Assembly: GCA_003330885.1 (NCBI GenBank)
Contig: CP030277.1
Coordinates: 1,860,001 to 1,924,000, forward strand
Length of the DNA stretch: 64,000 nucleotides
Source of the DNA: Rhodobiaceae bacterium
GTDB lineage: Bacteria; Pseudomonadota; Alphaproteobacteria; Parvibaculales; Parvibaculaceae
Direction: 5' to 3'
The notes beneath the pieces were generated by a model, which saw nothing but the letters and a program-made list of their open reading frames with translations, had not been told where the DNA came from and searched no databases. Position numbers and translations under genes: made by a program. Below are positions 1-64,000 of the stretch, one piece after another (positions within the stretch are counted from its first letter, which is position 1; the number at the start of each line of letters is the position of its first letter).

Positions 1-588
1 GATCGCAGACGCATCCCCCTTGATCTGCGGGCGATAGGTCTTGTGAACAACATTCGCTGGGCCCTCATAGGTGCCGCTCGCGAACTGAACATCCTTTGGA
101 ATATCAACAACAACCGGTCCAGGCCGCCCGTTAGTGGCAACATAGAAAGACTCGTGCATAACCCGCGTCAGTTCATCAACTGAATTGACCAGCCAATTGT
201 GCTTTGTGCAGGGACGCGTAATACCAACCGTGTCGCATTCCTGAAACGCGTCCGAGCCAATGAGATGTGTCGGCACCTGCCCCGTCAGACAAATGAGTGG
301 GATGGAATCCATCAAAGCATCCGTGAGACCCGTAACGGCGTTCGTTGCGCCAGGCCCCGATGTCACCAGAACAACACCGGGCTTCCCTGTCGACCGGGCA
401 TAGCCTTCCGCCGCATGAACAGCACCCTGCTCATGGCGAACCAGAATATGCTTGATGCCTTCCTGCTTGAAGATTTCATCATAGATGGGAAGGACAGCAC
501 CCCCGGGATACCCGAAAATGGTATCGACACCGTGATCCAACAATGCGCGGATGACGATTTGAGCACCTGTCATCTCCTGGCCGGACAT
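1..588 (-). CDS. ilvB: Acetolactate synthase large subunit, 5' part (cut by window edge)
   Basis: Thiamine-diphosphate enzyme that condenses two pyruvates to acetolactate (or pyruvate plus 2-oxobutyrate), the first common step of branched-chain amino acid synthesis. The 196 visible residues are the N-terminal ThDP-binding domain: [12 protein letters not shown] at 27-38, the cofactor-activating Glu in [15 protein letters not shown] (E53), then the TSGPGATN motif. I translated this frame directly from the minus strand; it stays open to the window edge, so the C-terminal two thirds lie outside. The start is ATG at 588, preceded by GAAGGAAACCTC; a second Met five codons later is less likely. A small subunit (ilvN) would be expected downstream but is not visible. 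Confidence 0.96.
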
Positions 589-611
589 GAGGTTTCCTTC
601 CTTCATTCTGA

Positions 612-630
612 GGGGCTCAGCACGAGCCCC
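612..630 (-). promoter_or_regulatory. Hairpin in the ilvB leader
   Basis: GGGGCTC and GAGCCCC form a perfect 7-bp stem with a 5-base loop, 23 bases ahead of the ilvB start. There is no U-tract, so it is not a classic terminator. I found no leader peptide rich in Ile, Leu or Val codons upstream, so classical attenuation is not supported. It could stabilise the mRNA or influence translation. Confidence 0.4.
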
Positions 631-724
631 CGTGAAACAGACAAACCGCGGCCCAAATTGCACGAAACCGGTGAAAACAAGAGAATTTCAGGGTTTTTGG
701 CGCAAAGCCGCGGAAAACGAGGGC

Positions 725-753
725 AATCTATCCACTCGTTGCCTCAGGGTCAA
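725..753 (-). promoter_or_regulatory. Candidate sigma-70 promoter for ilvB
   Basis: On the minus strand TTGACC (753-748) and TAGATT (730-725) are separated by exactly 17 bases, directly after the miaA stop codon. Transcription would start near 718 and give a leader of about 130 bases containing the 612-630 hairpin. Prediction from consensus only. Confidence 0.5.
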
Positions 754-756
754 GGA

Positions 757-1701
757 CTATTCGTCAATAAATGAAAAGATTTTGGCGATCTGACTTTCCA
801 AATCTTGCGCAAAAACCTTGTTCCACGAAATCATTTGTTGCCGAAACCAGGTCGACTGGCGTTTAGCATATTGGCGGCTCTTGATCGCCGCCGCCTCAAT
901 CGCTTCATCCAGGGACATTTCGCCTGCAAGATACCCCCCAAGCTCGGGCACGCCCAACGCCTTCATGGCTGGCAATGACGGCGCTAAACGCCGTTTGAGG
1001 AGAGCCTCCACCTCCTCCACTGCCCCCGCCTCGACCATCAGGTGAAACCGTCGGTGAATGCGCTCAACGAGCCATTCGCGATCTGGCTCCAGCACAATCT
1101 TGGCAACAGGCCCGAGATCTGGCGCGGCAACCGGTTCTGCCTGCCAGGCAGATAGCGGCCGCCCTGTAGCCCGAAAGACCTCAAGCCCCCGCGCTATGCG
1201 CTGCGGGTCATTTTCGTGGACCTGAGCGGCCCAATCAGGATCCGCGTCACGAAGAAGTTCATGCGCCGCCACCGGCCCGATTTCTTCAACCTCCGCTCGC
1301 GTCGCACCGCGGATATCGTCCGGAATATCAGGGACATCCACAAACCCTTCAGTCAGGGCGCGGAAATAGAGCCCCGTTCCTCCCAAAACGATGGGGACCT
1401 TGCCCCGCGCCTGCACTCGGCCAATCGCAGAAATCGCATCAGTGAGCCACTGTCCAGTTGAAAAGACTGTATCGGCCGAGACATGCCCATAGAGATGATG
1501 AGGCGCTTGCGCCTCTTCTTCCGCCGAGGGTCGAGCCGTTACAATCCGCAAGTCACCATAGACCTGCATGGAATCCGCATTAATGATCTCTCCATCCAGC
1601 AGATCAGCCAGAGCGAGCCCCAAAGCAGACTTGCCGCTGGCCGTTGGCCCTGCGATAAGGACCGCCAATGGGTCATCCCGGTCTCTGCTGGTCTGGCTCA
1701 C
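757..1701 (-). CDS. miaA: tRNA dimethylallyltransferase
   Basis: Transfers the dimethylallyl group of DMAPP to N6 of adenosine 37 in tRNAs that read UNN codons, the first step to ms2i6A. The P-loop GPTASGKS sits at residues 18-25 and is followed by the family motifs NADSMQVY and GGTGLYF. The frame is open to 1740 with a GTG, and an ATG lies at 1719. I chose GTG at 1701 because AAGGAG stands six bases ahead of it, giving 314 residues, a normal size for the family. It is divergent from serB and followed by ilvB on the same strand with that gene's own candidate promoter. Confidence 0.95.
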   Translation of the reverse strand: MSQTSRDRDDPLAVLIAGPTASGKSALGLALADLLDGEIINADSMQVYGDLRIVTARPSAEEEAQAPHHLYGHVSADTVFSTGQWLTDAISAIGRVQARGKVPIVLGGTGLYFRALTEGFVDVPDIPDDIRGATRAEVEEIGPVAAHELLRDADPDWAAQVHENDPQRIARGLEVFRATGRPLSAWQAEPVAAPDLGPVAKIVLEPDREWLVERIHRRFHLMVEAGAVEEVEALLKRRLAPSLPAMKALGVPELGGYLAGEMSLDEAIEAAAIKSRQYAKRQSTWFRQQMISWNKVFAQDLESQIAKIFSFIDE

Positions 1702-1840
1702 CCTGTACTCCTTGAGCATTTTCAGGAAAGGTCGACGCACCTATCCGTCCGAAAATGCGATAAACAAAACATCTGGAGCCCGGTTTTGAAACCTTCAAAA
1801 CCGAAACGGCTCCATTAACGAAAGCGCCGTTGCTTGCATC

Positions 1841-2728
1841 ATGTCCCATGTTCTCACTCTTATAGGCAATACCAGCACAGAGCTCACGCAAGATCACGTT
1901 GATGCCGTTGCCAGCGCCCTAAAGACCCCTGGCGCGTCCGACTGGTTGAACGCCGGACATGCCTGCGATCTACCCCTGGAAGCAGTAGATACATCAACGA
2001 TTGAAGCAGCCCGCACAGCCCTGAAGGGCGCGGCCATCGACGTGGTTTGTCAGCCGCTTGCCCATCGCCGGAAGAAGCTGCTGGTGGCTGACATGGACAG
2101 CACCATCATTGAGCAGGAATGCATCGACGAACTGGCTGACGCTCTGGGCATTCGGGACGCCATCTCCGAGATCACAGAACGCGCCATGCGCGGCGAGTTG
2201 GAATTTGAGCCAGCCCTGCGCGAACGTGTCGGTCTTTTGAAGGGGCTCGCAGAAAGTGAACTGCAACGGGTGTATGAAACACAAATCACAGAGACGCCGG
2301 GAGGCCGCATGCTCTGCGCAACGATGCGCAAACATGGTGGCACCTGTGCCCTCGTTTCTGGGGGCTTCACTTTCTTTACAGAACGGGTCGCCAAATCCGT
2401 TGGCTTTACCTCAAACCAGGCAAACACATTGCTTGTGGAGAATGGTGCGCTAACAGGGGAAGTCTCCGACCCAATTCTAGGTCGCGAGGCGAAAGTCTCC
2501 GCCCTGAAAAGCCTTGCTGCAAACCTCAAGATCGACCCACGCGAAACCATGGCCGTTGGCGATGGCGCCAATGATCTGGGCATGATTGGGGAAGCAGGCC
2601 TCGGCGTCGCCTTCCGGGCAAAACCGGTGGTTGCCGCAGCAGCGCCTGCACAGATCAACCACGGTGACCTGTCAGCCCTGCTTTATATCCAGGGATATCG
2701 GTCAGACGAGATCGTAAACCCCGCCTGA
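1841..2728 (+). CDS. serB: Phosphoserine phosphatase
   Basis: HAD-superfamily enzyme that hydrolyses O-phosphoserine to serine, the last step of the phosphorylated serine pathway. The nucleophile motif DMDSTIIEQE gives D84 and D86, SGGFTFF is motif II, and VGDGANDLGM carries the metal-binding aspartates of motif IV. The roughly 75-residue N-terminal part is the divergent regulatory region usual for this family. Length 295 is normal. The ATG at 1841 has no clear Shine-Dalgarno sequence. It runs divergently from miaA and ends 22 bases from the convergent protease gene. Confidence 0.95.
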   Translation: MSHVLTLIGNTSTELTQDHVDAVASALKTPGASDWLNAGHACDLPLEAVDTSTIEAARTALKGAAIDVVCQPLAHRRKKLLVADMDSTIIEQECIDELADALGIRDAISEITERAMRGELEFEPALRERVGLLKGLAESELQRVYETQITETPGGRMLCATMRKHGGTCALVSGGFTFFTERVAKSVGFTSNQANTLLVENGALTGEVSDPILGREAKVSALKSLAANLKIDPRETMAVGDGANDLGMIGEAGLGVAFRAKPVVAAAAPAQINHGDLSALLYIQGYRSDEIVNPA

Positions 2729-2743
2729 CCTGCCAAAGTCAGT

Positions 2744-2763
2744 AGAAGACCTATTCGTCTTCT
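2744..2763. terminator. Hairpin between convergent serB and degP
   Basis: AGAAGAC and GTCTTCT form a 7-bp stem with a 6-base loop, followed on the plus strand by TTTGAT. It overlaps the stop codon of the protease gene and could work as a weak terminator for serB. The U-run is only three bases long. Confidence 0.4.
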
Positions 2764-4253
2764 TTGATGCGGACAGCAACAAACCGCAGGTCACCATTGC
2801 TGGCGAGCAAGAGAAGAACCGATTTCCGACCAGAGTCTTTTTCTTCTTCTACGTAGGTCTTCACATCAGACGGGCTGCGCACATCATTCTGGGCAACCTC
2901 GACGATCACATCGCCCCGACGAATGCCCTTCTCTGCAGCAGCACTGCCAGGATCGACAAAGGTGACAACAACACCTTCCACATCTTCTGGAACACTGTAC
3001 TGACTGCGGGTTGTCGAGTTGAGGCTTGAAAGACCAAGACCGAGAACCTCTGCGGTTCCCTTTTCGTCTTCCTTGCCATCATTTCCTCCACTGGCATCTG
3101 CCGTTTCGGTCTCATCCAACCGATCGATCTTCACGTTCAGTGTCTTTTCTTTGCCATCACGGATCACAATCACATCAACGGTGCGGCCAATCGATGTTTC
3201 AGCAACCAGCTTCGGGAGGTCGCGCATCTCAGGAACTGGTTTGCCGTCAAATTCAACGATCACGTCACCTGGCTCAACGCCGCCGTCACTTGCGGGACCC
3301 TCAGGATTCACACCCGCAACCAAGGCCCCTTTGGGCTCATCCAGGCCAAGGCCTTCTGCAATTTCTTCGTTCACAGATTGAATGCGTACCCCAAGCCATC
3401 CACGGCGGGTTTCCCCATATTCACGGAGCTGCTCAATCACGGACACCGCTGTGTCGGAGGGAACAGAGAAGCCAATCCCGATCGATCCACCAGACGGGGA
3501 GATGATGGCTGTATTCACCCCAACAACTTCACCGTCCATGTTGAAAAGCGGACCGCCAGAGTTTCCTCGGTTGATTGACGCATCTGTCTGAATAAAATCA
3601 TCATAAGGACCGGCATTAATGTCGCGATTGATCGCGGAAATGATGCCCGCTGTCACCGTGCCACCAAGACCGAACGGATTGCCGATCGCCATCACCCAAT
3701 CACCAACACGCGCTTCGCTTGATTTACCAAAAGACACGTAAGGCAGATCACCTTCAGGTTCCACCTTGAGCACAGCAAGATCTGTCTTCGGGTCACGGCC
3801 AATCAGCTCAGCATCAAGCGACTCGCCATCTGCGAAGATCACTTTGATCTCATCTGCGTCGGCGATCACATGGTTGTTGGTAATCACGTAGCCGGATGGA
3901 TCGACGACAAAACCGGAACCGAGCGACTGAACGCGGCGCGGCGCGCCCTGACGTCCCTGACGCTCCAGAAAGTCCTCAAAAAAATCTTCAAAAGGTGAGC
4001 CTTCAGGAAGGCCGGGCACCTGTTGGCGGGTATTGCGACCGCTTACCGTCTGCGAGGTGGAGATATTCACAACAGCAGGCGACAGGCGCTCGGCGAGGTC
4101 CGCGAAGCTGTCGGGCGCGCCACGAGCAAAGCTTGGGTCAGCACTGAGAGGTTGGAGAGCAAAAGCCAGGGCAAGAGCAAGAACAGCTCCCAACCAGGCT
4201 CTTCGAGTGGTTTTTCCCTGTCCCATCATCGTGTTTTCAGCCCTCACCAGCAT
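2751..4253 (-). CDS. degP: Periplasmic serine protease Do (DegP/HtrA type)
   Basis: Periplasmic protease and chaperone of the HtrA family acting on misfolded envelope proteins. Order: export signal with hydrophobic core (GAVLALALAFAL), trypsin-like domain with catalytic H128 (TNNHVI), D158 (TDLAVLKV) and S232 (GNSGGPLF), then two PDZ domains; 500 residues is normal. RR before the hydrophobic core looks slightly Tat-like, but Sec export is usual for the family. The frame extends upstream to a TTG at 4343. I chose ATG at 4253 because AGGAG lies 10 bases ahead; ATGs at 4229/4226 are possible. It follows hflK-hflC-DUF2065, an envelope quality-control group often found with this protease. Confidence 0.95.
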   Translation of the reverse strand: MLVRAENTMMGQGKTTRRAWLGAVLALALAFALQPLSADPSFARGAPDSFADLAERLSPAVVNISTSQTVSGRNTRQQVPGLPEGSPFEDFFEDFLERQGRQGAPRRVQSLGSGFVVDPSGYVITNNHVIADADEIKVIFADGESLDAELIGRDPKTDLAVLKVEPEGDLPYVSFGKSSEARVGDWVMAIGNPFGLGGTVTAGIISAINRDINAGPYDDFIQTDASINRGNSGGPLFNMDGEVVGVNTAIISPSGGSIGIGFSVPSDTAVSVIEQLREYGETRRGWLGVRIQSVNEEIAEGLGLDEPKGALVAGVNPEGPASDGGVEPGDVIVEFDGKPVPEMRDLPKLVAETSIGRTVDVIVIRDGKEKTLNVKIDRLDETETADASGGNDGKEDEKGTAEVLGLGLSSLNSTTRSQYSVPEDVEGVVVTFVDPGSAAAEKGIRRGDVIVEVAQNDVRSPSDVKTYVEEEKDSGRKSVLLLLASNGDLRFVAVRIKEDE

Positions 4254-4376
4254 GTCACCTAAACTCCTGATCCACCCGAGCGCACTACTGGCCCGTGATG
4301 CAATATTCACAATCCGCCTGAACATGGCCTGAAGCCGGTTCAATCAGAGTTAATAAAGTCAATTTTCCCAGAATAG

Positions 4377-4391
4377 AGCCCATTTTGGGCT
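4377..4391 (-). promoter_or_regulatory. Short inverted repeat upstream of degP
   Basis: AGCCCA-TTT-TGGGCT is a perfect 6-bp inverted repeat in the roughly 200-base gap between the DUF2065 gene and the protease gene. It may be a partial terminator of the hflKC unit or a binding site ahead of degP. No U-tract follows. I see no convincing promoter in the rest of the gap. Confidence 0.3.
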
Positions 4392-4458
4392 TGGGGATAA
4401 GTTAGATCGCATTTTGACAGAGATTGTGGACGAATTGAGGCGTGAAAGGCGCCAAATT

Positions 4459-4644
4459 TCATCCGCGCACCAACCACACGATCACAACACCGAGAGCCAG
4501 GGCTCCAAGGCCAAAACGGCGCAGGGTCTCGTCAGGTGTGGATTGCGCCATAGCCATCATCTGTTTCAGCCCGCCCGGGAAGGCCGCGTAAACGAGGCCT
4601 TCCAGAACCAGCACCAGCCCTATGGCTGTGATCAAATCAGACAT
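4459..4644 (-). CDS. DUF2065 family small membrane protein
   Basis: 61-residue protein with two hydrophobic segments (LITAIGLVLVLEGLVYAAF at 4-22 and a C-terminal FGLGALALGVVIVWL) joined by a short polar loop. This is the YjeT/DUF2065 pattern, including the PGG-L motif. Family members commonly sit directly after hflC, as here (32-base gap), which suggests a role with the HflKC complex, but their function is unknown. The start ATG is the only reasonable one in this short frame. Confidence 0.85.
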   Translation of the reverse strand: MSDLITAIGLVLVLEGLVYAAFPGGLKQMMAMAQSTPDETLRRFGLGALALGVVIVWLVRG

Positions 4645-4676
4645 TTAGCGCTCGTGACGGCCTGCCGAGGGGGCGC

Positions 4677-5555
4677 TTAGCGCCCACCCCTGCCACTTGA
4701 GTCACCGAAATAGCGGAAGAAATCACTCTCTGGCGACATGACCATGGTCGTCGTGTCCCCATTTAGCCCTTCTTCATAGGCAAGCATGGAGCGATAGAAG
4801 GAGAAGAACTCCGGATCTCTGCCATACGCATCGGCAAAGATTTCATTTCGCTTCGCATCGCCCTCACCACGGATGGTGTCGGATTCTCGCTGCGCTTCCG
4901 CAACCAGCACGGTCACATCTCGGTCAGCACGTGATCGGATACGTTGAGCCGTTTCTGCCCCTTGCGCACGAAGCTCTTGCGCTTCCCGCTCACGTTCGGT
5001 TTGCATCCGGCGATAAACAGCCTGACTGTTTGCCTCTGGCAAATCCGCCGCCCTGATCCGCACGTCCACCACTTCAATGCCCAGATTGGAGCTCGCAGTG
5101 TTGAACTCAGTTTTGATGCGGATCATCATGCCACTACGGTCATCACGAACAAGCGTTTCAAGGCTTTCTTCACCCAAAACGTTTCTGAGCGAAGACACGA
5201 AGATCGGGTTGAGCCGCCGCTCGGCGAGCGCAACATCACGCACCGACTGGAAGAACTTCAACGGATCAACAATCTTGTAACGCGCGAACGCATCCACGAC
5301 GAGACGCTTCTGGTCACCTGCAATGATCTCTTCTTCAGGAGAATCGAGGTTCAGAATGCGCTTGTCGAAATAAACAACGTTCTGAATGAAAGGAATTTTC
5401 CAGTTAAGGCCAGGCTCCGTTATGGCAACCCGAGGATCACCAAACTGAAGCACCAACGCCTGTTCAGTCATTCGAACTGTAAAGAAAGTCGAATACGCGA
5501 CGACCACTCCCACAAGGAGAAGGATCGCACCACCTAGTCCAATTGCCCGGTTCAT
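4677..5555 (-). CDS. hflC: HflC, SPFH-domain regulator of FtsH
   Basis: Membrane-anchored band-7/SPFH protein that with HflK forms a large cage around the FtsH protease and modulates its proteolysis of membrane proteins. One N-terminal transmembrane helix (about residues 7-27), then the SPFH domain beginning with VRMTEQALVLQFGDPR, and a charged helical region (EREREAQELRAQGAE) typical of the oligomerising stalk. 292 residues is normal. Its ATG overlaps the hflK stop by one base (TAATG), which implies translational coupling. Confidence 0.96.
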   Translation of the reverse strand: MNRAIGLGGAILLLVGVVVAYSTFFTVRMTEQALVLQFGDPRVAITEPGLNWKIPFIQNVVYFDKRILNLDSPEEEIIAGDQKRLVVDAFARYKIVDPLKFFQSVRDVALAERRLNPIFVSSLRNVLGEESLETLVRDDRSGMMIRIKTEFNTASSNLGIEVVDVRIRAADLPEANSQAVYRRMQTEREREAQELRAQGAETAQRIRSRADRDVTVLVAEAQRESDTIRGEGDAKRNEIFADAYGRDPEFFSFYRSMLAYEEGLNGDTTTMVMSPESDFFRYFGDSSGRGGR

Positions 5556-6733
5556 TAGCGGTTCTCCTCATTGCGCGCGCCACTACCCGGCGACAATTGA
5601 TTAAGCGGCAGATACGGAACAGCGCCACCAGCGCCTTGCCCCATCAGAACTTTGTTCATGCCACCCAGAACGCGTTCCATGGTCTCCAGGAACATACGTT
5701 CCCGGGTCACATCTTTTGCGTCTTTGTATTCATTGTAGATCGACAGGAAGCGTTGAGACTCACCCTGTGCCTGCGCCACCGTCTGTTCCCGATAAGCACT
5801 TGCTTCCTGGATCAGCTTTTCTGCATCCCCACGCGCCTTCGGAACAACAGTGTTTGCGTAAGCTTCAGCTTCGTTTCGCAAACGCTCCTGGTCAGCTCGA
5901 GCTGCCTGAACATCGCGGAACGCATCAATAACAGCAGCTGGTGGGTCTACCTTCTGAAGCTTGACTTCTGTCACGACGACACCGGCACCATAGCCATCCA
6001 GGATTTCCTGCATGCGCTCTTGAACCGTGACCTGTGCCTGCAATCGACCAGACGTTTGGAGCACCTGGAAGGTCGACTGACCGACCACTTCTCGCATCAC
6101 ACTTTCAGCAACGGCCTTAACCGTGCGCTGGGGGTCTTCAACGTTGAAGAGATACTCAGCAGCATCCCCAATCCGCCAAAGAACGGAGAAGTTGATGTCA
6201 ACGATGTTTTCATCACCCGTCAGCATCAGACCTTCTTTACCAAGGGCTGGAGACGTGCGCGCAGCGCGGTTGGCAAACTGTGCCGATGCGTTGCCACCCA
6301 CATCCACCGTGTTCACAACTGTGACTTGCGGCGTGAGAACGGTTTCGATTGGATAGGGAAGTTTGAAATGAAGCCCAGGAGGTTGGGAATAGGCATATTT
6401 GCCAAAGCGAAGGACAACGCCCTCTTCATCCGTGTTGACCCGGTAAACTGAGCTATAAGCCAGAAGTCCGAGAACGACCAAAGCAAGCACAAGCCAAACG
6501 CCCGCGCTCCCGCCCGCACCGGTTCCGGTGGAACCACCGCCACCGCCGCCACCTGGAATAAAATCACGAAGGCGCTCTTGGCCCTTCCGGATCAGCTCTT
6601 CTAGATCAGGTGGCTGTTGGCCACCGCCACCACCACCGCCTGAGGGGGGTTGACCCCAAGGGCCGCGACCGCCGCCATTGCCGCCGCCTTGCCAACCGCC
6701 GTTGCCGTCACCGTTCTGATTGCTCCAGGGCAT
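5555..6733 (-). CDS. hflK: HflK, SPFH-domain regulator of FtsH
   Basis: Partner of HflC in the FtsH-regulating membrane complex. The N-terminus is a very Gly-rich tail (about residues 5-60, several runs of four to six glycines), then one transmembrane helix (AGVWLVLALVVLGLLAYSS), the SPFH domain and a C-terminal helical region with ADQERLRNEAEAYAN. 392 residues is typical of alphaproteobacterial HflK. The start ATG has AAGGAAG ahead of it. First gene of the unit hflK-hflC-DUF2065-(degP), with a candidate promoter at 6871-6899. Confidence 0.96.
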   Translation of the reverse strand: MPWSNQNGDGNGGWQGGGNGGGRGPWGQPPSGGGGGGGQQPPDLEELIRKGQERLRDFIPGGGGGGGSTGTGAGGSAGVWLVLALVVLGLLAYSSVYRVNTDEEGVVLRFGKYAYSQPPGLHFKLPYPIETVLTPQVTVVNTVDVGGNASAQFANRAARTSPALGKEGLMLTGDENIVDINFSVLWRIGDAAEYLFNVEDPQRTVKAVAESVMREVVGQSTFQVLQTSGRLQAQVTVQERMQEILDGYGAGVVVTEVKLQKVDPPAAVIDAFRDVQAARADQERLRNEAEAYANTVVPKARGDAEKLIQEASAYREQTVAQAQGESQRFLSIYNEYKDAKDVTRERMFLETMERVLGGMNKVLMGQGAGGAVPYLPLNQLSPGSGARNEENR

Positions 6734-6870
6734 GGAACTTCCTTTGTCCGTAAAATCTAGTTGCCGCCGAGTTCGCCAAGATTGGCGAATCCTCTGCCGT
6801 TCTTCGTCACATGATAGCTGCTCTATTGTCGCATTACACGGCTCACCGATAGTAATTCGACTGCCTCGGC

Positions 6871-6899
6871 GTTATATGACACTCACCTATGCGACGCAA
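6871..6899 (-). promoter_or_regulatory. Candidate promoter of the hflKC operon
   Basis: On the minus strand TTGCGT (6899-6894) and TATAAC (6876-6871) stand 17 bases apart, about 140 bases upstream of the hflK start in the divergent gap to mrp. Four of six bases match the consensus in the -35 box and five of six in the -10 box. The rest of this 249-base gap holds nothing else that I can identify. Confidence 0.5.
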
Positions 6900-6982
6900 C
6901 GCGCGCCACTCCTCCTAAATTGGGTTGAAAGGGTCTCTTCGCCACCCTCTCAGCTGAAAGAAATGCAAAGAAAGCCCCTAAA

Positions 6983-8089
6983 ATGGCCTCGCTCGACAAA
7001 TCAAACATCCTGGATGCACTCGCCACCGTTAAAGACCCCGACAGGGGTATGGATGTGGTTGCGGCTGACATGGTTCAGGGCCTGGTCATCAAAGAGGGCC
7101 ACGTGCTCTTTTCACTGGAAGTTGACCCGTCTCGCGGTCCAGCTTTGGAACCAGTCCGAAAGGCCTGCGAAGACGCTGTCTATAAGGTTCCAGGCGTCCT
7201 CTCGGTGACAGCCGTTCTTACCGCCCATAGCGGCGAAGCCCCTGCCCCAGCCAAACCTGCACCAAAAACCGCGAGCGCTCAGGAGCTCAACATTCCTGGC
7301 GTGAAAAAAATCATTGCCGTCGCCAGCGGCAAAGGTGGTGTCGGCAAATCCACCGTCGCCATCAATCTGGCCATCGCATTGGGCAATCAGGGTCTCAAAG
7401 TCGGTTTGTTGGATGCCGACATTTATGGCCCCTCCGTCCCTCGTATGATGGGGATTGCCGAAAAGCCAGACACCACCGACGGCAAAAGGCTGATCCCTCA
7501 CGAAAAATACGGCATCAAAACCATGTCGATTGGCTACATGGTCGATGAAGACACAGCCATGATCTGGCGCGGTCCCATGGTTCAGTCCGCCCTGATGCAA
7601 ATGATGAACGATGTGGTCTGGGGCGAACTGGATGTCCTTGTGGTCGACATGCCGCCTGGCACCGGCGATGCACAGCTCACCATGGCGCAGAAAGTGCCCC
7701 TCGCGGGCTCCGTCATTGTCTCCACGCCCCAGGAGATCGCTCTGGCTGACGTACGCCGGGGGATCGCCATGTTCGAAAAAACCCACGTGCCGGTTTTTGG
7801 GATCGTGGAGAACATGGCCTATTTCGTGAGCCCTGGGTCTGGCGAAAAGACCTTCATCTTTGGGGAAGGCGGTGCACGGCGCACAGCCGAAGCATTAGGT
7901 GTGCCCTTCCTTGGGGAAATTCCAATCTACCCCGCCATTCGCGAAGGGTTGGATGAAGGAAAACCGGTCACAGCAACCGCGCCGGAAAGTGAAGAGGCTG
8001 CTCCCTTCGCGGAACTCGCCTCAAGGGTGTCGGCGTACCTGACTGACGGCAGTTCAGAACGGGCGGCACCCAAAATCGTTATTGAATAA
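6983..8089 (+). CDS. mrp: Mrp/ApbC-type Fe-S cluster carrier ATPase
   Basis: P-loop ATPase of the Mrp/NBP35 family, thought to carry Fe-S clusters to apo-enzymes. An N-terminal MIP18/DUF59-like domain (about 1-85, with the VKDPDRG motif) is joined by an Ala/Pro linker to the ATPase domain with the deviant Walker A GKGGVGKS at 116-123. The C-terminal CxxC, which in E. coli Mrp and yeast Nbp35 holds the bridging cluster, is not present: the corresponding stretch after ENMAYF reads VSPGSGEKT. The family call is firm; the carrier role in this form is inference. It is divergent from hflK. Confidence 0.93.
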   Translation: MASLDKSNILDALATVKDPDRGMDVVAADMVQGLVIKEGHVLFSLEVDPSRGPALEPVRKACEDAVYKVPGVLSVTAVLTAHSGEAPAPAKPAPKTASAQELNIPGVKKIIAVASGKGGVGKSTVAINLAIALGNQGLKVGLLDADIYGPSVPRMMGIAEKPDTTDGKRLIPHEKYGIKTMSIGYMVDEDTAMIWRGPMVQSALMQMMNDVVWGELDVLVVDMPPGTGDAQLTMAQKVPLAGSVIVSTPQEIALADVRRGIAMFEKTHVPVFGIVENMAYFVSPGSGEKTFIFGEGGARRTAEALGVPFLGEIPIYPAIREGLDEGKPVTATAPESEEAAPFAELASRVSAYLTDGSSERAAPKIVIE

Positions 8090-8109
8090 GAGATTGGGGA
8101 ACAAAAAAA

Positions 8110-8145
8110 GGCCGGCCAATTCTGCTTAAACAGAAAAGCCCGGCC
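8110..8145. terminator. Hairpin terminator between mrp and a convergent gene
   Basis: Outer arms GGCCGG and CCGGCC and inner arms TTCTG and CAGAA build a two-part stem in the gap between the convergent mrp and the small secreted-protein gene. An A-run (8103-8109) precedes it on the plus strand, so on the minus strand the hairpin is followed by a T-run. It therefore fits best as terminator for the minus-strand gene and may act in both directions. Confidence 0.6.
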
Positions 8146-8172
8146 AATTCCAAAACGTGTTTCTGACCTCTG

Positions 8173-8514
8173 TTAACGGCCAGCGACGAGCGTCGCTTTT
8201 TCCGCCGTTCCATCCGGTGCGGTGAGATCCCAACTGTCACCTATGTCTCGGGAAACCGCTTCGACGCAATAAGGCGGCGTATCCGGTCCCGTCGCAAAAC
8301 AGGCATTGGCCCCATCAACAGCCCAGGTGCCGTCAGCAGACGTACCATCAGGCAGAACCTGGCTATAGGTCCCATCATTATTGATGAGCACTGAGCGTGT
8401 GCCCGCGGGATTTTCAATACTCACTGTGTTGCCATAAAAGTTCGCGAAAGGGTCCGCCAGCGCTGCACCGGTCATCGCAAACATGGCCACCATAAAACTG
8501 ATCACTAGTCGCAT
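8173..8514 (-). CDS. Small secreted protein of unknown function
   Basis: 113 residues: a clear Sec signal peptide (MRLVISFMVAMFAMTGAALA, cleavage after ALA) and a mature part of about 93 residues rich in Gly, Asp and Thr with two cysteines (NACFATG and PPYCVEA) that could form a disulfide. The repeated pattern of short strands separated by DG/NDG turns suggests a small beta-rich fold. I do not recognise the family. The frame is open to 8655, but GGGAGGACAAG directly ahead of the ATG at 8514 sets the start. Downstream of the SMP-30-like gene on the same strand, 106 bases away. Confidence 0.75.
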   Translation of the reverse strand: MRLVISFMVAMFAMTGAALADPFANFYGNTVSIENPAGTRSVLINNDGTYSQVLPDGTSADGTWAVDGANACFATGPDTPPYCVEAVSRDIGDSWDLTAPDGTAEKATLVAGR

Positions 8515-8620
8515 CTTGTCCTCCCAAGAATATTGATCTTCGCACCCCATTTGAGAAACGAATGCTGGCACAAGCATGATGGACTTGGGAAGAACAAATC
8601 CGCCCACGTCCTTTTTCCGG

Positions 8621-9532
8621 CTACTTGTTGAGATAGTTGAGCGGCGAGCCGGCACGCGGCCAGGTGCACTTCACCAACCGACCTGATGAGGAAAGCGTCA
8701 GATAGGCTGTCCTAAGATCATTCCCACCGAAACAGATATTCGTGGTGATGAAATCATCGGTCGGGAAATGCTCAATATCTCCCTCAGGAGAAATCGAGGT
8801 GATGCCGCCATTAAAGATGGTTGCGACGCAGACATTGCCTTCCGCATCCACCGCCAGACTGTCGAAATAGTTGAGGCCTGTCGGATTGCCGATCATACGT
8901 CCGTGATTTGGCGGACCCGCTGAGATGATGGCGCCCGGTTTCTCAATATCAAAACCCCAGAGCCGTCCCGCTTCCGTGCTCGCCACATAAACAACCTTCT
9001 CATCAGGCGAGAGACCCACCCCGTTCGGCGTCTCAATGGGAAACACGACTTGAGTGATGGAGGAGCCGTCGGGCTGTGCGTAGTAAAGTGCACCCAGATC
9101 CTTCACCCGACCATGGGTCTTGCCAAGGTCGGTGAACCAGAAGCCGCCCTCTTTATCAAACACGATATCATTGGGACCATTTAGCGGAATGCCATCGCAC
9201 TCCCGGTAAAGTTCCCTCACCTCGCCCGTCTCAAGATCGACCCGTTCAATGCGGCCGCCGGAATAGTCATCCGGCTTGCCACCTGGAATGATGAGTCCAT
9301 TGAGGTCGTGCCATTCAAAGCCGCCATTATTGCAGATGTAGACAGCTCCATCTGGACCGATCGCCGCGCCATTGGGGCCACCGCCGAGATCCGCAACCAC
9401 TTCCGTAGAGCCATCTGATTGTACCCGTGTCAGCGTGCCCCGCTTGATCTCGACAAGCAGCACGCTCCCGTCTGCCATAGCGATCGGACCTTCGGGAAAC
9501 TCCAGCCCACTCGCAATCTCTTCCATCTGCAT
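8621..9532 (-). CDS. SMP-30/gluconolactonase family protein
   Basis: Six-bladed beta-propeller lactonase/esterase family. EFPEGPIAMADGSVL near the N-terminus carries the metal-binding Glu of the family, and NGPNDIVFDKEGGFWFTD and TPNGVGLSPDEKVVYVA are the typical blade motifs with the other metal ligands (N and D). 303 residues, no signal peptide, so cytoplasmic. The substrate cannot be read from the sequence; relatives open sugar lactones or hydrolyse other lactones. ATG at 9532 has GGGAG seven bases ahead. Divergent from the serine hydrolase gene. Confidence 0.88.
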   Translation of the reverse strand: MQMEEIASGLEFPEGPIAMADGSVLLVEIKRGTLTRVQSDGSTEVVADLGGGPNGAAIGPDGAVYICNNGGFEWHDLNGLIIPGGKPDDYSGGRIERVDLETGEVRELYRECDGIPLNGPNDIVFDKEGGFWFTDLGKTHGRVKDLGALYYAQPDGSSITQVVFPIETPNGVGLSPDEKVVYVASTEAGRLWGFDIEKPGAIISAGPPNHGRMIGNPTGLNYFDSLAVDAEGNVCVATIFNGGITSISPEGDIEHFPTDDFITTNICFGGNDLRTAYLTLSSSGRLVKCTWPRAGSPLNYLNK

Positions 9533-9617
9533 GACGCAACTCCCAATTATGTGTTTTTATGGGGAGAGGGTCGGATAGCGACGTCGACCCGTCAACTGAT
9601 TTGCGAGACATCGGCGA

Positions 9618-11096
9618 ATGAAAATGCGCAACAGTTTCATCACAATGTTTTGCGCGGCCATCTGGGTAGCCGTGACCTCAAGCGTGAGCCTCGCGAACAC
9701 CGAACGCACAGCAGGGTTAGATTCTTTCATCCAGCAGCAACTAAGTGCGCATGAAGTCGCAGGTGCAAGTATTGCTGTGGTTCAAGAGGGCGCAGTCACT
9801 CACGAGGCGGCGTTTGGTACTGCATCCGCCGACACCACCACCCCTGTCGCCAAAGACACGGTGTTTCAAGCCGCGTCCATATCAAAAGCGGTGACGGCCT
9901 GGGGTGTGATGCGCCTGGTACAAGAAGGCAGGCTGGAGCTGGACGCTCCCATTTCCAAATACCTCACCCGCTGGAACCTCCCCATATCTCAATTCGATGA
10001 AAACGAAGTAACAATCCAGCGCGTTCTTTCTCACACCGCCGGACTCTCTCTGCCGTCCTATGTTGGTTTTGATCCAGGAAAACCCCTCCCCACCTTCGAA
10101 GCCTCACTTTCAGGCGGTACTGCAGGGTCGGGCTCACTCGAACTTGTCGCAAAACCAAATGAGCAATGGGCCTATTCAGGCGGCGGGTATACCCTGCTTG
10201 GTCTCATCATCGAGGAAGTCACCGGCCAGACTTTCGCTGACTATATGGTTGAGAAAATCCTTCTGCCTCTTGGCATGACAAGTTCCAGTTACTTCCCAAC
10301 CGACGCTTTGTTGTCTCGCACGGCGCAAGCTCACGATTTTCATCTGAACACCATTCCCAACTATCGCCTCGCCGCTCAAGGAGCTGGGTCTCTACACACA
10401 ACCGCTGGTGATCTGGCGCGCTTTGCCGTTGCTAACATGAACGATAACCCAGTGCTTAACCGCGAAACGCTGCGAGAGATGCACGCCCCCATAATCGATA
10501 CAGGATTTGGCAGCGAAATGAGTCTCGGCTTTTTCGTTGAAGGAAACGGTCAGCTCATTGGCCACAGTGGCAGCAACCGCGGATGGAAGACGCGCATCCA
10601 GTTCTGGCCTGCATCCAATGTTGGGTTGGTCGTCCTCACAAATTCTGAAAGCGGCGAAGCGCTCGTAAGCGGTACGTTTTGCTATTGGAATGATGTATTT
10701 GAAATCGGGTTACTTACAGAAACTTGCGCCACTCAAAAAGAACAACAAGGCCGGCTTGAGACGGTTGGCTGGTTGACCACCATTTTGATCACGAGCATAG
10801 CGCTCGCCCTCGCATTGCGTTTGCTGTCGAACGTCCTTCTCAAGAAGCGGAGGCTTGCGCGCCCCACCGCGACTGAATGGCGGAGCTGGGCGATCGGACT
10901 GCTCTTGCTACTTGCCATCGGCCACAGCCTATTCCTCTACACAGGTCTTGGTGTCTGGGCAGTCGCAGGAATTCCATGGGGCTTTAGTATTACGGACCAT
11001 GCGCCCGCCCCCATTCAATACGCGTTCCACGCCTTACTGGGGCTATATACACTTTCTGCAGTGTCTCTTTTGATGCGGCGTGCAAACAATCAATAG
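9618..11096 (+). CDS. CubicO/beta-lactamase-fold serine hydrolase with C-terminal membrane helices
   Basis: Class C beta-lactamase-like hydrolase (PF00144 type), exported by an N-terminal signal peptide (about residues 1-26, cleavage near SLA). Catalytic S87-x-x-K90 (SISK) is present; the second motif reads YSGGGY, where most relatives have YSN; the third is HSGSNRG in place of KTG. After about residue 375 come three hydrophobic helices ([35 protein letters not shown] and a final one), so the catalytic domain is probably anchored on the outer face of the inner membrane. The substrate is unknown (esterase, peptidase or penicillin-binding). Its end overlaps the convergent frmA end by 7 bases. 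Confidence 0.87.
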
Positions 11097-12199
11097 AGCA
11101 CGACTGAGCGGATAGACTCGCCAGCATGCATCAGATCAAAGCCCTTATTGATGTCCTCCAGCGGCATAGTGTGGGTAATGAGATCGTCGATATTGATCTT
11201 GCCATCCATGTACCAATCCACGATTGACGGCACATCGGTCCGGCCCCGTGCTCCCCCAAACGCAGTACCGCGCCAACTTCGGCCCGTCACCAGCTGGAAC
11301 GGACGCGTAGAGATTTCCTGCCCAGCGCCAGCCACGCCAATGATGATGCTTTCGCCCCATCCTTTATGGGCACACTCAAGCGCCTGACGCATGGTGTTCA
11401 CATTGCCGATACACTCGAACGAATAGTCAGCACCACCGCCGGTGAGTTCTACAAGGTGACCAACAATGTCACCTTTAATCTCTTTCGGATTGACGAAGTC
11501 GGTCATTCCAAACTGCTCACCAAGTGCCTTACGGTCATTATTGAGATCAACACCGACAATCTGCTTGGCACCCACCATGCGGGCACCCTGGATCACATTG
11601 AGCCCGATGCCACCCAGCCCGAACACAACCACCGTTGAGCCAGGCTCCACCTTGGCGGTATTGACCACAGCGCCAATGCCCGTGGTCACGCCGCAACCGA
11701 TGTAACAGACCTTGTCGAACGGCGCGTCTTTGCGGATCTTCGCCAGTGCGATCTCCGGCACGACGGAATAGTTCGCGAATGTCGAGCAGCCCATATAGTG
11801 CAGCACTGGCTTGCCCTTATAGGAAAAGCGGCTGGACCCATCGGGCATCAAGCCCTGGCCTTGCGTCTCCCGGATCGACTGACAGAGGTTGGTCTTCGGA
11901 TTGAGGCAATAATCGCATTCCCGGCATTCGGGCGTGTAGAGCGGGATCACATGATCGCCAACGCTGAGCGAGGTAACGCCCTCGCCCACTTCAACTACGA
12001 CACCCGCGCCCTCATGCCCCAGGATCGCAGGGAAGAGCCCTTCGGGGTCATCACCAGACATTGTGAACGCATCTGTGTGACAAAGACCGGTCGCCTTCAT
12101 CTCAACGAGCACTTCGCCCGCGCGTGGGCCTTCCAGCTGAACTGTCTCAATTTCCAGAGGCTTGCCCGCCTCAAATGCCACTGCCGCTCTAACGTCCAT
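11090..12199 (-). CDS. frmA: S-(hydroxymethyl)glutathione dehydrogenase / class III alcohol dehydrogenase
   Basis: Zinc- and NAD-dependent enzyme that oxidises S-hydroxymethylglutathione in formaldehyde detoxification; class III ADHs also reduce S-nitrosoglutathione. Catalytic zinc ligands lie in GLCHTDAF and GHEGAG, structural zinc ligands in the four-Cys loop [15 protein letters not shown], and the Rossmann motif is [10 protein letters not shown]. 369 residues matches the family exactly. GGGAG precedes the ATG. It follows a GFA-domain protein, DUF1499 and folA on the same strand. Confidence 0.97.
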
Positions 12200-12273
12200 T
12201 TCACACTCCCCTGTCGCAACCGCTTTCCCGGTTAGCGTTGTACTTCCAGATTAGACAAACCTGATGCAAGTCT

Positions 12274-12693
12274 TCATCGATAAATCAGCTCGACAGGTGT
12301 CCACGCCGCTTCTCGCCGGGCATTCCGCTCATCAAGAATCTCATCCGATGAATCGGTTGCCATAGTATCCGCAGTCTCAATATCCAGAAACAGATTAGCG
12401 TTGATCACCATACGCAGACCATGTTCTGTCGAGCAGACCGACCCGACCAACACCCCGCACCGCTTGCAAGACAAAAAATCAGCCGTTTTCATCCCAAACT
12501 GATAGCGAATAAACGCGTCAGGATTGTCCGCACGAACCTCGACACATCCATTCGGGTCAGAAAGATACCGCGCACCCTGCATCCGGCAGTGATCGCATTG
12601 ACATGCCCGCGGGCGCATAGAGGAAAGCGGCTCTGTTGATTCAAAACAGACCGAGACCGCACCGCAATGGCAGCTGCATTCGTGCGAGTGCAT
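12274..12693 (-). CDS. GFA/CENP-V domain protein (glutathione-dependent formaldehyde-activating type)
   Basis: 139-residue zinc protein. CSCHCGAVSV near the N-terminus, ACQCDHCRMQG in the middle and CKRCGVLVG further on supply the cysteine pairs of the Mss4-like GFA fold. The prototype, Gfa of Paracoccus, was reported to speed formation of S-hydroxymethylglutathione, and frmA lies 74 bases downstream, so a role in formaldehyde handling is a reasonable inference. Many GFA-family proteins have no such activity. Its ATG overlaps the stop of the DUF1499 gene (TAATG). Confidence 0.87.
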   Translation of the reverse strand: MHSHECSCHCGAVSVCFESTEPLSSMRPRACQCDHCRMQGARYLSDPNGCVEVRADNPDAFIRYQFGMKTADFLSCKRCGVLVGSVCSTEHGLRMVINANLFLDIETADTMATDSSDEILDERNARREAAWTPVELIYR

Positions 12694-13076
12694 TAAGTCA
12701 GCGCAGCGTCGAGCTTCTTCAGCCAGCTCTCAATGCGTTTTCTATTCACACCAAGATCTGAGTGCCCAACCTTTGAGCGGCTATAGATGGCAAATGTCGA
12801 GCTCCCGTCACCTAAGTCCATCGCCTCAAATGTAATGGTATCTGGAAAGCGCATCAGGGCCGAACGTTGCACGAACTCCCGCTGACCATCATCCGCCTGT
12901 TTTCTCGTGACCCGTGGTTCCGCCAGCGCCACATCCGCAAATGTATCTTCCAGCTTCTGCGCATCGACCGAATAGGTCTTGGGTGCCGCGTGAGGTGTCG
13001 CGTTCTGGCAGTGCCCCTCCGGCGCGATCAGAAACTGATTGGGTTTACGGGTAAGTTTGAAGGTCTTGAAATCCAT
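12693..13076 (-). CDS. DUF1499 family protein
   Basis: 127 residues with the DUF1499 hallmark SRSKVGHSDLGVNRKRIESWL close to the C-terminus and an N-terminal NQFLIAPEGHC segment. The middle matches the usual pattern of a small domain with FPDTITFEAMDLGDGSSTFAIYSRS. Function unknown in the family. No signal peptide. The gene lies between folA (24 bases upstream) and the GFA gene (overlap), so probably in one transcript with them. Confidence 0.85.
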   Translation of the reverse strand: MDFKTFKLTRKPNQFLIAPEGHCQNATPHAAPKTYSVDAQKLEDTFADVALAEPRVTRKQADDGQREFVQRSALMRFPDTITFEAMDLGDGSSTFAIYSRSKVGHSDLGVNRKRIESWLKKLDAALT

Positions 13077-13100
13077 TGCGTCTCTCCTTTGAAACAGAGG

Positions 13101-13607
13101 CTACACCCGTTCCAGCACAAGAAGCGAATACTCGTCACTGTCACGTTCATTGCGCGGCTGGCGGACATTGCGCACTTCGCGCCACTCTGAGCGATCAAAA
13201 TCTGGGAACTTCGTGTCCCCCTCCGGTGAGGCATGCACTTCTGTCAGATAGATCCGCGTTGCCTTCGTCAGCGTTGCTGCATAAATCTCCGCACCGCCCA
13301 GGATCATGAGCTCATCAACACCGAGTTCCCCACAAAGCACCTCGGCACGCCCAAGCGCGGCATCGACACTGGTGAACACTTCCGCGCCCGGCGCATCATA
13401 GTCAGGATCACGGGTCACCACGAGATTGGGACGTCCCGGTAGTGGCCGCCTTGGAAAACTCTCCCAGGTCTTGCGGCCCATGATGATGGGCTTGCCCATC
13501 GTCATGCGCTTCAAATATTGCAGATCGCCAGACAAGCGCCAGGGCATGGCATTGTCTTTGCCAATCACGCTGTTTTCAGCGATCGCCACAAAAAGACAGA
13601 TATGCAT
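13101..13607 (-). CDS. folA: Dihydrofolate reductase
   Basis: NADPH-dependent reduction of dihydrofolate to tetrahydrofolate, needed to recycle folate after thymidylate synthesis. The ENSVIGKDNAMPW N-terminus, GDLQYLKRMT (catalytic acid D), GRKTWESFP (NADPH site) and the GGAEIYA motif are all in place; 168 residues is normal. First gene of the minus-strand group folA-DUF1499-GFA-frmA. thyA lies 510 bases upstream in the same orientation, separated by a plus-strand DUF1330 gene. Confidence 0.97.
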   Translation of the reverse strand: MHICLFVAIAENSVIGKDNAMPWRLSGDLQYLKRMTMGKPIIMGRKTWESFPRRPLPGRPNLVVTRDPDYDAPGAEVFTSVDAALGRAEVLCGELGVDELMILGGAEIYAATLTKATRIYLTEVHASPEGDTKFPDFDRSEWREVRNVRQPRNERDSDEYSLLVLERV

Positions 13608-13824
13608 GTCGACCCGGTACCTATTCCTGGAGAAACCAACTCTCGCTACCTATCACGGCGCCTGGATAGGCTCAAAATTTTTCGGCTGTGTTTGTTGTCG
13701 CAAGCAAACCCGGTTGCGAAATCGCCCGGTCACTTTCGCAATAGCTCTTGCCTCGAACCACAATTGATCATCTGGACAGAACATTCTGCAATGGGCGCAA
13801 CGCTTCACTACGAAGGAGAACACC

Positions 13825-14115
13825 ATGACCGTTTACGTCCTCGCACAATTCAAGATCCACAATCGCGACCAATATGAAAAATACGCCGCGGCCTTCCTGC
13901 CTCACTTCGCAGAGCACAAAGGCACAGCCCTCGTTTCGGACGAGAATGTCTCTGTAAAGGAAGGTACCTGGGACAATACAAAAGCCGTGCTTCTCTCTTT
14001 CCCAGATGAAGCGGCCTTCGAAGACTGGGCGCTGTCAGATGAATACCAGGAGATCGCGAAAGACCGACAGGCAGCGACGGAAGGCTCGGTCGTCCTTCTA
14101 CATGGTCTTCAATAG
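13825..14115 (+). CDS. DUF1330 family protein
   Basis: 96-residue dimeric alpha/beta-barrel (ferredoxin-like) protein. YVLAQFKIHNRDQYEKYAAA at the start and FPDEAAFEDWALSDEYQEI further on are the family's conserved strands and helix. Function unknown. AAGGAG precedes the ATG. The gene sits on the plus strand between the minus-strand thyA and folA and ends one base from the thyA stop. The 217-base gap upstream (13608-13824) must hold divergent promoters, but I see no clear boxes. Confidence 0.88.
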   Translation: MTVYVLAQFKIHNRDQYEKYAAAFLPHFAEHKGTALVSDENVSVKEGTWDNTKAVLLSFPDEAAFEDWALSDEYQEIAKDRQAATEGSVVLLHGLQ

Positions 14116-14116
14116 A

Positions 14117-14911
14117 TCAAACAGCCACCGGCGCTGAGATGTGCGGATGCGGGTCGTAGCCCACCAATTCGAAATCATCGAAAGTGAAATCGAAAAGGCT
14201 TTTCACATCCGGATTGATTTTCATCTGCGGCAGCGCCCGCGGCTCGCGCGAGAGCTGCAGGTCTGTCTGTTCCAGGTGGTTGGAATAGAGATGCGCATCG
14301 CCGAACGTGTGGATGAACTCACCCGCTTCGAGCCCCGTCACCTGCGCCATCATCTGCAAGAGCAGCGCGTAGGACGCGATATTGAACGGCACGCCGAGAA
14401 ACACATCCGCTGAACGCTGATAGAGCTGGCAGGAGAGTTTTCCGTCTGCCACATAGAACTGGAACATACAGTGGCACGGCGGCAGTGCCATATTGTCCAC
14501 ATCAGCTACATTCCAGGCAGAAACAATCAGGCGACGTGAATCAGGGTTGTTCTCAATTTGGTCGATCAGGTTTTTGATCTGATCAATCGTGCTGCCGTCG
14601 GGCGTTGGCCAGCTGCGCCACTGGTGACCATAAACGGGTCCGAGATCACCCTTCTCATCCGCCCACTCGTCCCAGATGCTCACCCCGTTTGCTTTGAGGT
14701 AGGCGATATTCGTGTCGCCCGCGATAAACCAGAGCAGCTCATGAACGATGGATTTCAGATGCAGCTTCTTGGTTGTGACCATCGGGAACCCGTCCGCCAG
14801 ATCAAATCGCATCTGGTGGCCAAACACCGAGCGCGTACCCGTGCCCGTTCGGTCGGTCTTTTCAGCGCCTGTGTCACGGATCCGGCGCATCAGGTCATGA
14901 TATTGCTGCAT
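14117..14911 (-). CDS. thyA: Thymidylate synthase
   Basis: Methylates dUMP to dTMP with methylene-tetrahydrofolate, producing dihydrofolate for FolA. The nucleophile Cys is in [12 protein letters not shown], the phosphate-binding arginines in [16 protein letters not shown], and [15 protein letters not shown] and HIYS-type HLYSNHLEQ are the folate and dUMP motifs. 264 residues equals the short E. coli type. Divergent from the acyl-CoA ligase gene. Confidence 0.98.
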
Positions 14912-15061
14912 GAAGGTCTCTTCCCAATCTTGGAGGCCATTTTAACAAGCTCTTCGATTCGTGCCACTCGCCATTGATCTCACTTGATAGAGAAGCCAGC
15001 CTTCGCTCTAATTGGCCCCATACCCGATTGGGGAGAATGGAGCATCTTGGGGAGGAAGCTC

Positions 15062-16633
15062 ATGCGCCTACAGGACAATTTCGAATATTACGCCCGTATT
15101 CATGGGGATGCCTTCTACGCCCGCTGCGGCAACCGCACCTTGACCTATGCGGAGGCCAATGAAGAGGCCAACAAGCTGGCTAACCTGCTGATTTCGCAAG
15201 GGTTAGAGGTCGGCGACCGCTTTGCCTATCTCTCCAAAAATTCTCTTGAAATGTCAATCCTCTACCATGCATCCGGCAAGGCAGGCGCCGTCCCGGTCCC
15301 GCTCAATTACCGCCTGGCTCCAGCAGAATGGGCCTACATCATCAATGATGCTGGCGCGAAACTGCTCTTCGCCCACAAAGACCTTGCCCCCGCTGTGGAT
15401 ACGGTCCGAGCGGACCTCAAATCTGTCGAGACCTGCTACGCCATTGATGTCACGCCACCCGCAGGCTGGGAGGATTATGCTGCGGCGGTTGCCGCCCAGG
15501 ACACAGCCAACATTCCAGACCGAGGCGTCACGGGCGATAACGCCCTCTACCAGATGTACACATCAGGCACGACCGGTCGCCCGAAAGGCGCCATCCTCAC
15601 CCACAGCAATATCCTGGCCAACCTGGAGCAGATGCGAAATGTGATTTCCGCGCGCATGACTTTGGGCGACAAAATCCTGGTTGCCGCGCCGATGTATCAC
15701 GCGGCGGGAACCATGGTCAGTCTCCATGGGCTGCATTCAGGCGCAGGCGTGGTCATTCACGAAGACTTCGTACCTGGGGATGTGGTCGACGCGCTTGCCA
15801 ATGATGGCATAACCACAACAGTTCTTGTCCCTGCCATGATCCAGGCCTGCCTTGTTATGGTGCCTGATGTGAAGGACCGTGATTACTCGTCCCTCAAAGC
15901 CATGGTGTATGGTGCATCGCCCATCGCAGAGGAAACACTGCGCGGCGCCATGGAAACTTTTGAGTGCGATTTCTACCAAGCCTTCGGCATGACAGAGACA
16001 ACCTCATCTGTCGTCTACCTCAATGCCGAAGACCATGTACGGGCCCTCAAAGAAAAGCCGGAACTGCTGCTCGCCGCCGGTCGCGCCATCACAGGCACAC
16101 ACGTGCGCATCGTTGATGAGAATGACGAGGATGTGCCAGTAGGAGAAGTGGGCGAGATCATCTGCAAAGGCCCACAGATCATGCAGGGCTACTGGAACAT
16201 GGAGGAAGCAACAGCCGAAGCGCTCCGAGACGGTTGGATGCATACAGGCGATGCCGCCAGTATGGACGAAGAAGGCTATGTCTACATTCAGGACCGCATC
16301 AAAGACATGATCGTGTCGGGCGGCGAAAACGTCTATCCTCGTGAAGTTGAAAACGCGCTCTTTGAACATCCCGCTATTGTCGATGCTGCTGTGTTTGGCA
16401 TTCCCGGCGCGAAGTTTGGGGAGGACGTGATGGCAACGGTTGTTCTGAAAGAAGGCGAAAGCCTAACCGAGGACGACGTCATCAACTTCTGCCGAACCAA
16501 ACTGGGCGGCTACAAGATCCCGCGCCGGGTCTACTTCATGGACGAGCTGCCCCGCAATGCCAGCGGCAAGGTTCTGAAAAAAGATCTGCGGGAGCCCTAT
16601 TGGGAAGGCCACACCCGCAGAGTTTCTGGTTGA
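15062..16633 (+). CDS. Acyl-CoA synthetase (AMP-forming, fatty acid-CoA ligase type)
   Basis: Adenylate-forming enzyme that activates a carboxylic acid, probably a medium or long fatty acid, to its CoA ester. The P-loop YTSGTTGRPKGAILTHSN, motif A5 YQAFGMTET, the A7/A8 hinge YVYIQDRIKDMIVSGGENVYP and the catalytic Lys near the C-terminus (PRNASGKVLKKDL) are complete. The frame is open from 14984, but GGGGAGGAAGCTC directly before ATG 15062 sets the start; 523 residues. Chain-length specificity cannot be inferred. It ends exactly at the base before the convergent secreted-protein gene. Confidence 0.93.
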   Translation: MRLQDNFEYYARIHGDAFYARCGNRTLTYAEANEEANKLANLLISQGLEVGDRFAYLSKNSLEMSILYHASGKAGAVPVPLNYRLAPAEWAYIINDAGAKLLFAHKDLAPAVDTVRADLKSVETCYAIDVTPPAGWEDYAAAVAAQDTANIPDRGVTGDNALYQMYTSGTTGRPKGAILTHSNILANLEQMRNVISARMTLGDKILVAAPMYHAAGTMVSLHGLHSGAGVVIHEDFVPGDVVDALANDGITTTVLVPAMIQACLVMVPDVKDRDYSSLKAMVYGASPIAEETLRGAMETFECDFYQAFGMTETTSSVVYLNAEDHVRALKEKPELLLAAGRAITGTHVRIVDENDEDVPVGEVGEIICKGPQIMQGYWNMEEATAEALRDGWMHTGDAASMDEEGYVYIQDRIKDMIVSGGENVYPREVENALFEHPAIVDAAVFGIPGAKFGEDVMATVVLKEGESLTEDDVINFCRTKLGGYKIPRRVYFMDELPRNASGKVLKKDLREPYWEGHTRRVSG

Positions 16634-17338
16634 TCAGCGAAGCGGTTTCACAACGTAGTAGGCAAACGCCGTCAGGTGTGCCTGATTGAAGAGACCAATA
16701 CGTTCCAACAGAGACTGGTTATTGTTCCGAAACCGCTCACCCGCTTCAGGCGTGTCATAGGAAAGCAAGACCGCTTCGTCTGGTGTCGGCATGCCGGCTG
16801 CTCGGTGAACCTCGATAAACGCTTCGTTGCGATACGCATCATCCAGTCCAGCAACTGTCGCACCAAGTGCTGCCAAGTCAGCATCCCGAGCGGCCAGGTC
16901 ACTATTGGAATAGCGGCTGAGCTTCAAGATATAGGCTCGCCCAATGACGTTTCGTTCGATCATGGGGCCTTCCAGATAGCGCCCTTCTACAAGGGCAACA
17001 GGCACTGCGACGTCTGACAAACCATTGAGCGCCAAACGTCCAGCTGAGTCATCCAGCAAGGGCGAGCGACAGATAATGTGAATAAGCCGGTTTGCCACCG
17101 CAAGGCCAATGTCAGCTTGTACACCCACCACCTCACCTACACGCGCAACAGCACAGCCCTGCGACGAGAGAGCGGCTTCCGTTTCACTGACGGCTTCGTC
17201 AAAGCGCACAGGATCAGCCGCGTTGTAAAGTCCGATGACACCAGATTGCGTATTCGCAAACGCTGGCAAGGCCAAAGCAACAAGCGAGAAGAGAACCGTA
17301 CTGACAAAGAGTACGGAATGTCGGAATGGATAGATCAT
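16634..17338 (-). CDS. Secreted protein of unknown function
   Basis: 234 residues with a Sec signal peptide (hydrophobic core LFVSTVLFSLVALALPAFA, cleavage after AFA near 28). The mature part is mixed alpha/beta with two cysteines (SQGCAVA and HIICRSP) that could pair in the periplasm, and a helical C-terminus ending in YYVVKPLR. I do not recognise a family. AAGGAATTCC precedes the ATG. It follows the 96-residue gene at 17366-17656 by 27 bases and probably shares its transcript; both are divergent from a LysR regulator. Confidence 0.75.
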   Translation of the reverse strand: MIYPFRHSVLFVSTVLFSLVALALPAFANTQSGVIGLYNAADPVRFDEAVSETEAALSSQGCAVARVGEVVGVQADIGLAVANRLIHIICRSPLLDDSAGRLALNGLSDVAVPVALVEGRYLEGPMIERNVIGRAYILKLSRYSNSDLAARDADLAALGATVAGLDDAYRNEAFIEVHRAAGMPTPDEAVLLSYDTPEAGERFRNNNQSLLERIGLFNQAHLTAFAYYVVKPLR

Positions 17339-17365
17339 GTAGGAATTCCTTTGTGCAGAAGCCGC

Positions 17366-17656
17366 TCACGCAACATCAATGAACACTTTGTGGTTTTTAA
17401 AAACATCTGTGGGGAGATCCCCGGGCGCCGCCGTCAACTCCTGAATGGCCATGATAGGAGCGGACATAAACACGGTCGGATGAGCTGGAACTGAAAGGCT
17501 CGCCGCATGCCCTACGAACCGAGCCTTAAAGTCAGCCTCAGTCCACCCATATTCAACGCGTGCCTGTTCTTCGCCATTCTTTGTAAGAGCAAGCCGCATC
17601 TCCCCCTTCATCGGTCCCTCAATGTCAGCGTCAATGAGCGTTACTTCGTAATCCAT
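17366..17656 (-). CDS. Small protein of unknown function
   Basis: 96-residue soluble acidic protein without signal peptide or membrane segment, beginning DYEVTLIDADIEGP and ending VFKNHKVFIDVA. I do not recognise a family. The ATG at 17656 has AGGAGG seven bases ahead, a strong ribosome site; the GTG one codon upstream is less likely. It opens the minus-strand pair with the secreted protein and is divergent from the LysR gene, which may regulate it. Confidence 0.75.
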   Translation of the reverse strand: MDYEVTLIDADIEGPMKGEMRLALTKNGEEQARVEYGWTEADFKARFVGHAASLSVPAHPTVFMSAPIMAIQELTAAPGDLPTDVFKNHKVFIDVA

Positions 17657-17716
17657 CACTCTTCCTCCTATACCGGTTGAGGGGGCGGAAGATGACTGAT
17701 ATCAAGCGGATTGAAA

Positions 17717-17749
17717 ATTATCCAAATGTGAAACATATTGGTGCATAAT
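17717..17749. promoter_or_regulatory. Imperfect inverted repeat in the LysR divergent gap
   Basis: ATTATCCAAATG on the left and CATATTGGTGCATAAT on the right are imperfect mirror copies (ATTAT/ATAAT, CCAA/TTGG, ATG/CAT) around a 5-base centre. It lies immediately upstream of the LysR start and in the intergenic space to 17656. LysR regulators commonly bind such AT-rich interrupted dyads in divergent promoters; binding here is inference. Confidence 0.4.
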
Positions 17750-17755
17750 AAATCC

Positions 17756-18622
17756 ATGTTCGATTGGGATGACATACGGCTATTTCTGGCTGCAGCTCGC
17801 GCCAGTACAATCCGCGGTGCAGCGCGAGACCTGGGCATCACGCATGCGACCGTTTCCCGACGCCTGCATTCTTTGGAGGAAAAACTTGGCGCCAAGCTTT
17901 TCGAACGCACCGTGGACGGACATACGCTCACCAGTGCTGGCCACTCCATCATGGAAACAGCTGAGCGAGCAGAACGCGAGATGGCAACCATCGACCGCAA
18001 ACTGTTCGCGCAAGACACCCGCATGGCAGGAATCGTGCGCCTTTCTATTCATGACATTCTTTTTCACTCTCTCCTGCACACCAGCCTGAAAGAGTTTCAG
18101 ATAAAACACCCGATGATCGAGTTGGACATTAATGCCACCGGTCGTCTCGCCAATCTCGCCCAACGCGAAGCGGACCTGGTGGTCCGTGCGACCAAAACGC
18201 CGCCCGAAAGTGCGTTCGGGCGCAAAATCACCCATAGCCCCCTCGCGGTATTTGCCTCCAAAAACTATTTGAAGAATCGGCCCAAACTTGATCGCTGGGT
18301 AAAACTCACCTACGGCCCCTCGGAGAAGCCGCCCATCCCTGCGCGAACGGTCGTGACCGTCGATAGCGCATACGCCACGGCACGCCTCGTCGCCGATGGT
18401 GTCGGCATGGGGACACTGCCCTGCTATCAGGGAGACACGTTCCCGGGTCTATACCGTGTTCCCGAAATAGATCTCATTCCAGATCTTGACCTGTGGATCC
18501 TTGTGCATGCGGACCTTCGTAAAACCCCACGCGTCCGCGTCCTTCTCAATCATCTTTACAAAACGCTGGACGACGCAAAAGACCTTATTGAAGGAAAACG
18601 TCCAAGACCAAATCCTATCTAA
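17756..18622 (+). CDS. LysR-family transcriptional regulator
   Basis: 288 residues: N-terminal winged helix-turn-helix (WDDIRLFLAAARASTIRGAARDL, then HATVSRRLHSLEEKLGAKLFER at about 27-48), the linker helix, and a substrate-binding domain with ELDINATG and LVVRATKTP. The effector is unknown. I chose ATG 17756 over upstream TTG/GTG codons because the LysR HTH consistently begins with this WDDIRLF stretch. Divergent from two unrecognised genes, which are the natural target candidates, and 79 bases ahead of aqpZ. Confidence 0.9.
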   Translation: MFDWDDIRLFLAAARASTIRGAARDLGITHATVSRRLHSLEEKLGAKLFERTVDGHTLTSAGHSIMETAERAEREMATIDRKLFAQDTRMAGIVRLSIHDILFHSLLHTSLKEFQIKHPMIELDINATGRLANLAQREADLVVRATKTPPESAFGRKITHSPLAVFASKNYLKNRPKLDRWVKLTYGPSEKPPIPARTVVTVDSAYATARLVADGVGMGTLPCYQGDTFPGLYRVPEIDLIPDLDLWILVHADLRKTPRVRVLLNHLYKTLDDAKDLIEGKRPRPNPI

Positions 18623-18701
18623 ACCTCAAAAAACAGGACTTGAGTTCTAGCAAGACTCACTCTCCAATGAGTGCGGGGTACGGAACATTGGGGGAGTAGA
18701 T

Positions 18702-19394
18702 ATGCTCAACAAATTATCTGCAGAAGCGTTCGGAACATTCTGGCTGGTTTTGGGAGGGTGTGGCAGCGCCGTGCTGGCTGCTGGTTTTCCAGAAATTGGC
18801 ATCGGCCTGCTTGGCGTGTCATTCGCCTTCGGCCTCACAGTGTTGACCATGGCCTATGCTGTTGGCGGCATTTCAGGCGGACACTTCAATCCAGCCGTTT
18901 CTGTTGGCCTGGCAGTCGCTGGGAAATTCGAGTGGAAAGATCTCGGCCCCTATGTGGTGGCGCAAGTTGTCGGCGGCACATTAGGCGCGCTGGTGCTTTA
19001 CCTTATCGTGACCGGCAAAGCCGATTTCACGACAACAGGTGGATTTGCCTCAAACGGGTATGGCGCAAACTCGCCCGGTGGCTTCTCCATGACCTCTGCA
19101 CTCATCGCAGAAATTGTCATGACGGCGTTCTTCTTGATCATCATCTTAGGATCGACCAGCAAACTGGCACCAGAGAACTTCGCCCCCATCGCCATCGGCC
19201 TCGGCCTCACACTCATTCACCTGATCTCCATTCCCGTCACCAACACATCCGTTAACCCTGCCCGCTCGACCGCTGTGGCGTTCTTTGCTGACAATGGCGC
19301 CATGGCCCAGCTATGGCTCTTCTGGGTAGCCCCAATCATCGGTGCCGTTATTGGTGCTCTCCTCTGGAAGACGCTGCTTTCTGACGAAGATTAG
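18702..19394 (+). CDS. aqpZ: Aquaporin Z (water channel)
   Basis: MIP-family inner-membrane channel of six helices and two half helices. Both NPA boxes are present (HFNPAVSVG and VNPARSTAV), and the selectivity-filter histidine and arginine of water-specific aquaporins are visible ([11 protein letters not shown] after the second NPA). 230 residues fits AqpZ rather than the longer glycerol facilitators. GGGGGAGTAGAT precedes the ATG. A GC-rich hairpin follows the gene. Confidence 0.95.
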
Positions 19395-19420
19395 AAATCA
19401 AAGGGTTTGAGACACGAAAT

Positions 19421-19447
19421 CGGGGCAGAACGCGGCATTCTGCCCCG
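19421..19447 (+). terminator. Strong hairpin after aqpZ
   Basis: CGGGGCAGAA and TTCTGCCCCG form a perfect 10-bp stem with a 7-base loop, 27 bases after the aqpZ stop and upstream of ssrA. No T-run follows, so it may be a rho-assisted terminator or a 3' stability hairpin. Confidence 0.55.
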
Positions 19448-19705
19448 CTCATACCGCGCCATACACCTTTAATTCATGTGGCTAAGGTCCTATATTAGTC
19501 CTGTCGGGAAACCGACTATGGCGATAAACGGATTTCGTAATAAACCATTCGGACCCGGGGGCGGTACCCGGCGCCTCCACCAAAAGCCCAAGACCTGATG
19601 TCAGGAAGCCTGGGTTTTTCATGGGGGCGAAATAGGATCGACGAGGGTGTAAAGGATCTTCTTTTGCTCGGCATGGTTCCGCCGTTATCGGGCCGTTTGA
19701 TAGTT

Positions 19706-19744
19706 GCAAATGACAACTACGCTGAGGCACGTCTAGCTGCGTAA
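19706..19744 (+). other. tmRNA tag reading frame (ANDNYAEARLAA)
   Basis: GCA resume codon followed by codons for N D N Y A E A R L A A and a TAA stop. With the alanine charged on tmRNA the full tag is A-ANDNYAEARLAA. The LAA end is the ClpX-recognised degron, and the N-terminal AND-Y part is the region bound by the SspB adaptor in alphaproteobacteria; sspB lies at 22001. Confidence 0.95.
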
Positions 19745-19799
19745 GCGGTTCGACTGTTTCGAATCTAGTCCTGTAAGTTAGCGCTTGCAGGCGGGGTTC

Positions 19800-19832
19800 G
19801 GAGGCACCTGGCAACAGAAGCCTCCACTTTTT
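19800..19832 (+). terminator. Rho-independent terminator of ssrA
   Basis: GGAGGC (19800-19805) pairs with GCCTCC (19820-19825), followed by AC and a five-T run. It ends the tmRNA precursor 40 bases before the next coding sequence. Confidence 0.8.
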
Positions 19833-19872
19833 GTCCCGGGGAGGGCCACAGAGACACCCAACGGAGACATGA

Positions 19873-20700
19873 ATGTCTGACACCCCAAAGATTACGCCCC
19901 GCGACCCCGGTTTTTCCTTCGCCGTCGATCTGCCTGTTTACTGGCACTCAGACGACCCTGCCATCTCTCATTTTTACAATGGCCTGTCCCTCACCTTCCC
20001 TGAAGGCGAGCGCTTCTTTGTCGACAGCGTGCGGCATTTTGCTGATCAGATCACTGACCCCAAACTGAAATCAGATGTCCGCGGCTTCGCCGGACAGGAA
20101 GCGATCCATTCGCGCGAACACGTCGTCTATAATCAGTACCTTGCAAAACAGGGGCTCGAGCCTGAAAAAATTGAACGCCTGGTGACCTTTGGGTTGCGCA
20201 TGGGACGCAAGCTTCCAAAGAAAACGCAACTCGCGATCACCTGTGCCCTGGAGCATTACACCGCTCTCTTTGCAGAAGCTATTCTCGAAAACCCAAAGGT
20301 GATGGAGGGCGCCCACCCTCAATTCGCAAACCTGTGGCGCTGGCACGCCTTAGAAGAATCAGAACACAAAGCCGTTGCTTTTGATGTGTTTAAAGCTGTC
20401 GACCCAGGCGTCCGTGGCTATCTTCGCCGGATCATTTCAATGACGCTCACGACGATCAATTTCAACCTGTCGGCGCTCGGCAATCAGATTTACCTGATGA
20501 AGAAATCTGGCGAACTCACCAATTGGCGGTCTTGGGCACGCAGCCTAAATCACCTTTGGGGACGAGATGGTGTTTGGCGCCATGTCATCAAGGGCGTCTT
20601 CTCTTACTACCGTCCGTCCTTCCACCCCAATGACAGGGATACGGATGCGCTCGTCGCCAAATGGCGCACCTGGTATGCCGCTGACATTCAATCCGGTTGA
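19873..20700 (+). CDS. Predicted metal-dependent hydrolase (PF10118 family)
   Basis: 275-residue all-helical protein. The conserved GQEAIHSREHVVYNQYL (about 76-92), ALEHYTALFAE and HALEESEHKAVAFDV segments provide the Glu/His residues of the family's di-metal four-helix core, which resembles ferritin-like oxygenases. The reaction is unknown; the hydrolase name comes from the family only. GGAG lies eight bases before the chosen ATG. No signal peptide. It follows ssrA with no apparent functional connection. Confidence 0.85.
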   Translation: MSDTPKITPRDPGFSFAVDLPVYWHSDDPAISHFYNGLSLTFPEGERFFVDSVRHFADQITDPKLKSDVRGFAGQEAIHSREHVVYNQYLAKQGLEPEKIERLVTFGLRMGRKLPKKTQLAITCALEHYTALFAEAILENPKVMEGAHPQFANLWRWHALEESEHKAVAFDVFKAVDPGVRGYLRRIISMTLTTINFNLSALGNQIYLMKKSGELTNWRSWARSLNHLWGRDGVWRHVIKGVFSYYRPSFHPNDRDTDALVAKWRTWYAADIQSG

Positions 20701-20757
20701 GTTAAGACCCCACTCTATCTAGGGTGACCCCAATAAAAAATTTTGGGGGACGAGGTG

Positions 20758-21927
20758 ATGAAACGTTTTTTGATTGGTGTAGGCGTCTTTCTGTTGGTCG
20801 CCTATGCCGTAATTTACTTCTTCGCTCCCGGTCTCATCGAAGGCAGCGTGAATCTCGTTGAGGAACACGAACCCTACGGCATCGCCGATGATGCCCGCGA
20901 TCTTCACAGCACGCTCACCATCATTGACCTCCATTCCGATACCATGCTGTGGGGTCGAAACCCGTTGGACCGCAGCTCAACGGGCCACGTAGACGTGCCC
21001 CGCATGGTCGAAGGCAACATGGCGCTTCAGGTGTTCTCTTCAACGACAAAATCCCCTGCGGGTCAGAATTATGAGAGCAATTCCGCAGACTCACGCGACC
21101 AGCTCACCCCCGTAACGGTGCTGGGACTTTGGCCAATAAAATCCTGGACCAGCATCTATGAACGCGCCGTCCACCAGGCACGGGAACTCTACGCAGCTGA
21201 GGACGAGGATCCCGAAGCACTGCAGGTTGTCACGTCACGCAATGATCTGGATGCCCTTTTGGCGGCAAGAGCCGAAGGCAAGCCAGTTGTCGGCGGGATT
21301 TTGCTTACTGAGGGTAGCCATCCGCTCGAAGGAGATCTGGCGAATGTTCAGAAACTCTATGATGAAGGCTACCGCATCATGGGGCTCCAGCACTTCTTTG
21401 ATAATCGGCTTGGAGGATCTCTTCACGGTCAGTCCGGCGAAGGCCTGACAGAATTCGGCAGAGCAGCTGTGAGCGAGATGGAACGCCTCGGCATCATCAT
21501 CGACGTTGCGCACTCTTCGCCAGCTGTTGTGAGAGATGTACTCGCCGTTTCAAACCGTCCGATTATTGTTTCCCATACTGGGCTGAAGGGTGCCTGCCAT
21601 ACAAAGCGCAACCTTGAAGACGATCTAATGAAAGAGATTGCTGCCAAAGGTGGACTGATCGGCATTGGTTTCTGGGATGCAGCCGTCTGCGACTATACGC
21701 CAGCGGGTATTGTAAAGTCCGTGCGCTATGGCATCGACCTGCTGGGGGTAGATCACGTCGCACTGGGATCTGACTATGATGGCAGCACGACAGTGCTCAT
21801 GGACGCAGCGGAAATACCCGCCCTCACCCATGAAATGTTGAAAGCAGGCTTCACGGAAGAAGAGATCAGAAAAGTGATGGGCGAAAATGCTGTACGACTT
21901 CTTAGAGACCTCTTGCCGCAAAGCTAA
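20758..21927 (+). CDS. Membrane-anchored dipeptidase, peptidase family M19
   Basis: Zinc dipeptidase of the renal-dipeptidase family, able in relatives to cleave L,D- or D-amino-acid dipeptides. An N-terminal transmembrane anchor (FLIGVGVFLLVAYAVIYFF) places the enzyme on the periplasmic side. IIDLHSDTMLWG gives the HxD metal ligands; the bridging Glu is in LTEGSHPLEGD; further histidines are in DVAHSSP and VSHTGLKG; GSDYDGS closes the site. I start at ATG 20758, after GGGGGACGAGG, not at the TTG five codons earlier. 389 residues. Confidence 0.93.
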   Translation: MKRFLIGVGVFLLVAYAVIYFFAPGLIEGSVNLVEEHEPYGIADDARDLHSTLTIIDLHSDTMLWGRNPLDRSSTGHVDVPRMVEGNMALQVFSSTTKSPAGQNYESNSADSRDQLTPVTVLGLWPIKSWTSIYERAVHQARELYAAEDEDPEALQVVTSRNDLDALLAARAEGKPVVGGILLTEGSHPLEGDLANVQKLYDEGYRIMGLQHFFDNRLGGSLHGQSGEGLTEFGRAAVSEMERLGIIIDVAHSSPAVVRDVLAVSNRPIIVSHTGLKGACHTKRNLEDDLMKEIAAKGGLIGIGFWDAAVCDYTPAGIVKSVRYGIDLLGVDHVALGSDYDGSTTVLMDAAEIPALTHEMLKAGFTEEEIRKVMGENAVRLLRDLLPQS

Positions 21928-22000
21928 CCACAAATCCCGTAACACTGGACGCACTCTCGAATCGCTGATTGAATGGGACGTAACCAGTTAGGAGTGCCAA

Positions 22001-22489
22001 ATGGCCGACGACCAAATGCGATATGACGTGCTGACGCAGAAAGCTCTGCTCGCCGTTGTTCGCGATGCCCTAGTGATTGCGGCAACAGAAGGCCTGCCCG
22101 GCGAACATCATTTCTACATTTCGTTTCGTACTGAAGCACCGGGCGTCGATATTTCTGATCGCCTGAAGAGCCAGTACCCCGAAGAAATGACGATCGTGCT
22201 CCAACACCAGTTTTGGGATTTGAAGGTTGGCGACGAAGGCTTCACCGTCGGTCTATCGTTCGACAAAACACCAGAGCGTCTGGTTGTACCTTATTCTGCT
22301 TTGGTCGGTTTTTTCGATCCAAGTGTTCAGTTTGGCCTCCAGTTTGTGCCAGACGGTGAAGAAGGTGCTGAAACACCACAGGACGTGTTCGAAGCGCCCA
22401 TCGTGCCAGCTGAACAAAAATCAGAGCCCGGCGACGAAGACCATAGTGGCGAAGTGGTCAACCTCGACGCCTTCCGCAAAGACCGCTAA
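22001..22489 (+). CDS. sspB: SspB, adaptor for ClpXP-mediated degradation of tmRNA-tagged proteins
   Basis: 162 residues in the alphaproteobacterial SspB pattern: substrate-binding domain with [33 protein letters not shown] and [22 protein letters not shown]; a disordered acidic linker; and a C-terminal ClpX-binding tail ending [11 protein letters not shown]. It delivers tagged substrates to ClpXP, and the tmRNA gene encoding the tag lies 2.2 kb upstream. AGGAG stands before the ATG. The fumarase gene follows after a gap with a strong hairpin. Confidence 0.95.
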
Positions 22490-22544
22490 GCGATATCCAT
22501 CCTCACATCTGCCGGATTTGGCCTGCCCTCAAAGGCATGCTAAA

Positions 22545-22579
22545 GGAGCCCCCAATGAAAGACACCTGGGGGAGCCTCC
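22545..22579 (+). terminator. Hairpin between sspB and fumC
   Basis: GGAG-CCCCCA and TGGGGG-(AGC)-CTCC build a 10-bp stem with one bulge and a 12-base loop, followed by CCGCTTTT. It may end the sspB transcript or attenuate read-through into fumC. The loop contains an in-frame ATG of the fumC frame that I reject as the start. Confidence 0.5.
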
Positions 22580-22620
22580 CCGCTTTTCTGATCTATTGCC
22601 CGACAGCCGGAGAGCCCGAT

Positions 22621-24012
22621 ATGAGCCAGACACGCACAGAAACTGATACTTTTGGTCCTATTGAGGTCGCTGCTGACAAGTATTGGGGGGCTCAGGCCCA
22701 AAGGTCTCTCGGGAACTTCAAGATTGGCTGGGAAAAGCAGCCCATGTCGGTTGTTCGTGGGCTCGGGATCGTCAAACGCGCTTGTGCCGAAGCGAATATG
22801 TCCCTGGGCAACCTTGATGAGCGGATCGGTAATGCGATAGTCGAGGCGGCGCAGGAAGTCATCGATGGTAAGCTCGACGACCATTTTCCTCTGGTCGTTT
22901 GGCAAACCGGTTCCGGCACCCAGTCCAATATGAATTCCAACGAAGTGATCTCAAATCGGGCAATTGAGATGCTCGGCGGCACGATGGGCACGAAAGATCC
23001 GGTTCACCCGAACGATCACGTCAACATGAGCCAGTCCTCAAACGACACATATCCAACAGCGATGCACATCGCCTGTGCGGAGCGCATCGTGCATGGTCTC
23101 ATTCCTGCCCTCAAACATCTGCATGCAGCGCTCGTCGCCAAGCAGAAAGCCTTCGATCACATTATCAAAATCGGACGGACCCATACCCAGGATGCAACGC
23201 CGCTGACACTTGGCCAGGAATTCTCCGGCTATGCAGCACAGGTCGCATCAGCAATTGAGCGGATCGAACTGACCCTTCCGGGTCTCCTGCAATTGGCACA
23301 AGGTGGAACCGCTGTCGGCACCGGCCTCAATGCACCCATCGGCTTTGCTGAAAAAGTCGCCGAGAATGTCGCAAGCATAACAGGCCTGCCTTTTATCACT
23401 GCACCAAACAAGTTTGAGAGCCTCGCCGCACATGACGCCATGGTGTTTTCACATGGCGCGATCAATGCAGCAGGCGCTGCACTCTTTAAGATTGCCAATG
23501 ACATTCGTCTGCTGGGTTCGGGCCCCCGCTCCGGTCTCGGTGAGCTGGCACTTCCAGAAAATGAGCCAGGCTCATCCATCATGCCGGGCAAAGTAAACCC
23601 AACACAGTGCGAAGCGCTGACACAGGTATGCGCCCATGTCGCGGGCAACAATGCAGCCCTCAGTTTTGCAGGCAGCCAGGGCCACTTTGAACTCAACGTC
23701 TACAATCCAATGATGGCCTACAACTTCCTCCAGTCCGTACAGCTTCTGGGCGACGCAGCCGTGAGCTTTACCGACAATTGCGTGGTCGGCATCGAGGCAC
23801 GCGAAGAAAATATCAAGGCAGCACTTGAACGCTCTTTGATGCTCGTCACCGCTCTCGCACCGACAATCGGCTACGACAATGCGGCCAAAATCGCGAAGAC
23901 AGCCCACAAAAATGGCACGACGCTCCGTGAAGAAGCTGTTGGCGGCGGGTTTGTTTCAGAGGAAGAATTCGACGCTGTTGTTCGCCCAGAAGACATGATC
24001 GGGCCAAAGTAA
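22621..24012 (+). CDS. fumC: Fumarate hydratase, class II
   Basis: Iron-independent TCA-cycle fumarase (tetramer). The superfamily signature [13 protein letters not shown] is intact, along with [15 protein letters not shown] (substrate B/A site), [15 protein letters not shown] and the catalytic-His region [11 protein letters not shown]. The frame is open from 22537, but [16 protein letters not shown] at ATG 22621 is the conserved N-terminus and has GGAGAG ahead; 463 residues matches the family. Confidence 0.97.
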
Positions 24013-24022
24013 GCAGGTAACA

Positions 24023-24259
24023 ATGTCGGGTCAGATCAAACGGTCCATCACTATCTCCGGCCATCGCACGTCGATTACCCTGGAGCGGCCGTTCTGGGAT
24101 GAGTTGAAAGAAATAGCCTGCCGGGAAAAGGTCTCTGTCACCGAGCTTGTGCGCCAAATCGATTCCCGCAGAAACGCGTCAGGGTCACTGACAAGCGCTA
24201 TTCGGGTCTACATTCTCGAGCAGCTGAACAAGCAGAGATCCGAACCGCATCCAGGTTAA
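24023..24259 (+). CDS. Ribbon-helix-helix DNA-binding domain protein
   Basis: 78 residues with the RHH_4 (PF13467-like) pattern: a short beta strand (KRSITISGHRTSITLE), helix A (PFWDELKEIACREKVS) and helix B (VTELVRQIDSRRN), then a second helix SAIRVYILEQL. Many alphaproteobacteria carry such a protein beside fumC. The family is often mis-annotated as an arylsulfate sulfotransferase. Probably a small regulator with unknown target. It lies 10 bases after fumC, so likely co-transcribed, and overlaps the convergent AsmA end by 4 bases. Confidence 0.87.
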   Translation: MSGQIKRSITISGHRTSITLERPFWDELKEIACREKVSVTELVRQIDSRRNASGSLTSAIRVYILEQLNKQRSEPHPG

Positions 24260-27200
24260 TTCGTCGGTCGTTCAACCGGCCTCGGCGCCCCTGGATCCTG
24301 GCTGTCTTCTGGAACCAACTCTTCGATAACACCTTCTAACGGTGCATCCAATTCAGATCCGGAATCCGGCCCAACGATGAGATCGCGAAGTTCGTCGGGC
24401 AGATCTTCAATCCCCGCCTCTTCGATATCTCGAACCAGCAACATTTGTGACACAGCCTGTTGGATAGCCAACGTGTCGTTGCGCCGCTCAAGCATTTGGA
24501 ATGGCCCTGCCAAAACCATGCTCATAGGTGGCAACGGTTTTTCGCCCGTCAAAGTGACATCTGTTTCTACATCGGCTTCCAGCCGCACCAGGTCTGCGAG
24601 CGCCGTGACCTCAATGCCATTGGCTCCAGAAACCGCGACCTCGCTTGGGACATATTTCAGAATGCCTTCATCAATTGAGAAGTCACCCTCTATCCCAATG
24701 AGGCGGGCGCGCCCATTGTCCAGATGCACAGCCGCAACCGCATCAAAATCATCCATTGTGGACAAGCCGTCTAGGGCGGTCCGAAACGCTTCAAGGTCGA
24801 AGCCGTTAAGTTCGCCTTCTGTCAACGCGAGAGAACCTTTGCCGGACAGGGTTGAAACCAGCCCCAAAAGACTGCGCCCCTGTCCTTCCAATTGAAGACT
24901 TGCAGTTGCTTCACCGCTGGCCAGTTCCTCGCTGAACAACATCTCTGAGACCCGATCAACAGAAATGTTCTCTGCAGCGAGCGTCAGCCCCAACCCAGGC
25001 ACACCATCGCCGCCTTCGAAGCGAGCCCCCATGGTCAGGCGACCAGACGCCAGTTCAGCTGTTACAGGCGTGAAAGACAGAACACCATCTGCCAGAGATC
25101 CCTGAGCAGCAATATCCTCCAGAACAAAGTTTGCAACACTGGCTTTTGAAACAGTGAGTGCCAGTGCCCCCTTGAGCCCTGCCAAAGACGACCAATCCAA
25201 TGGATCAGCTGACCAAGGATCAGTCCCGTCCGCAACAAACAACGGATCAAGCAGAACTGATCCGAGACTGATGTTAGCCTCCACGGAAGGTATGGCTCCC
25301 CCGAAGTCAATTGAGCCACCGCCTGACGCTCTGAAAGCACCGGCAATGGCTTCGACTTCGCTCAGCCCGATACGGTCAGCTGCCCACTCCAAACCACCAC
25401 CAGCGACAAACGCACCATCACGGGCGTTGGCCGATATAAGCTCAGCCATCCCGCCCTGCCATCCAACGACTTGGCTCGCCAGTCCAAAGGTTGGCGCCGA
25501 GACTTCAAATCTGCCCGCAAATTTTGGCGCATCAAGTGGCGCGTCCGTTTTGCCGGTGAACGATCCGGTGAAATCACCGGCGGAAAACCGCATGCTGGTA
25601 TCAAGAGGGCCATCAGTTTGTCCGGAAAGCTCGACACTTAAGCGCCCAAATCCGTCTATCGGCGCCGTCGGCTCAACGTACAACTGGTCCAACAGGCTTT
25701 GCACATTTGGGTTTTCCAGTGTGAAGACGAGGTCCATCTTATCTGCAAGTGGAGCTGAACCAACGCGCTGCCGGTTGAGCTCAAGAGAGACCGCTGAACC
25801 ACCGGCCTCGCCAGACAGGCTTAATGAAGCGGAATGACCTTCCTCCGTCTCTGCTCCAAGCATAACGTAGGCAAGCGCACCACCATCAGGCGAAGGAACA
25901 TCCACTCCAAGCAAATAACTCCCAATCGAGGTTGCTAATCCAGCACTGATAGTTCCTTCGAGATCGCCCGTAGCAAGCGGCCCAATGTTTGAGACCGTCC
26001 CCGCCGCTGAAATTTCGTTCGTACCATTCAAAACAGATACAAACCGCTCAATGGACAACACACCCTCAGCGAGGGAAGCAGAGACATCAACATCTGTCAG
26101 GACGGCATCCGACAACACAAGCCTATCAAACCCAAGGATCGCAATTGCATCAAACGCAGCGAGGTCCAAGCGATCGGAGACTTTCTGGGCATCAAGAAAG
26201 CCATTCATCCAAGAAACATCCAGGAACGCACCACGCAGTTCAACGCTTAATGCCGGTCGCCCCCTGAGCGCAAACGAAAGACCGCCGGTAACCGGTGCGC
26301 TAGCTTCTCCCTCGTCACCCGAAACCATTGACAGGGAATAGGCCTGCAGCAGCGTCGGCTGCAGCGCCAGCTCAGTCTGAAGGCGAATGGGTCCTGATTC
26401 ATATTCCTTCGCACCATGTGTCAACGGCTCTGATTGCGCCAACTCATCCAGCCAACGTGCTAAAGCGGACGGGTTGCCGATTGCTGCTTCCAGTGACCCG
26501 TCAAACCGGGGCGTGCCCTGGACCGTGCTGATGGTTCCTTTGACCAGGGTTGTTGTATCTCCTGGAAATTCAGCGGACAGGGAGTCAAACAGCAACGCAC
26601 CATCCTCAACCCGAACATCTGCTTGTACATTGGATGTGCGAGCGGCTCCGTAACTCAAATCAACCACATGCAGCGCAAGCGCGCCAACGAGCACCTCAGG
26701 AATTCGGAGATTTGCAACAGGCAACGCGGCAGCTTGGAATTGCTCCAGCACCTCGTCCACTGCAAGCCGGGCGCCTGAAAGGTCCGCTGCAATGCTCGGC
26801 CCGCCTTCAAGGCCAATTTCTATCTCGCCTTTAAAAGTCGCGTCTGCGATGGCGAGTTCCACATCGCGAAGTGAAATTTCTTCGCTGTTCCCAACAAAAC
26901 CGGCCGTCATTTGAAGAAAAGAGGACAGCTCCCCGTCAACTTCCGATTGCCCAAGACGAAATTCAAATGTGCCATCCAGACGCGCAGCTGTCGTCGCCTC
27001 GGTTGACAGTCCTGAAAATGAACTGTCCCAACCATGTTCAGGCGCAGCGATATCAATATTGACGGGAAACGCCCTGTCGCCACCAAAAGCACCGGTACTA
27101 ATAGACACGACGTATGGAGCACTCTCGTGGTCAAACTGCCCATCGAACTTCAGAGGCCCGACAAGCGATGTCGCCGTTAGCTCGCCAGTGACATTTAGAA

Positions 27201-27693
27201 GGCGAGCGGTCTCGTTCGAAGCGGCGTTGGTGAAAAGTATCTCACCATTCTCAAAAACCATGGAGTCCAGGCTGATGGCCTCCGGGTCGATGGAAACATC
27301 TAGCGCACTGTTGCCATTGTCCCCCCAGTTAATTTGTCCATTCTCATCACGAATGACATGAGCGCTGAAATCCAGCGCTCGGACCCGCACCACATCAACT
27401 TCGGCACGCAGCAATGGCGCGAGGGCCACCTCACCTTCCAACGTACCAACGCGTGCGAGGGGTACATCAGCGCTGCCACCACCGATCGACAATTCGCCCA
27501 GACTGAAACGGGGCGCTGGCAGGATCACGAAATTGATGTCTCCCGCGATCGTGACATCTCGTCCGACAGCCTCGGAAATCTGGGACTCAATCTCTGCGCG
27601 AAAGGCATTCCAGTCGACAATGCTCGGCCCCACCAATGCAGCGAACAGAAGCAGAATGACAAAGCCCGCTATATAAGAAAGAACCGAATTCAC
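24256..27693 (-). CDS. AsmA family protein
   Basis: Large (1145-residue) envelope protein: one N-terminal transmembrane anchor (VLSYIAGFVILLLFAALVG) and a long periplasmic part of repeated beta-strand groove units typical of AsmA/TamB-like bridges, now thought to carry lipids between inner and outer membrane. WNAFRAEIESQISEAVGRDVTIAGDI after the anchor is the AsmA N-terminal hallmark, and TLSGKGSLALTEGELNGFDLEAF in the C-terminal part is the AsmA_2 signature. The start is GTG at 27693, as no ATG precedes the anchor. Divergent from the DUF4169 gene. Confidence 0.92.
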   Translation of the reverse strand: MNSVLSYIAGFVILLLFAALVGPSIVDWNAFRAEIESQISEAVGRDVTIAGDINFVILPAPRFSLGELSIGGGSADVPLARVGTLEGEVALAPLLRAEVDVVRVRALDFSAHVIRDENGQINWGDNGNSALDVSIDPEAISLDSMVFENGEILFTNAASNETARLLNVTGELTATSLVGPLKFDGQFDHESAPYVVSISTGAFGGDRAFPVNIDIAAPEHGWDSSFSGLSTEATTAARLDGTFEFRLGQSEVDGELSSFLQMTAGFVGNSEEISLRDVELAIADATFKGEIEIGLEGGPSIAADLSGARLAVDEVLEQFQAAALPVANLRIPEVLVGALALHVVDLSYGAARTSNVQADVRVEDGALLFDSLSAEFPGDTTTLVKGTISTVQGTPRFDGSLEAAIGNPSALARWLDELAQSEPLTHGAKEYESGPIRLQTELALQPTLLQAYSLSMVSGDEGEASAPVTGGLSFALRGRPALSVELRGAFLDVSWMNGFLDAQKVSDRLDLAAFDAIAILGFDRLVLSDAVLTDVDVSASLAEGVLSIERFVSVLNGTNEISAAGTVSNIGPLATGDLEGTISAGLATSIGSYLLGVDVPSPDGGALAYVMLGAETEEGHSASLSLSGEAGGSAVSLELNRQRVGSAPLADKMDLVFTLENPNVQSLLDQLYVEPTAPIDGFGRLSVELSGQTDGPLDTSMRFSAGDFTGSFTGKTDAPLDAPKFAGRFEVSAPTFGLASQVVGWQGGMAELISANARDGAFVAGGGLEWAADRIGLSEVEAIAGAFRASGGGSIDFGGAIPSVEANISLGSVLLDPLFVADGTDPWSADPLDWSSLAGLKGALALTVSKASVANFVLEDIAAQGSLADGVLSFTPVTAELASGRLTMGARFEGGDGVPGLGLTLAAENISVDRVSEMLFSEELASGEATASLQLEGQGRSLLGLVSTLSGKGSLALTEGELNGFDLEAFRTALDGLSTMDDFDAVAAVHLDNGRARLIGIEGDFSIDEGILKYVPSEVAVSGANGIEVTALADLVRLEADVETDVTLTGEKPLPPMSMVLAGPFQMLERRNDTLAIQQAVSQMLLVRDIEEAGIEDLPDELRDLIVGPDSGSELDAPLEGVIEELVPEDSQDPGAPRPVERPTN

Positions 27694-27813
27694 TAACGAC
27701 CGCTCCGCGCCCCCGAGACACCGTCATTTATCGGTGTCCTACTTGCTTTATTTTTGCTCTCATCGACACTGTTCCACATCTGGTGCCAGACAGAGCCAAT
27801 TGGTAGACAAACT

Positions 27814-28056
27814 ATGGATTCTAAAGGCAAAAATATAGTCGATTTCGGGTCCGCGCGAAAAAACCTGAAAAACAAGAAGAAGGCAGACCAGCGCGCTGCC
27901 AAGGAAAAACAGGCAGAAGAGAACCGAGTGAAGTTTGGCCGGACGAAAGCCGAAAAAAGCCGAGACAAACAAATGAAAGACCAAAACCAGAAGCGGCATG
28001 ACGAAAGCAAGATAGAACCCTTGTTTCCGGCCCCATCACAGGATCCAAAAGAATGA
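27814..28056 (+). CDS. DUF4169 family protein
   Basis: 80-residue, extremely basic and polar protein; NIVDFGSARKNLKN at the start and the block AEENRVKFGRTKAEKSRDK are the DUF4169 hallmarks. It should form a single charged helix. Function unknown; the family is restricted mostly to alphaproteobacteria. The frame is open further upstream, but ATG 27814 begins at the conserved part. Its TGA overlaps the ATG of the CoA-transferase gene (ATGA). Confidence 0.85.
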   Translation: MDSKGKNIVDFGSARKNLKNKKKADQRAAKEKQAEENRVKFGRTKAEKSRDKQMKDQNQKRHDESKIEPLFPAPSQDPKE

Positions 28057-29228
28057 GCTCAACCACCTCCCCGACACCTGGTCCCTTTGCCGGCCTCAAG
28101 GTTATTGATCTGACTAGGGTCCTAGCAGGTCCCTATTGCACCATGCTTTTGGCCGACTTTGGCGCTGACGTCATCAAAGTGGAGGTACCTGAACGGGGAG
28201 ATGATGCGCGGCATATCGGTCCCTTCATTGAAGATAAATCGACCTATTTTATGTCGCTCAATCGAGGAAAGCGCTCTATCGCCCTGAACCTAAAAGACGA
28301 TGATGACCGCAAAACCTTCGAGACACTTCTGGAAACAGCTGATGTGGTCGTGGAAAACTACCGCCCTGGTGCCTTTGACAAACTGGGCTATGACTGGGAA
28401 ACGCTTCACAAAAGGTACCCCTCTCTCATCCTGGCCTCCGCCAGTGGCTTCGGCCAGACCGGCCCCTATAGCAAAAGACCTGCCTATGACATGGTCGTGC
28501 AAGCAATGGGCGGCATTATGAGTCTGACGGGCCATGAGGGAGATCCACCCACCCGCGTGGGATCATCCATTGGAGACATCGGCGCCGGGCTCTTTACCGC
28601 CATTGGAGTGGCCTCCGCGCTCTTCCATCGCGAAAAAACCGGTGAGGCCACCCGCATTGACGTCGCGATGCTGGATTGTCAGGTCGCCATCCTCGAAAAC
28701 GGGATCGCACGTTACCTCGCCACCGGCCAGATCCCCGGCCGCCTGGGCTCCAGACATCCCTCAATCGCCCCGTTCCAGGCATTTGCCACCGCTGACCGCC
28801 ACATCGTCATCGCAGCAGGGAATGACATTCTGTTTGCCCGCATGGCAAAAGCCATCGGTGCGCTGGACCTGATTGATGATGACCGCTTCGCTGACAATGA
28901 TTTACGACGGCACAATGTCGATGCCTTGTCGGAAGCTATGGAGACAACACTGAAGACACAGCCCGCAGAGCATTGGCTCACTATTCTAGAGGATGCTGGC
29001 ATCCCTAGTGGGCCGATAAACAATGTCGAACAGGTTCTACAAGATCCCCAGGTCATCGCGCGCAATATGGTCATCCAAGCAAACGATCCAGACATTGGCC
29101 CAATCAAAATGCCTGGAAATCCAATCAAGTTCTCAGCCTTTCCAGATCCCTCTGAACGCCCTGCCGCCCCTGCGCTTGATGGCGACCGGGAGGCCATATT
29201 GTCAGAAGCAGACGTGCCAAAAGCTTGA
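28053..29228 (+). CDS. CaiB/BaiF family CoA-transferase
   Basis: Class III CoA-transferase. FAGLKVIDLTRVLAGPYCTMLLADFGADVIKVE is the N-terminal family signature (quoted here by its ends, FAGLKVIDLTR and GADVIKVE); the catalytic Asp is expected in the later YDMVVQAMGGIMSLTG region (YD at about 149). 391 residues is normal. The substrate (formyl-CoA, carnitine, mesaconate, alpha-methylacyl and others) cannot be told from sequence. Translationally coupled to DUF4169. Confidence 0.9.
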   Translation: MSSTTSPTPGPFAGLKVIDLTRVLAGPYCTMLLADFGADVIKVEVPERGDDARHIGPFIEDKSTYFMSLNRGKRSIALNLKDDDDRKTFETLLETADVVVENYRPGAFDKLGYDWETLHKRYPSLILASASGFGQTGPYSKRPAYDMVVQAMGGIMSLTGHEGDPPTRVGSSIGDIGAGLFTAIGVASALFHREKTGEATRIDVAMLDCQVAILENGIARYLATGQIPGRLGSRHPSIAPFQAFATADRHIVIAAGNDILFARMAKAIGALDLIDDDRFADNDLRRHNVDALSEAMETTLKTQPAEHWLTILEDAGIPSGPINNVEQVLQDPQVIARNMVIQANDPDIGPIKMPGNPIKFSAFPDPSERPAAPALDGDREAILSEADVPKA

Positions 29229-29250
29229 TAAAACCATTGGCTCGTCCTAT

Positions 29251-29279
29251 TTGACAGAATATGACTGACCAGTCAGTAT
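29251..29279 (+). promoter_or_regulatory. Promoter of the tetR gene
   Basis: A perfect -35 box TTGACA (29251-29256) followed after 17 bases by CAGTAT (29274-29279), which keeps the key A and final T of a -10 box. It lies 23 bases upstream of the TetR start and encloses the palindromic operator. Confidence 0.6.
29264..29277. promoter_or_regulatory. Palindromic operator of the TetR regulator
   Basis: ACTGAC-CA-GTCAGT, two perfect 6-base half sites. The position between -35 and -10 would block RNA polymerase, so negative autoregulation by the adjacent TetR protein is the natural reading. Similar ACTGAC/GTCAGT dyads are frequent as TetR/AcrR-type operators. Confidence 0.7.
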
Positions 29280-29301
29280 TTTCTGCGAGCTGGAGTGTGC
29301 C

Positions 29302-29937
29302 ATGGATCTCAAACTTGTCGAAACGTCATCTGAACCCAAAACCATCAAGCGGAACAATGAGCGGCCCAAACAGATATTAAGTGCCGCAGTCGAGCTTTTT
29401 CGGGACCGAGGGTTTGAGGCAACCCGCCTTGAGGACGTGGCCGACAAGGCAGGCGTCTCCAAGGCCACGATCTATCTCTATTTTGAGAGCAAAGAAGACC
29501 TGTTTTTCGCCCTAATTCGGGAAAAAGTAGTTCCCATGCTCGAGCAAACGATCGCCCAGGCAGAAGCATTTGAAGGACCGGCATCTGAGTTCCTGCGCCT
29601 CAAGGCCCAAAGCGTCGGACGCCTGTTTGCACATTCCGAACAGGGAGCCATTCTGAAACTCGTGATATCAGAAGCCCGCCGATTCCCTGACCTGACCGAC
29701 TATTATCGGACGGAAGTCCCGGAGCGCGGCCTGGAAAACATTGCCAAAATGGTCCGCCGGGGTATCGATGAAGGGGAATTTCGTGAATGCGATGAAAGGG
29801 CTGCCGCGACTGCCTTCATGTTTCCATTGTTAATGAACGGGATATGGATGAATTCCGTGGGCCCCGATGAGATCGTCGACCCCGATGCAGCGATTAACTT
29901 CCATTGCGAGAATTTCATTCGAGGGTTGAGCATCTAG
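29302..29937 (+). CDS. TetR/AcrR-family transcriptional regulator
   Basis: 211 residues. N-terminal HTH: ILSAAVELFRDRGFEATRLEDVADKAGVSKATIYLYFESKEDLFFALI (helix 3 at about SKATIYLYF, 51-59). The C-terminal ligand domain matches the TetR_C group with FPDLTDYYRTEV, seen in regulators that act on efflux or xenobiotic genes. GGAG lies seven bases before the ATG. Neighbours are a CoA-transferase upstream and a haloalkane dehalogenase downstream in the same direction. Ligand unknown. Confidence 0.93.
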   Translation: MDLKLVETSSEPKTIKRNNERPKQILSAAVELFRDRGFEATRLEDVADKAGVSKATIYLYFESKEDLFFALIREKVVPMLEQTIAQAEAFEGPASEFLRLKAQSVGRLFAHSEQGAILKLVISEARRFPDLTDYYRTEVPERGLENIAKMVRRGIDEGEFRECDERAAATAFMFPLLMNGIWMNSVGPDEIVDPDAAINFHCENFIRGLSI

Positions 29938-29972
29938 GCGCTTCACATTCCCGTGCACATAAACAAGTCAGC

Positions 29973-30001
29973 TTGACCCCTCTCTCCCTCCCTGCTCTGA
30001 T
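29973..30001 (+). promoter_or_regulatory. Candidate promoter of the dehalogenase gene
   Basis: TTGACC (29973-29978) and TCTGAT (29996-30001) with 17-base spacing. Transcription would start near 30008, just before the palindrome at 30011. The -10 box is only a four-of-six match. Confidence 0.45.
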
Positions 30002-30010
30002 CCCTCAGAA

Positions 30011-30027
30011 GGTTGCAATTTGCAACC
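30011..30027. promoter_or_regulatory. 17-base palindrome at the dehalogenase promoter
   Basis: GGTTGCAA-T-TTGCAACC: perfect 8-base arms around one central base. It would lie at about +3 to +20 of the predicted transcript, a classic roadblock position for a repressor, 29 bases before the start codon. The sequence is unrelated to the ACTGAC dyad upstream of tetR, so either the TetR protein has two site types or a different regulator acts here. Confidence 0.6.
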
Positions 30028-30056
30028 CGAACTAGAAAAAATTGGGGGGATGACGC

Positions 30057-31046
30057 ATGGCACTGGATTTTAAACTCACGCGCCGAGGTATTCTAACAGC
30101 AGGTGCCGCAGCCGGTGCCGCCACCGCACTCCCAGCTCACGCGAATGAAAAGCCGATCAGCGCGGAGCCCCTCGCATCAAAACGCGCCAAAGCCCTGGAT
30201 CTTGAAATGTCCTATGTCGAGATTGGGGAGGGCGATCCCATCATCTTCCTCCACGGCAATCCAACATCGTCCTACCTGTGGCACAACATCATGCCCTATG
30301 CAGCACCCTTTGGCCGCTGCATCGCGCCAGATCTCATTGGCATGGGTGGATCCGACAAGCGTCCCTTGGTTGAAGGTGAAGACCCGGACGCCCGCTACGG
30401 ATTCTTTGAACATCAGAAATATCTGGATGCTCTTTTGGAAAACCTTGGGGTGACGGAAAACGTCACTCTGGTCATCCACGATTGGGGATCAGCGCTTGGT
30501 TTCGACTGGGCCCGTCGCAACGAGGACAAGGTCAAAGGCATTTGCTTCATGGAAGGCTTCACAAGGCCTTTCTCCTATTCAGAGATGGATTGGTTTCCAT
30601 GGGTGATGTTCAAGTCATTCAAATCGGGCCTAGGTGATTGGATGGTGCTGGAACAAAACATGTTTGTAGACCAGGTTCTGCCAGCATCGGTGCTGCGAGA
30701 GCTGAGCGAAGAAGAAATGGGTCACTACCGAGCTCCTTACTTGAATGCCGGTGAAGACAGGCGCCCCACCCTTACCTGGCCCCGCGAAGTGCCTTTTGAC
30801 GGAGAGCCGGAGGATACGCATGCCATGGTCGTACAATTGTCAGAATGGTTACAGACCAACGACCTGCCCAAGCTCTTTGTAAATGCCGAGCCAGGTGCAT
30901 TGATCCAGGGCGAGGTGCGCGACTTCGTGCGGACCTGGAAGAACCAGGAAGAGATCACCGTGCGCGGCATCCATTTCATTCAAGAGGACAGCCCCCACGA
31001 GATCGGAGCAGCACTCGAAAAATGGATCCCGAAGGTGCAGGCCTAG
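30057..31046 (+). CDS. Tat-exported haloalkane dehalogenase (HLD-II type)
   Basis: Alpha/beta hydrolase that cleaves carbon-halogen bonds. All five functional residues of subfamily II are visible: nucleophile D142 with halide-binding W143 (IHDWGS), second halide ligand N68 (LHGNPTSS), catalytic acid E166 (CFMEGF) and base H314 (EDSPHEIG). A twin-arginine signal (LTRRGILTAGAAAGAATALPAHA, residues 7-29) precedes the enzyme, so it should be exported folded to the periplasm, unusual among characterised members. GGGGGGA precedes the ATG. 329 residues. Substrate range unknown. Confidence 0.9.
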   Translation: MALDFKLTRRGILTAGAAAGAATALPAHANEKPISAEPLASKRAKALDLEMSYVEIGEGDPIIFLHGNPTSSYLWHNIMPYAAPFGRCIAPDLIGMGGSDKRPLVEGEDPDARYGFFEHQKYLDALLENLGVTENVTLVIHDWGSALGFDWARRNEDKVKGICFMEGFTRPFSYSEMDWFPWVMFKSFKSGLGDWMVLEQNMFVDQVLPASVLRELSEEEMGHYRAPYLNAGEDRRPTLTWPREVPFDGEPEDTHAMVVQLSEWLQTNDLPKLFVNAEPGALIQGEVRDFVRTWKNQEEITVRGIHFIQEDSPHEIGAALEKWIPKVQA

Positions 31047-31047
31047 A

Positions 31048-32451
31048 TCAGAGGGAAACGATCTTGCCAGGGTTGAGAATGTTCTGAGGGTCAAGCGCCC
31101 GTTTGATGGTCCGCATCATATTGACCCCCTGACCAATCTCTTCTTCAAGGAAGGCCATTTTCCCCAAGCCAATCCCGTGCTCACCAGTACAGGTCCCTTC
31201 CAGCGCCAAGGCACGACGCACCATGCGATCATGCAACCTCCGCGCTTCGGCCATATCGCGGCGGTTCTCGGGATCGATCAGCATGATCGTGTGAAAATTG
31301 CCGTCGCCCACATGGCCGACAATCGGCGCAGTAAGGAAGGAAGCGTCCAGATCTGCTTTGGTCTCCCGAAGGCACCGAGCAAGATTTGAAATTGGCACAC
31401 ACACATCTGTTGTCATGCCCTTTTTTCCTGGCTCCAGGGCCAGCGATGCGTAGTACGCATTATGACGCGCTTCCCAAAGCCGTGTCCGCTCTTCTGCATT
31501 GGTGGTCCAGGTGAAATCCCCGCCTTGATACTCGGACGCGATCGCCGCAAAACGTTCGGACTGCTCTTTGACGCTCGCATCAGTTCCATGAAACTCAAGA
31601 AACAACATCGGGCTCACTGGCAGATCCAAATTTGAGTAGGCGTTGCAGGCTGCAACCTGCACCTCATCCAACACCTCAATCCGCGCAACCGGCAAACCTG
31701 ATTGAATGGTTTCAATCACTGCGTCAATTGCCCCGTCGAGACTCTCAAATGGACAGACACCACCCGCTATTGCTTCGGGGATACCCTGCAGCCGGAGTGT
31801 AAGTTCGGTAATGATCCCCAGTGTCCCTTCCGAACCAACCAGCAAACGCGTGAGGTCATATCCTGCGGCCGATTTCCGGGCCCGCCCACCGGTGGTGACA
31901 ATCTCGCCAGTGGCGAGCACCGCTGTGACGCTCAACACACTGTCCCGCATGGTGCCATACCGTACGGCATTCGTGCCGGATGCCCGCGTCGCGGCCATAC
32001 CGCCGAGACTTGCATCCGCCCCAGGGTCAATAGGAAAAAAGAGGCCTGTGTCCCGCAAATAGGCGTTGAGCTGTTTGCGCGTCACGCCTGGCTGAACACG
32101 ACAGTCTAAGTCCGCCGCATGCACTTCAAGTACGTCATTCATTTGGGATAAGTCGATGGTGACACCACCTTGAACAGCGCTCACTTGTCCCTCAAGGGAC
32201 GTGCCAGTGCCAAACGCAATGACGGGCACTTGAGCAGCCGCACAAATCTTGACGATCTGCGCCACCTCCTCCGTTGATGCGGCAAACGCCACCGCATCCG
32301 GCGCATGGGTTTCATGCCAGCTTTCGTCATGCCCATGGGCATCTCGCACGGCGGCACCCAGCTGAAGACGGTCGCCCAGCAAATCCTGCAAATCAGAAAC
32401 CACACCGACAAGACGGTCTTGGTCAGCGTTTATTGTCGATGCCTCATCCAT
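31048..32451 (-). CDS. FAD-linked 2-hydroxyacid dehydrogenase/oxidase (GlcD/D-lactate dehydrogenase type)
   Basis: 467-residue flavoprotein of the VAO/PCMH fold. The FAD-binding domain has VIAFGTGTSLEGQV (about 97-110) and the GYDLTRLLVGSEGTLGIITELTL block; the C-terminal FAD-oxidase domain ends with GEHGIGLGKMAFLEEEIG. Relatives oxidise glycolate or D-lactate to the keto acid and pass electrons to cytochrome c or quinone. No GlcE or GlcF partners are nearby, which favours a D-lactate-type single-subunit enzyme. Convergent with the dehalogenase, with a one-base gap. Confidence 0.9.
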   Translation of the reverse strand: MDEASTINADQDRLVGVVSDLQDLLGDRLQLGAAVRDAHGHDESWHETHAPDAVAFAASTEEVAQIVKICAAAQVPVIAFGTGTSLEGQVSAVQGGVTIDLSQMNDVLEVHAADLDCRVQPGVTRKQLNAYLRDTGLFFPIDPGADASLGGMAATRASGTNAVRYGTMRDSVLSVTAVLATGEIVTTGGRARKSAAGYDLTRLLVGSEGTLGIITELTLRLQGIPEAIAGGVCPFESLDGAIDAVIETIQSGLPVARIEVLDEVQVAACNAYSNLDLPVSPMLFLEFHGTDASVKEQSERFAAIASEYQGGDFTWTTNAEERTRLWEARHNAYYASLALEPGKKGMTTDVCVPISNLARCLRETKADLDASFLTAPIVGHVGDGNFHTIMLIDPENRRDMAEARRLHDRMVRRALALEGTCTGEHGIGLGKMAFLEEEIGQGVNMMRTIKRALDPQNILNPGKIVSL

Positions 32452-32574
32452 CTGGTCACTTTAACACGGAATATGAGAACAATCAGATCACCTCTGGCCT
32501 TTGGCATGGGTCTGTACTCAGGCTATGATCAGGAAAAGCCACCCAAATGTGGAAGTAACGGTAAGGAGTTATCG

Positions 32575-33078
32575 ATGCCCGGAGCCTATTCAGAGCCTTT
32601 TGAAGCCCCTTTGCGGAAAGTGGAAAGCGACTGGATAGACCTGAACGGCCACATGAATATGGCCTATTACAACCTGCTCTTTGATGAGGGACTGGATGCC
32701 CTTTTCAATGAACTGGGCATCGGCTGGGAATACACAAAACAGGGCGAAGGCTCCTGCTTTACCGCAGAGATCCATGTCACCTATCTCGATGAGCTCAGTG
32801 AAGGGGAGCCTGTAAGGGTAACTTATCAACTGTTGGATTGGGATGAGAAGCGCCTACATCTCTTTGGACGCATGTATCACGCCACCGAGGGCTACCTTGC
32901 TGCCACATCTGAGCAGATGGCCATACATGTAGACATGAAGTCCAGGCGGGCCGCACCGATGCCGGAAAGCGTGCAAGAAGTCGCAGCGGCAATCATGAAA
33001 GATCACAAGTCTCTCGACCAGCCAGAACAGGCAGGCCGTGTGATCGGTATCCGACGTAAAAAGGAACAAACAGCCTGA
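32575..33078 (+). CDS. Hotdog-fold thioesterase (4-hydroxybenzoyl-CoA thioesterase family)
   Basis: 167 residues. WIDLNGHMNMAYY carries the active-site Asp and Asn of the 4HBT family, followed by the hotdog strand order with EIHVTYLDELSEGEPVRV and FGRMYHATEGYLAATSEQ. It probably hydrolyses an acyl-CoA; related proteins act in carnitine/betaine degradation. The frame is open from 32305, but AAGGAG six bases before ATG 32575 sets the start. First of three coupled genes: its TGA overlaps the next ATG (TGATG). Confidence 0.87.
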   Translation: MPGAYSEPFEAPLRKVESDWIDLNGHMNMAYYNLLFDEGLDALFNELGIGWEYTKQGEGSCFTAEIHVTYLDELSEGEPVRVTYQLLDWDEKRLHLFGRMYHATEGYLAATSEQMAIHVDMKSRRAAPMPESVQEVAAAIMKDHKSLDQPEQAGRVIGIRRKKEQTA

Positions 33079-33578
33079 TGCGAAAACTGTTTGCCATTCT
33101 CGCTCTCTGTCTCCTGGGATCACCGACAACCGCCCTTGCCTTCGCAGACTGTTCTGCCGTTCCGGCGCCAGGCGTCGACTGGTCCAGATGTTTCCTCGAA
33201 GAATCCAACTTCATAGACAGTGACCTGACGGACGCAAAGCTTGTCGACACAAGGTTACAACGGGCAGACCTCTCCCGCACCATCTTCAATGGCGTTGACG
33301 CGAGGGACGCCAAATTTGTGGGTGCGGAACTCGGCGGCGCGAGCTTCATCGGCGCGAACCTGCGCAAGGCTGACATGACCAAAGCCAATCTAGAAGGTGC
33401 GGATCTCTCGGAAAGTAACCTCCGCCGAACCCGCCTCTTTAGAGCCAACCTAAGAGGCGCCAACTTTACAGGCGCGCTGCTCGATCAAACAGACCTGTTG
33501 AATGCTGATCTCACGGGCGCCACCTGGACAGATGGCACACGGATTTGCGCTGAAGGGTCGATTGGCCGCTGCAAATGA
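33078..33578 (+). CDS. Secreted pentapeptide-repeat protein
   Basis: 166 residues: Sec signal peptide (LFAILALCLLGSPTTALA), then about 20 tandem A(D/N)LXX repeats such as LQRADLSRT, FVGAELGGA, FIGANLRKA, MTKANLEGA and LFRANLRGA, which fold into a right-handed quadrilateral beta helix. Two cysteine pairs (DCSAVP/SRCFLE at the start, RICAEG/GRCK at the end) could cap the helix with disulfides. Function unknown. It overlaps the thioesterase upstream and the ClC gene downstream (ATGA), so the three are translated together. Confidence 0.9.
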   Translation: MRKLFAILALCLLGSPTTALAFADCSAVPAPGVDWSRCFLEESNFIDSDLTDAKLVDTRLQRADLSRTIFNGVDARDAKFVGAELGGASFIGANLRKADMTKANLEGADLSESNLRRTRLFRANLRGANFTGALLDQTDLLNADLTGATWTDGTRICAEGSIGRCK

Positions 33579-35248
33579 AATCCCTCCTATCCAAACTCGT
33601 CAAAATCCTCGCGAAAATATTCGAAGCGGTGATTGATCGTCCAATCGAGGAGAATTGGCGCGAGTTCTGGGAGTCTCGAAGCTTGACCGGATGGGTCCTG
33701 GCGGCAGCACTCGGCATCGCTGCAGCCTATGCCACGATCCTGTTTCGCATGGCCATCGCTGGTGCCCAGTGGATCTGGATCGGCACCTTTGATGAAGGAA
33801 CGGCGAGTGCAGCCGCTAATGTTCCCTGGTGGCTCCTGATGGCAGGACCCATCGGGGCAGGTCTCATCGTTGGCCTTGGCATCAAATATCTCATGCCGCT
33901 GAACCGCACCGAAAGCGTCTCTGACGTCATCGAAGCTGCCGCCTTGAAGGCAGGCCGCATGCCCCTCAAAACTGGCATCTATTCCTCTATTCTCACCGCC
34001 ATTTCCTTGGGTGGCGGAGCAAGCGCAGGACGGGAAGGTCCCGCCGTTCACTTAGGCGCGACGATATCCGCCTATGTGGCCGAGCGCTTTAAGTTCAATC
34101 CGGAATGGGGCCGCATTTTGCTGGCGTGCGGTGTTGCAGGTGCGGTCACTGCGTCTTTTAACGCGCCAATTGCTGGGGTTCTATTCGCACATGAAATCAT
34201 TCTTGGGCACTATGCGCTGCGCGCCTTTGTTCCAGTGTCAATCGCATCCGTTGCCGCGACTTCAGTTGCCCGGTTTCACCTCGGCAACTTCCCCGCATTC
34301 ACCCTGCCAGACTATTCCATTGCCTCCTATTTTGAATTCCCAGCCTTCGCCCTCCTGGGCATCATCGCGGCACTTGTGGCGATTAGCTTCATGGCTTCGG
34401 TCATCTACGCCGACAAGGTCGCACGAGCTGTTGAAATGCCGGTCTGGCTCCGGCCAGTCTTAGGCGGTTTCGTTGTCGGCCTGATCGCACTCATGGTGCC
34501 GGAAGTCTTGGGCGTTGGGTATGAAGCGACCGACAATGCCCTGAAGCAGAGCTACACGCTCCCCTTCCTGATCGCCCTTCTTATCGCAAAAACTGTAGCC
34601 ACCGCTGTGACCCTCGCCAGTCGATTTGGCGGCGGAGTCTTCTCACCTTCTCTCTATCTCGGCGCCATGGCAGGTGGCGCCTTCGGCATTGTGGCTGCCT
34701 ATATCTTCCCAGGCATGGCGTCCGCCCACGGCCTTTATGCCATTGTCGGCATGGGCGCCGTCGCTGCAGCCGTGTTGGGTGCACCGCTCTCAACGACGCT
34801 GATCGTTTTTGAGCTAACCGGTGACTATGAGGTCACCATTGCCCTCCTCCTGGCCAATGCCATCGCCACGGCGCTGACCCAGGCGACCATAGGCAAAAGC
34901 TTCTTCCATTGGCAGCTGGAGCAACGAGAGGTTCATCTGCAAGAAGGTCCGCACCGGCGCGTGATGATGAACATCCATGTCCGCGACGTGATGACCCGGT
35001 TTGACCAGGCCCATCCCTATTCAGAGGACGCTCCGAGGCTGCTCAACGCAGCTGCCGAGTCCATTCGCATATATCCCTACGACCGTCTGAACCAGGCATT
35101 AGATCTGATGGACGCTCATGATTTGGAGCACTTGCCCGTTTGCGAGCCGGGGAAGAAGGACCTGGCCGTTGGTCGCATTACTCGTGTGGCGGCGCTCAAA
35201 GCGCTTGCCGACGGCCTTATCGCAGCGTCACGCGAAGAACATCACTAA
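33575..35248 (+). CDS. ClC-type chloride channel/antiporter with C-terminal CBS-like region
   Basis: 557 residues. The membrane domain has GGGASAGREGPAVHLGA, with the gating Glu of the ClC signature GREGP, and FGGGVFSPSLYLGAMAGG, the GxFxP signature of the second half. The C-terminal part after about 465 contains VRDVMTRFDQAHPYSED and HDLEHLPVCEPGKKDLAVGRIT, a CBS-type cytoplasmic region. Whether it is an H+/Cl- exchanger or a channel cannot be decided here. Coupled to the pentapeptide protein. A short AT-rich hairpin (35256-35275) follows. Confidence 0.93.
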   Translation: MKSLLSKLVKILAKIFEAVIDRPIEENWREFWESRSLTGWVLAAALGIAAAYATILFRMAIAGAQWIWIGTFDEGTASAAANVPWWLLMAGPIGAGLIVGLGIKYLMPLNRTESVSDVIEAAALKAGRMPLKTGIYSSILTAISLGGGASAGREGPAVHLGATISAYVAERFKFNPEWGRILLACGVAGAVTASFNAPIAGVLFAHEIILGHYALRAFVPVSIASVAATSVARFHLGNFPAFTLPDYSIASYFEFPAFALLGIIAALVAISFMASVIYADKVARAVEMPVWLRPVLGGFVVGLIALMVPEVLGVGYEATDNALKQSYTLPFLIALLIAKTVATAVTLASRFGGGVFSPSLYLGAMAGGAFGIVAAYIFPGMASAHGLYAIVGMGAVAAAVLGAPLSTTLIVFELTGDYEVTIALLLANAIATALTQATIGKSFFHWQLEQREVHLQEGPHRRVMMNIHVRDVMTRFDQAHPYSEDAPRLLNAAAESIRIYPYDRLNQALDLMDAHDLEHLPVCEPGKKDLAVGRITRVAALKALADGLIAASREEHH

Positions 35249-35324
35249 AATTTCCATTTCATATTGAGATGAAATCAGGCGGCACCTAGTGTCGCCGTCC
35301 CTAAATGCTTATCTTGAGCCCATC

Positions 35325-37661
35325 ATGTCAGATTCGGACCCATTTGATCTGGGAGACATCCCGGAAGAGGAGACGGCCCGCTCATTGAGCGCCCAGGCCA
35401 TGGGCGGCATGCGTCCGCCCTATCTTCGCGGTCTGAACGAGGCACAGCAGGAAGCAATTGAGGCCCTCGACGGGCCCGTGCTGGTGCTGGCCGGTGCGGG
35501 TACTGGCAAAACCCGCGTCCTCACGACCCGCCTTGCCCATGCTCTGTCGACACGCAAAGCCTGGCCGGGACAGATCCTTGCGGTCACCTTCACCAACAAA
35601 GCAGCGAAGGAGATGCAGCACCGCATCGGCTCGCTGATCGGAGGCGTTGTTGAAGGCATGTCCTGGCTCGGGACATTTCACTCTATTGGCGCCAAAATCT
35701 TGCGACGCCACGCAGAGCTTGTGGGTCTTCGCTCAGACTTCACCATCCTCGACATGGATGATCAGCACCGTCTTTTAAAACAGCTCATCAAGGCAGAAGG
35801 CATTGATGAGAAGCGCTGGCCAGCCCGGCAGCTAGCGACCCATATTGACGGTTGGAAGAACAGAGGGCTCACACCTGATAAAGTCCCGGCAGGAGACGCC
35901 GAACATTTCGGAAATGGCAAAGGGGTAAGTCTCTATGCCGCCTATCAGGAACGTCTCAAGATCCTGAACGCAGCTGACTTCGGTGACCTCCTCCTGGAAT
36001 GCCTACGCCTCTTTCAGGAAAACCCGGAAGTACTGAACGAATATCAGGATCGGTTTAAGTACATGCTGGTCGACGAGTACCAGGATACTAATGTCGCGCA
36101 ATATCTGTGGCTCCGGCTCCTTGCACAAAAGCACAAGAATATCTGCTGCGTTGGCGATGACGATCAGTCCATCTATGGTTGGCGCGGCGCGGAAGTGGAT
36201 AACATTCTGCGCTTTGAACAGGACTTTCCCGGCGCCAAAGTCGTCCGCCTGGAACAAAATTACCGGTCCACTCCCCATATTCTAGGTGCCGCCGCCGGGC
36301 TTATTACAGCGAACGAAAGCAGACTCGGCAAAACCCTTTGGACAGAAATGAACGAAGGCGAAAAGGTCACCCTGCGTGGTCTTTGGGACGGCGAGGAAGA
36401 AGCGCGTGTCATCGGCGAAGACATTGAACAATTGCAGCGCGACGGGAACCTACTCCGCGAAACGGCGATCCTCGTGCGCGCCTCTTTCCAGATGCGCGAG
36501 TTTGAAGACCGGTTTATCAATCTCGGCCTCCCCTATCGGGTGGTCGGTGGGCCGCGCTTCTATGAACGCATGGAAGTGCGTGACGCGAATGCCTACCTGC
36601 GTCTCGTGGCACAGCCGGACGATGATCTCGCGTTCGAGCGCATCATGAATAAGCCGAAGCGAGGGCTCGGCGACAAAGCGCTCCAAACGCTCCATCAGCT
36701 TGCCCGCCAGCAAGGCATTTCGCTGAGCCGCGCAGCACGCCTCATCACCGAAACAGAAGAGCTTCGACAACCAGCACGACGCAATCTCAAAGACTTTATC
36801 GACATGGTCGATCGCTGGCGGGCGCTTGTGCCCGGCATGGGACATATTGAGCTGGCTGAAACGATCCTGGATGAAAGCGGCTACACAGAGATGTGGCAGA
36901 ATGATCGCTCAGCGGATGCGCCCGGTCGCCTGGACAATCTGAAAGAACTCGTCCGCTCCATGGAGCATTTCGAGAACCTGGCAGGCTATCTGGAACACAT
37001 CTCGCTCGTCATGGAGATTGAGCAAGCCGATACAGCCGATAAGGTCAATCTGATGACCCTCCACTCCGCCAAGGGGCTGGAGTTCGACACAGTGTTCTTG
37101 CCTGGTTGGGAGGAAGGTCTTTTCCCCCACCAACGGTCGCTCGACGAAAGCGGTCTGGCGGGCCTCGAAGAAGAACGCCGCCTTGCCTATGTCGGCATCA
37201 CGCGGGCCAAGAAAAGCGCGCGCATCTCCTTTGCCTCAAACCGACGGATACACAATCTCTGGCAATCATCTCTCCCCTCCCGTTTTGTGGATGAACTGCC
37301 CAAAGACCATGTGGACGTCGTAGAAGGTGATACGAATTTTGGCGGCTATGGCTCCTTCTCCCAAAGCCGCTTCGACCATGAATTTTCGCAAAGCAATTAT
37401 GGCGGTCCCGGCTGGCAGCGCGCGCAAGCCAATGCCCGCTCGGGCGCAATGAAAACCCGGGCACCGGATCTGGAAGGCCACGCAGAACTCGTCGCCACAT
37501 CCGACCCGGCAGCCTCCAGCTACGATGTTGGGGAACGTGTGTTCCATCAAAAGTTTGGCTACGGTCGCGTGTCTGACATTGATGGCAATAAACTCACCGT
37601 AGATTTTGAACATTCAGGCCGCAAAAAAGTCATCGATACATTTGTAGAGCGCCATGCCTGA
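35325..37661 (+). CDS. uvrD: ATP-dependent DNA helicase II (UvrD/PcrA type)
   Basis: Superfamily 1A 3'-5' helicase for nucleotide excision and mismatch repair. Q motif LNEAQQEAIEA, Walker A LAGAGTGKTRVL, motif II DEYQDTN, motif III GDDDQSIYGWRGA, motif IV EQNYRST, motif V TLHSAKGLEFDTVFLPG and motif VI VGITRAKK are all intact. The C-terminus has the Tudor-like segment VFHQKFGYGRVSDIDGNKLTVDF that contacts RNA polymerase in PcrA/UvrD. I start at ATG 35325 and not at GTG 35289; 778 residues. Confidence 0.96.
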   Translation: MSDSDPFDLGDIPEEETARSLSAQAMGGMRPPYLRGLNEAQQEAIEALDGPVLVLAGAGTGKTRVLTTRLAHALSTRKAWPGQILAVTFTNKAAKEMQHRIGSLIGGVVEGMSWLGTFHSIGAKILRRHAELVGLRSDFTILDMDDQHRLLKQLIKAEGIDEKRWPARQLATHIDGWKNRGLTPDKVPAGDAEHFGNGKGVSLYAAYQERLKILNAADFGDLLLECLRLFQENPEVLNEYQDRFKYMLVDEYQDTNVAQYLWLRLLAQKHKNICCVGDDDQSIYGWRGAEVDNILRFEQDFPGAKVVRLEQNYRSTPHILGAAAGLITANESRLGKTLWTEMNEGEKVTLRGLWDGEEEARVIGEDIEQLQRDGNLLRETAILVRASFQMREFEDRFINLGLPYRVVGGPRFYERMEVRDANAYLRLVAQPDDDLAFERIMNKPKRGLGDKALQTLHQLARQQGISLSRAARLITETEELRQPARRNLKDFIDMVDRWRALVPGMGHIELAETILDESGYTEMWQNDRSADAPGRLDNLKELVRSMEHFENLAGYLEHISLVMEIEQADTADKVNLMTLHSAKGLEFDTVFLPGWEEGLFPHQRSLDESGLAGLEEERRLAYVGITRAKKSARISFASNRRIHNLWQSSLPSRFVDELPKDHVDVVEGDTNFGGYGSFSQSRFDHEFSQSNYGGPGWQRAQANARSGAMKTRAPDLEGHAELVATSDPAASSYDVGERVFHQKFGYGRVSDIDGNKLTVDFEHSGRKKVIDTFVERHA

Positions 37662-37685
37662 CACCCACGCTGTCAGGAGCGCAAG

Positions 37686-38585
37686 ATGAGCCCAGGTCAC
37701 ACGACAAACCAAGTCTGGAAGGTTTCCTTCGTCACATCCGTCGCTGACGCTGACGCGTTCGCGACCCTCTTGTCCGACGCCTTCCACCCGGACGCCCAAG
37801 CCGTTGCTACGGCAGAAGTAGAAGAGCATGTGTCCTGGTCAGTTGAGGCCTATTACCAAGAAGAACCGGTTGCCGCGCAGATCGAAAAAATCATTCACCC
37901 GCTCGCAAATGAGCTGGGCCTGCAGCTACCCAGCGTCAGGATAGAGGTCCTGCCGGACATCAACTGGGTTGCCAAATCTCTGGAGGGACTGGCCCCGATT
38001 GAGACTGACCGCTTCTTCGTTCACGGCGCCCACGATGCCGACAAATGTCCCACCGCCCGCATTCCGCTGCTGGTTGATGCAGGTGAAGCCTTTGGCACCG
38101 GCCATCACGGCACCACACTGGCCTGCCTCAAATTCATCGAGAAGGAATGCCAGCGCCGGACCCCTGCGCGGGTGCTGGATCTTGGATGTGGCACGGGGCT
38201 TCTGGCAATCGCTGCAGCGAAACTCACAGGCAGACAAGTTATCGCCAGCGACATTGATCCCATCGCCACACGGGTAACGCGAGAGAATGCCCGCACGAAC
38301 AAAGTGCACCCACTCATCAAGACGATCACCGCCAAAGGAACCAATCACCCGGACCTTAAGGCACACGGTCCCTACGATCTCCTCATCGCCAACATATTGG
38401 CGCGGCCCCTCGCGCAGATGGCCCCAGACGTTGAACATCAACTCGCCCGAGGCGGAACCCTTATCCTGTCGGGGATTCTGCATGAACAGGAGCAGATGGT
38501 GGCATCAGCCTATCGCGACCAAGGCCTTTACCTGTTCGACCGGCTACGCATCAATGAATGGGTCACCCTGCGCCTGAGGGGATGA
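37686..38585 (+). CDS. prmA: Ribosomal protein L11 methyltransferase
   Basis: SAM-dependent enzyme that trimethylates lysines and the N-terminus of ribosomal protein L11. The substrate-recognition domain (about 1-90) is followed by DAGEAFGTGHHGTT, the SAM motif VLDLGCGTGLLAIAAAKL and the NILARPL catalytic-type motif (N[IL]LA-P). 299 residues is normal. AGGAG seven bases before the ATG. 24 bases downstream of uvrD, so probably co-transcribed. Confidence 0.96.
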   Translation: MSPGHTTNQVWKVSFVTSVADADAFATLLSDAFHPDAQAVATAEVEEHVSWSVEAYYQEEPVAAQIEKIIHPLANELGLQLPSVRIEVLPDINWVAKSLEGLAPIETDRFFVHGAHDADKCPTARIPLLVDAGEAFGTGHHGTTLACLKFIEKECQRRTPARVLDLGCGTGLLAIAAAKLTGRQVIASDIDPIATRVTRENARTNKVHPLIKTITAKGTNHPDLKAHGPYDLLIANILARPLAQMAPDVEHQLARGGTLILSGILHEQEQMVASAYRDQGLYLFDRLRINEWVTLRLRG

Positions 38586-38642
38586 CCTAACTTTGATTGG
38601 TGAGGCCTACCCAGAAATCCGTGAGAGAGCTAAGATACGCCC

Positions 38643-40457
38643 ATGTTTCAGACCTATGACGATGTGGCCGACCCGACGCTGGGCGCTGGCCGAGCAGCCA
38701 AACTCCGCGCTGAGCTGAAAGCCCGCGGCCTCGATGGCTTTATCATTCCCCGTGCCGACGAGCATCAGGGGGAATATGTCCCCCCACACGCAGAACGCCT
38801 GCGCTGGCTTACGGGGTTCTCCGGATCTGCTGGTCTTGCCATTGTCCTACAGGACAAAGCGGCGATCTTCATCGACGGCCGCTACACCCTACAGGTGCGC
38901 TATCAGACCGACATAGATGTGTTCGAGCCCCAATCCCTGATGGGCATGCCGCCCGCACAATGGGTGGAAGAAAACCTCCTGGCTGGCGCAAAGCTTGCCT
39001 ACGACCCTTGGCTGCACACGGTCGAGAGCGTCAAACGACTTAAGCAGGCGACAGACAAGGCGGGCGGCGAACTCGTCGCCGTCGAGGGCAATATCGTCGA
39101 TGCGGTCTGGGATGATCAACCGGAAATACCAAGAGCCCCTGTTGAACCTCACGATCTGGCCTATGCTGGGATCCCCGCGACAGAAAAACTTGCAACCATT
39201 ACTACTGAGCTTCAATCATCTGATGCAGACGCGGCCATTGTGACCATGCCCGACAGCATCGCCTGGCTCTTCAACATTCGCGGCGGCGATGTAGCGCACT
39301 CTCCCCTGCCCCTCTCTTTTGCAATTGTGTACGAGGAAGGCCACGCAGAGCTTTTCGTTCATGACGACAAAATCTCTGCAGAGACCCGCACTCATCTGGG
39401 CAATGTCGTTACCCTCCTGCCACCAGAAGAATTCGGACCAATCCTCGACAAGTTGGGGACCTGGGGACGGGAAGTGCGGATCGACCCCGCTACCTGCAGC
39501 GACTGGATTGCAACGCGTCTGACAAAGGCAGGGGCGACCCTCAAGCAGGGGGCGGACCTTTGCGAACTACCAAAAGCCCGAAAGAACGACACCGAAGTTG
39601 CTGGAACCCGCGCCGCTCACGTTCGCGACGGTCAGGCGCTGAGCCGCTTCCTGGCCTGGTTGGATCGGGAAACACCCGGTGGCAAGGTATCCGAAATATC
39701 TGCCGCCAAACAGCTTGAGGAGTTTCGCCAGGAAACAGGCGCCCTCAAAGAGGTGAGCTTCGACACCATCTCCGGTGCAGGCCCCAATGGCGCCATTGTG
39801 CACTATCGCGTCACCACCGACACAGACCGCTCCCTTGGACAAGGAGAGCTTTATCTTGTCGACTCCGGTGCTCAATATCTCGATGGCACGACCGACGTCA
39901 CCCGGACCATTGCTATCGGAACACCGACACAAGAGATGAGAGACCGTTTCACACGAGTCCTGAAAGGCCATATCGGCCTTGCTGCGGCCCGTTTCCCCAA
40001 AGGGACATCCGGCGCCCAGCTGGACGCCCTTGCGCGCATGGCGCTCTGGCAGGCGGGCCTCGATTTCGACCATGGAACAGGCCACGGCGTCGGCTCCTAT
40101 CTTTCTGTGCATGAAGGCCCGCAACGTATTTCCAAAGCAGGACATGTGCCGCTTGACCCCGGCATGATCGTTTCAAACGAGCCTGGCTATTACAAAACCG
40201 ACGCCTTCGGCATTCGTATTGAAAACCTGCTCGTCGTCACACCGCCTGCACCAATTGAGGGCGGCGAACGCGACATGATGGGCTTTGAAACCGTTACCCT
40301 CGCACCAATCGACCTATCGCTCGTTGAAACAAGCCTTCTAACGGAAGATGAAAAAGCGTGGCTCAATGCCTACCACGCGGACGTGCGCGCAAAAGTGAGC
40401 CCTGTGCTCAGCAACGAGGAAAATGTCTGGCTTGAAGAAGCCACGAAAGCCATTTGA
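38643..40457 (+). CDS. pepP: Xaa-Pro aminopeptidase (M24B, three-domain type)
   Basis: 604-residue aminopeptidase P of the longer, eukaryote-like form: two creatinase-type N-terminal domains and a C-terminal pita-bread domain. The metal ligands of the M24 centre are visible: Asp in YLVDSG and DVTRTI, His in HGVGSYLSVHEGP, Glu in SNEPGYY and in RIENLLVV. It removes the first residue before proline, probably for peptide recycling in the cytoplasm (no signal peptide). Convergent with ligA, 9 bases apart. Confidence 0.95.
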   Translation: MFQTYDDVADPTLGAGRAAKLRAELKARGLDGFIIPRADEHQGEYVPPHAERLRWLTGFSGSAGLAIVLQDKAAIFIDGRYTLQVRYQTDIDVFEPQSLMGMPPAQWVEENLLAGAKLAYDPWLHTVESVKRLKQATDKAGGELVAVEGNIVDAVWDDQPEIPRAPVEPHDLAYAGIPATEKLATITTELQSSDADAAIVTMPDSIAWLFNIRGGDVAHSPLPLSFAIVYEEGHAELFVHDDKISAETRTHLGNVVTLLPPEEFGPILDKLGTWGREVRIDPATCSDWIATRLTKAGATLKQGADLCELPKARKNDTEVAGTRAAHVRDGQALSRFLAWLDRETPGGKVSEISAAKQLEEFRQETGALKEVSFDTISGAGPNGAIVHYRVTTDTDRSLGQGELYLVDSGAQYLDGTTDVTRTIAIGTPTQEMRDRFTRVLKGHIGLAAARFPKGTSGAQLDALARMALWQAGLDFDHGTGHGVGSYLSVHEGPQRISKAGHVPLDPGMIVSNEPGYYKTDAFGIRIENLLVVTPPAPIEGGERDMMGFETVTLAPIDLSLVETSLLTEDEKAWLNAYHADVRAKVSPVLSNEENVWLEEATKAI

Positions 40458-40466
40458 GGCGGAGCA

Positions 40467-44263
<3,797 letters not shown>

Positions 44264-44271
44264 AAGCGCTC

Positions 44272-45135
44272 CTAGAAAACAGAATTCCAGGCTTTGCTCA
44301 TCCAGGAGTCTTGGTTCTCTCTCGGCTCAAGGTCACTCCCTGCCAAGAGAGCATAACTGTCTTCGTACCAATCACTGCCTGGAAAGTTATGCCCAAGGAT
44401 GGCCGCAGCCGTCTGAGCTTCGGTCACCACACCCAAAGAAAGGTAGGACTCGGTCAGCCTGTGAAGTGCCTCTGGCACGTGTGTGGTTGTCTGATAAGAC
44501 ACGATGACGGATCGAAACCGGTTGATAGCTGCGACGTAGGATTGTTGATTGAGGTAATAGCGCCCAATCTCCATCTCCTTGCCCGCCAGATGGTCAACGG
44601 TCAGATCAATCTTGAGCCGTGCATCTCTGGCATATTCTGTTTGTGGAAAACGCCGTACAACTTCGGAAAGTGTAGAGAGCGCATTTTGCGTCATCCCCTG
44701 ATCACGCCCTACATCTGAGATCTGCTCATAGAAACTAATACCCACCAGATAGTGGGCATAGGCTGCATCTTTGTTACCTGGGTGCAGGGAAAGAAACCGC
44801 TGAGCACTCAAAATCGCTGAGTCATAGTCATTCGTCTGATAGTAACAATATGACGCCATCAGCATCGCACGGCGCGCCCATTGAGAATAAGGGTGCTGAC
44901 GTTCCACCTCATCAAACTCAACCGCCGCCTGACGAAATTTTTTGTCTTCAAGCAAGGTCAGCGCATTGTTGTAAATCTGCTCGACCGGCCGCTCGTCATA
45001 AGCAATCTCCGCGTCGTCATCGCCGGAGCAAGCGCCAAGAACAAGTGCAGCACCAAGCACAATCACCGACGGCGCCCGTCTAAGCTTTTTCACCCATTTG
45101 TTGGGTCCAAATCCCGCCACACTGCCTCTACTCAT
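44272..45135 (-). CDS. bamD: Outer membrane assembly lipoprotein BamD
   Basis: Essential lipoprotein of the BAM complex that inserts beta-barrel proteins in the outer membrane. Lipobox VLGACSG after a basic/hydrophobic signal sequence, then five TPR-like helix pairs (YNNALTLLEDKKFRQAAVEFDEVERQHPYSQWARRAM and following). The ORF can start at 45156, but ATG 45135 has AGGAG ten bases upstream and gives a normal signal peptide; 287 residues. Separated from recN by 8 bases. Confidence 0.95.
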   Translation of the reverse strand: MSRGSVAGFGPNKWVKKLRRAPSVIVLGAALVLGACSGDDDAEIAYDERPVEQIYNNALTLLEDKKFRQAAVEFDEVERQHPYSQWARRAMLMASYCYYQTNDYDSAILSAQRFLSLHPGNKDAAYAHYLVGISFYEQISDVGRDQGMTQNALSTLSEVVRRFPQTEYARDARLKIDLTVDHLAGKEMEIGRYYLNQQSYVAAINRFRSVIVSYQTTTHVPEALHRLTESYLSLGVVTEAQTAAAILGHNFPGSDWYEDSYALLAGSDLEPRENQDSWMSKAWNSVF

Positions 45136-45242
45136 CAAGCCATCGCTCCTGCACATTCAGCCTCGCCGGAAGTCCTCCGGAAAGACCGCACTATATCAAC
45201 CCTTGAGCGCCTACCATAGAGCGTCAAAACAGGATCAGGCGA

Positions 45243-45274
45243 TAAAAAGCCGACTTGAGAGGGTCTCAAGCCGG
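45243..45274 (-). terminator. Rho-independent terminator after lpxC
   Basis: On the minus strand CCGGCTTGAGA and TCTCAAGTCGG form an 11-bp stem (one G-U) with a CCC loop, followed by C and five Ts. It lies 40 bases after the lpxC stop and separates lpxC from bamD. Confidence 0.88.
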
Positions 45275-45313
45275 TCAAATTTGTGAAATCAGCGGGAAAA
45301 AGGTCCGTTGAGC

Positions 45314-46354
45314 TCAATCAGCGGAAACCATCATCCTTGGGACGTCCGCGATTACATCAACTGGTTCGTCACATGTGACATATTCCCAAGAATCGGGATT
45401 CGCAAAGAGTGCATGGAGCACCTGATTATTAAACGCATGCCCTGCCCTGCTCGCACTGTAGCACCCCAGAATAGGCCCCCCCGCCAAAGCCAGGTCACCA
45501 ACCGCATCCAGTGTCTTGTGGCGAACGAATTCATCAGGGGACCGCAGTCCATCGTCGTTCAGCACTTTGTCACCATCCAGGACAACCGCATTTTCCAGCG
45601 TTGCCCCTTTGGCCAACCCCAAAGACCGAAGCATCTCAACGTCTTTCAAAAAGCCAAAGGTACGCGACCGCGACAGTTCCCGCCGGAAACTATCCGGAGA
45701 AATAGTCAAAGCTAGGTCCTGCTTACCAATTACCTTATTGTCAAAGTCAATGCTAAGTTCAATCCGCAGGCCCTCATCACAGGGATGCAGAGTTCCGCGA
45801 CGCAGCCCGTCCTCCACAGAGATAGGTTCCAAAACACGGATATACCGTCGCGGAGAGCCCAGAGTCTTCTGCCCGGCCTGGTCAAGCAGCGCAATGAAGG
45901 CGTCTGAGCTGCCATCCATCACAGGTACTTCTTCAGCATCCACTTCGATCAGCAAATTATCGATCTGAAGGGCCGACACAGCAGCCATAAGATGCTCAAT
46001 CGTCGCGACTTTCGTTCCAGCCGCATTGCCGATCGTTGTGCACATCGTCGCATCGATAACCGAGTCATAGCGCGCCGGAATGTCTGTGATCGAGCGGTCC
46101 GTTGTATCAAGGTCTGTCCGCCGGAACACGATGCCGGTGTTTGCATCAGCTGGCGTCAACACAAGGCGCACCAGCGTGCCTTTGTGCAGTCCAATACCGT
46201 TCATGGTGATCGGTTTAGCAATGGTCGTTTGCCGCAACACATCGATCCCAACAGAGGTGCAGTCTCTGGAATGGGCCAGTCGCAACTTATTGAAAGTAGC
46301 GCCGCCTCCGGTATTCACCGGTTCCGCAAACGTGTCGTGGTCAGTATTCCGCAC
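45314..46354 (-). CDS. lpxC: UDP-3-O-acyl-N-acetylglucosamine deacetylase
   Basis: Zinc enzyme of the first committed step of lipid A synthesis. Zinc ligands lie in TIEHLMAAVSAL (H) and FVRHKTLDAVGDLALAG (H and D); the catalytic Glu is nearby in the VDAEEVPVMDGSSDAF motif region. The start is uncertain: no ATG occurs before the conserved RQTTIAKPITMNGIGLHKG. I chose GTG 46354 because GGGGAA stands six bases ahead, giving a roughly 38-residue extension before the conserved domain; GTG 46375 and a GTG right at the conserved part are alternatives. Own promoter and terminator are visible. Confidence 0.94.
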   Translation of the reverse strand: MRNTDHDTFAEPVNTGGGATFNKLRLAHSRDCTSVGIDVLRQTTIAKPITMNGIGLHKGTLVRLVLTPADANTGIVFRRTDLDTTDRSITDIPARYDSVIDATMCTTIGNAAGTKVATIEHLMAAVSALQIDNLLIEVDAEEVPVMDGSSDAFIALLDQAGQKTLGSPRRYIRVLEPISVEDGLRRGTLHPCDEGLRIELSIDFDNKVIGKQDLALTISPDSFRRELSRSRTFGFLKDVEMLRSLGLAKGATLENAVVLDGDKVLNDDGLRSPDEFVRHKTLDAVGDLALAGGPILGCYSASRAGHAFNNQVLHALFANPDSWEYVTCDEPVDVIADVPRMMVSAD

Positions 46355-46439
46355 TGTCCGTTCCCCATATACCACCTAAACAAACTAACGTTTCAGCGGC
46401 GCGCCCCAAATCTGTCGGGCAGTTATCTGATGTCTGCAT
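46341..46439 (-). CDS. Possible 32-residue leader ORF overlapping the lpxC start
   Basis: ATG at 46439 is preceded by GGGGGAGAGGC, the best ribosome site in this gap, and opens a frame of 32 codons (MQTSDNCPTDLG ... TDSAEY) ending in TGA at 46341, 14 bases inside the lpxC reading frame. It is in a different frame from lpxC. It could couple translation into lpxC or be chance; the peptide resembles nothing I know. Confidence 0.3.
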   Translation of the reverse strand: MQTSDNCPTDLGRAAETLVCLGGIWGTDSAEY

Positions 46440-46495
46440 GCCTCTCCCCCAGAGACACGTCAGAGACCACTCCTTAAGGACTGGCCTGAGTGTGG

Positions 46496-46524
46496 TTCTA
46501 ACAAAAGTCGCGAACCCTTCTCAA
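46496..46524 (-). promoter_or_regulatory. Candidate lpxC promoter
   Basis: Minus-strand TTGAGA (46524-46519) and TTAGAA (46501-46496) with 17-base spacing, between the ftsZ terminator and lpxC. It would give a leader of about 135 bases that includes the small leader ORF. The whole gap 46440-46646 otherwise holds only the terminator. Confidence 0.45.
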
Positions 46525-46581
46525 ATAACTCTTTCTTACAGTTTGTTACGTATAAGAAGAACCTATAAGACATTGAAAAAT

Positions 46582-46619
46582 AACAACAAAAAGGGGAGCA
46601 ACAAACGACGTCGCTCCCC
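46582..46619 (-). terminator. Rho-independent terminator after ftsZ
   Basis: On the minus strand GGGGAGC and GCTCCCC pair around a 13-base loop and are followed by TTTTTGTTGTT. It lies 28 bases after the ftsZ stop and marks the end of the dcw transcript. Confidence 0.88.
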
Positions 46620-46646
46620 TTTGTTTCAAGCCGTTAAGCGAAACCT

Positions 46647-48314
46647 TTAGTTTGCCTGGCGCCGGAGGAAGGTTGGGATCTCCAATTGATCCTCTTCGAA
46701 CGACGATGCCACCATTCCTTCATCCGCTTTTGGCTGCGGGGAAGGCGCTTGCTGAGCAGCTGGCGGAGCAGGTTGAGGCTCAGGTGCGACCGCCTGCTGC
46801 GGCGCTGGTGAAGCTTGTCGCGCCGGTGCAGCAGCAGTCTGAGTCGGCTGAACGGCCTCACGCGGTACAACAGGCGCTTGGCGTGCTTCAGGTGCAGCCT
46901 TAGATCGCCCAGTCAGCCTCTCAAACAAGGAAGGTCCGCGAGCTGGTACAGCTTGCCTCGCGACAGGTTCTGGACGCGCTCCCAGGAAGGAAGGGAGTTC
47001 GCTGGATCGCGCTTCTACCCGATTAAGACCTGCCGGAATAAAGGGCCGGTTCGGTTCAGCAGTTGCAGACAGACTAGCCTGAGCTTGTGCTGGTTCAGCA
47101 ATAGGCTCCTGGCTTGGAATAATGACTTCTGCCTCATAAGCTGCTGGGTCAAAATCTGCTGGCAGAGGCGCTTCAAGAGCGAGTTCTGCCTCTGCCTGCG
47201 CAGCAGCAGGTTCTTGCACATCAACCCGCTCCGCTTCAGCTGCCACTTCAGCAGCTTCTGGCTCCACCGGAGTCTCTTCTACGGACATGCGCCGTCCTGG
47301 GCGAAGCATCGTGATCTTTTCCGTTTCGGGAACAGGCTGTTCAGCCTGCTCAACGTCAATACCTGTCGCCACGACCGAAACCCGCATGCTGCCGTCGAGA
47401 GATGAGTCAAACGTGGACCCAACAATAATGTTGGCGTCTGGATCAACTTCAGAACGGATACGGTTTGCAGCTTCGTCAACCTCATAAAGAGTAAGGTCCA
47501 TACCACCGGTGATGTTTATGAGAACGCCACGGGCGCCCTTCATAGATACTTCATCAAGCAATGGGTTGGAGATCGCAGCTTCAGCAGCTTCCACTGCCCG
47601 CTTCTCACCTTCTGCTTCACCCGTTCCCATCATGGCTTTGCCCATTTCGTTCATCACAGTGCGAACATCAGCAAAGTCGAGATTGATCAGGCCAGGCTTA
47701 ACCATGAGGTCGGTAATGCCAGCTACACCCGAATGCAGAACCTCATCGGCCATGGAGAAGGCTTCCGCGAAAGTCGTTCTCTCATTGGCAATCCGGAACA
47801 AGTTCTGGTTCGGGATGATGATGAGCGTATCAACAAACTTGGAAAGCTCAGCGATACCCTCATCGGCGAGACGTGCCCGCCGCGCGCCTTCAAATTGGAA
47901 AGGCTTCGTCACAACGCCGACTGTCAGAATGCCTTTTTCTCGTGCAGTCCGCGCAATCACCGGCGCAGCGCCCGTGCCCGTGCCGCCGCCCATGCCGGCT
48001 GTGATGAAGACCATATGGCTTTCTTCAAGACTCTCCGAAAGCTCGCCCAGGGCCTCTTCTGCCGCTGCGCACCCAACCTCGGGTCGCGATCCAGCACCAA
48101 GGCCTTGCGTAATAGCCTCGCCCAGTTGAATCCTGCGTTCAGCCGAAGACATGGTGAGTGATTGCGCGTCCGTATTCGCCACAACAAACTCAACACCTTC
48201 GAGTCCGGAATCGATCATATTGTTGACCGCATTGCCGCCAGCGCCGCCGACGCCAAATACAGTAATGCGTGGTTTCAGTTCAGTTGCCTGTGGAACCGTC
48301 AGATTGATGCTCAT
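46647..48314 (-). CDS. ftsZ: Cell division GTPase FtsZ
   Basis: Tubulin homologue that forms the Z ring. The GTP-binding signature [15 protein letters not shown], the NTDAQSL switch and the T7 loop [11 protein letters not shown] are intact. After the globular part (about 320) comes a linker of some 210 residues very rich in Ala, Gln, Glu and Pro, ended by the conserved peptide [12 protein letters not shown] that binds FtsA and other partners. 555 residues is long against E. coli (383) but usual in alphaproteobacteria. A perfect AGGAGG lies six bases before the ATG. Confidence 0.98.
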
Positions 48315-48516
48315 GTATGCCTCCTAGGAGCAAATCGTGGGTCGTAATCGAGGTCGAAGAAACAGGCTTACTCCTGGCCCATTTCTGTTGGAGCGGAATG
48401 CTCCGATTAGTGCGCTGGTCAATTGCCGCATCTTCCAGCACACCGATGATCGACCTCGCCGTCAAAGTCGGCTTAAACAACACAAAACCTGTCTGCGTGT
48501 TGCCAAGCCCGATCAT
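48280..48516 (-). CDS. Possible small gene between ftsA and ftsZ
   Basis: ATG at 48516 overlaps the ftsA stop by one base (TGATG) and has AAGGAG nine bases ahead, inside the last ftsA codons. The frame runs 78 codons ([20 protein letters not shown] at the start) through the 201-base gap and ends 35 bases inside ftsZ in another frame. Codon usage looks fairly coding-like. No known family recognised. It may be real, a translational-coupling device, or chance; the ftsZ ribosome site lies within it. Confidence 0.3.
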
Positions 48517-49820
48517 CAAAAATTCTCCTTCAACCACCGTCCAATGCGCCGCCATTGACCAGTGTTTTCAGGAACGTCCAAAGCCGGATCCGAATTAATC
48601 GTGAGTGGAGCCAACTGTGAATAGGATGCAAGGCCAGCGGCGGCTGAGAAAGCTGGGCCGCCTGTTGCCTCTGCCAAGCCCATATATCGGACAGGTTGTC
48701 CGACACGGACCTTTTTATTGAGAATGCGCGCTGTGTGCTCCCGGGCACCGCTAAGCTGCGCGCCACCACCGGTGAGAACCACCCGCTGCCCTGCGACGCG
48801 ATCAAAGCCACTTTTGACAAGTCGGTCACGTACAAGCTCGAGCGTCTCTTCAAGCCGAGGCTGAATGATGCCCGTCAGAATGGAGCGTGGAATATGGTTT
48901 GCTGAAGAGTGATCAGTCTCGCCTACCTGTGGCACGTCGATCAGTTCGCGCTCATCTGAGGGGCTCGCAAGCGCGGACCCATAAAGGGTCTTCATACGTT
49001 CGGCATGTGCAATCGGTGTCGACAGGCCCCGTGCGATATCGTTTGTAATATGCTGGCCACCAACAGGGACCGCATCGCAATAAACCATCTGACCTTCAAA
49101 GAAGACAGCCAGCGACGTTGTCCCGCCACCCATATCGATCACAGTAACGCCAAGGTCCATCTCATCTTCAACGAGCGCAGCCAGGCCGCTCGCGTAAGGA
49201 GCGGCAACCATGCCAGCAACATTTAAGTGGCATCGCTGGATGCAAAGTTCGAGATTGCGCACAGGACCGTGCTGAACGCTGACCATGTGGAGTTCAACAC
49301 CAGCTTTTTCGCCAAACATGCCGCGCGGATCACGAATGCCGCGATTGTCATCAACCGAATAATTGATCGGGATCGCGTGCAAGACGTCGCGGCCTTCCGG
49401 CATATATTTGCTTTGGCCATACGACACCAGACGCGTCAAGTCATCATCCTGAACTTCACGAGAGGGGATCGGCGCTTGGACCGCGATGGTCTGGCTCTTA
49501 GGCTCGCCACAGGCCACGGTCACTAGAACGTCCCGCACCGTGGCGCCTGCCATACGCTCCGCCGCATCTACCGCCACACGGATCGCTTCTTCGGCCGCAT
49601 CCATATCTACGATGGCACCACCGCGAACACCGCGGGACACCTGATGACCAATCCCAATGATCCGCATGGGCGACAGGCCATTGGCAAGCTTGCCGGGCTC
49701 AATCTTGGCGATGAAGCAGGCAATTTTGTTTGAACCAACATCAAGCGCGGCAACAATACCAGGCCGTCCGGCACTGATGGGCTTGCCCTGCAATCCTTTT
49801 GCGCCAAGTCCCATATTCAT
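48516..49820 (-). CDS. ftsA: Cell division protein FtsA
   Basis: Actin-like ATPase that tethers FtsZ filaments to the inner membrane. N-terminal phosphate-1 motif ALDVGSNKIACFIAK, phosphate-2 VIDMGGGTTSLAVF, adenosine motif VVLTGGGAQLSG, and a C-terminal amphipathic targeting helix (GQWRRIGRWLKENF). 434 residues is normal. Its ATG overlaps the ftsQ stop by four bases, with GGGGA as ribosome site. Confidence 0.97.
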   Translation of the reverse strand: MNMGLGAKGLQGKPISAGRPGIVAALDVGSNKIACFIAKIEPGKLANGLSPMRIIGIGHQVSRGVRGGAIVDMDAAEEAIRVAVDAAERMAGATVRDVLVTVACGEPKSQTIAVQAPIPSREVQDDDLTRLVSYGQSKYMPEGRDVLHAIPINYSVDDNRGIRDPRGMFGEKAGVELHMVSVQHGPVRNLELCIQRCHLNVAGMVAAPYASGLAALVEDEMDLGVTVIDMGGGTTSLAVFFEGQMVYCDAVPVGGQHITNDIARGLSTPIAHAERMKTLYGSALASPSDERELIDVPQVGETDHSSANHIPRSILTGIIQPRLEETLELVRDRLVKSGFDRVAGQRVVLTGGGAQLSGAREHTARILNKKVRVGQPVRYMGLAEATGGPAFSAAAGLASYSQLAPLTINSDPALDVPENTGQWRRIGRWLKENF

Positions 49821-50842
49821 GTGTCATCCCCTTGTGAGGGACGATCCCAACCTTGGGTAACTGCATCGCGTCGCGCCGCCGCATCGGGGCTCAAACGAAC
49901 GGTAAACCGATCCGGCAGACGCACATCAATCGCTTCAATGTCACGCGCCAACACCCGTTGGGCCTCGTCAATCGCAACCAGTTCAGCGAGCGCTTCGCTC
50001 ACGCCAACCTCCGGCAACAAAACATCAACGCCATTTTCCAGACGCAGGTTCCAGCGACGGTCTCCGACCCGCACATAAGCGCGCACCCGGGCCTGAAGCT
50101 CCGGCCAAGCCGCAACCACCTGCGTAAAGCCCTCTGCTTCGCGCGCAGCACCATGGCCGACAACCAAAGGAAGGTGGCCATAACCTTCAACGCCATCTTC
50201 CGTGATCGGGCGCCCCTGCGCATCAATCACCGCCAGACGTCCGCCCCTCTGCCAAACTGCGAATGGACGGCGCTCGACAAGCTCAACATGGACCCGGTCC
50301 GGCAAAACCCGCGTCACTGTCGCATCGGCAATCCAATCGAGGCGCAGCAGATTTTCACGCGCGCGCTCTAGATCAACACCGAAAATGATCTGGCCTTGTT
50401 CAACTTCGAGCGCTTTCAAGACATCCGCCCTGGTGGTCCGCTCACGACCAGCAACCGTCACCTCATCGACACCAAAGCCAACCCAGGCAACAGATGCCGT
50501 GGCCTGATCTGCAACATAGGTCCCAGCCGCAGCGATATGCCCACCAACGGCCAAACCATAAAGGGCCGCCGCACCGACAAACCCGGCACTGGCAACACCC
50601 ACAAGAGATTTAGGCAATCGACCTTCGCGGATAGCCTCGATCGCACGCGAAAGCCGACCCGGGGGTCGCTGTCCCCGTCGACCAAATGTTTTTCCGGATT
50701 TAGCACGGCGCCGCCCCGGCGCAACCGCGCTGGTGCGCCGCGTGGTCTTCGAACCGCGCCCCGAAGCTGATCCGGAACCGGACGCAGAACGGCGCGGCGC
50801 AGTTTTGCGCGCAGGCCTTTTCTGTTCCTTTACCGATCGCAT
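49817..50842 (-). CDS. ftsQ: Cell division protein FtsQ
   Basis: Bitopic divisome protein linking early and late division proteins. An unusually long basic, Ser/Gly/Arg-rich cytoplasmic tail (about 1-85) leads to one transmembrane helix ([22 protein letters not shown]); then the POTRA domain ([21 protein letters not shown] ... [29 protein letters not shown]) and the beta domain. I use ATG 50842, with GGAGG seven bases ahead, over the upstream TTG; 341 residues. Overlaps ddl by 13 bases and ftsA by four. Confidence 0.95.
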
Positions 50843-51747
50843 GACGCGTCCTCCACCATCCAACGGACAAGCGCGCCATATGACATTCCTTCATACGCCG
50901 CGAGTTCGGGAACCAACGACGTCGGCGTCATGCCGGGCTGCGTATTGACCTCTAACAGAACGAGCTCCCCTTTCTTTTCATCGAAACGGAAATCCGACCT
51001 GGTTACCCCCCGGCAACCAAGCGAATCATGTGCCGCATGTGTCACGTCCTGAACACGTTTATTTATATCCGAACTGATTCGGGCAGGCACTACGTGAACC
51101 GAGCCACCACTCGAATATTTTGCGTCATAGTCGTAGAAAGCTGTGTTTGCTGTGATCTCTGTGACATTTAGGACTCGGTTTCCGATCACTGCGCAGGTGA
51201 GTTCCATACCGGGTATGTAGCGCTCCGCCATCACGACATCACCGAGGTCCCATTTCGGTGAAGAGAGTTCTGCTGGAGGTCGGTTTTCACCTTCCCGAAC
51301 AATGAAAACACCGACACTCGAGCCCTGGTTGTGGGGCTTGATCACGTACGGCGTGTCCATGACATGGCCACGAGCCGCTTCTTCCCGCGTCACAAGCTTG
51401 CTCTCTGCGACGGGGAGACCTGCCGCCCGAAAAACATGCTTGGATTGCTCTTTATCCATGGCCACAGCCGACGCACGAACACCCGAATGAGTGTAGGGAA
51501 TGCCGAGCACTTCCAGGAGGCCCTGAACACATCCATCCTCGCCCCAGCGACCATGCAGGGCGTTGAAAACAGCGTCAGGCCCTATCTGGAGTAATTGCTC
51601 CGCCAGATCCCGGCCAGCATCAATCTCAGTGACCTCAAACCCTTCTCCACGCAGGGCTTCAGCGCAATCACGACCAGAAACAAGGCTCACTTCTCGCTCA
51701 GGCGACCAACCGCCCTTGATAACGGCGATATGTTTGTACTCACTCAT
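50830..51747 (-). CDS. ddl: D-alanine--D-alanine ligase
   Basis: ATP-grasp enzyme that makes the D-Ala-D-Ala dipeptide for Mur[23 protein letters not shown] is the N-terminal substrate loop (with the conserved E and S), [15 protein letters not shown] the ATP-grasp part, and [25 protein letters not shown] the metal-binding end. I start at ATG 51747, which overlaps the murB stop by four bases; 305 residues fits DdlB. Confidence 0.97.
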
Positions 51748-52673
51748 GAAGAAGCCTCGTCCCGTGTCATGCCAATGCGCCGGATTTCCCAATCAAGGGT
51801 GACACCACTTGTCTCTTTAACCCGCTTGCGCACGTCCTCGCCGAGCTCTTCAATATCGCTGGCAGTTGCGTCACCTGTATTGATGAGAAAGTTGCAATGC
51901 TTCTCGCTTACCTGTGCGCCGCCTCGCGTCAGACCACGACATCCGGCTGCATCAATCAGCTGCCAGCTCTTGTGTCCTTCTGGGTTTTTGAAAGTCGAAC
52001 CGCCTGTACGCGTTCGGATTGGCTGACTTGTTTCGCGACGCTCCGTAATCTCGTTCATCCGGCGCTCGATCTCCGACTTATCGCCAACAGAGCCCTGGAA
52101 AAGCGCACTCGTAAAATAGATATCTGCCGGGGCATTTGAGTGACGATAGCTGTAGCCCATGTCAGCAAGCGAATAGGTGACCCGCTTGCCTGCGCGCGTC
52201 ACGCCTTCTGCTTCGATGAGCACATCCATTGTTTCTTTTTCATAGGCGCCCCCATTCATGCGAAGCGCGCCCCCAATAGACCCTGGGATGCCTCGAAAAA
52301 ATTCCAGCCCAGCAATACCCGCTTCCATCGCCGACCGCGCGACCGCCATATCAAGTGCAGCAGTCCCTGCCCGTACACGATGGCCGTCCAAAATCTCGAT
52401 GCCCATGAAAGCTTTGCCCATCCGGATCACCACACCGGCAACGCCGCCGTCGCGAACGAGCAGGTTGGACCCCACACCGACAACCGTAATAGAAATCTCA
52501 GGCGGACAGGCTTTAAGGAAGTCCGCCAGGTCTTCCGCATCCGCCGGGCGAAACAGAACCTCCGCGGGACCACCCACGCGAAACCACGTAAGCGGCGCCA
52601 TGGGAGCATCGGGGATCAACTCACCACGAACTTCCGGCAATCCATCAATAAGGTGGTCGGCGACCATGCTCAT
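51744..52673 (-). CDS. murB: UDP-N-acetylenolpyruvoylglucosamine reductase
   Basis: FAD enzyme that reduces enolpyruvyl-UDP-GlcNAc to UDP-MurNAc. FAD site [25 protein letters not shown], catalytic Ser in [26 protein letters not shown] (the usual GSFFKNP is GSTFKNP here), and the final proton-relay Glu region. 309 residues, the shorter alphaproteobacterial type. Starts with ATG overlapping the murC stop (ATGA). Confidence 0.97.
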
Positions 52674-54085
52674 GCGCCCCCACCCAGCTTCTCAAGGTCC
52701 TGCGGCAATGCATTCGCCCATTGGGTAATATTGCCCGCGCCCAGGCACAGAACCATGTCGCCCGGGCTCGCCAGTTCTGCGATCACCCCCGGAAGCGCCT
52801 CCGCATTCTCTAATGCGAGCGCATGCTTGTGTCCGCGCTCCTGAAGCCCCTGCACCATCGTGTCACGATTAATGCCCTCGATCGGCTTTTCACCTGCTTC
52901 AAAGACCGGCGACACAATGACCGTATCTGCATCGTTGAAGCACGAGCAAAACTCATCAAAAAGATCGCGCAGGCGCGTGTACCGATGAGGCTGGACCACC
53001 GCGATGATCCGACCATCACTGGCGGAACGTGCAGCCTGCAGCACGGCAGCAATCTCAACAGGGTGATGACCGTAATCATCATAGATCTCCACGCCGTTCC
53101 AGGTACCAGCATGAGAGAAGCGACGCTTCACACCACCAAAACCTGCAAGGCCTTTTGCGATTGCATCTGCTGATAGGCCCATCCTGTGCGCGACGGCAAC
53201 CGCCGCCAGCGCATTGAGCATGTTGTGATGCCCGGGCATGGCGAGACGCAACCCGTCAATGCTCGTGCTTTCTCCAGATTTTCTGTCTGTGAGAGACACA
53301 TCAAAGACAGTGACCGCACCCTCCATCCGAATATTCGACGCACGAACGTCTGCCTGAGGGCTGGTACCATAGGTCACCAGCGTCCGATCGCTCACCCGCC
53401 CCATCAATGCCTGCACTTCGGGATGGTCAATGCAAAGAACCGCCAGACCGTAGAAGGGCACATTTTCTACAAACTGAACGAAGGCATCACGGACGCCATC
53501 AAAGCTTCCATAGTGATCCAGATGTTCCGGATCAATATTGGTGACCACAGCGATGGTCGACGGCAGCTTCGTGAAGGTCCCGTCACTCTCATCGGCTTCG
53601 ACAACCATCCACTCTCCGTCACCAAGACGGGCGTTCGTGCCATAGGCGTTGATGATGCCGCCATTGATCACAGTGGGGTCGATGTCGCCAGCATCAAGAA
53701 GCGCGGCTACAAGCGATGTCGTGGTGGTTTTCCCGTGGGTTCCACCAATAGCGACGCATGACTTCAGTCGCATCAGCTCCGCGAGCATTTCCGCGCGACG
53801 CACAACCGGCAACATCCGAGTGCGCGCCTCGATAAGCTCTGGGTTGTCTGCCTTGATGGCAGACGACACGACCAGCACCTGAGCATCACCCAGATTTTCA
53901 GCCACCTGCCCGACCATAACTTCAATGCCAAGGTCGCGGAGCCGCTTCACGTTGGCACTCTCTGCAGCATCCGACCCTTGTACGGAATAGCCGAGATTAT
54001 GCATGACTTCAGCAATGCCGCTCATACCGATGCCGCCAATGCCGACAAAGTGAATCACACCCATATCTAGCGGGGCTGGTCTCAT
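52670..54085 (-). CDS. murC: UDP-N-acetylmuramate--L-alanine ligase
   Basis: Adds L-Ala, the first residue of the stem peptide, to UDP-MurNAc. [19 protein letters not shown] is the nucleotide-sugar Rossmann motif, [18 protein letters not shown] the ATP P-loop, and [23 protein letters not shown] the C-terminal ligase motif with YGHHP. 471 residues. AGGAG nine bases before the ATG; overlaps murG by four bases. Confidence 0.98.
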
Positions 54086-55278
54086 TGGTTTTTCTCCTGG
54101 GGTTCGTTCGTTCCATCAGGAGCCGAAAGAGTTTTATGCTTTTCAGGTGAAGGCAATCCACCTGACTTTTTACGCGCTACCCGCTCAACAAGATCTGCGA
54201 GCGATTGAACAGCGCGAGGCTTGCCTTCTGCCTTAGCAGCAGCAGCCATGCCAGACAGTTTATTGCCGTCAGAAAACAATGAAGACAGCGTCGCCGCCAG
54301 CAGTTCCGGCGTAAAGCCGTCCTGCTCCATCATGATAGAGGCGCCCGTGCTCGAAAGAATTTCCGCATTGGCCTTCTGATCTTGATCAAGGGAATGCGGA
54401 AGCGGCACGAGAATAGAGGGACGGCCAATCACGGCAAGCTCACTCACCGTTGACGCACCAGCCCGCCCAACCACCAGATGGGACTGCGCAATGGCTTTTG
54501 GCATATCATCGAAAAACGCGGAAAGCTTCGCTGAAACACCTGCCTTCGCATAGGCTTGACCTACACGATCCAGGTCCTCCTCACGACATTGCTGCGTCAC
54601 ATCGAGGCGCGCACGCAATTCCGCCGGCAGCGCCGTCAATGCTTCGGGGACGATATCGCTCATCACCCTGGCACCCTGACTGCCACCAAAGACGAGAAGC
54701 CGGATAGGCCCGCTCCCAATTTCATCAAACGGCACATCAGCCTGGGCCAACACAGCATCACGCACCGGGTTGCCTGTCACATGCAGTTTCGGCAGCGCGC
54801 GAGGCTTCAAATATTTCGGCGCAGGGAACGTCGATGCAATGGCATGAACAAATGGTGCAACAGCTTTATTGACGCGACCCAGAACAGCATTTTGTTCATG
54901 CACAATAGTGGGGATGCGGCGCAGAATGGCGGCAAGCATAGGCGGCATGGTCGGATAGCCGCCAAAACCCACCACCACCGATGGCTTGGCCCGCGCCATG
55001 ACAGCTAGAGACTGGCTTGTGCCATTCACGATTTTGGCAGCCGCTGAAAAAATACCGGCAAGCCCCGGACCAGAGAACGTCGCTGAAGGCACAGAGAATA
55101 TGTCCGCCCCCGGAAACAGGCGGTCGAAATGCTGAACACGTTCGTCGGTGATAAGAACGATTGAGTGTCCGCGCCGCTTCAGCTCCTGCGCCAACGCCTG
55201 GCCCGGGAACAAGTGCCCTCCTGTGCCACCAGCTGCAATCATGACCGGCCCTGATAAAGTAGGTGCGACACCACTCAT
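54082..55278 (-). CDS. murG: MurG N-acetylglucosaminyltransferase (lipid II synthase)
   Basis: Peripheral membrane GT-B enzyme that adds GlcNAc to lipid [20 protein letters not shown] is the first glycine loop, [11 protein letters not shown] the second, and [28 protein letters not shown] the UDP-GlcNAc site. A 30-residue polar tail follows. I use ATG 55278, which overlaps the ftsW stop and has GGAGGG six bases ahead, instead of ATG 55293; 398 residues. Confidence 0.97.
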
Positions 55279-56420
55279 GCGTACGCCCTCCATTCAGCTG
55301 GCTGAGCGCCAGCATGTACCCGTCGACGGGTAAGCGAGAGCAGCATGCCCGTCGCAATGGCTAGCGCCAGAAGAGATGACCCACCGTAGGAAATAAAGGG
55401 AAGCGTCATGCCCTTCGCAGGCATGAGATTCAAATTCACAGCCAGATTGATCAGCGCCTGCGCCCCGATCAACAAAGTAAGTCCCGAAACGGCGAGTTGT
55501 ACAAAGAGATCAGTTTCATCAAGAGCACGAAGGAGTGTGCGTATGACAATGAAGCTGAAAAGTCCGATGATGAGGACCCCGGCGAGCACGCCAAACTCCT
55601 CAGCAGCCACAGCAAAGATAAAGTCTGTATGGGCATCGGGCAGGATAAGCTTCACAGCCCCCTCGCCCGGACCCCGTCCGAAAAACCCGCCAGCCTGAAC
55701 CGCTTCCATCGCGCGGTCGATTTGATAGGTGTCACCCGATGCTGGGTCCATAAAACGGTCGACCCGGCTGGCCACATGTGGAACCAGTTGATAGGCAGCA
55801 ATCGCGCCACCAAGCCCCACAGCGCCCAGACCGATAATCCAGAACCAGGAAATACCAACCATGAACAAGAGGCCACCAAATACCAGGGTGACAAGCGTTG
55901 CTTGTCCGAAATCCGGTTGCAGCACGAGAAGGCCGATAAAGAGTGCATAGAGCGCAAAGGCCAACGACATGCCCGGCACGGCTTTAGTGCGTGCCCCTTC
56001 GGCAAACATCCAGGCGACCAGAACAACAAAAGCTGGCTTCACAAATTCAGAGGGTTGCAGCGAAAACCGGCCAAGCGGCAACCACCGCGTCGCACCTTTG
56101 ATTTCCGGCCCTATCAGGAGGGTCGCACCCATCAGCACCAACCCACCAAAAAAAACGACAACTGCGAGGCGACGCACCTGCTTGGTTGTGAAGAACGAAA
56201 TACCAAAAATCAGGATGAGGGCGGGAACCAGGAAGACTGCTTGACGATAGACAAAATGAAAGGAATTGAGAGACAGGCGGTTCGCCACTGCTGGGCTTGC
56301 GGCCAGGGTCAGGATAATGCCGAGTGCCACAAGCGCCAGGATCGCAACAACGGTCCAGCGATCAATGGTCCACCACCACTCAGACAGAACAGATCGGTTA
56401 GCGCGGGAAAGACGGATCAT
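55275..56420 (-). CDS. ftsW: FtsW, septal peptidoglycan glycosyltransferase (SEDS family)
   Basis: Polytopic inner-membrane polymerase of lipid II that works with FtsI. About ten hydrophobic segments, the SEDS motifs GATRWLPLGRFSLQPSEFVKPAFV, QAGGFFGRGPGEGAVK and the C-terminal LPFISYGGSSLLALAIATGMLLSL are seen. Position between murD and murG in the dcw cluster fixes it as FtsW and not RodA. 381 residues. Starts by four-base overlap with murD. Confidence 0.97.
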   Translation of the reverse strand: MIRLSRANRSVLSEWWWTIDRWTVVAILALVALGIILTLAASPAVANRLSLNSFHFVYRQAVFLVPALILIFGISFFTTKQVRRLAVVVFFGGLVLMGATLLIGPEIKGATRWLPLGRFSLQPSEFVKPAFVVLVAWMFAEGARTKAVPGMSLAFALYALFIGLLVLQPDFGQATLVTLVFGGLLFMVGISWFWIIGLGAVGLGGAIAAYQLVPHVASRVDRFMDPASGDTYQIDRAMEAVQAGGFFGRGPGEGAVKLILPDAHTDFIFAVAAEEFGVLAGVLIIGLFSFIVIRTLLRALDETDLFVQLAVSGLTLLIGAQALINLAVNLNLMPAKGMTLPFISYGGSSLLALAIATGMLLSLTRRRVHAGAQPAEWRAYA

Positions 56421-57838
56421 GCTGCTTCTCCCCCATTTCCAATAGCTTTAAGAGCAGCGTGCACCATCTCGCGAAAGGCATCACCGCGTACTTCGAAATT
56501 TTTGAACTGGTCAAAGGATGCACAGGCCGGAGATAGAAGAACAACACCGTGACGGCCAGCGCGTGATGCACTCATCGCATCGCGGACAGCCGCAGCAACA
56601 GCGGCGTCAAGAGCACCTGTAGCAACATACGGCACCTGGCCCTCCAAAGAAGCGCCAAATGCATCAGCCGCCTCACCAATCAAATAGGCCTTTTCGACAC
56701 ATGGAAAGAGCGGAGACAAGGAGTCAATCCCGCCTTCTTTGGGAACCCCCCCAGCGATCCAATAAATTGTGTCATATGCACCGAGCGCCTTCGCAGCAGC
56801 TTCCGCATTGGTCGCCTTGCTGTCATTGACGAACAAGACACCCTCGGTCTCAGCGATAATCTCCATGCGATGGGCAAGACCGGGAAAAGACCGGAAAGAA
56901 TGCAGAATACGGTCAGCAGGAAAACCCAAAGACCGTCCGACGGAATAGGCAGCAGCGGCATTCTGCCAATTGTGCTGCCCCGCAAGTGTCTTCAGTTCTT
57001 TTAAGTCGCCGACCCGGTCTGTCTTCCCTGATCCGCTGTCATAGAGAACACCATCCAGTACACAAACGCCCCGGCTAAGAGACTTGGCTGTCGAAACAGG
57101 GACCAGAGTCGCTGTGCCCTTTCCGCAGACAGCCGAACAAATCTCGGAAGTCAGATCATCATCGATCCCAACCACCGCGACATCATTCGCCTTCTGGAAC
57201 TGAAACAGACGCGCTTTGACCGAGGCGTAGTGTTCAAGTGTTCCATGACGATCAATATGGTCAGGTGTGATATTGAGAAGCACACCAACATCTGGCCGCA
57301 AGGTCGGCGCAAGATCGATTTGATATGAGGAAACCTCAATCACATAGACGGTATCAGACCGAGGCGCGTCGAGATCAAAGACCGCCTTGCCGATATTGCC
57401 ACCAACTTCCGCACGCCGCCCATTGGCGGTGACCATGTGTCCGATCAATGCGGTTGTGGTCGATTTTCCATTCGTCCCCGTGATCGCAACAATTTTTGCC
57501 TCCGGGTTAAGCGCGCGCACCTCATGCTGAAAGAGCTCGACATCCCCGAGCACCGGCACGCCGGCACCCTGGGCAAGCCGCACAACCTGATGCGGTTCGG
57601 GATGGGTAAGAGGGATACCAGGCGCAAGGATGAGCGCCGCATACCCCTCAAGGCCTTCAACGCAAGGATCAGAGACAGAGAGGTTCGCAGCTTCCGCCTT
57701 GGCGCGCTGACCTTCACCATCGTCCCAGACCGTCACCTTCGCGCCACCTTTGACCAGCGCGCGCGCAACCGCTAACCCAGACGCTCCGAGTCCATAAACG
57801 GCGACCTTACGGTCCTTATATGCGCGCGCAGCAATCAC
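56417..57838 (-). CDS. murD: UDP-N-acetylmuramoylalanine--D-glutamate ligase
   Basis: Adds D-Glu to UDP-MurNAc-L-Ala. VYGLGASGLAVARAL is the N-terminal Rossmann loop, AITGTNGKSTTTALIGHM the P-loop, and LLSPACASFDQFKNFEVRGDAF the C-terminal signature. The start is GTG at 57838 with GAGG ten bases ahead; no ATG exists before the Rossmann loop. 473 residues. 7 bases after mraY. Confidence 0.97.
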   Translation of the reverse strand: MIAARAYKDRKVAVYGLGASGLAVARALVKGGAKVTVWDDGEGQRAKAEAANLSVSDPCVEGLEGYAALILAPGIPLTHPEPHQVVRLAQGAGVPVLGDVELFQHEVRALNPEAKIVAITGTNGKSTTTALIGHMVTANGRRAEVGGNIGKAVFDLDAPRSDTVYVIEVSSYQIDLAPTLRPDVGVLLNITPDHIDRHGTLEHYASVKARLFQFQKANDVAVVGIDDDLTSEICSAVCGKGTATLVPVSTAKSLSRGVCVLDGVLYDSGSGKTDRVGDLKELKTLAGQHNWQNAAAAYSVGRSLGFPADRILHSFRSFPGLAHRMEIIAETEGVLFVNDSKATNAEAAAKALGAYDTIYWIAGGVPKEGGIDSLSPLFPCVEKAYLIGEAADAFGASLEGQVPYVATGALDAAVAAAVRDAMSASRAGRHGVVLLSPACASFDQFKNFEVRGDAFREMVHAALKAIGNGGEAA

Positions 57839-57845
57839 TCTTAGG

Positions 57846-58934
57846 CTACCTCAGTTTCAGGGTGGCAAGACCGATCATCGCCAGGACACCTGAAATGATC
57901 CAAAAACGAATGACAATGGTGGGCTCTGCCCACCCTTTCTTCTCAAAGTGATGGTGAAGTGGCGCCATACGGAAGACCCGCTTGCCGGTCAACTTGAAGC
58001 TCGCGACCTGCACAATGACGGAGACTGCTTCAAGAACGAACAGCCCCCCAATAATGACAAGGACCAGCTCGTGTTTCGCAACAACCGCGATCGATCCAAG
58101 TGCCCCGCCGAGCGCCAGAGATCCCGTATCGCCCATAAAGACGGACGCTGGCGGCGCATTATACCAAAGAAACCCGAGACCAGCGCCCAGGAGCGCGCCG
58201 CAGAACACCGCGAGCTCACCTGTACCTGGCACAAAATGAATCTGCAGATAGTCTGAGAAAACAGCGTTCCCGACGAGATAGGAAATGAAACCAAAGCTCG
58301 CGGCGGCAATCATCACCGGCACGATCGCCAGGCCATCAAGACCATCTGTGAGATTGACGGCGTTCGAGGCACCCACGATCACCAGAACGCCAAAGATGAA
58401 GAAGAATCCACCAAGAGGGATTAGGACATCTTTGAGAAAGGGAACCGCAACAGATGTTGCTAATTCCGCTGGTGCCACATTAAGCAACGCATAGACGGCA
58501 ATACCCGCAATGATCGTCTCAAAGACCAGCTTTAACCGACCCGGCACACCATCGCTCGATGCTTTTGAAACTTTTAGATAGTCATCCGCGAAACCGACCG
58601 CGCCGAACCCAAGTGTGACAAGCAACACAATCCAAACATATGGATTGCTGAGGTCCGCCCAGAGCAGAACCGATGGCACCAGTCCCAGCAAGATCAGAAA
58701 GCCACCCATAGTGGGCGTACCTTTTTTGGTGAGCAAATGCCCCTCAGGCCCGTCTTCTCGAATGGGCTGACCTTGAGATTGCCGTGCGCGCAGCGCGCGA
58801 ATAACAGCAGGCCCGAACAGAAAAGAAACCAGGAGCGCGGTTACCGTCGCTCCCCCTGTTCGGAACGTGATATAGCGAAACACATTCAGGCCTGGGACCT
58901 GATCGGCATATTGCACCAAAAAATCAAACAGCAT
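57846..58934 (-). CDS. mraY: Phospho-MurNAc-pentapeptide translocase
   Basis: Inner-membrane enzyme that moves phospho-MurNAc-pentapeptide to undecaprenyl phosphate, giving lipid I. Ten hydrophobic helices; [26 protein letters not shown] (catalytic Asp pair), [14 protein letters not shown] and the C-terminal [11 protein letters not shown] are the family motifs. 362 residues. AGGGGAA before the ATG; 3 bases after murF. Confidence 0.98.
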
Positions 58935-58937
58935 CTG

Positions 58938-60362
58938 TCATTCCCCTGCGCCAGATGGCACATCTTCATCGCTGTGAAGAGCAAGAAGCCCATCCACAAT
59001 CAATCCCATTCGAGATCCGAGCGACCCCTTGATCATCACCACATCACCGTCCCCCAACTGCGACGCAAGCTGCTCAAGCAACGCTTCAGACCTTTCCGCA
59101 TATCCCGCCTTGCATGCCGCAGGCAGGTCGTCATGCAAGTTCTTCATCAAGGGCCCGCAGACATACACCTGATCAATACCGGCATCTGTCAGTGGCCCCG
59201 CAAGCCCCCGGTGCATGGACACTTCATCTTGTCCGAGCTCAAGCATATCGCCGAGAACCGCGATGCGCCGCCCCGACCCTTTCACATCAGCCGCGCCAAG
59301 AGTTGCAATCGCGGCCCTCATGGAAGCTGGGTTAGCGTTGTAGCTTTCATCGACAACCACAAACCGCCGATCACCTGCATCAACAATGTGGCGTTCGCCC
59401 CTGCCCTTTGGCGCATTGAGCGTCGCCAATGTCATTGCGGCGAGTGCTAGATCTGCACCCAACGCATGCACCGCTGCAAGAATGGAGAGCGAATTCATGA
59501 CGTGGTGTTCGCCAGGGATACCAAGCTTGTAGGTAATCGCCTGACCACAAATGGACGCAGAGATACAGGAACAAGAAGGATGCAAGGCCACCTTTTCCAG
59601 CCGGGCATCAGCTGCGTCTGATCGTCCAAATGAGATGACCTGACCTGCACCCGCCGTTTGAGCTCTGGACCGCAGCCTGTCGAAATGCGGATTGTCAGCG
59701 TTCAGGATCGCCGTCCCTCCCGGCTTCAACCCATCAAATATTTCCGCTTTTGCGTCGGCGATCCCTTCAACATTCTTGAAGTTCGCAAGGTGAACCGGTT
59801 CCACCGTCGTCACAATTGCCACGTCAGGCTGAACCATCTGGCTCAATGGCGTGATCTCATTGGCGTGGTTCATCCCAATCTCGAAAATGCCCCACTCCGT
59901 GTCTGCCGGCATCCGCGCCAGCGTAAGGGGTACACCCCAGTGATTATTGTAAGAGGCGACTGACCCATGAGTCCGCCCTTGCGCCTCAAGGATCGTTCGC
60001 AGCGCATCTTTTGTGCTGGTCTTGCCAACACTTCCCGTCACCGCAACAATCTTTGCACCCGTCCGTGCGCGCGCCGCTCGGCCCAGCGCCTGCAATCCAC
60101 TCAACGTGTCTTCAACGACAAGGAGACCTTCCTCCGACACACCGTCGCAAGAGCCCGAAACCATGGCCGCCGCCGCACCCTTTGCCAAAGCGTCTTTGAC
60201 ATGTTGATGGCCGTCGGAATTGTCACCAATCAGCGCGACAAACAGGTCACCCAGATCAAGAGTTCGCGTATCAATGGACACGCCTACCGCAGACCAATCG
60301 CTCTTGACCTTGCCATTGGTGGCGTGGGCAGCGTCCGTCGATGTCCATAGAGCTTCACTCAT
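58938..60362 (-). CDS. murF: UDP-MurNAc-tripeptide--D-alanyl-D-alanine ligase
   Basis: Adds D-Ala-D-Ala to complete the pentapeptide. SIDTRTLDLGDLFVAL is the N-terminal domain motif, VAVTGSVGKTSTKDALR the P-loop, EIGMNHANEI and YNANPASMRAAI the later ligase motifs. 474 residues. ATG overlaps murE by four bases. Confidence 0.97.
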   Translation of the reverse strand: MSEALWTSTDAAHATNGKVKSDWSAVGVSIDTRTLDLGDLFVALIGDNSDGHQHVKDALAKGAAAAMVSGSCDGVSEEGLLVVEDTLSGLQALGRAARARTGAKIVAVTGSVGKTSTKDALRTILEAQGRTHGSVASYNNHWGVPLTLARMPADTEWGIFEIGMNHANEITPLSQMVQPDVAIVTTVEPVHLANFKNVEGIADAKAEIFDGLKPGGTAILNADNPHFDRLRSRAQTAGAGQVISFGRSDAADARLEKVALHPSCSCISASICGQAITYKLGIPGEHHVMNSLSILAAVHALGADLALAAMTLATLNAPKGRGERHIVDAGDRRFVVVDESYNANPASMRAAIATLGAADVKGSGRRIAVLGDMLELGQDEVSMHRGLAGPLTDAGIDQVYVCGPLMKNLHDDLPAACKAGYAERSEALLEQLASQLGDGDVVMIKGSLGSRMGLIVDGLLALHSDEDVPSGAGE

Positions 60363-61831
60363 TTACTCATTTCCCCGGCACCTGATCCAACAGCACTCAC
60401 CGCCTCTGCAACCGCCTCATGGTCAGAGAATGGCAGAACCTTGTCGCCAACAATCTGACCCGTCTCATGTCCCTTGCCTGCAACGACCAGACAATCACCC
60501 ACTTCAAGAAGAGCTACTGCCTCTGAAATCGCAAGAGACCGGTCACCGATCTCCTGCAACCCGGACGCTCCAGCAAGAACTTCGCCGCGGATGGTTGACG
60601 CATCTTCTGAACGTGGATTGTCGTCCGTCACGATGGTGATATCAGCCGATTGCGACGCAATTTTGCCCATTTGAGGGCGCTTGCCTTTGTCCCGGTCGCC
60701 ACCGCATCCAAACACAACAACAAGCTTTCCGCTCACATGCGGACGCACAGCCTCAAGTGCTGTCTCCAGAGCATCAGGAGTATGCGCATAATCGATAAAG
60801 ACCGTCGCCCCATTGGCAAGGTGCGCAACTTCTTCCAAGCGCCCCTTTGCCCCTTTGAGGTTTTCCAAAGCACGGAAGGTCTGTTCGGCATCGCCACCAC
60901 AGCCGATCACCAAGCCAGCAGCGACAAGCGCATTGGAGGCTTGGAACTGCCCCACAAGCGGCAGCATGATTTCATAATGGGTGCCACCATGAACAATCTG
61001 GAGAACCTGACCTCTCGGTCCCGGCTGCAGTCCAGCAAGGCAGATGTCCCGCCCTTTGCGACCCACAGCGACAATCGTGTGTCCGCGCGCCCAGGAAATC
61101 GCTTCGAACTCCTGCGCAAAATCCGCATCGACATTAATCACGGCAAGCCCGCCAGGGCCCATAACCTCGCCGAACAAGCGCAGCTTGGCGTAGAGATAGT
61201 CATCAAAGTTCGCGTGATAGTCGAGATGGTCTCGCGTGAGATTTGTGAACGCGCTTGCGCTCACCCGGACGCCATCCAACCGATACTGGGCCAACCCATG
61301 GCTAGACGCTTCCAGAGCCAGGTGCGTCACCCGATCTTCCACCAAATGTGCAAGTTCTGAATGCAGGCGCACAGGGTCCGGTGTCGTATGCGCCAAGGGT
61401 CGAACACCTTCGGGACCGACCACACCAACTGTACCGAGACTGGCCGATCTTAAGCCCAGAGATGCCCAGATTTCCCGAACGAAGGTGGCGACTGACGTCT
61501 TTCCATTGGTCCCCGTTACCGCCGCAACAATGTCGGGCTGGGCTCCATAAAACCGTGCCGCCAGCGCAGAGAGTCGGCGTCGTGGATTGCGATCTGCGAT
61601 CACCGGCACTTTTGTGTCAGCCACAAGATCCGCCCCACCAAGGATAGCGACAGCCCCTGCTTCAATAGCAGCCGGAATAAATTTCACGCCATCAGCTTGA
61701 ACACCCGGCAGTGCCGCAAATAGATAGCCTGGCTTTACCTCACGGCTGTCTGCGGTGAGGCCGGCAATATTGATCGCCCCGACATCAGAGGGAAGCACTT
61801 CCTTTGGGCCGACAAGCGCTTGAAGCTCCAT
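60359..61831 (-). CDS. murE: UDP-MurNAc-dipeptide--meso-diaminopimelate ligase
   Basis: Adds the third residue of the stem peptide. TADSREVKPGYLFAALPG, AVTGTNGKTSVATFV (P-loop) and the C-terminal DDNPRSEDA motif; the DNPR form indicates meso-diaminopimelate as substrate. The frame extends to 61930 inside ftsI; ATG 61831 with GGAG seven bases ahead starts the conserved protein; 490 residues. 4 bases after ftsI. Confidence 0.97.
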   Translation of the reverse strand: MELQALVGPKEVLPSDVGAINIAGLTADSREVKPGYLFAALPGVQADGVKFIPAAIEAGAVAILGGADLVADTKVPVIADRNPRRRLSALAARFYGAQPDIVAAVTGTNGKTSVATFVREIWASLGLRSASLGTVGVVGPEGVRPLAHTTPDPVRLHSELAHLVEDRVTHLALEASSHGLAQYRLDGVRVSASAFTNLTRDHLDYHANFDDYLYAKLRLFGEVMGPGGLAVINVDADFAQEFEAISWARGHTIVAVGRKGRDICLAGLQPGPRGQVLQIVHGGTHYEIMLPLVGQFQASNALVAAGLVIGCGGDAEQTFRALENLKGAKGRLEEVAHLANGATVFIDYAHTPDALETALEAVRPHVSGKLVVVFGCGGDRDKGKRPQMGKIASQSADITIVTDDNPRSEDASTIRGEVLAGASGLQEIGDRSLAISEAVALLEVGDCLVVAGKGHETGQIVGDKVLPFSDHEAVAEAVSAVGSGAGEMSK

Positions 61832-61835
61832 CGCA

Positions 61836-63563
61836 CTACTCCGCCGTCGCAAAGGAAGCGGATTGAACCGGGGAACTCCAGGACTGAACCGGACGCAAAC
61901 CCAAGATAGGCGCAATGCGCTGAACCACACGCGACGTCACCGGGGCAGCATTCCATCCGGCCGTTGCATACCCATAGGTGTTCTCAGTGGCTTGCGGTTC
62001 ATCAAACATGATCAGCATGGCGTATTTGGGGTCGTTGGCCGGAAAGGCACTGAGGAAAGAGGTAAGAAGCGCATTACGTGCATAGCCGCCTGCGCGTGCT
62101 TTTTCCGCGGTGCCGGTTTTGCCCATCACAGGATAACCAACAACATCTGCGCTACGACCAGTGCCTCGCTCCACCACAAGGCGGTACAAGGCGCGCATGG
62201 AATCACTGGTTTCAGTGGTGAGGACGCGCGTCCGAGACACAGTGCCGTCTCGACGCAGGAATGTTGGCTGCACGCCAAATCCGCCATTCACCAACGTCGC
62301 ATTGGCAGCCACCACCTGAAGCGGCGTCACAGACAGCCCGTGCCCATAGGAAATGGTCATCGCGGATACGTCCGTCCAAGTACTGGGGAGAAGCGGACGT
62401 CCAGACTCCGGAAGCTCAATATCCGTTCGCGTCAACAATCCCAATTCACCGAGGAAGCTGCGATGCTCTTCACGGCCAAGCTCCAACACCATCTTGGCAG
62501 TACCAATATTGGAGGAGTGCATAAAGAGCTCTGGCACAGTCAGAAAGCGTTTCTGCGCGTGGTAGTCATTGATCGTAAACCGGGAAACACGGATAGGCTC
62601 GCGGGCATCATATTCGGTGGAGAGCTGAACCCGACCCGAGTTGAGAGCCGCGGCAACACTGAAGGCTTTGAAGGTTGAACCCATTTCGTAGACACCAAGC
62701 GTCGCTGTGTTAAAGCGCGCGCGGTCAGATGCCGATCCCGGATCGTTCGCATCAAAATCGGGCAATGACGCCATCGCAATCACTTCACCCGTATGGATAT
62801 CCAGAACCACACCGGTTGCACCGATTGCACTGAACTCATCCACCGCAATCTGCAATTCTGTCTGTAGGGCGTGTTGAACCCGAAGGTCCAATGACAGAAC
62901 GAGCGGTTCCCCTGTCGTAGCATCAGATCGGTCAATATAATGTTCAATCCCGGCGATACCGTGATTGTCAATATCAACGCCACCCAGAACGTGCGCTGCA
63001 ACGCTCCCGTTAGGATAGACTCGCTTCTGCTCTCGCTGAAACGCGAGACCAGGCTGGCCGAGATTATGTACCGCCACTTGTTCGCGTGGGGTCATGTCTC
63101 TCTTCAGCCAAACAAACGCTCTGTTGCCGGACAGCTTTTCTTCAAGCGAGGCCTGGTCCAGATCTGGCAGGGCTTGCGCCAGAAGGCGCGCGGTTTCCTG
63201 AGCATCCATCACCTTGCGGGCGTCTGCATACAAGGAAGCTGTGATGATGTCCGTCGCCATCACCTCGCCATTACGGTCAACAATGTCACGCCTTTGCACA
63301 GGACCAGTATTGTCAGCGACAGCCACCAACCGATCACCACCACTCCCGGGCGCCAAACCGAGGACGAGCAATCGCCCAGCGACAACCGCAAACGCCATCG
63401 CGAACATGACGACCGTCAACATGATCCGACGACGACCACTATCAAAACGGATTATCTCGGGTGTCTTATTGTTGCGGGGCGCTGCAAATCGCGGGCGGGC
63501 GATCAAGTCATGCCCAAGCCGAGGAGCAGCGTCTGCTTGGGTTTGCTTCGAACGTCCCACCAT
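61836..63563 (-). CDS. ftsI: FtsI, septal peptidoglycan transpeptidase (PBP3)
   Basis: Class B penicillin-binding protein that crosslinks septal wall. Polar cytoplasmic N-terminus, transmembrane anchor (MLTVVMFAMAFAVVAGRLLVL), PBP dimerisation domain (RRDIVDRNGEVMATDI), transpeptidase domain with catalytic Ser in GSTFKAFS, MHSSNIG and the KTGTAEK box. I use ATG 63563 (overlapping the ftsL stop), not the upstream TTG; 575 residues. Confidence 0.97.
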   Translation of the reverse strand: MVGRSKQTQADAAPRLGHDLIARPRFAAPRNNKTPEIIRFDSGRRRIMLTVVMFAMAFAVVAGRLLVLGLAPGSGGDRLVAVADNTGPVQRRDIVDRNGEVMATDIITASLYADARKVMDAQETARLLAQALPDLDQASLEEKLSGNRAFVWLKRDMTPREQVAVHNLGQPGLAFQREQKRVYPNGSVAAHVLGGVDIDNHGIAGIEHYIDRSDATTGEPLVLSLDLRVQHALQTELQIAVDEFSAIGATGVVLDIHTGEVIAMASLPDFDANDPGSASDRARFNTATLGVYEMGSTFKAFSVAAALNSGRVQLSTEYDAREPIRVSRFTINDYHAQKRFLTVPELFMHSSNIGTAKMVLELGREEHRSFLGELGLLTRTDIELPESGRPLLPSTWTDVSAMTISYGHGLSVTPLQVVAANATLVNGGFGVQPTFLRRDGTVSRTRVLTTETSDSMRALYRLVVERGTGRSADVVGYPVMGKTGTAEKARAGGYARNALLTSFLSAFPANDPKYAMLIMFDEPQATENTYGYATAGWNAAPVTSRVVQRIAPILGLRPVQSWSSPVQSASFATAE

Positions 63564-63928
63564 CAACGTACCTCGGAACCAGATTGTGGAGCAGCCCCGG
63601 CATACCCACCAAGCGCGCGGCGTCCATTGGGTCCAAACAGATCTTCATCGCGCGGTGGCATGGGAAGATCTTCAAACGTAGCAATCTGCGCGGCCGTCAG
63701 GGGAGCCAGATCCAGATGACGTTCAGCCAAAGACTGCAGGCGCTCAGGCTGTGTCAGATAGCTCCATTCCGCTCGCAGAATACGCACAGCGTCTTGCTCG
63801 TTCAGAATTTCCTGGGCGAGAGCTGCTTTAATTCGCTCCTGCTCTTCCACTTTATATTTCAGATTGTAGAGACCGATAGAAACAGCCACCACAAGCACTA
63901 CAGAGAGAACATTGAGTAGACGGATCAT
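63563..63928 (-). CDS. ftsL: Cell division protein FtsL
   Basis: 121-residue bitopic protein: transmembrane helix LLNVLSVVLVVAVSIGLYNLKY followed by a periplasmic coiled coil (YKVEEQERIKAALAQEILNEQDAVRILRAEW, given by its ends YKVEEQ and ILRAEW) that pairs with FtsB/FtsQ. Identification rests on topology, the RAEWSYLTQPERLQSLAE motif and position between rsmH and ftsI. Overlaps both neighbours (4 bases and 1 base). Confidence 0.93.
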   Translation of the reverse strand: MIRLLNVLSVVLVVAVSIGLYNLKYKVEEQERIKAALAQEILNEQDAVRILRAEWSYLTQPERLQSLAERHLDLAPLTAAQIATFEDLPMPPRDEDLFGPNGRRALGGYAGAAPQSGSEVR

Positions 63929-64000
63929 AGGAGATCTCCCTGCAAGGCAGCGAAACGCTTCATACCCAGCGCGTCCAGGTCAAAAGGAAAACCAGGCGCG
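63925..64000 (-). CDS. rsmH: 3' end of a gene upstream of ftsL, probably rsmH (16S rRNA m4C1402 methyltransferase)
   Basis: Only the last 24 codons are inside the window (ending GMKRFAALQGDLL, then TGA). The stop overlaps the ftsL ATG by four bases. The residues alone do not identify the enzyme; the call rests on the conserved order mraZ-rsmH-ftsL-ftsI of the dcw cluster. The ending is a proline- and hydrophobic-rich tail as found after the RsmH core in alphaproteobacteria. Confidence 0.7.
   Translation of the reverse strand, partial: APGFPFDLDALGMKRFAALQGDLL

Follow-up and report, generated by a model that had tools for sequence, protein, structure and literature searches.

Extracytoplasmic dehalogenation and the HLD-II enzymes

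The catalytic set of the HLD-II haloalkane dehalogenases (HLDs) consists of Asp, His and Glu, with Glu serving as the acid, plus halide-binding Asn and Trp. The site at which dehalogenation takes place determines the compartment into which halide, acid and reactive products are released, as well as the substrates that the enzyme encounters. Dehalogenation outside the cytoplasm is not without precedent. LinB of Sphingomonadaceae, whose catalytic pentad is numbered N38, W109, D108, E132 and H272 in a published table (PMC6100074), is periplasmic and unprocessed according to the title of its report (Nagata et al. 1999), and a passage of PMC6299022 describes RdhA as a Tat-exported dehalogenase that acts outside the cytoplasm. 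RdhA is, however, a corrinoid/Fe-S enzyme that carries out a reductive reaction, it is unrelated to the enzyme considered here and it shares with it only the logic of location. In one open-access library, with papers judged mostly by titles and abstract openings and some by passages, no description of a Tat-exported HLD was found.

The window analysed in this study is a stretch of 64,000 nucleotides at positions 1,860,001-1,924,000 of the 3.86 Mb, one-contig genome of a Rhodobiaceae bacterium (GCA_003330885.1, contig CP030277.1). As judged from its sequence and from that of its relatives, it encodes a real, conserved and very probably Tat-exported HLD-II, which varies on an enzyme family already known. 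What is new at the sequence level is an apparently genuine signal that shows marks of selection, a probable single insertion whose position on the genus tree could be assigned, the pairing of a signal-bearing and a signal-less HLD in one genus, and signs of a recurrence of export across HLD-II.

The enzyme encoded at 30057-31046

The open reading frame at 30057-31046 on the + strand specifies a protein of 329 amino acids, in which the following features were recognized:

30057-31046, + strand: haloalkane dehalogenase, HLD-II, with a predicted Tat signal (open reading frame, family profile, LinB alignment, predicted fold)
30057-30143, + strand: putative twin-arginine signal peptide, residues 1-29, with RR at 9-10 and predicted cleavage between AHA and NE (motif, profiles, ortholog conservation, pLDDT)

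The NCBIfam equivalog NF002938 'haloalkane dehalogenase' scored 381.5 bits on this protein against a cut-off of 241. Alignment to LinB, for which the annotated sequence obtained in a plasmid search with P0001 was used (a plasmid search with L267 as query gained nothing further), places the pentad at N68 and W143 (halide), D142 (nucleophile), E166 and H306, and the view of the initial annotation that all HLD-II catalytic residues are present is borne out by this alignment. At every pentad position, between 204 and 206 of the 206 aligned HLD rows share one residue. Trees were built from 103, 55 and 79 hand-chosen rows, the 103-row set having taken all rows then labelled exported; the pentad is intact in 79/79 rows of the 79-row tree, exported rows among them, and the window HLD falls there in the same half as LinB, the two halves being separated with 100/100 support. 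Two relatives, L206 and L209 (from G067 and G196), are HLD-like sequences in which a Gly occupies the alignment column of the nucleophile Asp, which could indicate inactive relatives or an alignment slip.

The AlphaFold model of the window HLD was built from a 26-row alignment (A3), which retained 26 of the 35 rows first chosen after one row with a stop codon and eight more were dropped and the start of L065 was moved. Its mean pLDDT is 84.8, with residues 1-29 below 50, and the predicted structure shows an alpha/beta-hydrolase fold with a helical cap like that of LinB and DhaA. The model superposes on LinB with a Z of 44.1 and an rmsd of 1.3 over 293 residues at 52% identity. In a sequence search of solved structures, the best matches were AncLinB-DmbA (7pw1), 4c6h/4brz, Rv2579 (2qvb) and LinB. 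The first three share the HLD-II fold with the window HLD at 50-56% identity, but they align to it from residue 33 or later, leaving the signal unmatched. The fold is also shared with DhaA variants (Z 39.7, about 42% identity) and with DmmA (Z 40.3, 43% identity). LinB, at 52-53% identity, has in common with the window HLD the fold, the pentad and, if the title of its report is followed, a periplasmic location; however, the aligned LinB has no N-terminal extension and is by the same title unprocessed, whereas the window HLD carries a putative 29-residue Tat signal and, when aligned to LinB, a five-residue insertion at about 103-107.

Start codon and predicted twin-arginine signal

The predicted signal sequence of the window HLD is MALDFKLTRRGILTAGAAAGAATALPAHA, followed by NE, and is laid out with RR in the n-region, an Ala/Gly-rich h-region and AHA preceding residue 30. 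The reading frame opens with ATG 30057, an in-frame TGA (30051-30053) being found one codon 5' of it, and the next ATG, GTG or TTG is codon 51. The initial annotation had named the use of a start 3' of the RR pair as what would speak against its reading. Such a start was considered and rejected: ahead of the core, the frame offers no candidate other than M51, which falls within strand 49-56 of the AlphaFold model and would cut the fold.

LTRRG and the AxA are unchanged in 6/6 orthologs, and the second Arg codon varies among them (CGA, CGG, AGA or CGT). Pooled over the 15 pairs of the six orthologs, the signal yielded a dS of 1.46, a dN of 0.116 and an omega of 0.079, and the mature part a dS of 1.95, a dN of 0.047 and an omega of 0.024, both omega values being rough with dS near saturation. 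With silent sites near saturation, the retention of RR and AxA in these alignments exceeds chance, and the 'clear RR signal peptide' of the initial annotation is upheld by the layout of MALDFKLTRRGILTAGAAAGAATALPAHA, by this retention in all six orthologs and by the omega of the signal. As evidence against it, both Tat profiles locate a Tat signal at residues 6-29 but remain below their curated cut-offs, with 18.7 bits against 22.7 for PF10518 and 10.9 bits against 16.7 for TIGR01409. For the two orthologs tested with TIGR01409, L011 reached 13.9 bits and L013 gave no match; L267 and L272, Tat examples from the family f22, scored 13.1 and 13.9, likewise under 16.7.

The arrangement of the N-terminus, with RR in the n-region, a weakly hydrophobic h-region and an AxA, is that of a probable Tat signal. 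The best 12-residue hydropathy value of the window HLD h-region is 1.43, and the six orthologs range from 1.4 to 2.0, compared with 2.1-3.0 in 11 Sec, lipoprotein or anchored relatives, a contrast that is imperfect, given the 2.26 of the Tat lipoprotein L169. Additionally, the genome of the window encodes TatC, with a profile score above the cut-off, and tatA- and tatB-like ORFs, both named by eye, lie directly upstream of tatC in one cluster; the host possesses TatABC, TatA and TatB being apparent. Tat export of the window HLD is well supported by these sequence features, and the protein very probably crosses the inner membrane.

Distribution in the genus and probable insertion at the locus

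Among the 40 family genomes searched, the Tat-HLD gene is found in 6/7 genomes of its own genus and in 0/33 others. An HLD of any kind (E <=1e-50) was detected in 35/40, and a signal-less HLD was found in 7/7 genus members. The signal-less HLD of the window genome is 62% identical to the window HLD and stands after a different TetR-type gene; the signal-less copy of G005 groups apart from the other six genus copies in both the 103-row and the 55-row tree. Near the signal-less HLD of the window genome, a flavin amine oxidase-like ORF (L252, 8-1462, - strand; named by eye) was seen to carry an RR signal of its own.

A protein 98% identical to the window HLD is encoded by the congener Parvibaculaceae bacterium Mf 1.05b.01 (contig BAOK01000001), whose origin is given in a passage of PMC10915500 as a culture of Breviolum minutum, a Symbiodiniaceae dinoflagellate. 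This lends some support to the marine or algal-associated lifestyle that the initial annotation had suggested. A term search of the publication on Phaeomarinobacter ectocarpi (PMC4110880), which is associated with a brown alga, did not turn up the word 'dehalogenase'.

The gene is flanked in the window by two genes:

29302-29937, + strand: TetR-family regulator, a neighbour of older date that is also found in G006 and G008, where the HLD is missing (family profiles, synteny)
31048-32451, - strand: FAD-linked oxidase (GlcD-like), convergent, the other flank of the insertion (family profiles, synteny)

The gene order in the six carriers is AsmA-like, CoA transferase, TetR, HLD, FAD oxidase, thioesterase, pentapeptide protein and ClC channel. 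G006, which belongs to the same genus, has the identical order without the HLD, and G008, from another genus, keeps the order from the CoA transferase onward, also without it. In G006 and G008, about 31 and 5-11 bases separate the ends of the TetR and FAD oxidase matches, and in three further genomes of the family (G010, G014 and G015) the distance between the matches to these two genes measures 1.2-3.3 kb with no HLD match there. The G006 assembly is rated at 98% completeness and 9% contamination, and the locus lies in it as one contiguous stretch; therefore, the absence of the HLD there is not a gap. In a tree of six shared neighbour proteins, G006 branches ahead of the carriers (97/97), and the HLD orthologs branch in a manner consistent with this tree. 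The simplest account of this pattern would be a single insertion after the G006 split, followed by vertical descent, and an older gain with a loss in G006 could also produce it. The GC content of the window HLD gene is 0.551, against 0.556 for the window. The ClC channel and the GlcD-like oxidase were considered as functional partners and rejected as evidence, both being syntenic in genomes without the window HLD; for this reason, the ClC channel gene provides no evidence for the benefit that the initial annotation had suggested, in which export would spare the cytoplasm halide and reactive products. Elsewhere in the window, a tmRNA gene with the tag ANDNYAEARLAA is found at 19487-19835 on the + strand, marked tmRNA* by ARAGORN and probably two-piece and permuted.

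Control region

Four elements were recognized upstream of the HLD and TetR genes:

29973-30001, + strand: TTGACC-17 bp-TCTGAT, resembling a promoter (the two hexamers and their distance are identical in 6/6 orthologs)
30011-30027, no strand assigned: 17-bp palindrome GGTTGCAATTTGCAACC, candidate operator just 3' of the promoter-like element (shuffles, genome scan, orthologs)
30044-30049, + strand: G-rich run resembling a ribosome-binding site (GGGGG in 5/6 orthologs, GGGGAG in G005)
29264-29277, no strand assigned: palindrome ACTGACCAGTCAGT, at which the TetR gene is likely to have its own operator (conserved across the 8 genomes aligned, which belong to two genera and include G006 and G008)

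The promoter-like element was not flagged by a sigma-70 scan, and neither terminators nor standard sigma-70 promoters were found on the + strand between 29000 and 32500. A palindrome with arms of 8 and a loop of <=1 arose in 12/2000 shuffles of the TetR-HLD intergenic stretch. GGTTGCAATTTGCAACC has no other genome site at <=1 mismatch; at two mismatches, 11 other sites are present, compared with 3 for a reversed control, and two of the 11 lie inside the window, near 19703 and 31642, so that the idea of a strictly single-site operator was only partly borne out. In the orthologs, GGTTGCAATTTGCAACC is retained with change, most weakly in G005, and in G004 one arm pair is changed on both sides, with one new mismatch in addition.

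ACTGACCAGTCAGT, which differs in sequence from GGTTGCAATTTGCAACC, is likely the old operator of the TetR gene. A role of the neighbouring TetR as a dedicated regulator of the HLD was considered and found unsupported, since the TetR gene and its own operator predate the insertion and GGTTGCAATTTGCAACC differs. Because it has a conserved promoter-like element of its own and a palindrome distinct from that of the TetR gene, the window HLD seems to be under its own switch.

Proposed mechanism and alternative explanations

The best explanation, which we regard as quite likely, is that the window encodes an HLD-II hydrolase that is exported by TatABC, cleaved and periplasmic, and that arrived once in the genus as a single gene. 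The signal, the catalytic residues, their conservation and the occupied and empty sites are features of the DNA as read; from them, we infer Tat use, cleavage, location, activity and substrates. The enzyme would fold in the cytoplasm and then be exported by TatABC, and cleavage after AHA would leave the mature enzyme in the periplasm. D142 would attack the carbon carrying Cl, Br or I, with N68 and W143 holding the leaving halide, and H306/E166 would activate water, by which the alcohol would be freed. This hydrolytic scheme is the mechanism established for HLDs. The halide and the acid would then arise outside the inner membrane. The gene itself would have been inserted with its own control region between pre-existing TetR and FAD oxidase genes and would since have been inherited vertically beside a signal-less dehalogenase.

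Export through Sec instead of Tat, with the RR pair incidental, would fit the sub-cut-off scores of the Tat models and the fact that several HLD-II relatives bear Sec or lipoprotein signals; however, the RR is kept in 6/6 orthologs despite near-saturated silent change, the h-region is less hydrophobic and Ala/Gly-rich, and the TRRGxL of the window HLD fits the Tat motif, so that the Sec route appears improbable. The same low profile scores could also mean that the N-terminal extension does not function as a signal and that the enzyme is cytoplasmic, as the second HLD presumably is, but purifying selection acts on 29 residues that lie outside the fold, and the RR, the h-region and the AxA are all kept, which makes a non-functional extension very improbable. 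It is unlikely as well that the protein is an exported alpha/beta-hydrolase that mainly catalyses another hydrolysis, or has a signal-molecule role, instead of dehalogenating. Although the long stem branch before the six orthologs, at 0.68-0.86 changes per site, and the five-residue insertion together with a changed cap region could permit a shift of substrate, all five HLD-II catalytic residues are retained, the mature part is under strong selection and the equivalog score lies well above its cut-off.

As to the origin of this probably periplasmic enzyme, duplication of the signal-less HLD of the genus followed by signal capture, and not transfer from outside, is possible but rather doubtful. 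It is compatible with constrained trees, since grouping the Tat clade with the seven signal-less HLDs of the genus was not rejected (p-AU 0.922), nor was grouping with six of the seven (p-AU 0.29). In contrast, the 79-row tree places the Tat clade in a 12-row set without the signal-less copies of the genus (99/96), a placement that is unsafe, given the long branches and an unsettled bootstrap. The 55-row tree and the same set without L169 placed the Tat clade differently, and the quick 103-row tree missed a tree 43.9 log units better. The empty site of G006, a genome with a signal-less copy elsewhere, is compatible with either transfer or duplication.

Apparent recurrence of export across HLD-II

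Export signals were screened in 216 HLD ORFs (205 unique cores), by eye and with a crude hydropathy screen, so that the counts are approximate; 17/36 flagged rows were judged non-signal by eye, including L213, in which the RR lies far upstream of the likely start. Besides the six Tat orthologs, the HLDs judged to be exported are L169, a Tat lipoprotein, together with eight of the Sec or lipoprotein kind (L195, L201-L204, L210-L212) and three HLDs with a membrane anchor (L196, L197, L199). In the 80 nearest named loci, which are the best 80 of 581 relatives, no flagged sequence was seen apart from the congener L058. The notion of the window HLD as a unique Tat-HLD was rejected, wider sampling having found further Tat HLD-II enzymes. 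In the family f22, with 296 genomes sampled, the Tat-bearing query L267 gave 28 matches in 25 genomes, with 8 clear Tat signals and 4 Sec-like ones; the N-termini of L275 and L278 were not judgeable, and L301 is without HLD motifs. The f22 Tat enzymes (L267/L274, L272/L283, L276, L277, L279-L282) resemble the window HLD in carrying the pentad behind a Tat-like signal, but they belong to the other main HLD-II clade, separated by the 100/100 split from the LinB side of the window HLD, and would most simply represent a separate acquisition. The interleaving of f22 HLDs with named Roseobacteraceae in the 79-row tree hints at what f22 may be. In the family f90, a Tat signal with a lipobox occurs in 2/5 genomes (L169/L305, L306), and these are probably Tat-exported lipoprotein dehalogenases. 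They share with the window HLD an RR signal on an HLD-II, at 53% and 51% identity, but differ from it by the lipobox Cys and are probably membrane-anchored; L169 falls on the LinB side, as the window HLD does, and its kinship with the window lineage is unsure.

In the 79-row tree, one HLD-II clade has 23/28 rows labelled exported, a clade that is enriched by row choice, with 15/28 rows from the search with a Tat-bearing query and with L278 labelled exported despite its unjudgeable N-terminus. On the LinB side (51 rows), the exported rows are the window's six, L169 and L195 only. In the 103-row tree, based on searches with the window protein, the corresponding clade has 10/14 rows labelled exported. 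The minimum number of changes in export state is 4 on the 79-row tree and 3 on the quick 103-row tree, a sign that export has recurred across HLD-II. The statement of the initial annotation that most characterised dehalogenases are cytoplasmic consequently needs a caveat, with LinB reported as periplasmic in a title and several sampled HLD-II enzymes carrying export signals.

It is tentatively suggested, as a plausible reading that we would not yet favour outright, that HLDs have left the cytoplasm several times, by Tat, Tat-lipoprotein, Sec, lipoprotein or membrane-anchor routes, and that the genus is two-compartment, its periplasmic HLD having its own switch and serving perhaps for algal halocarbons. 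If so, each carrier would hold a cytoplasmic HLD beside a periplasmic one that was acquired as a lone gene, and the periplasmic enzyme could remove chlorine, bromine or iodine from small molecules, perhaps detoxifying or using halocarbons of algae ahead of their uptake. HLDs that naturally possess real signal peptides would offer an ecological clue, in the form of halocarbon exchange around algae, as well as ready-made periplasmic dehalogenases. Two further observations concern individual relatives. L196, L197 and L199 (from G270, G160 and G259) have a conserved N-terminal anchor (MGF..KW.FR...) and are probably membrane-tethered dehalogenases, and the genome of L053 (G065) gave four HLD matches, including a tandem pair.
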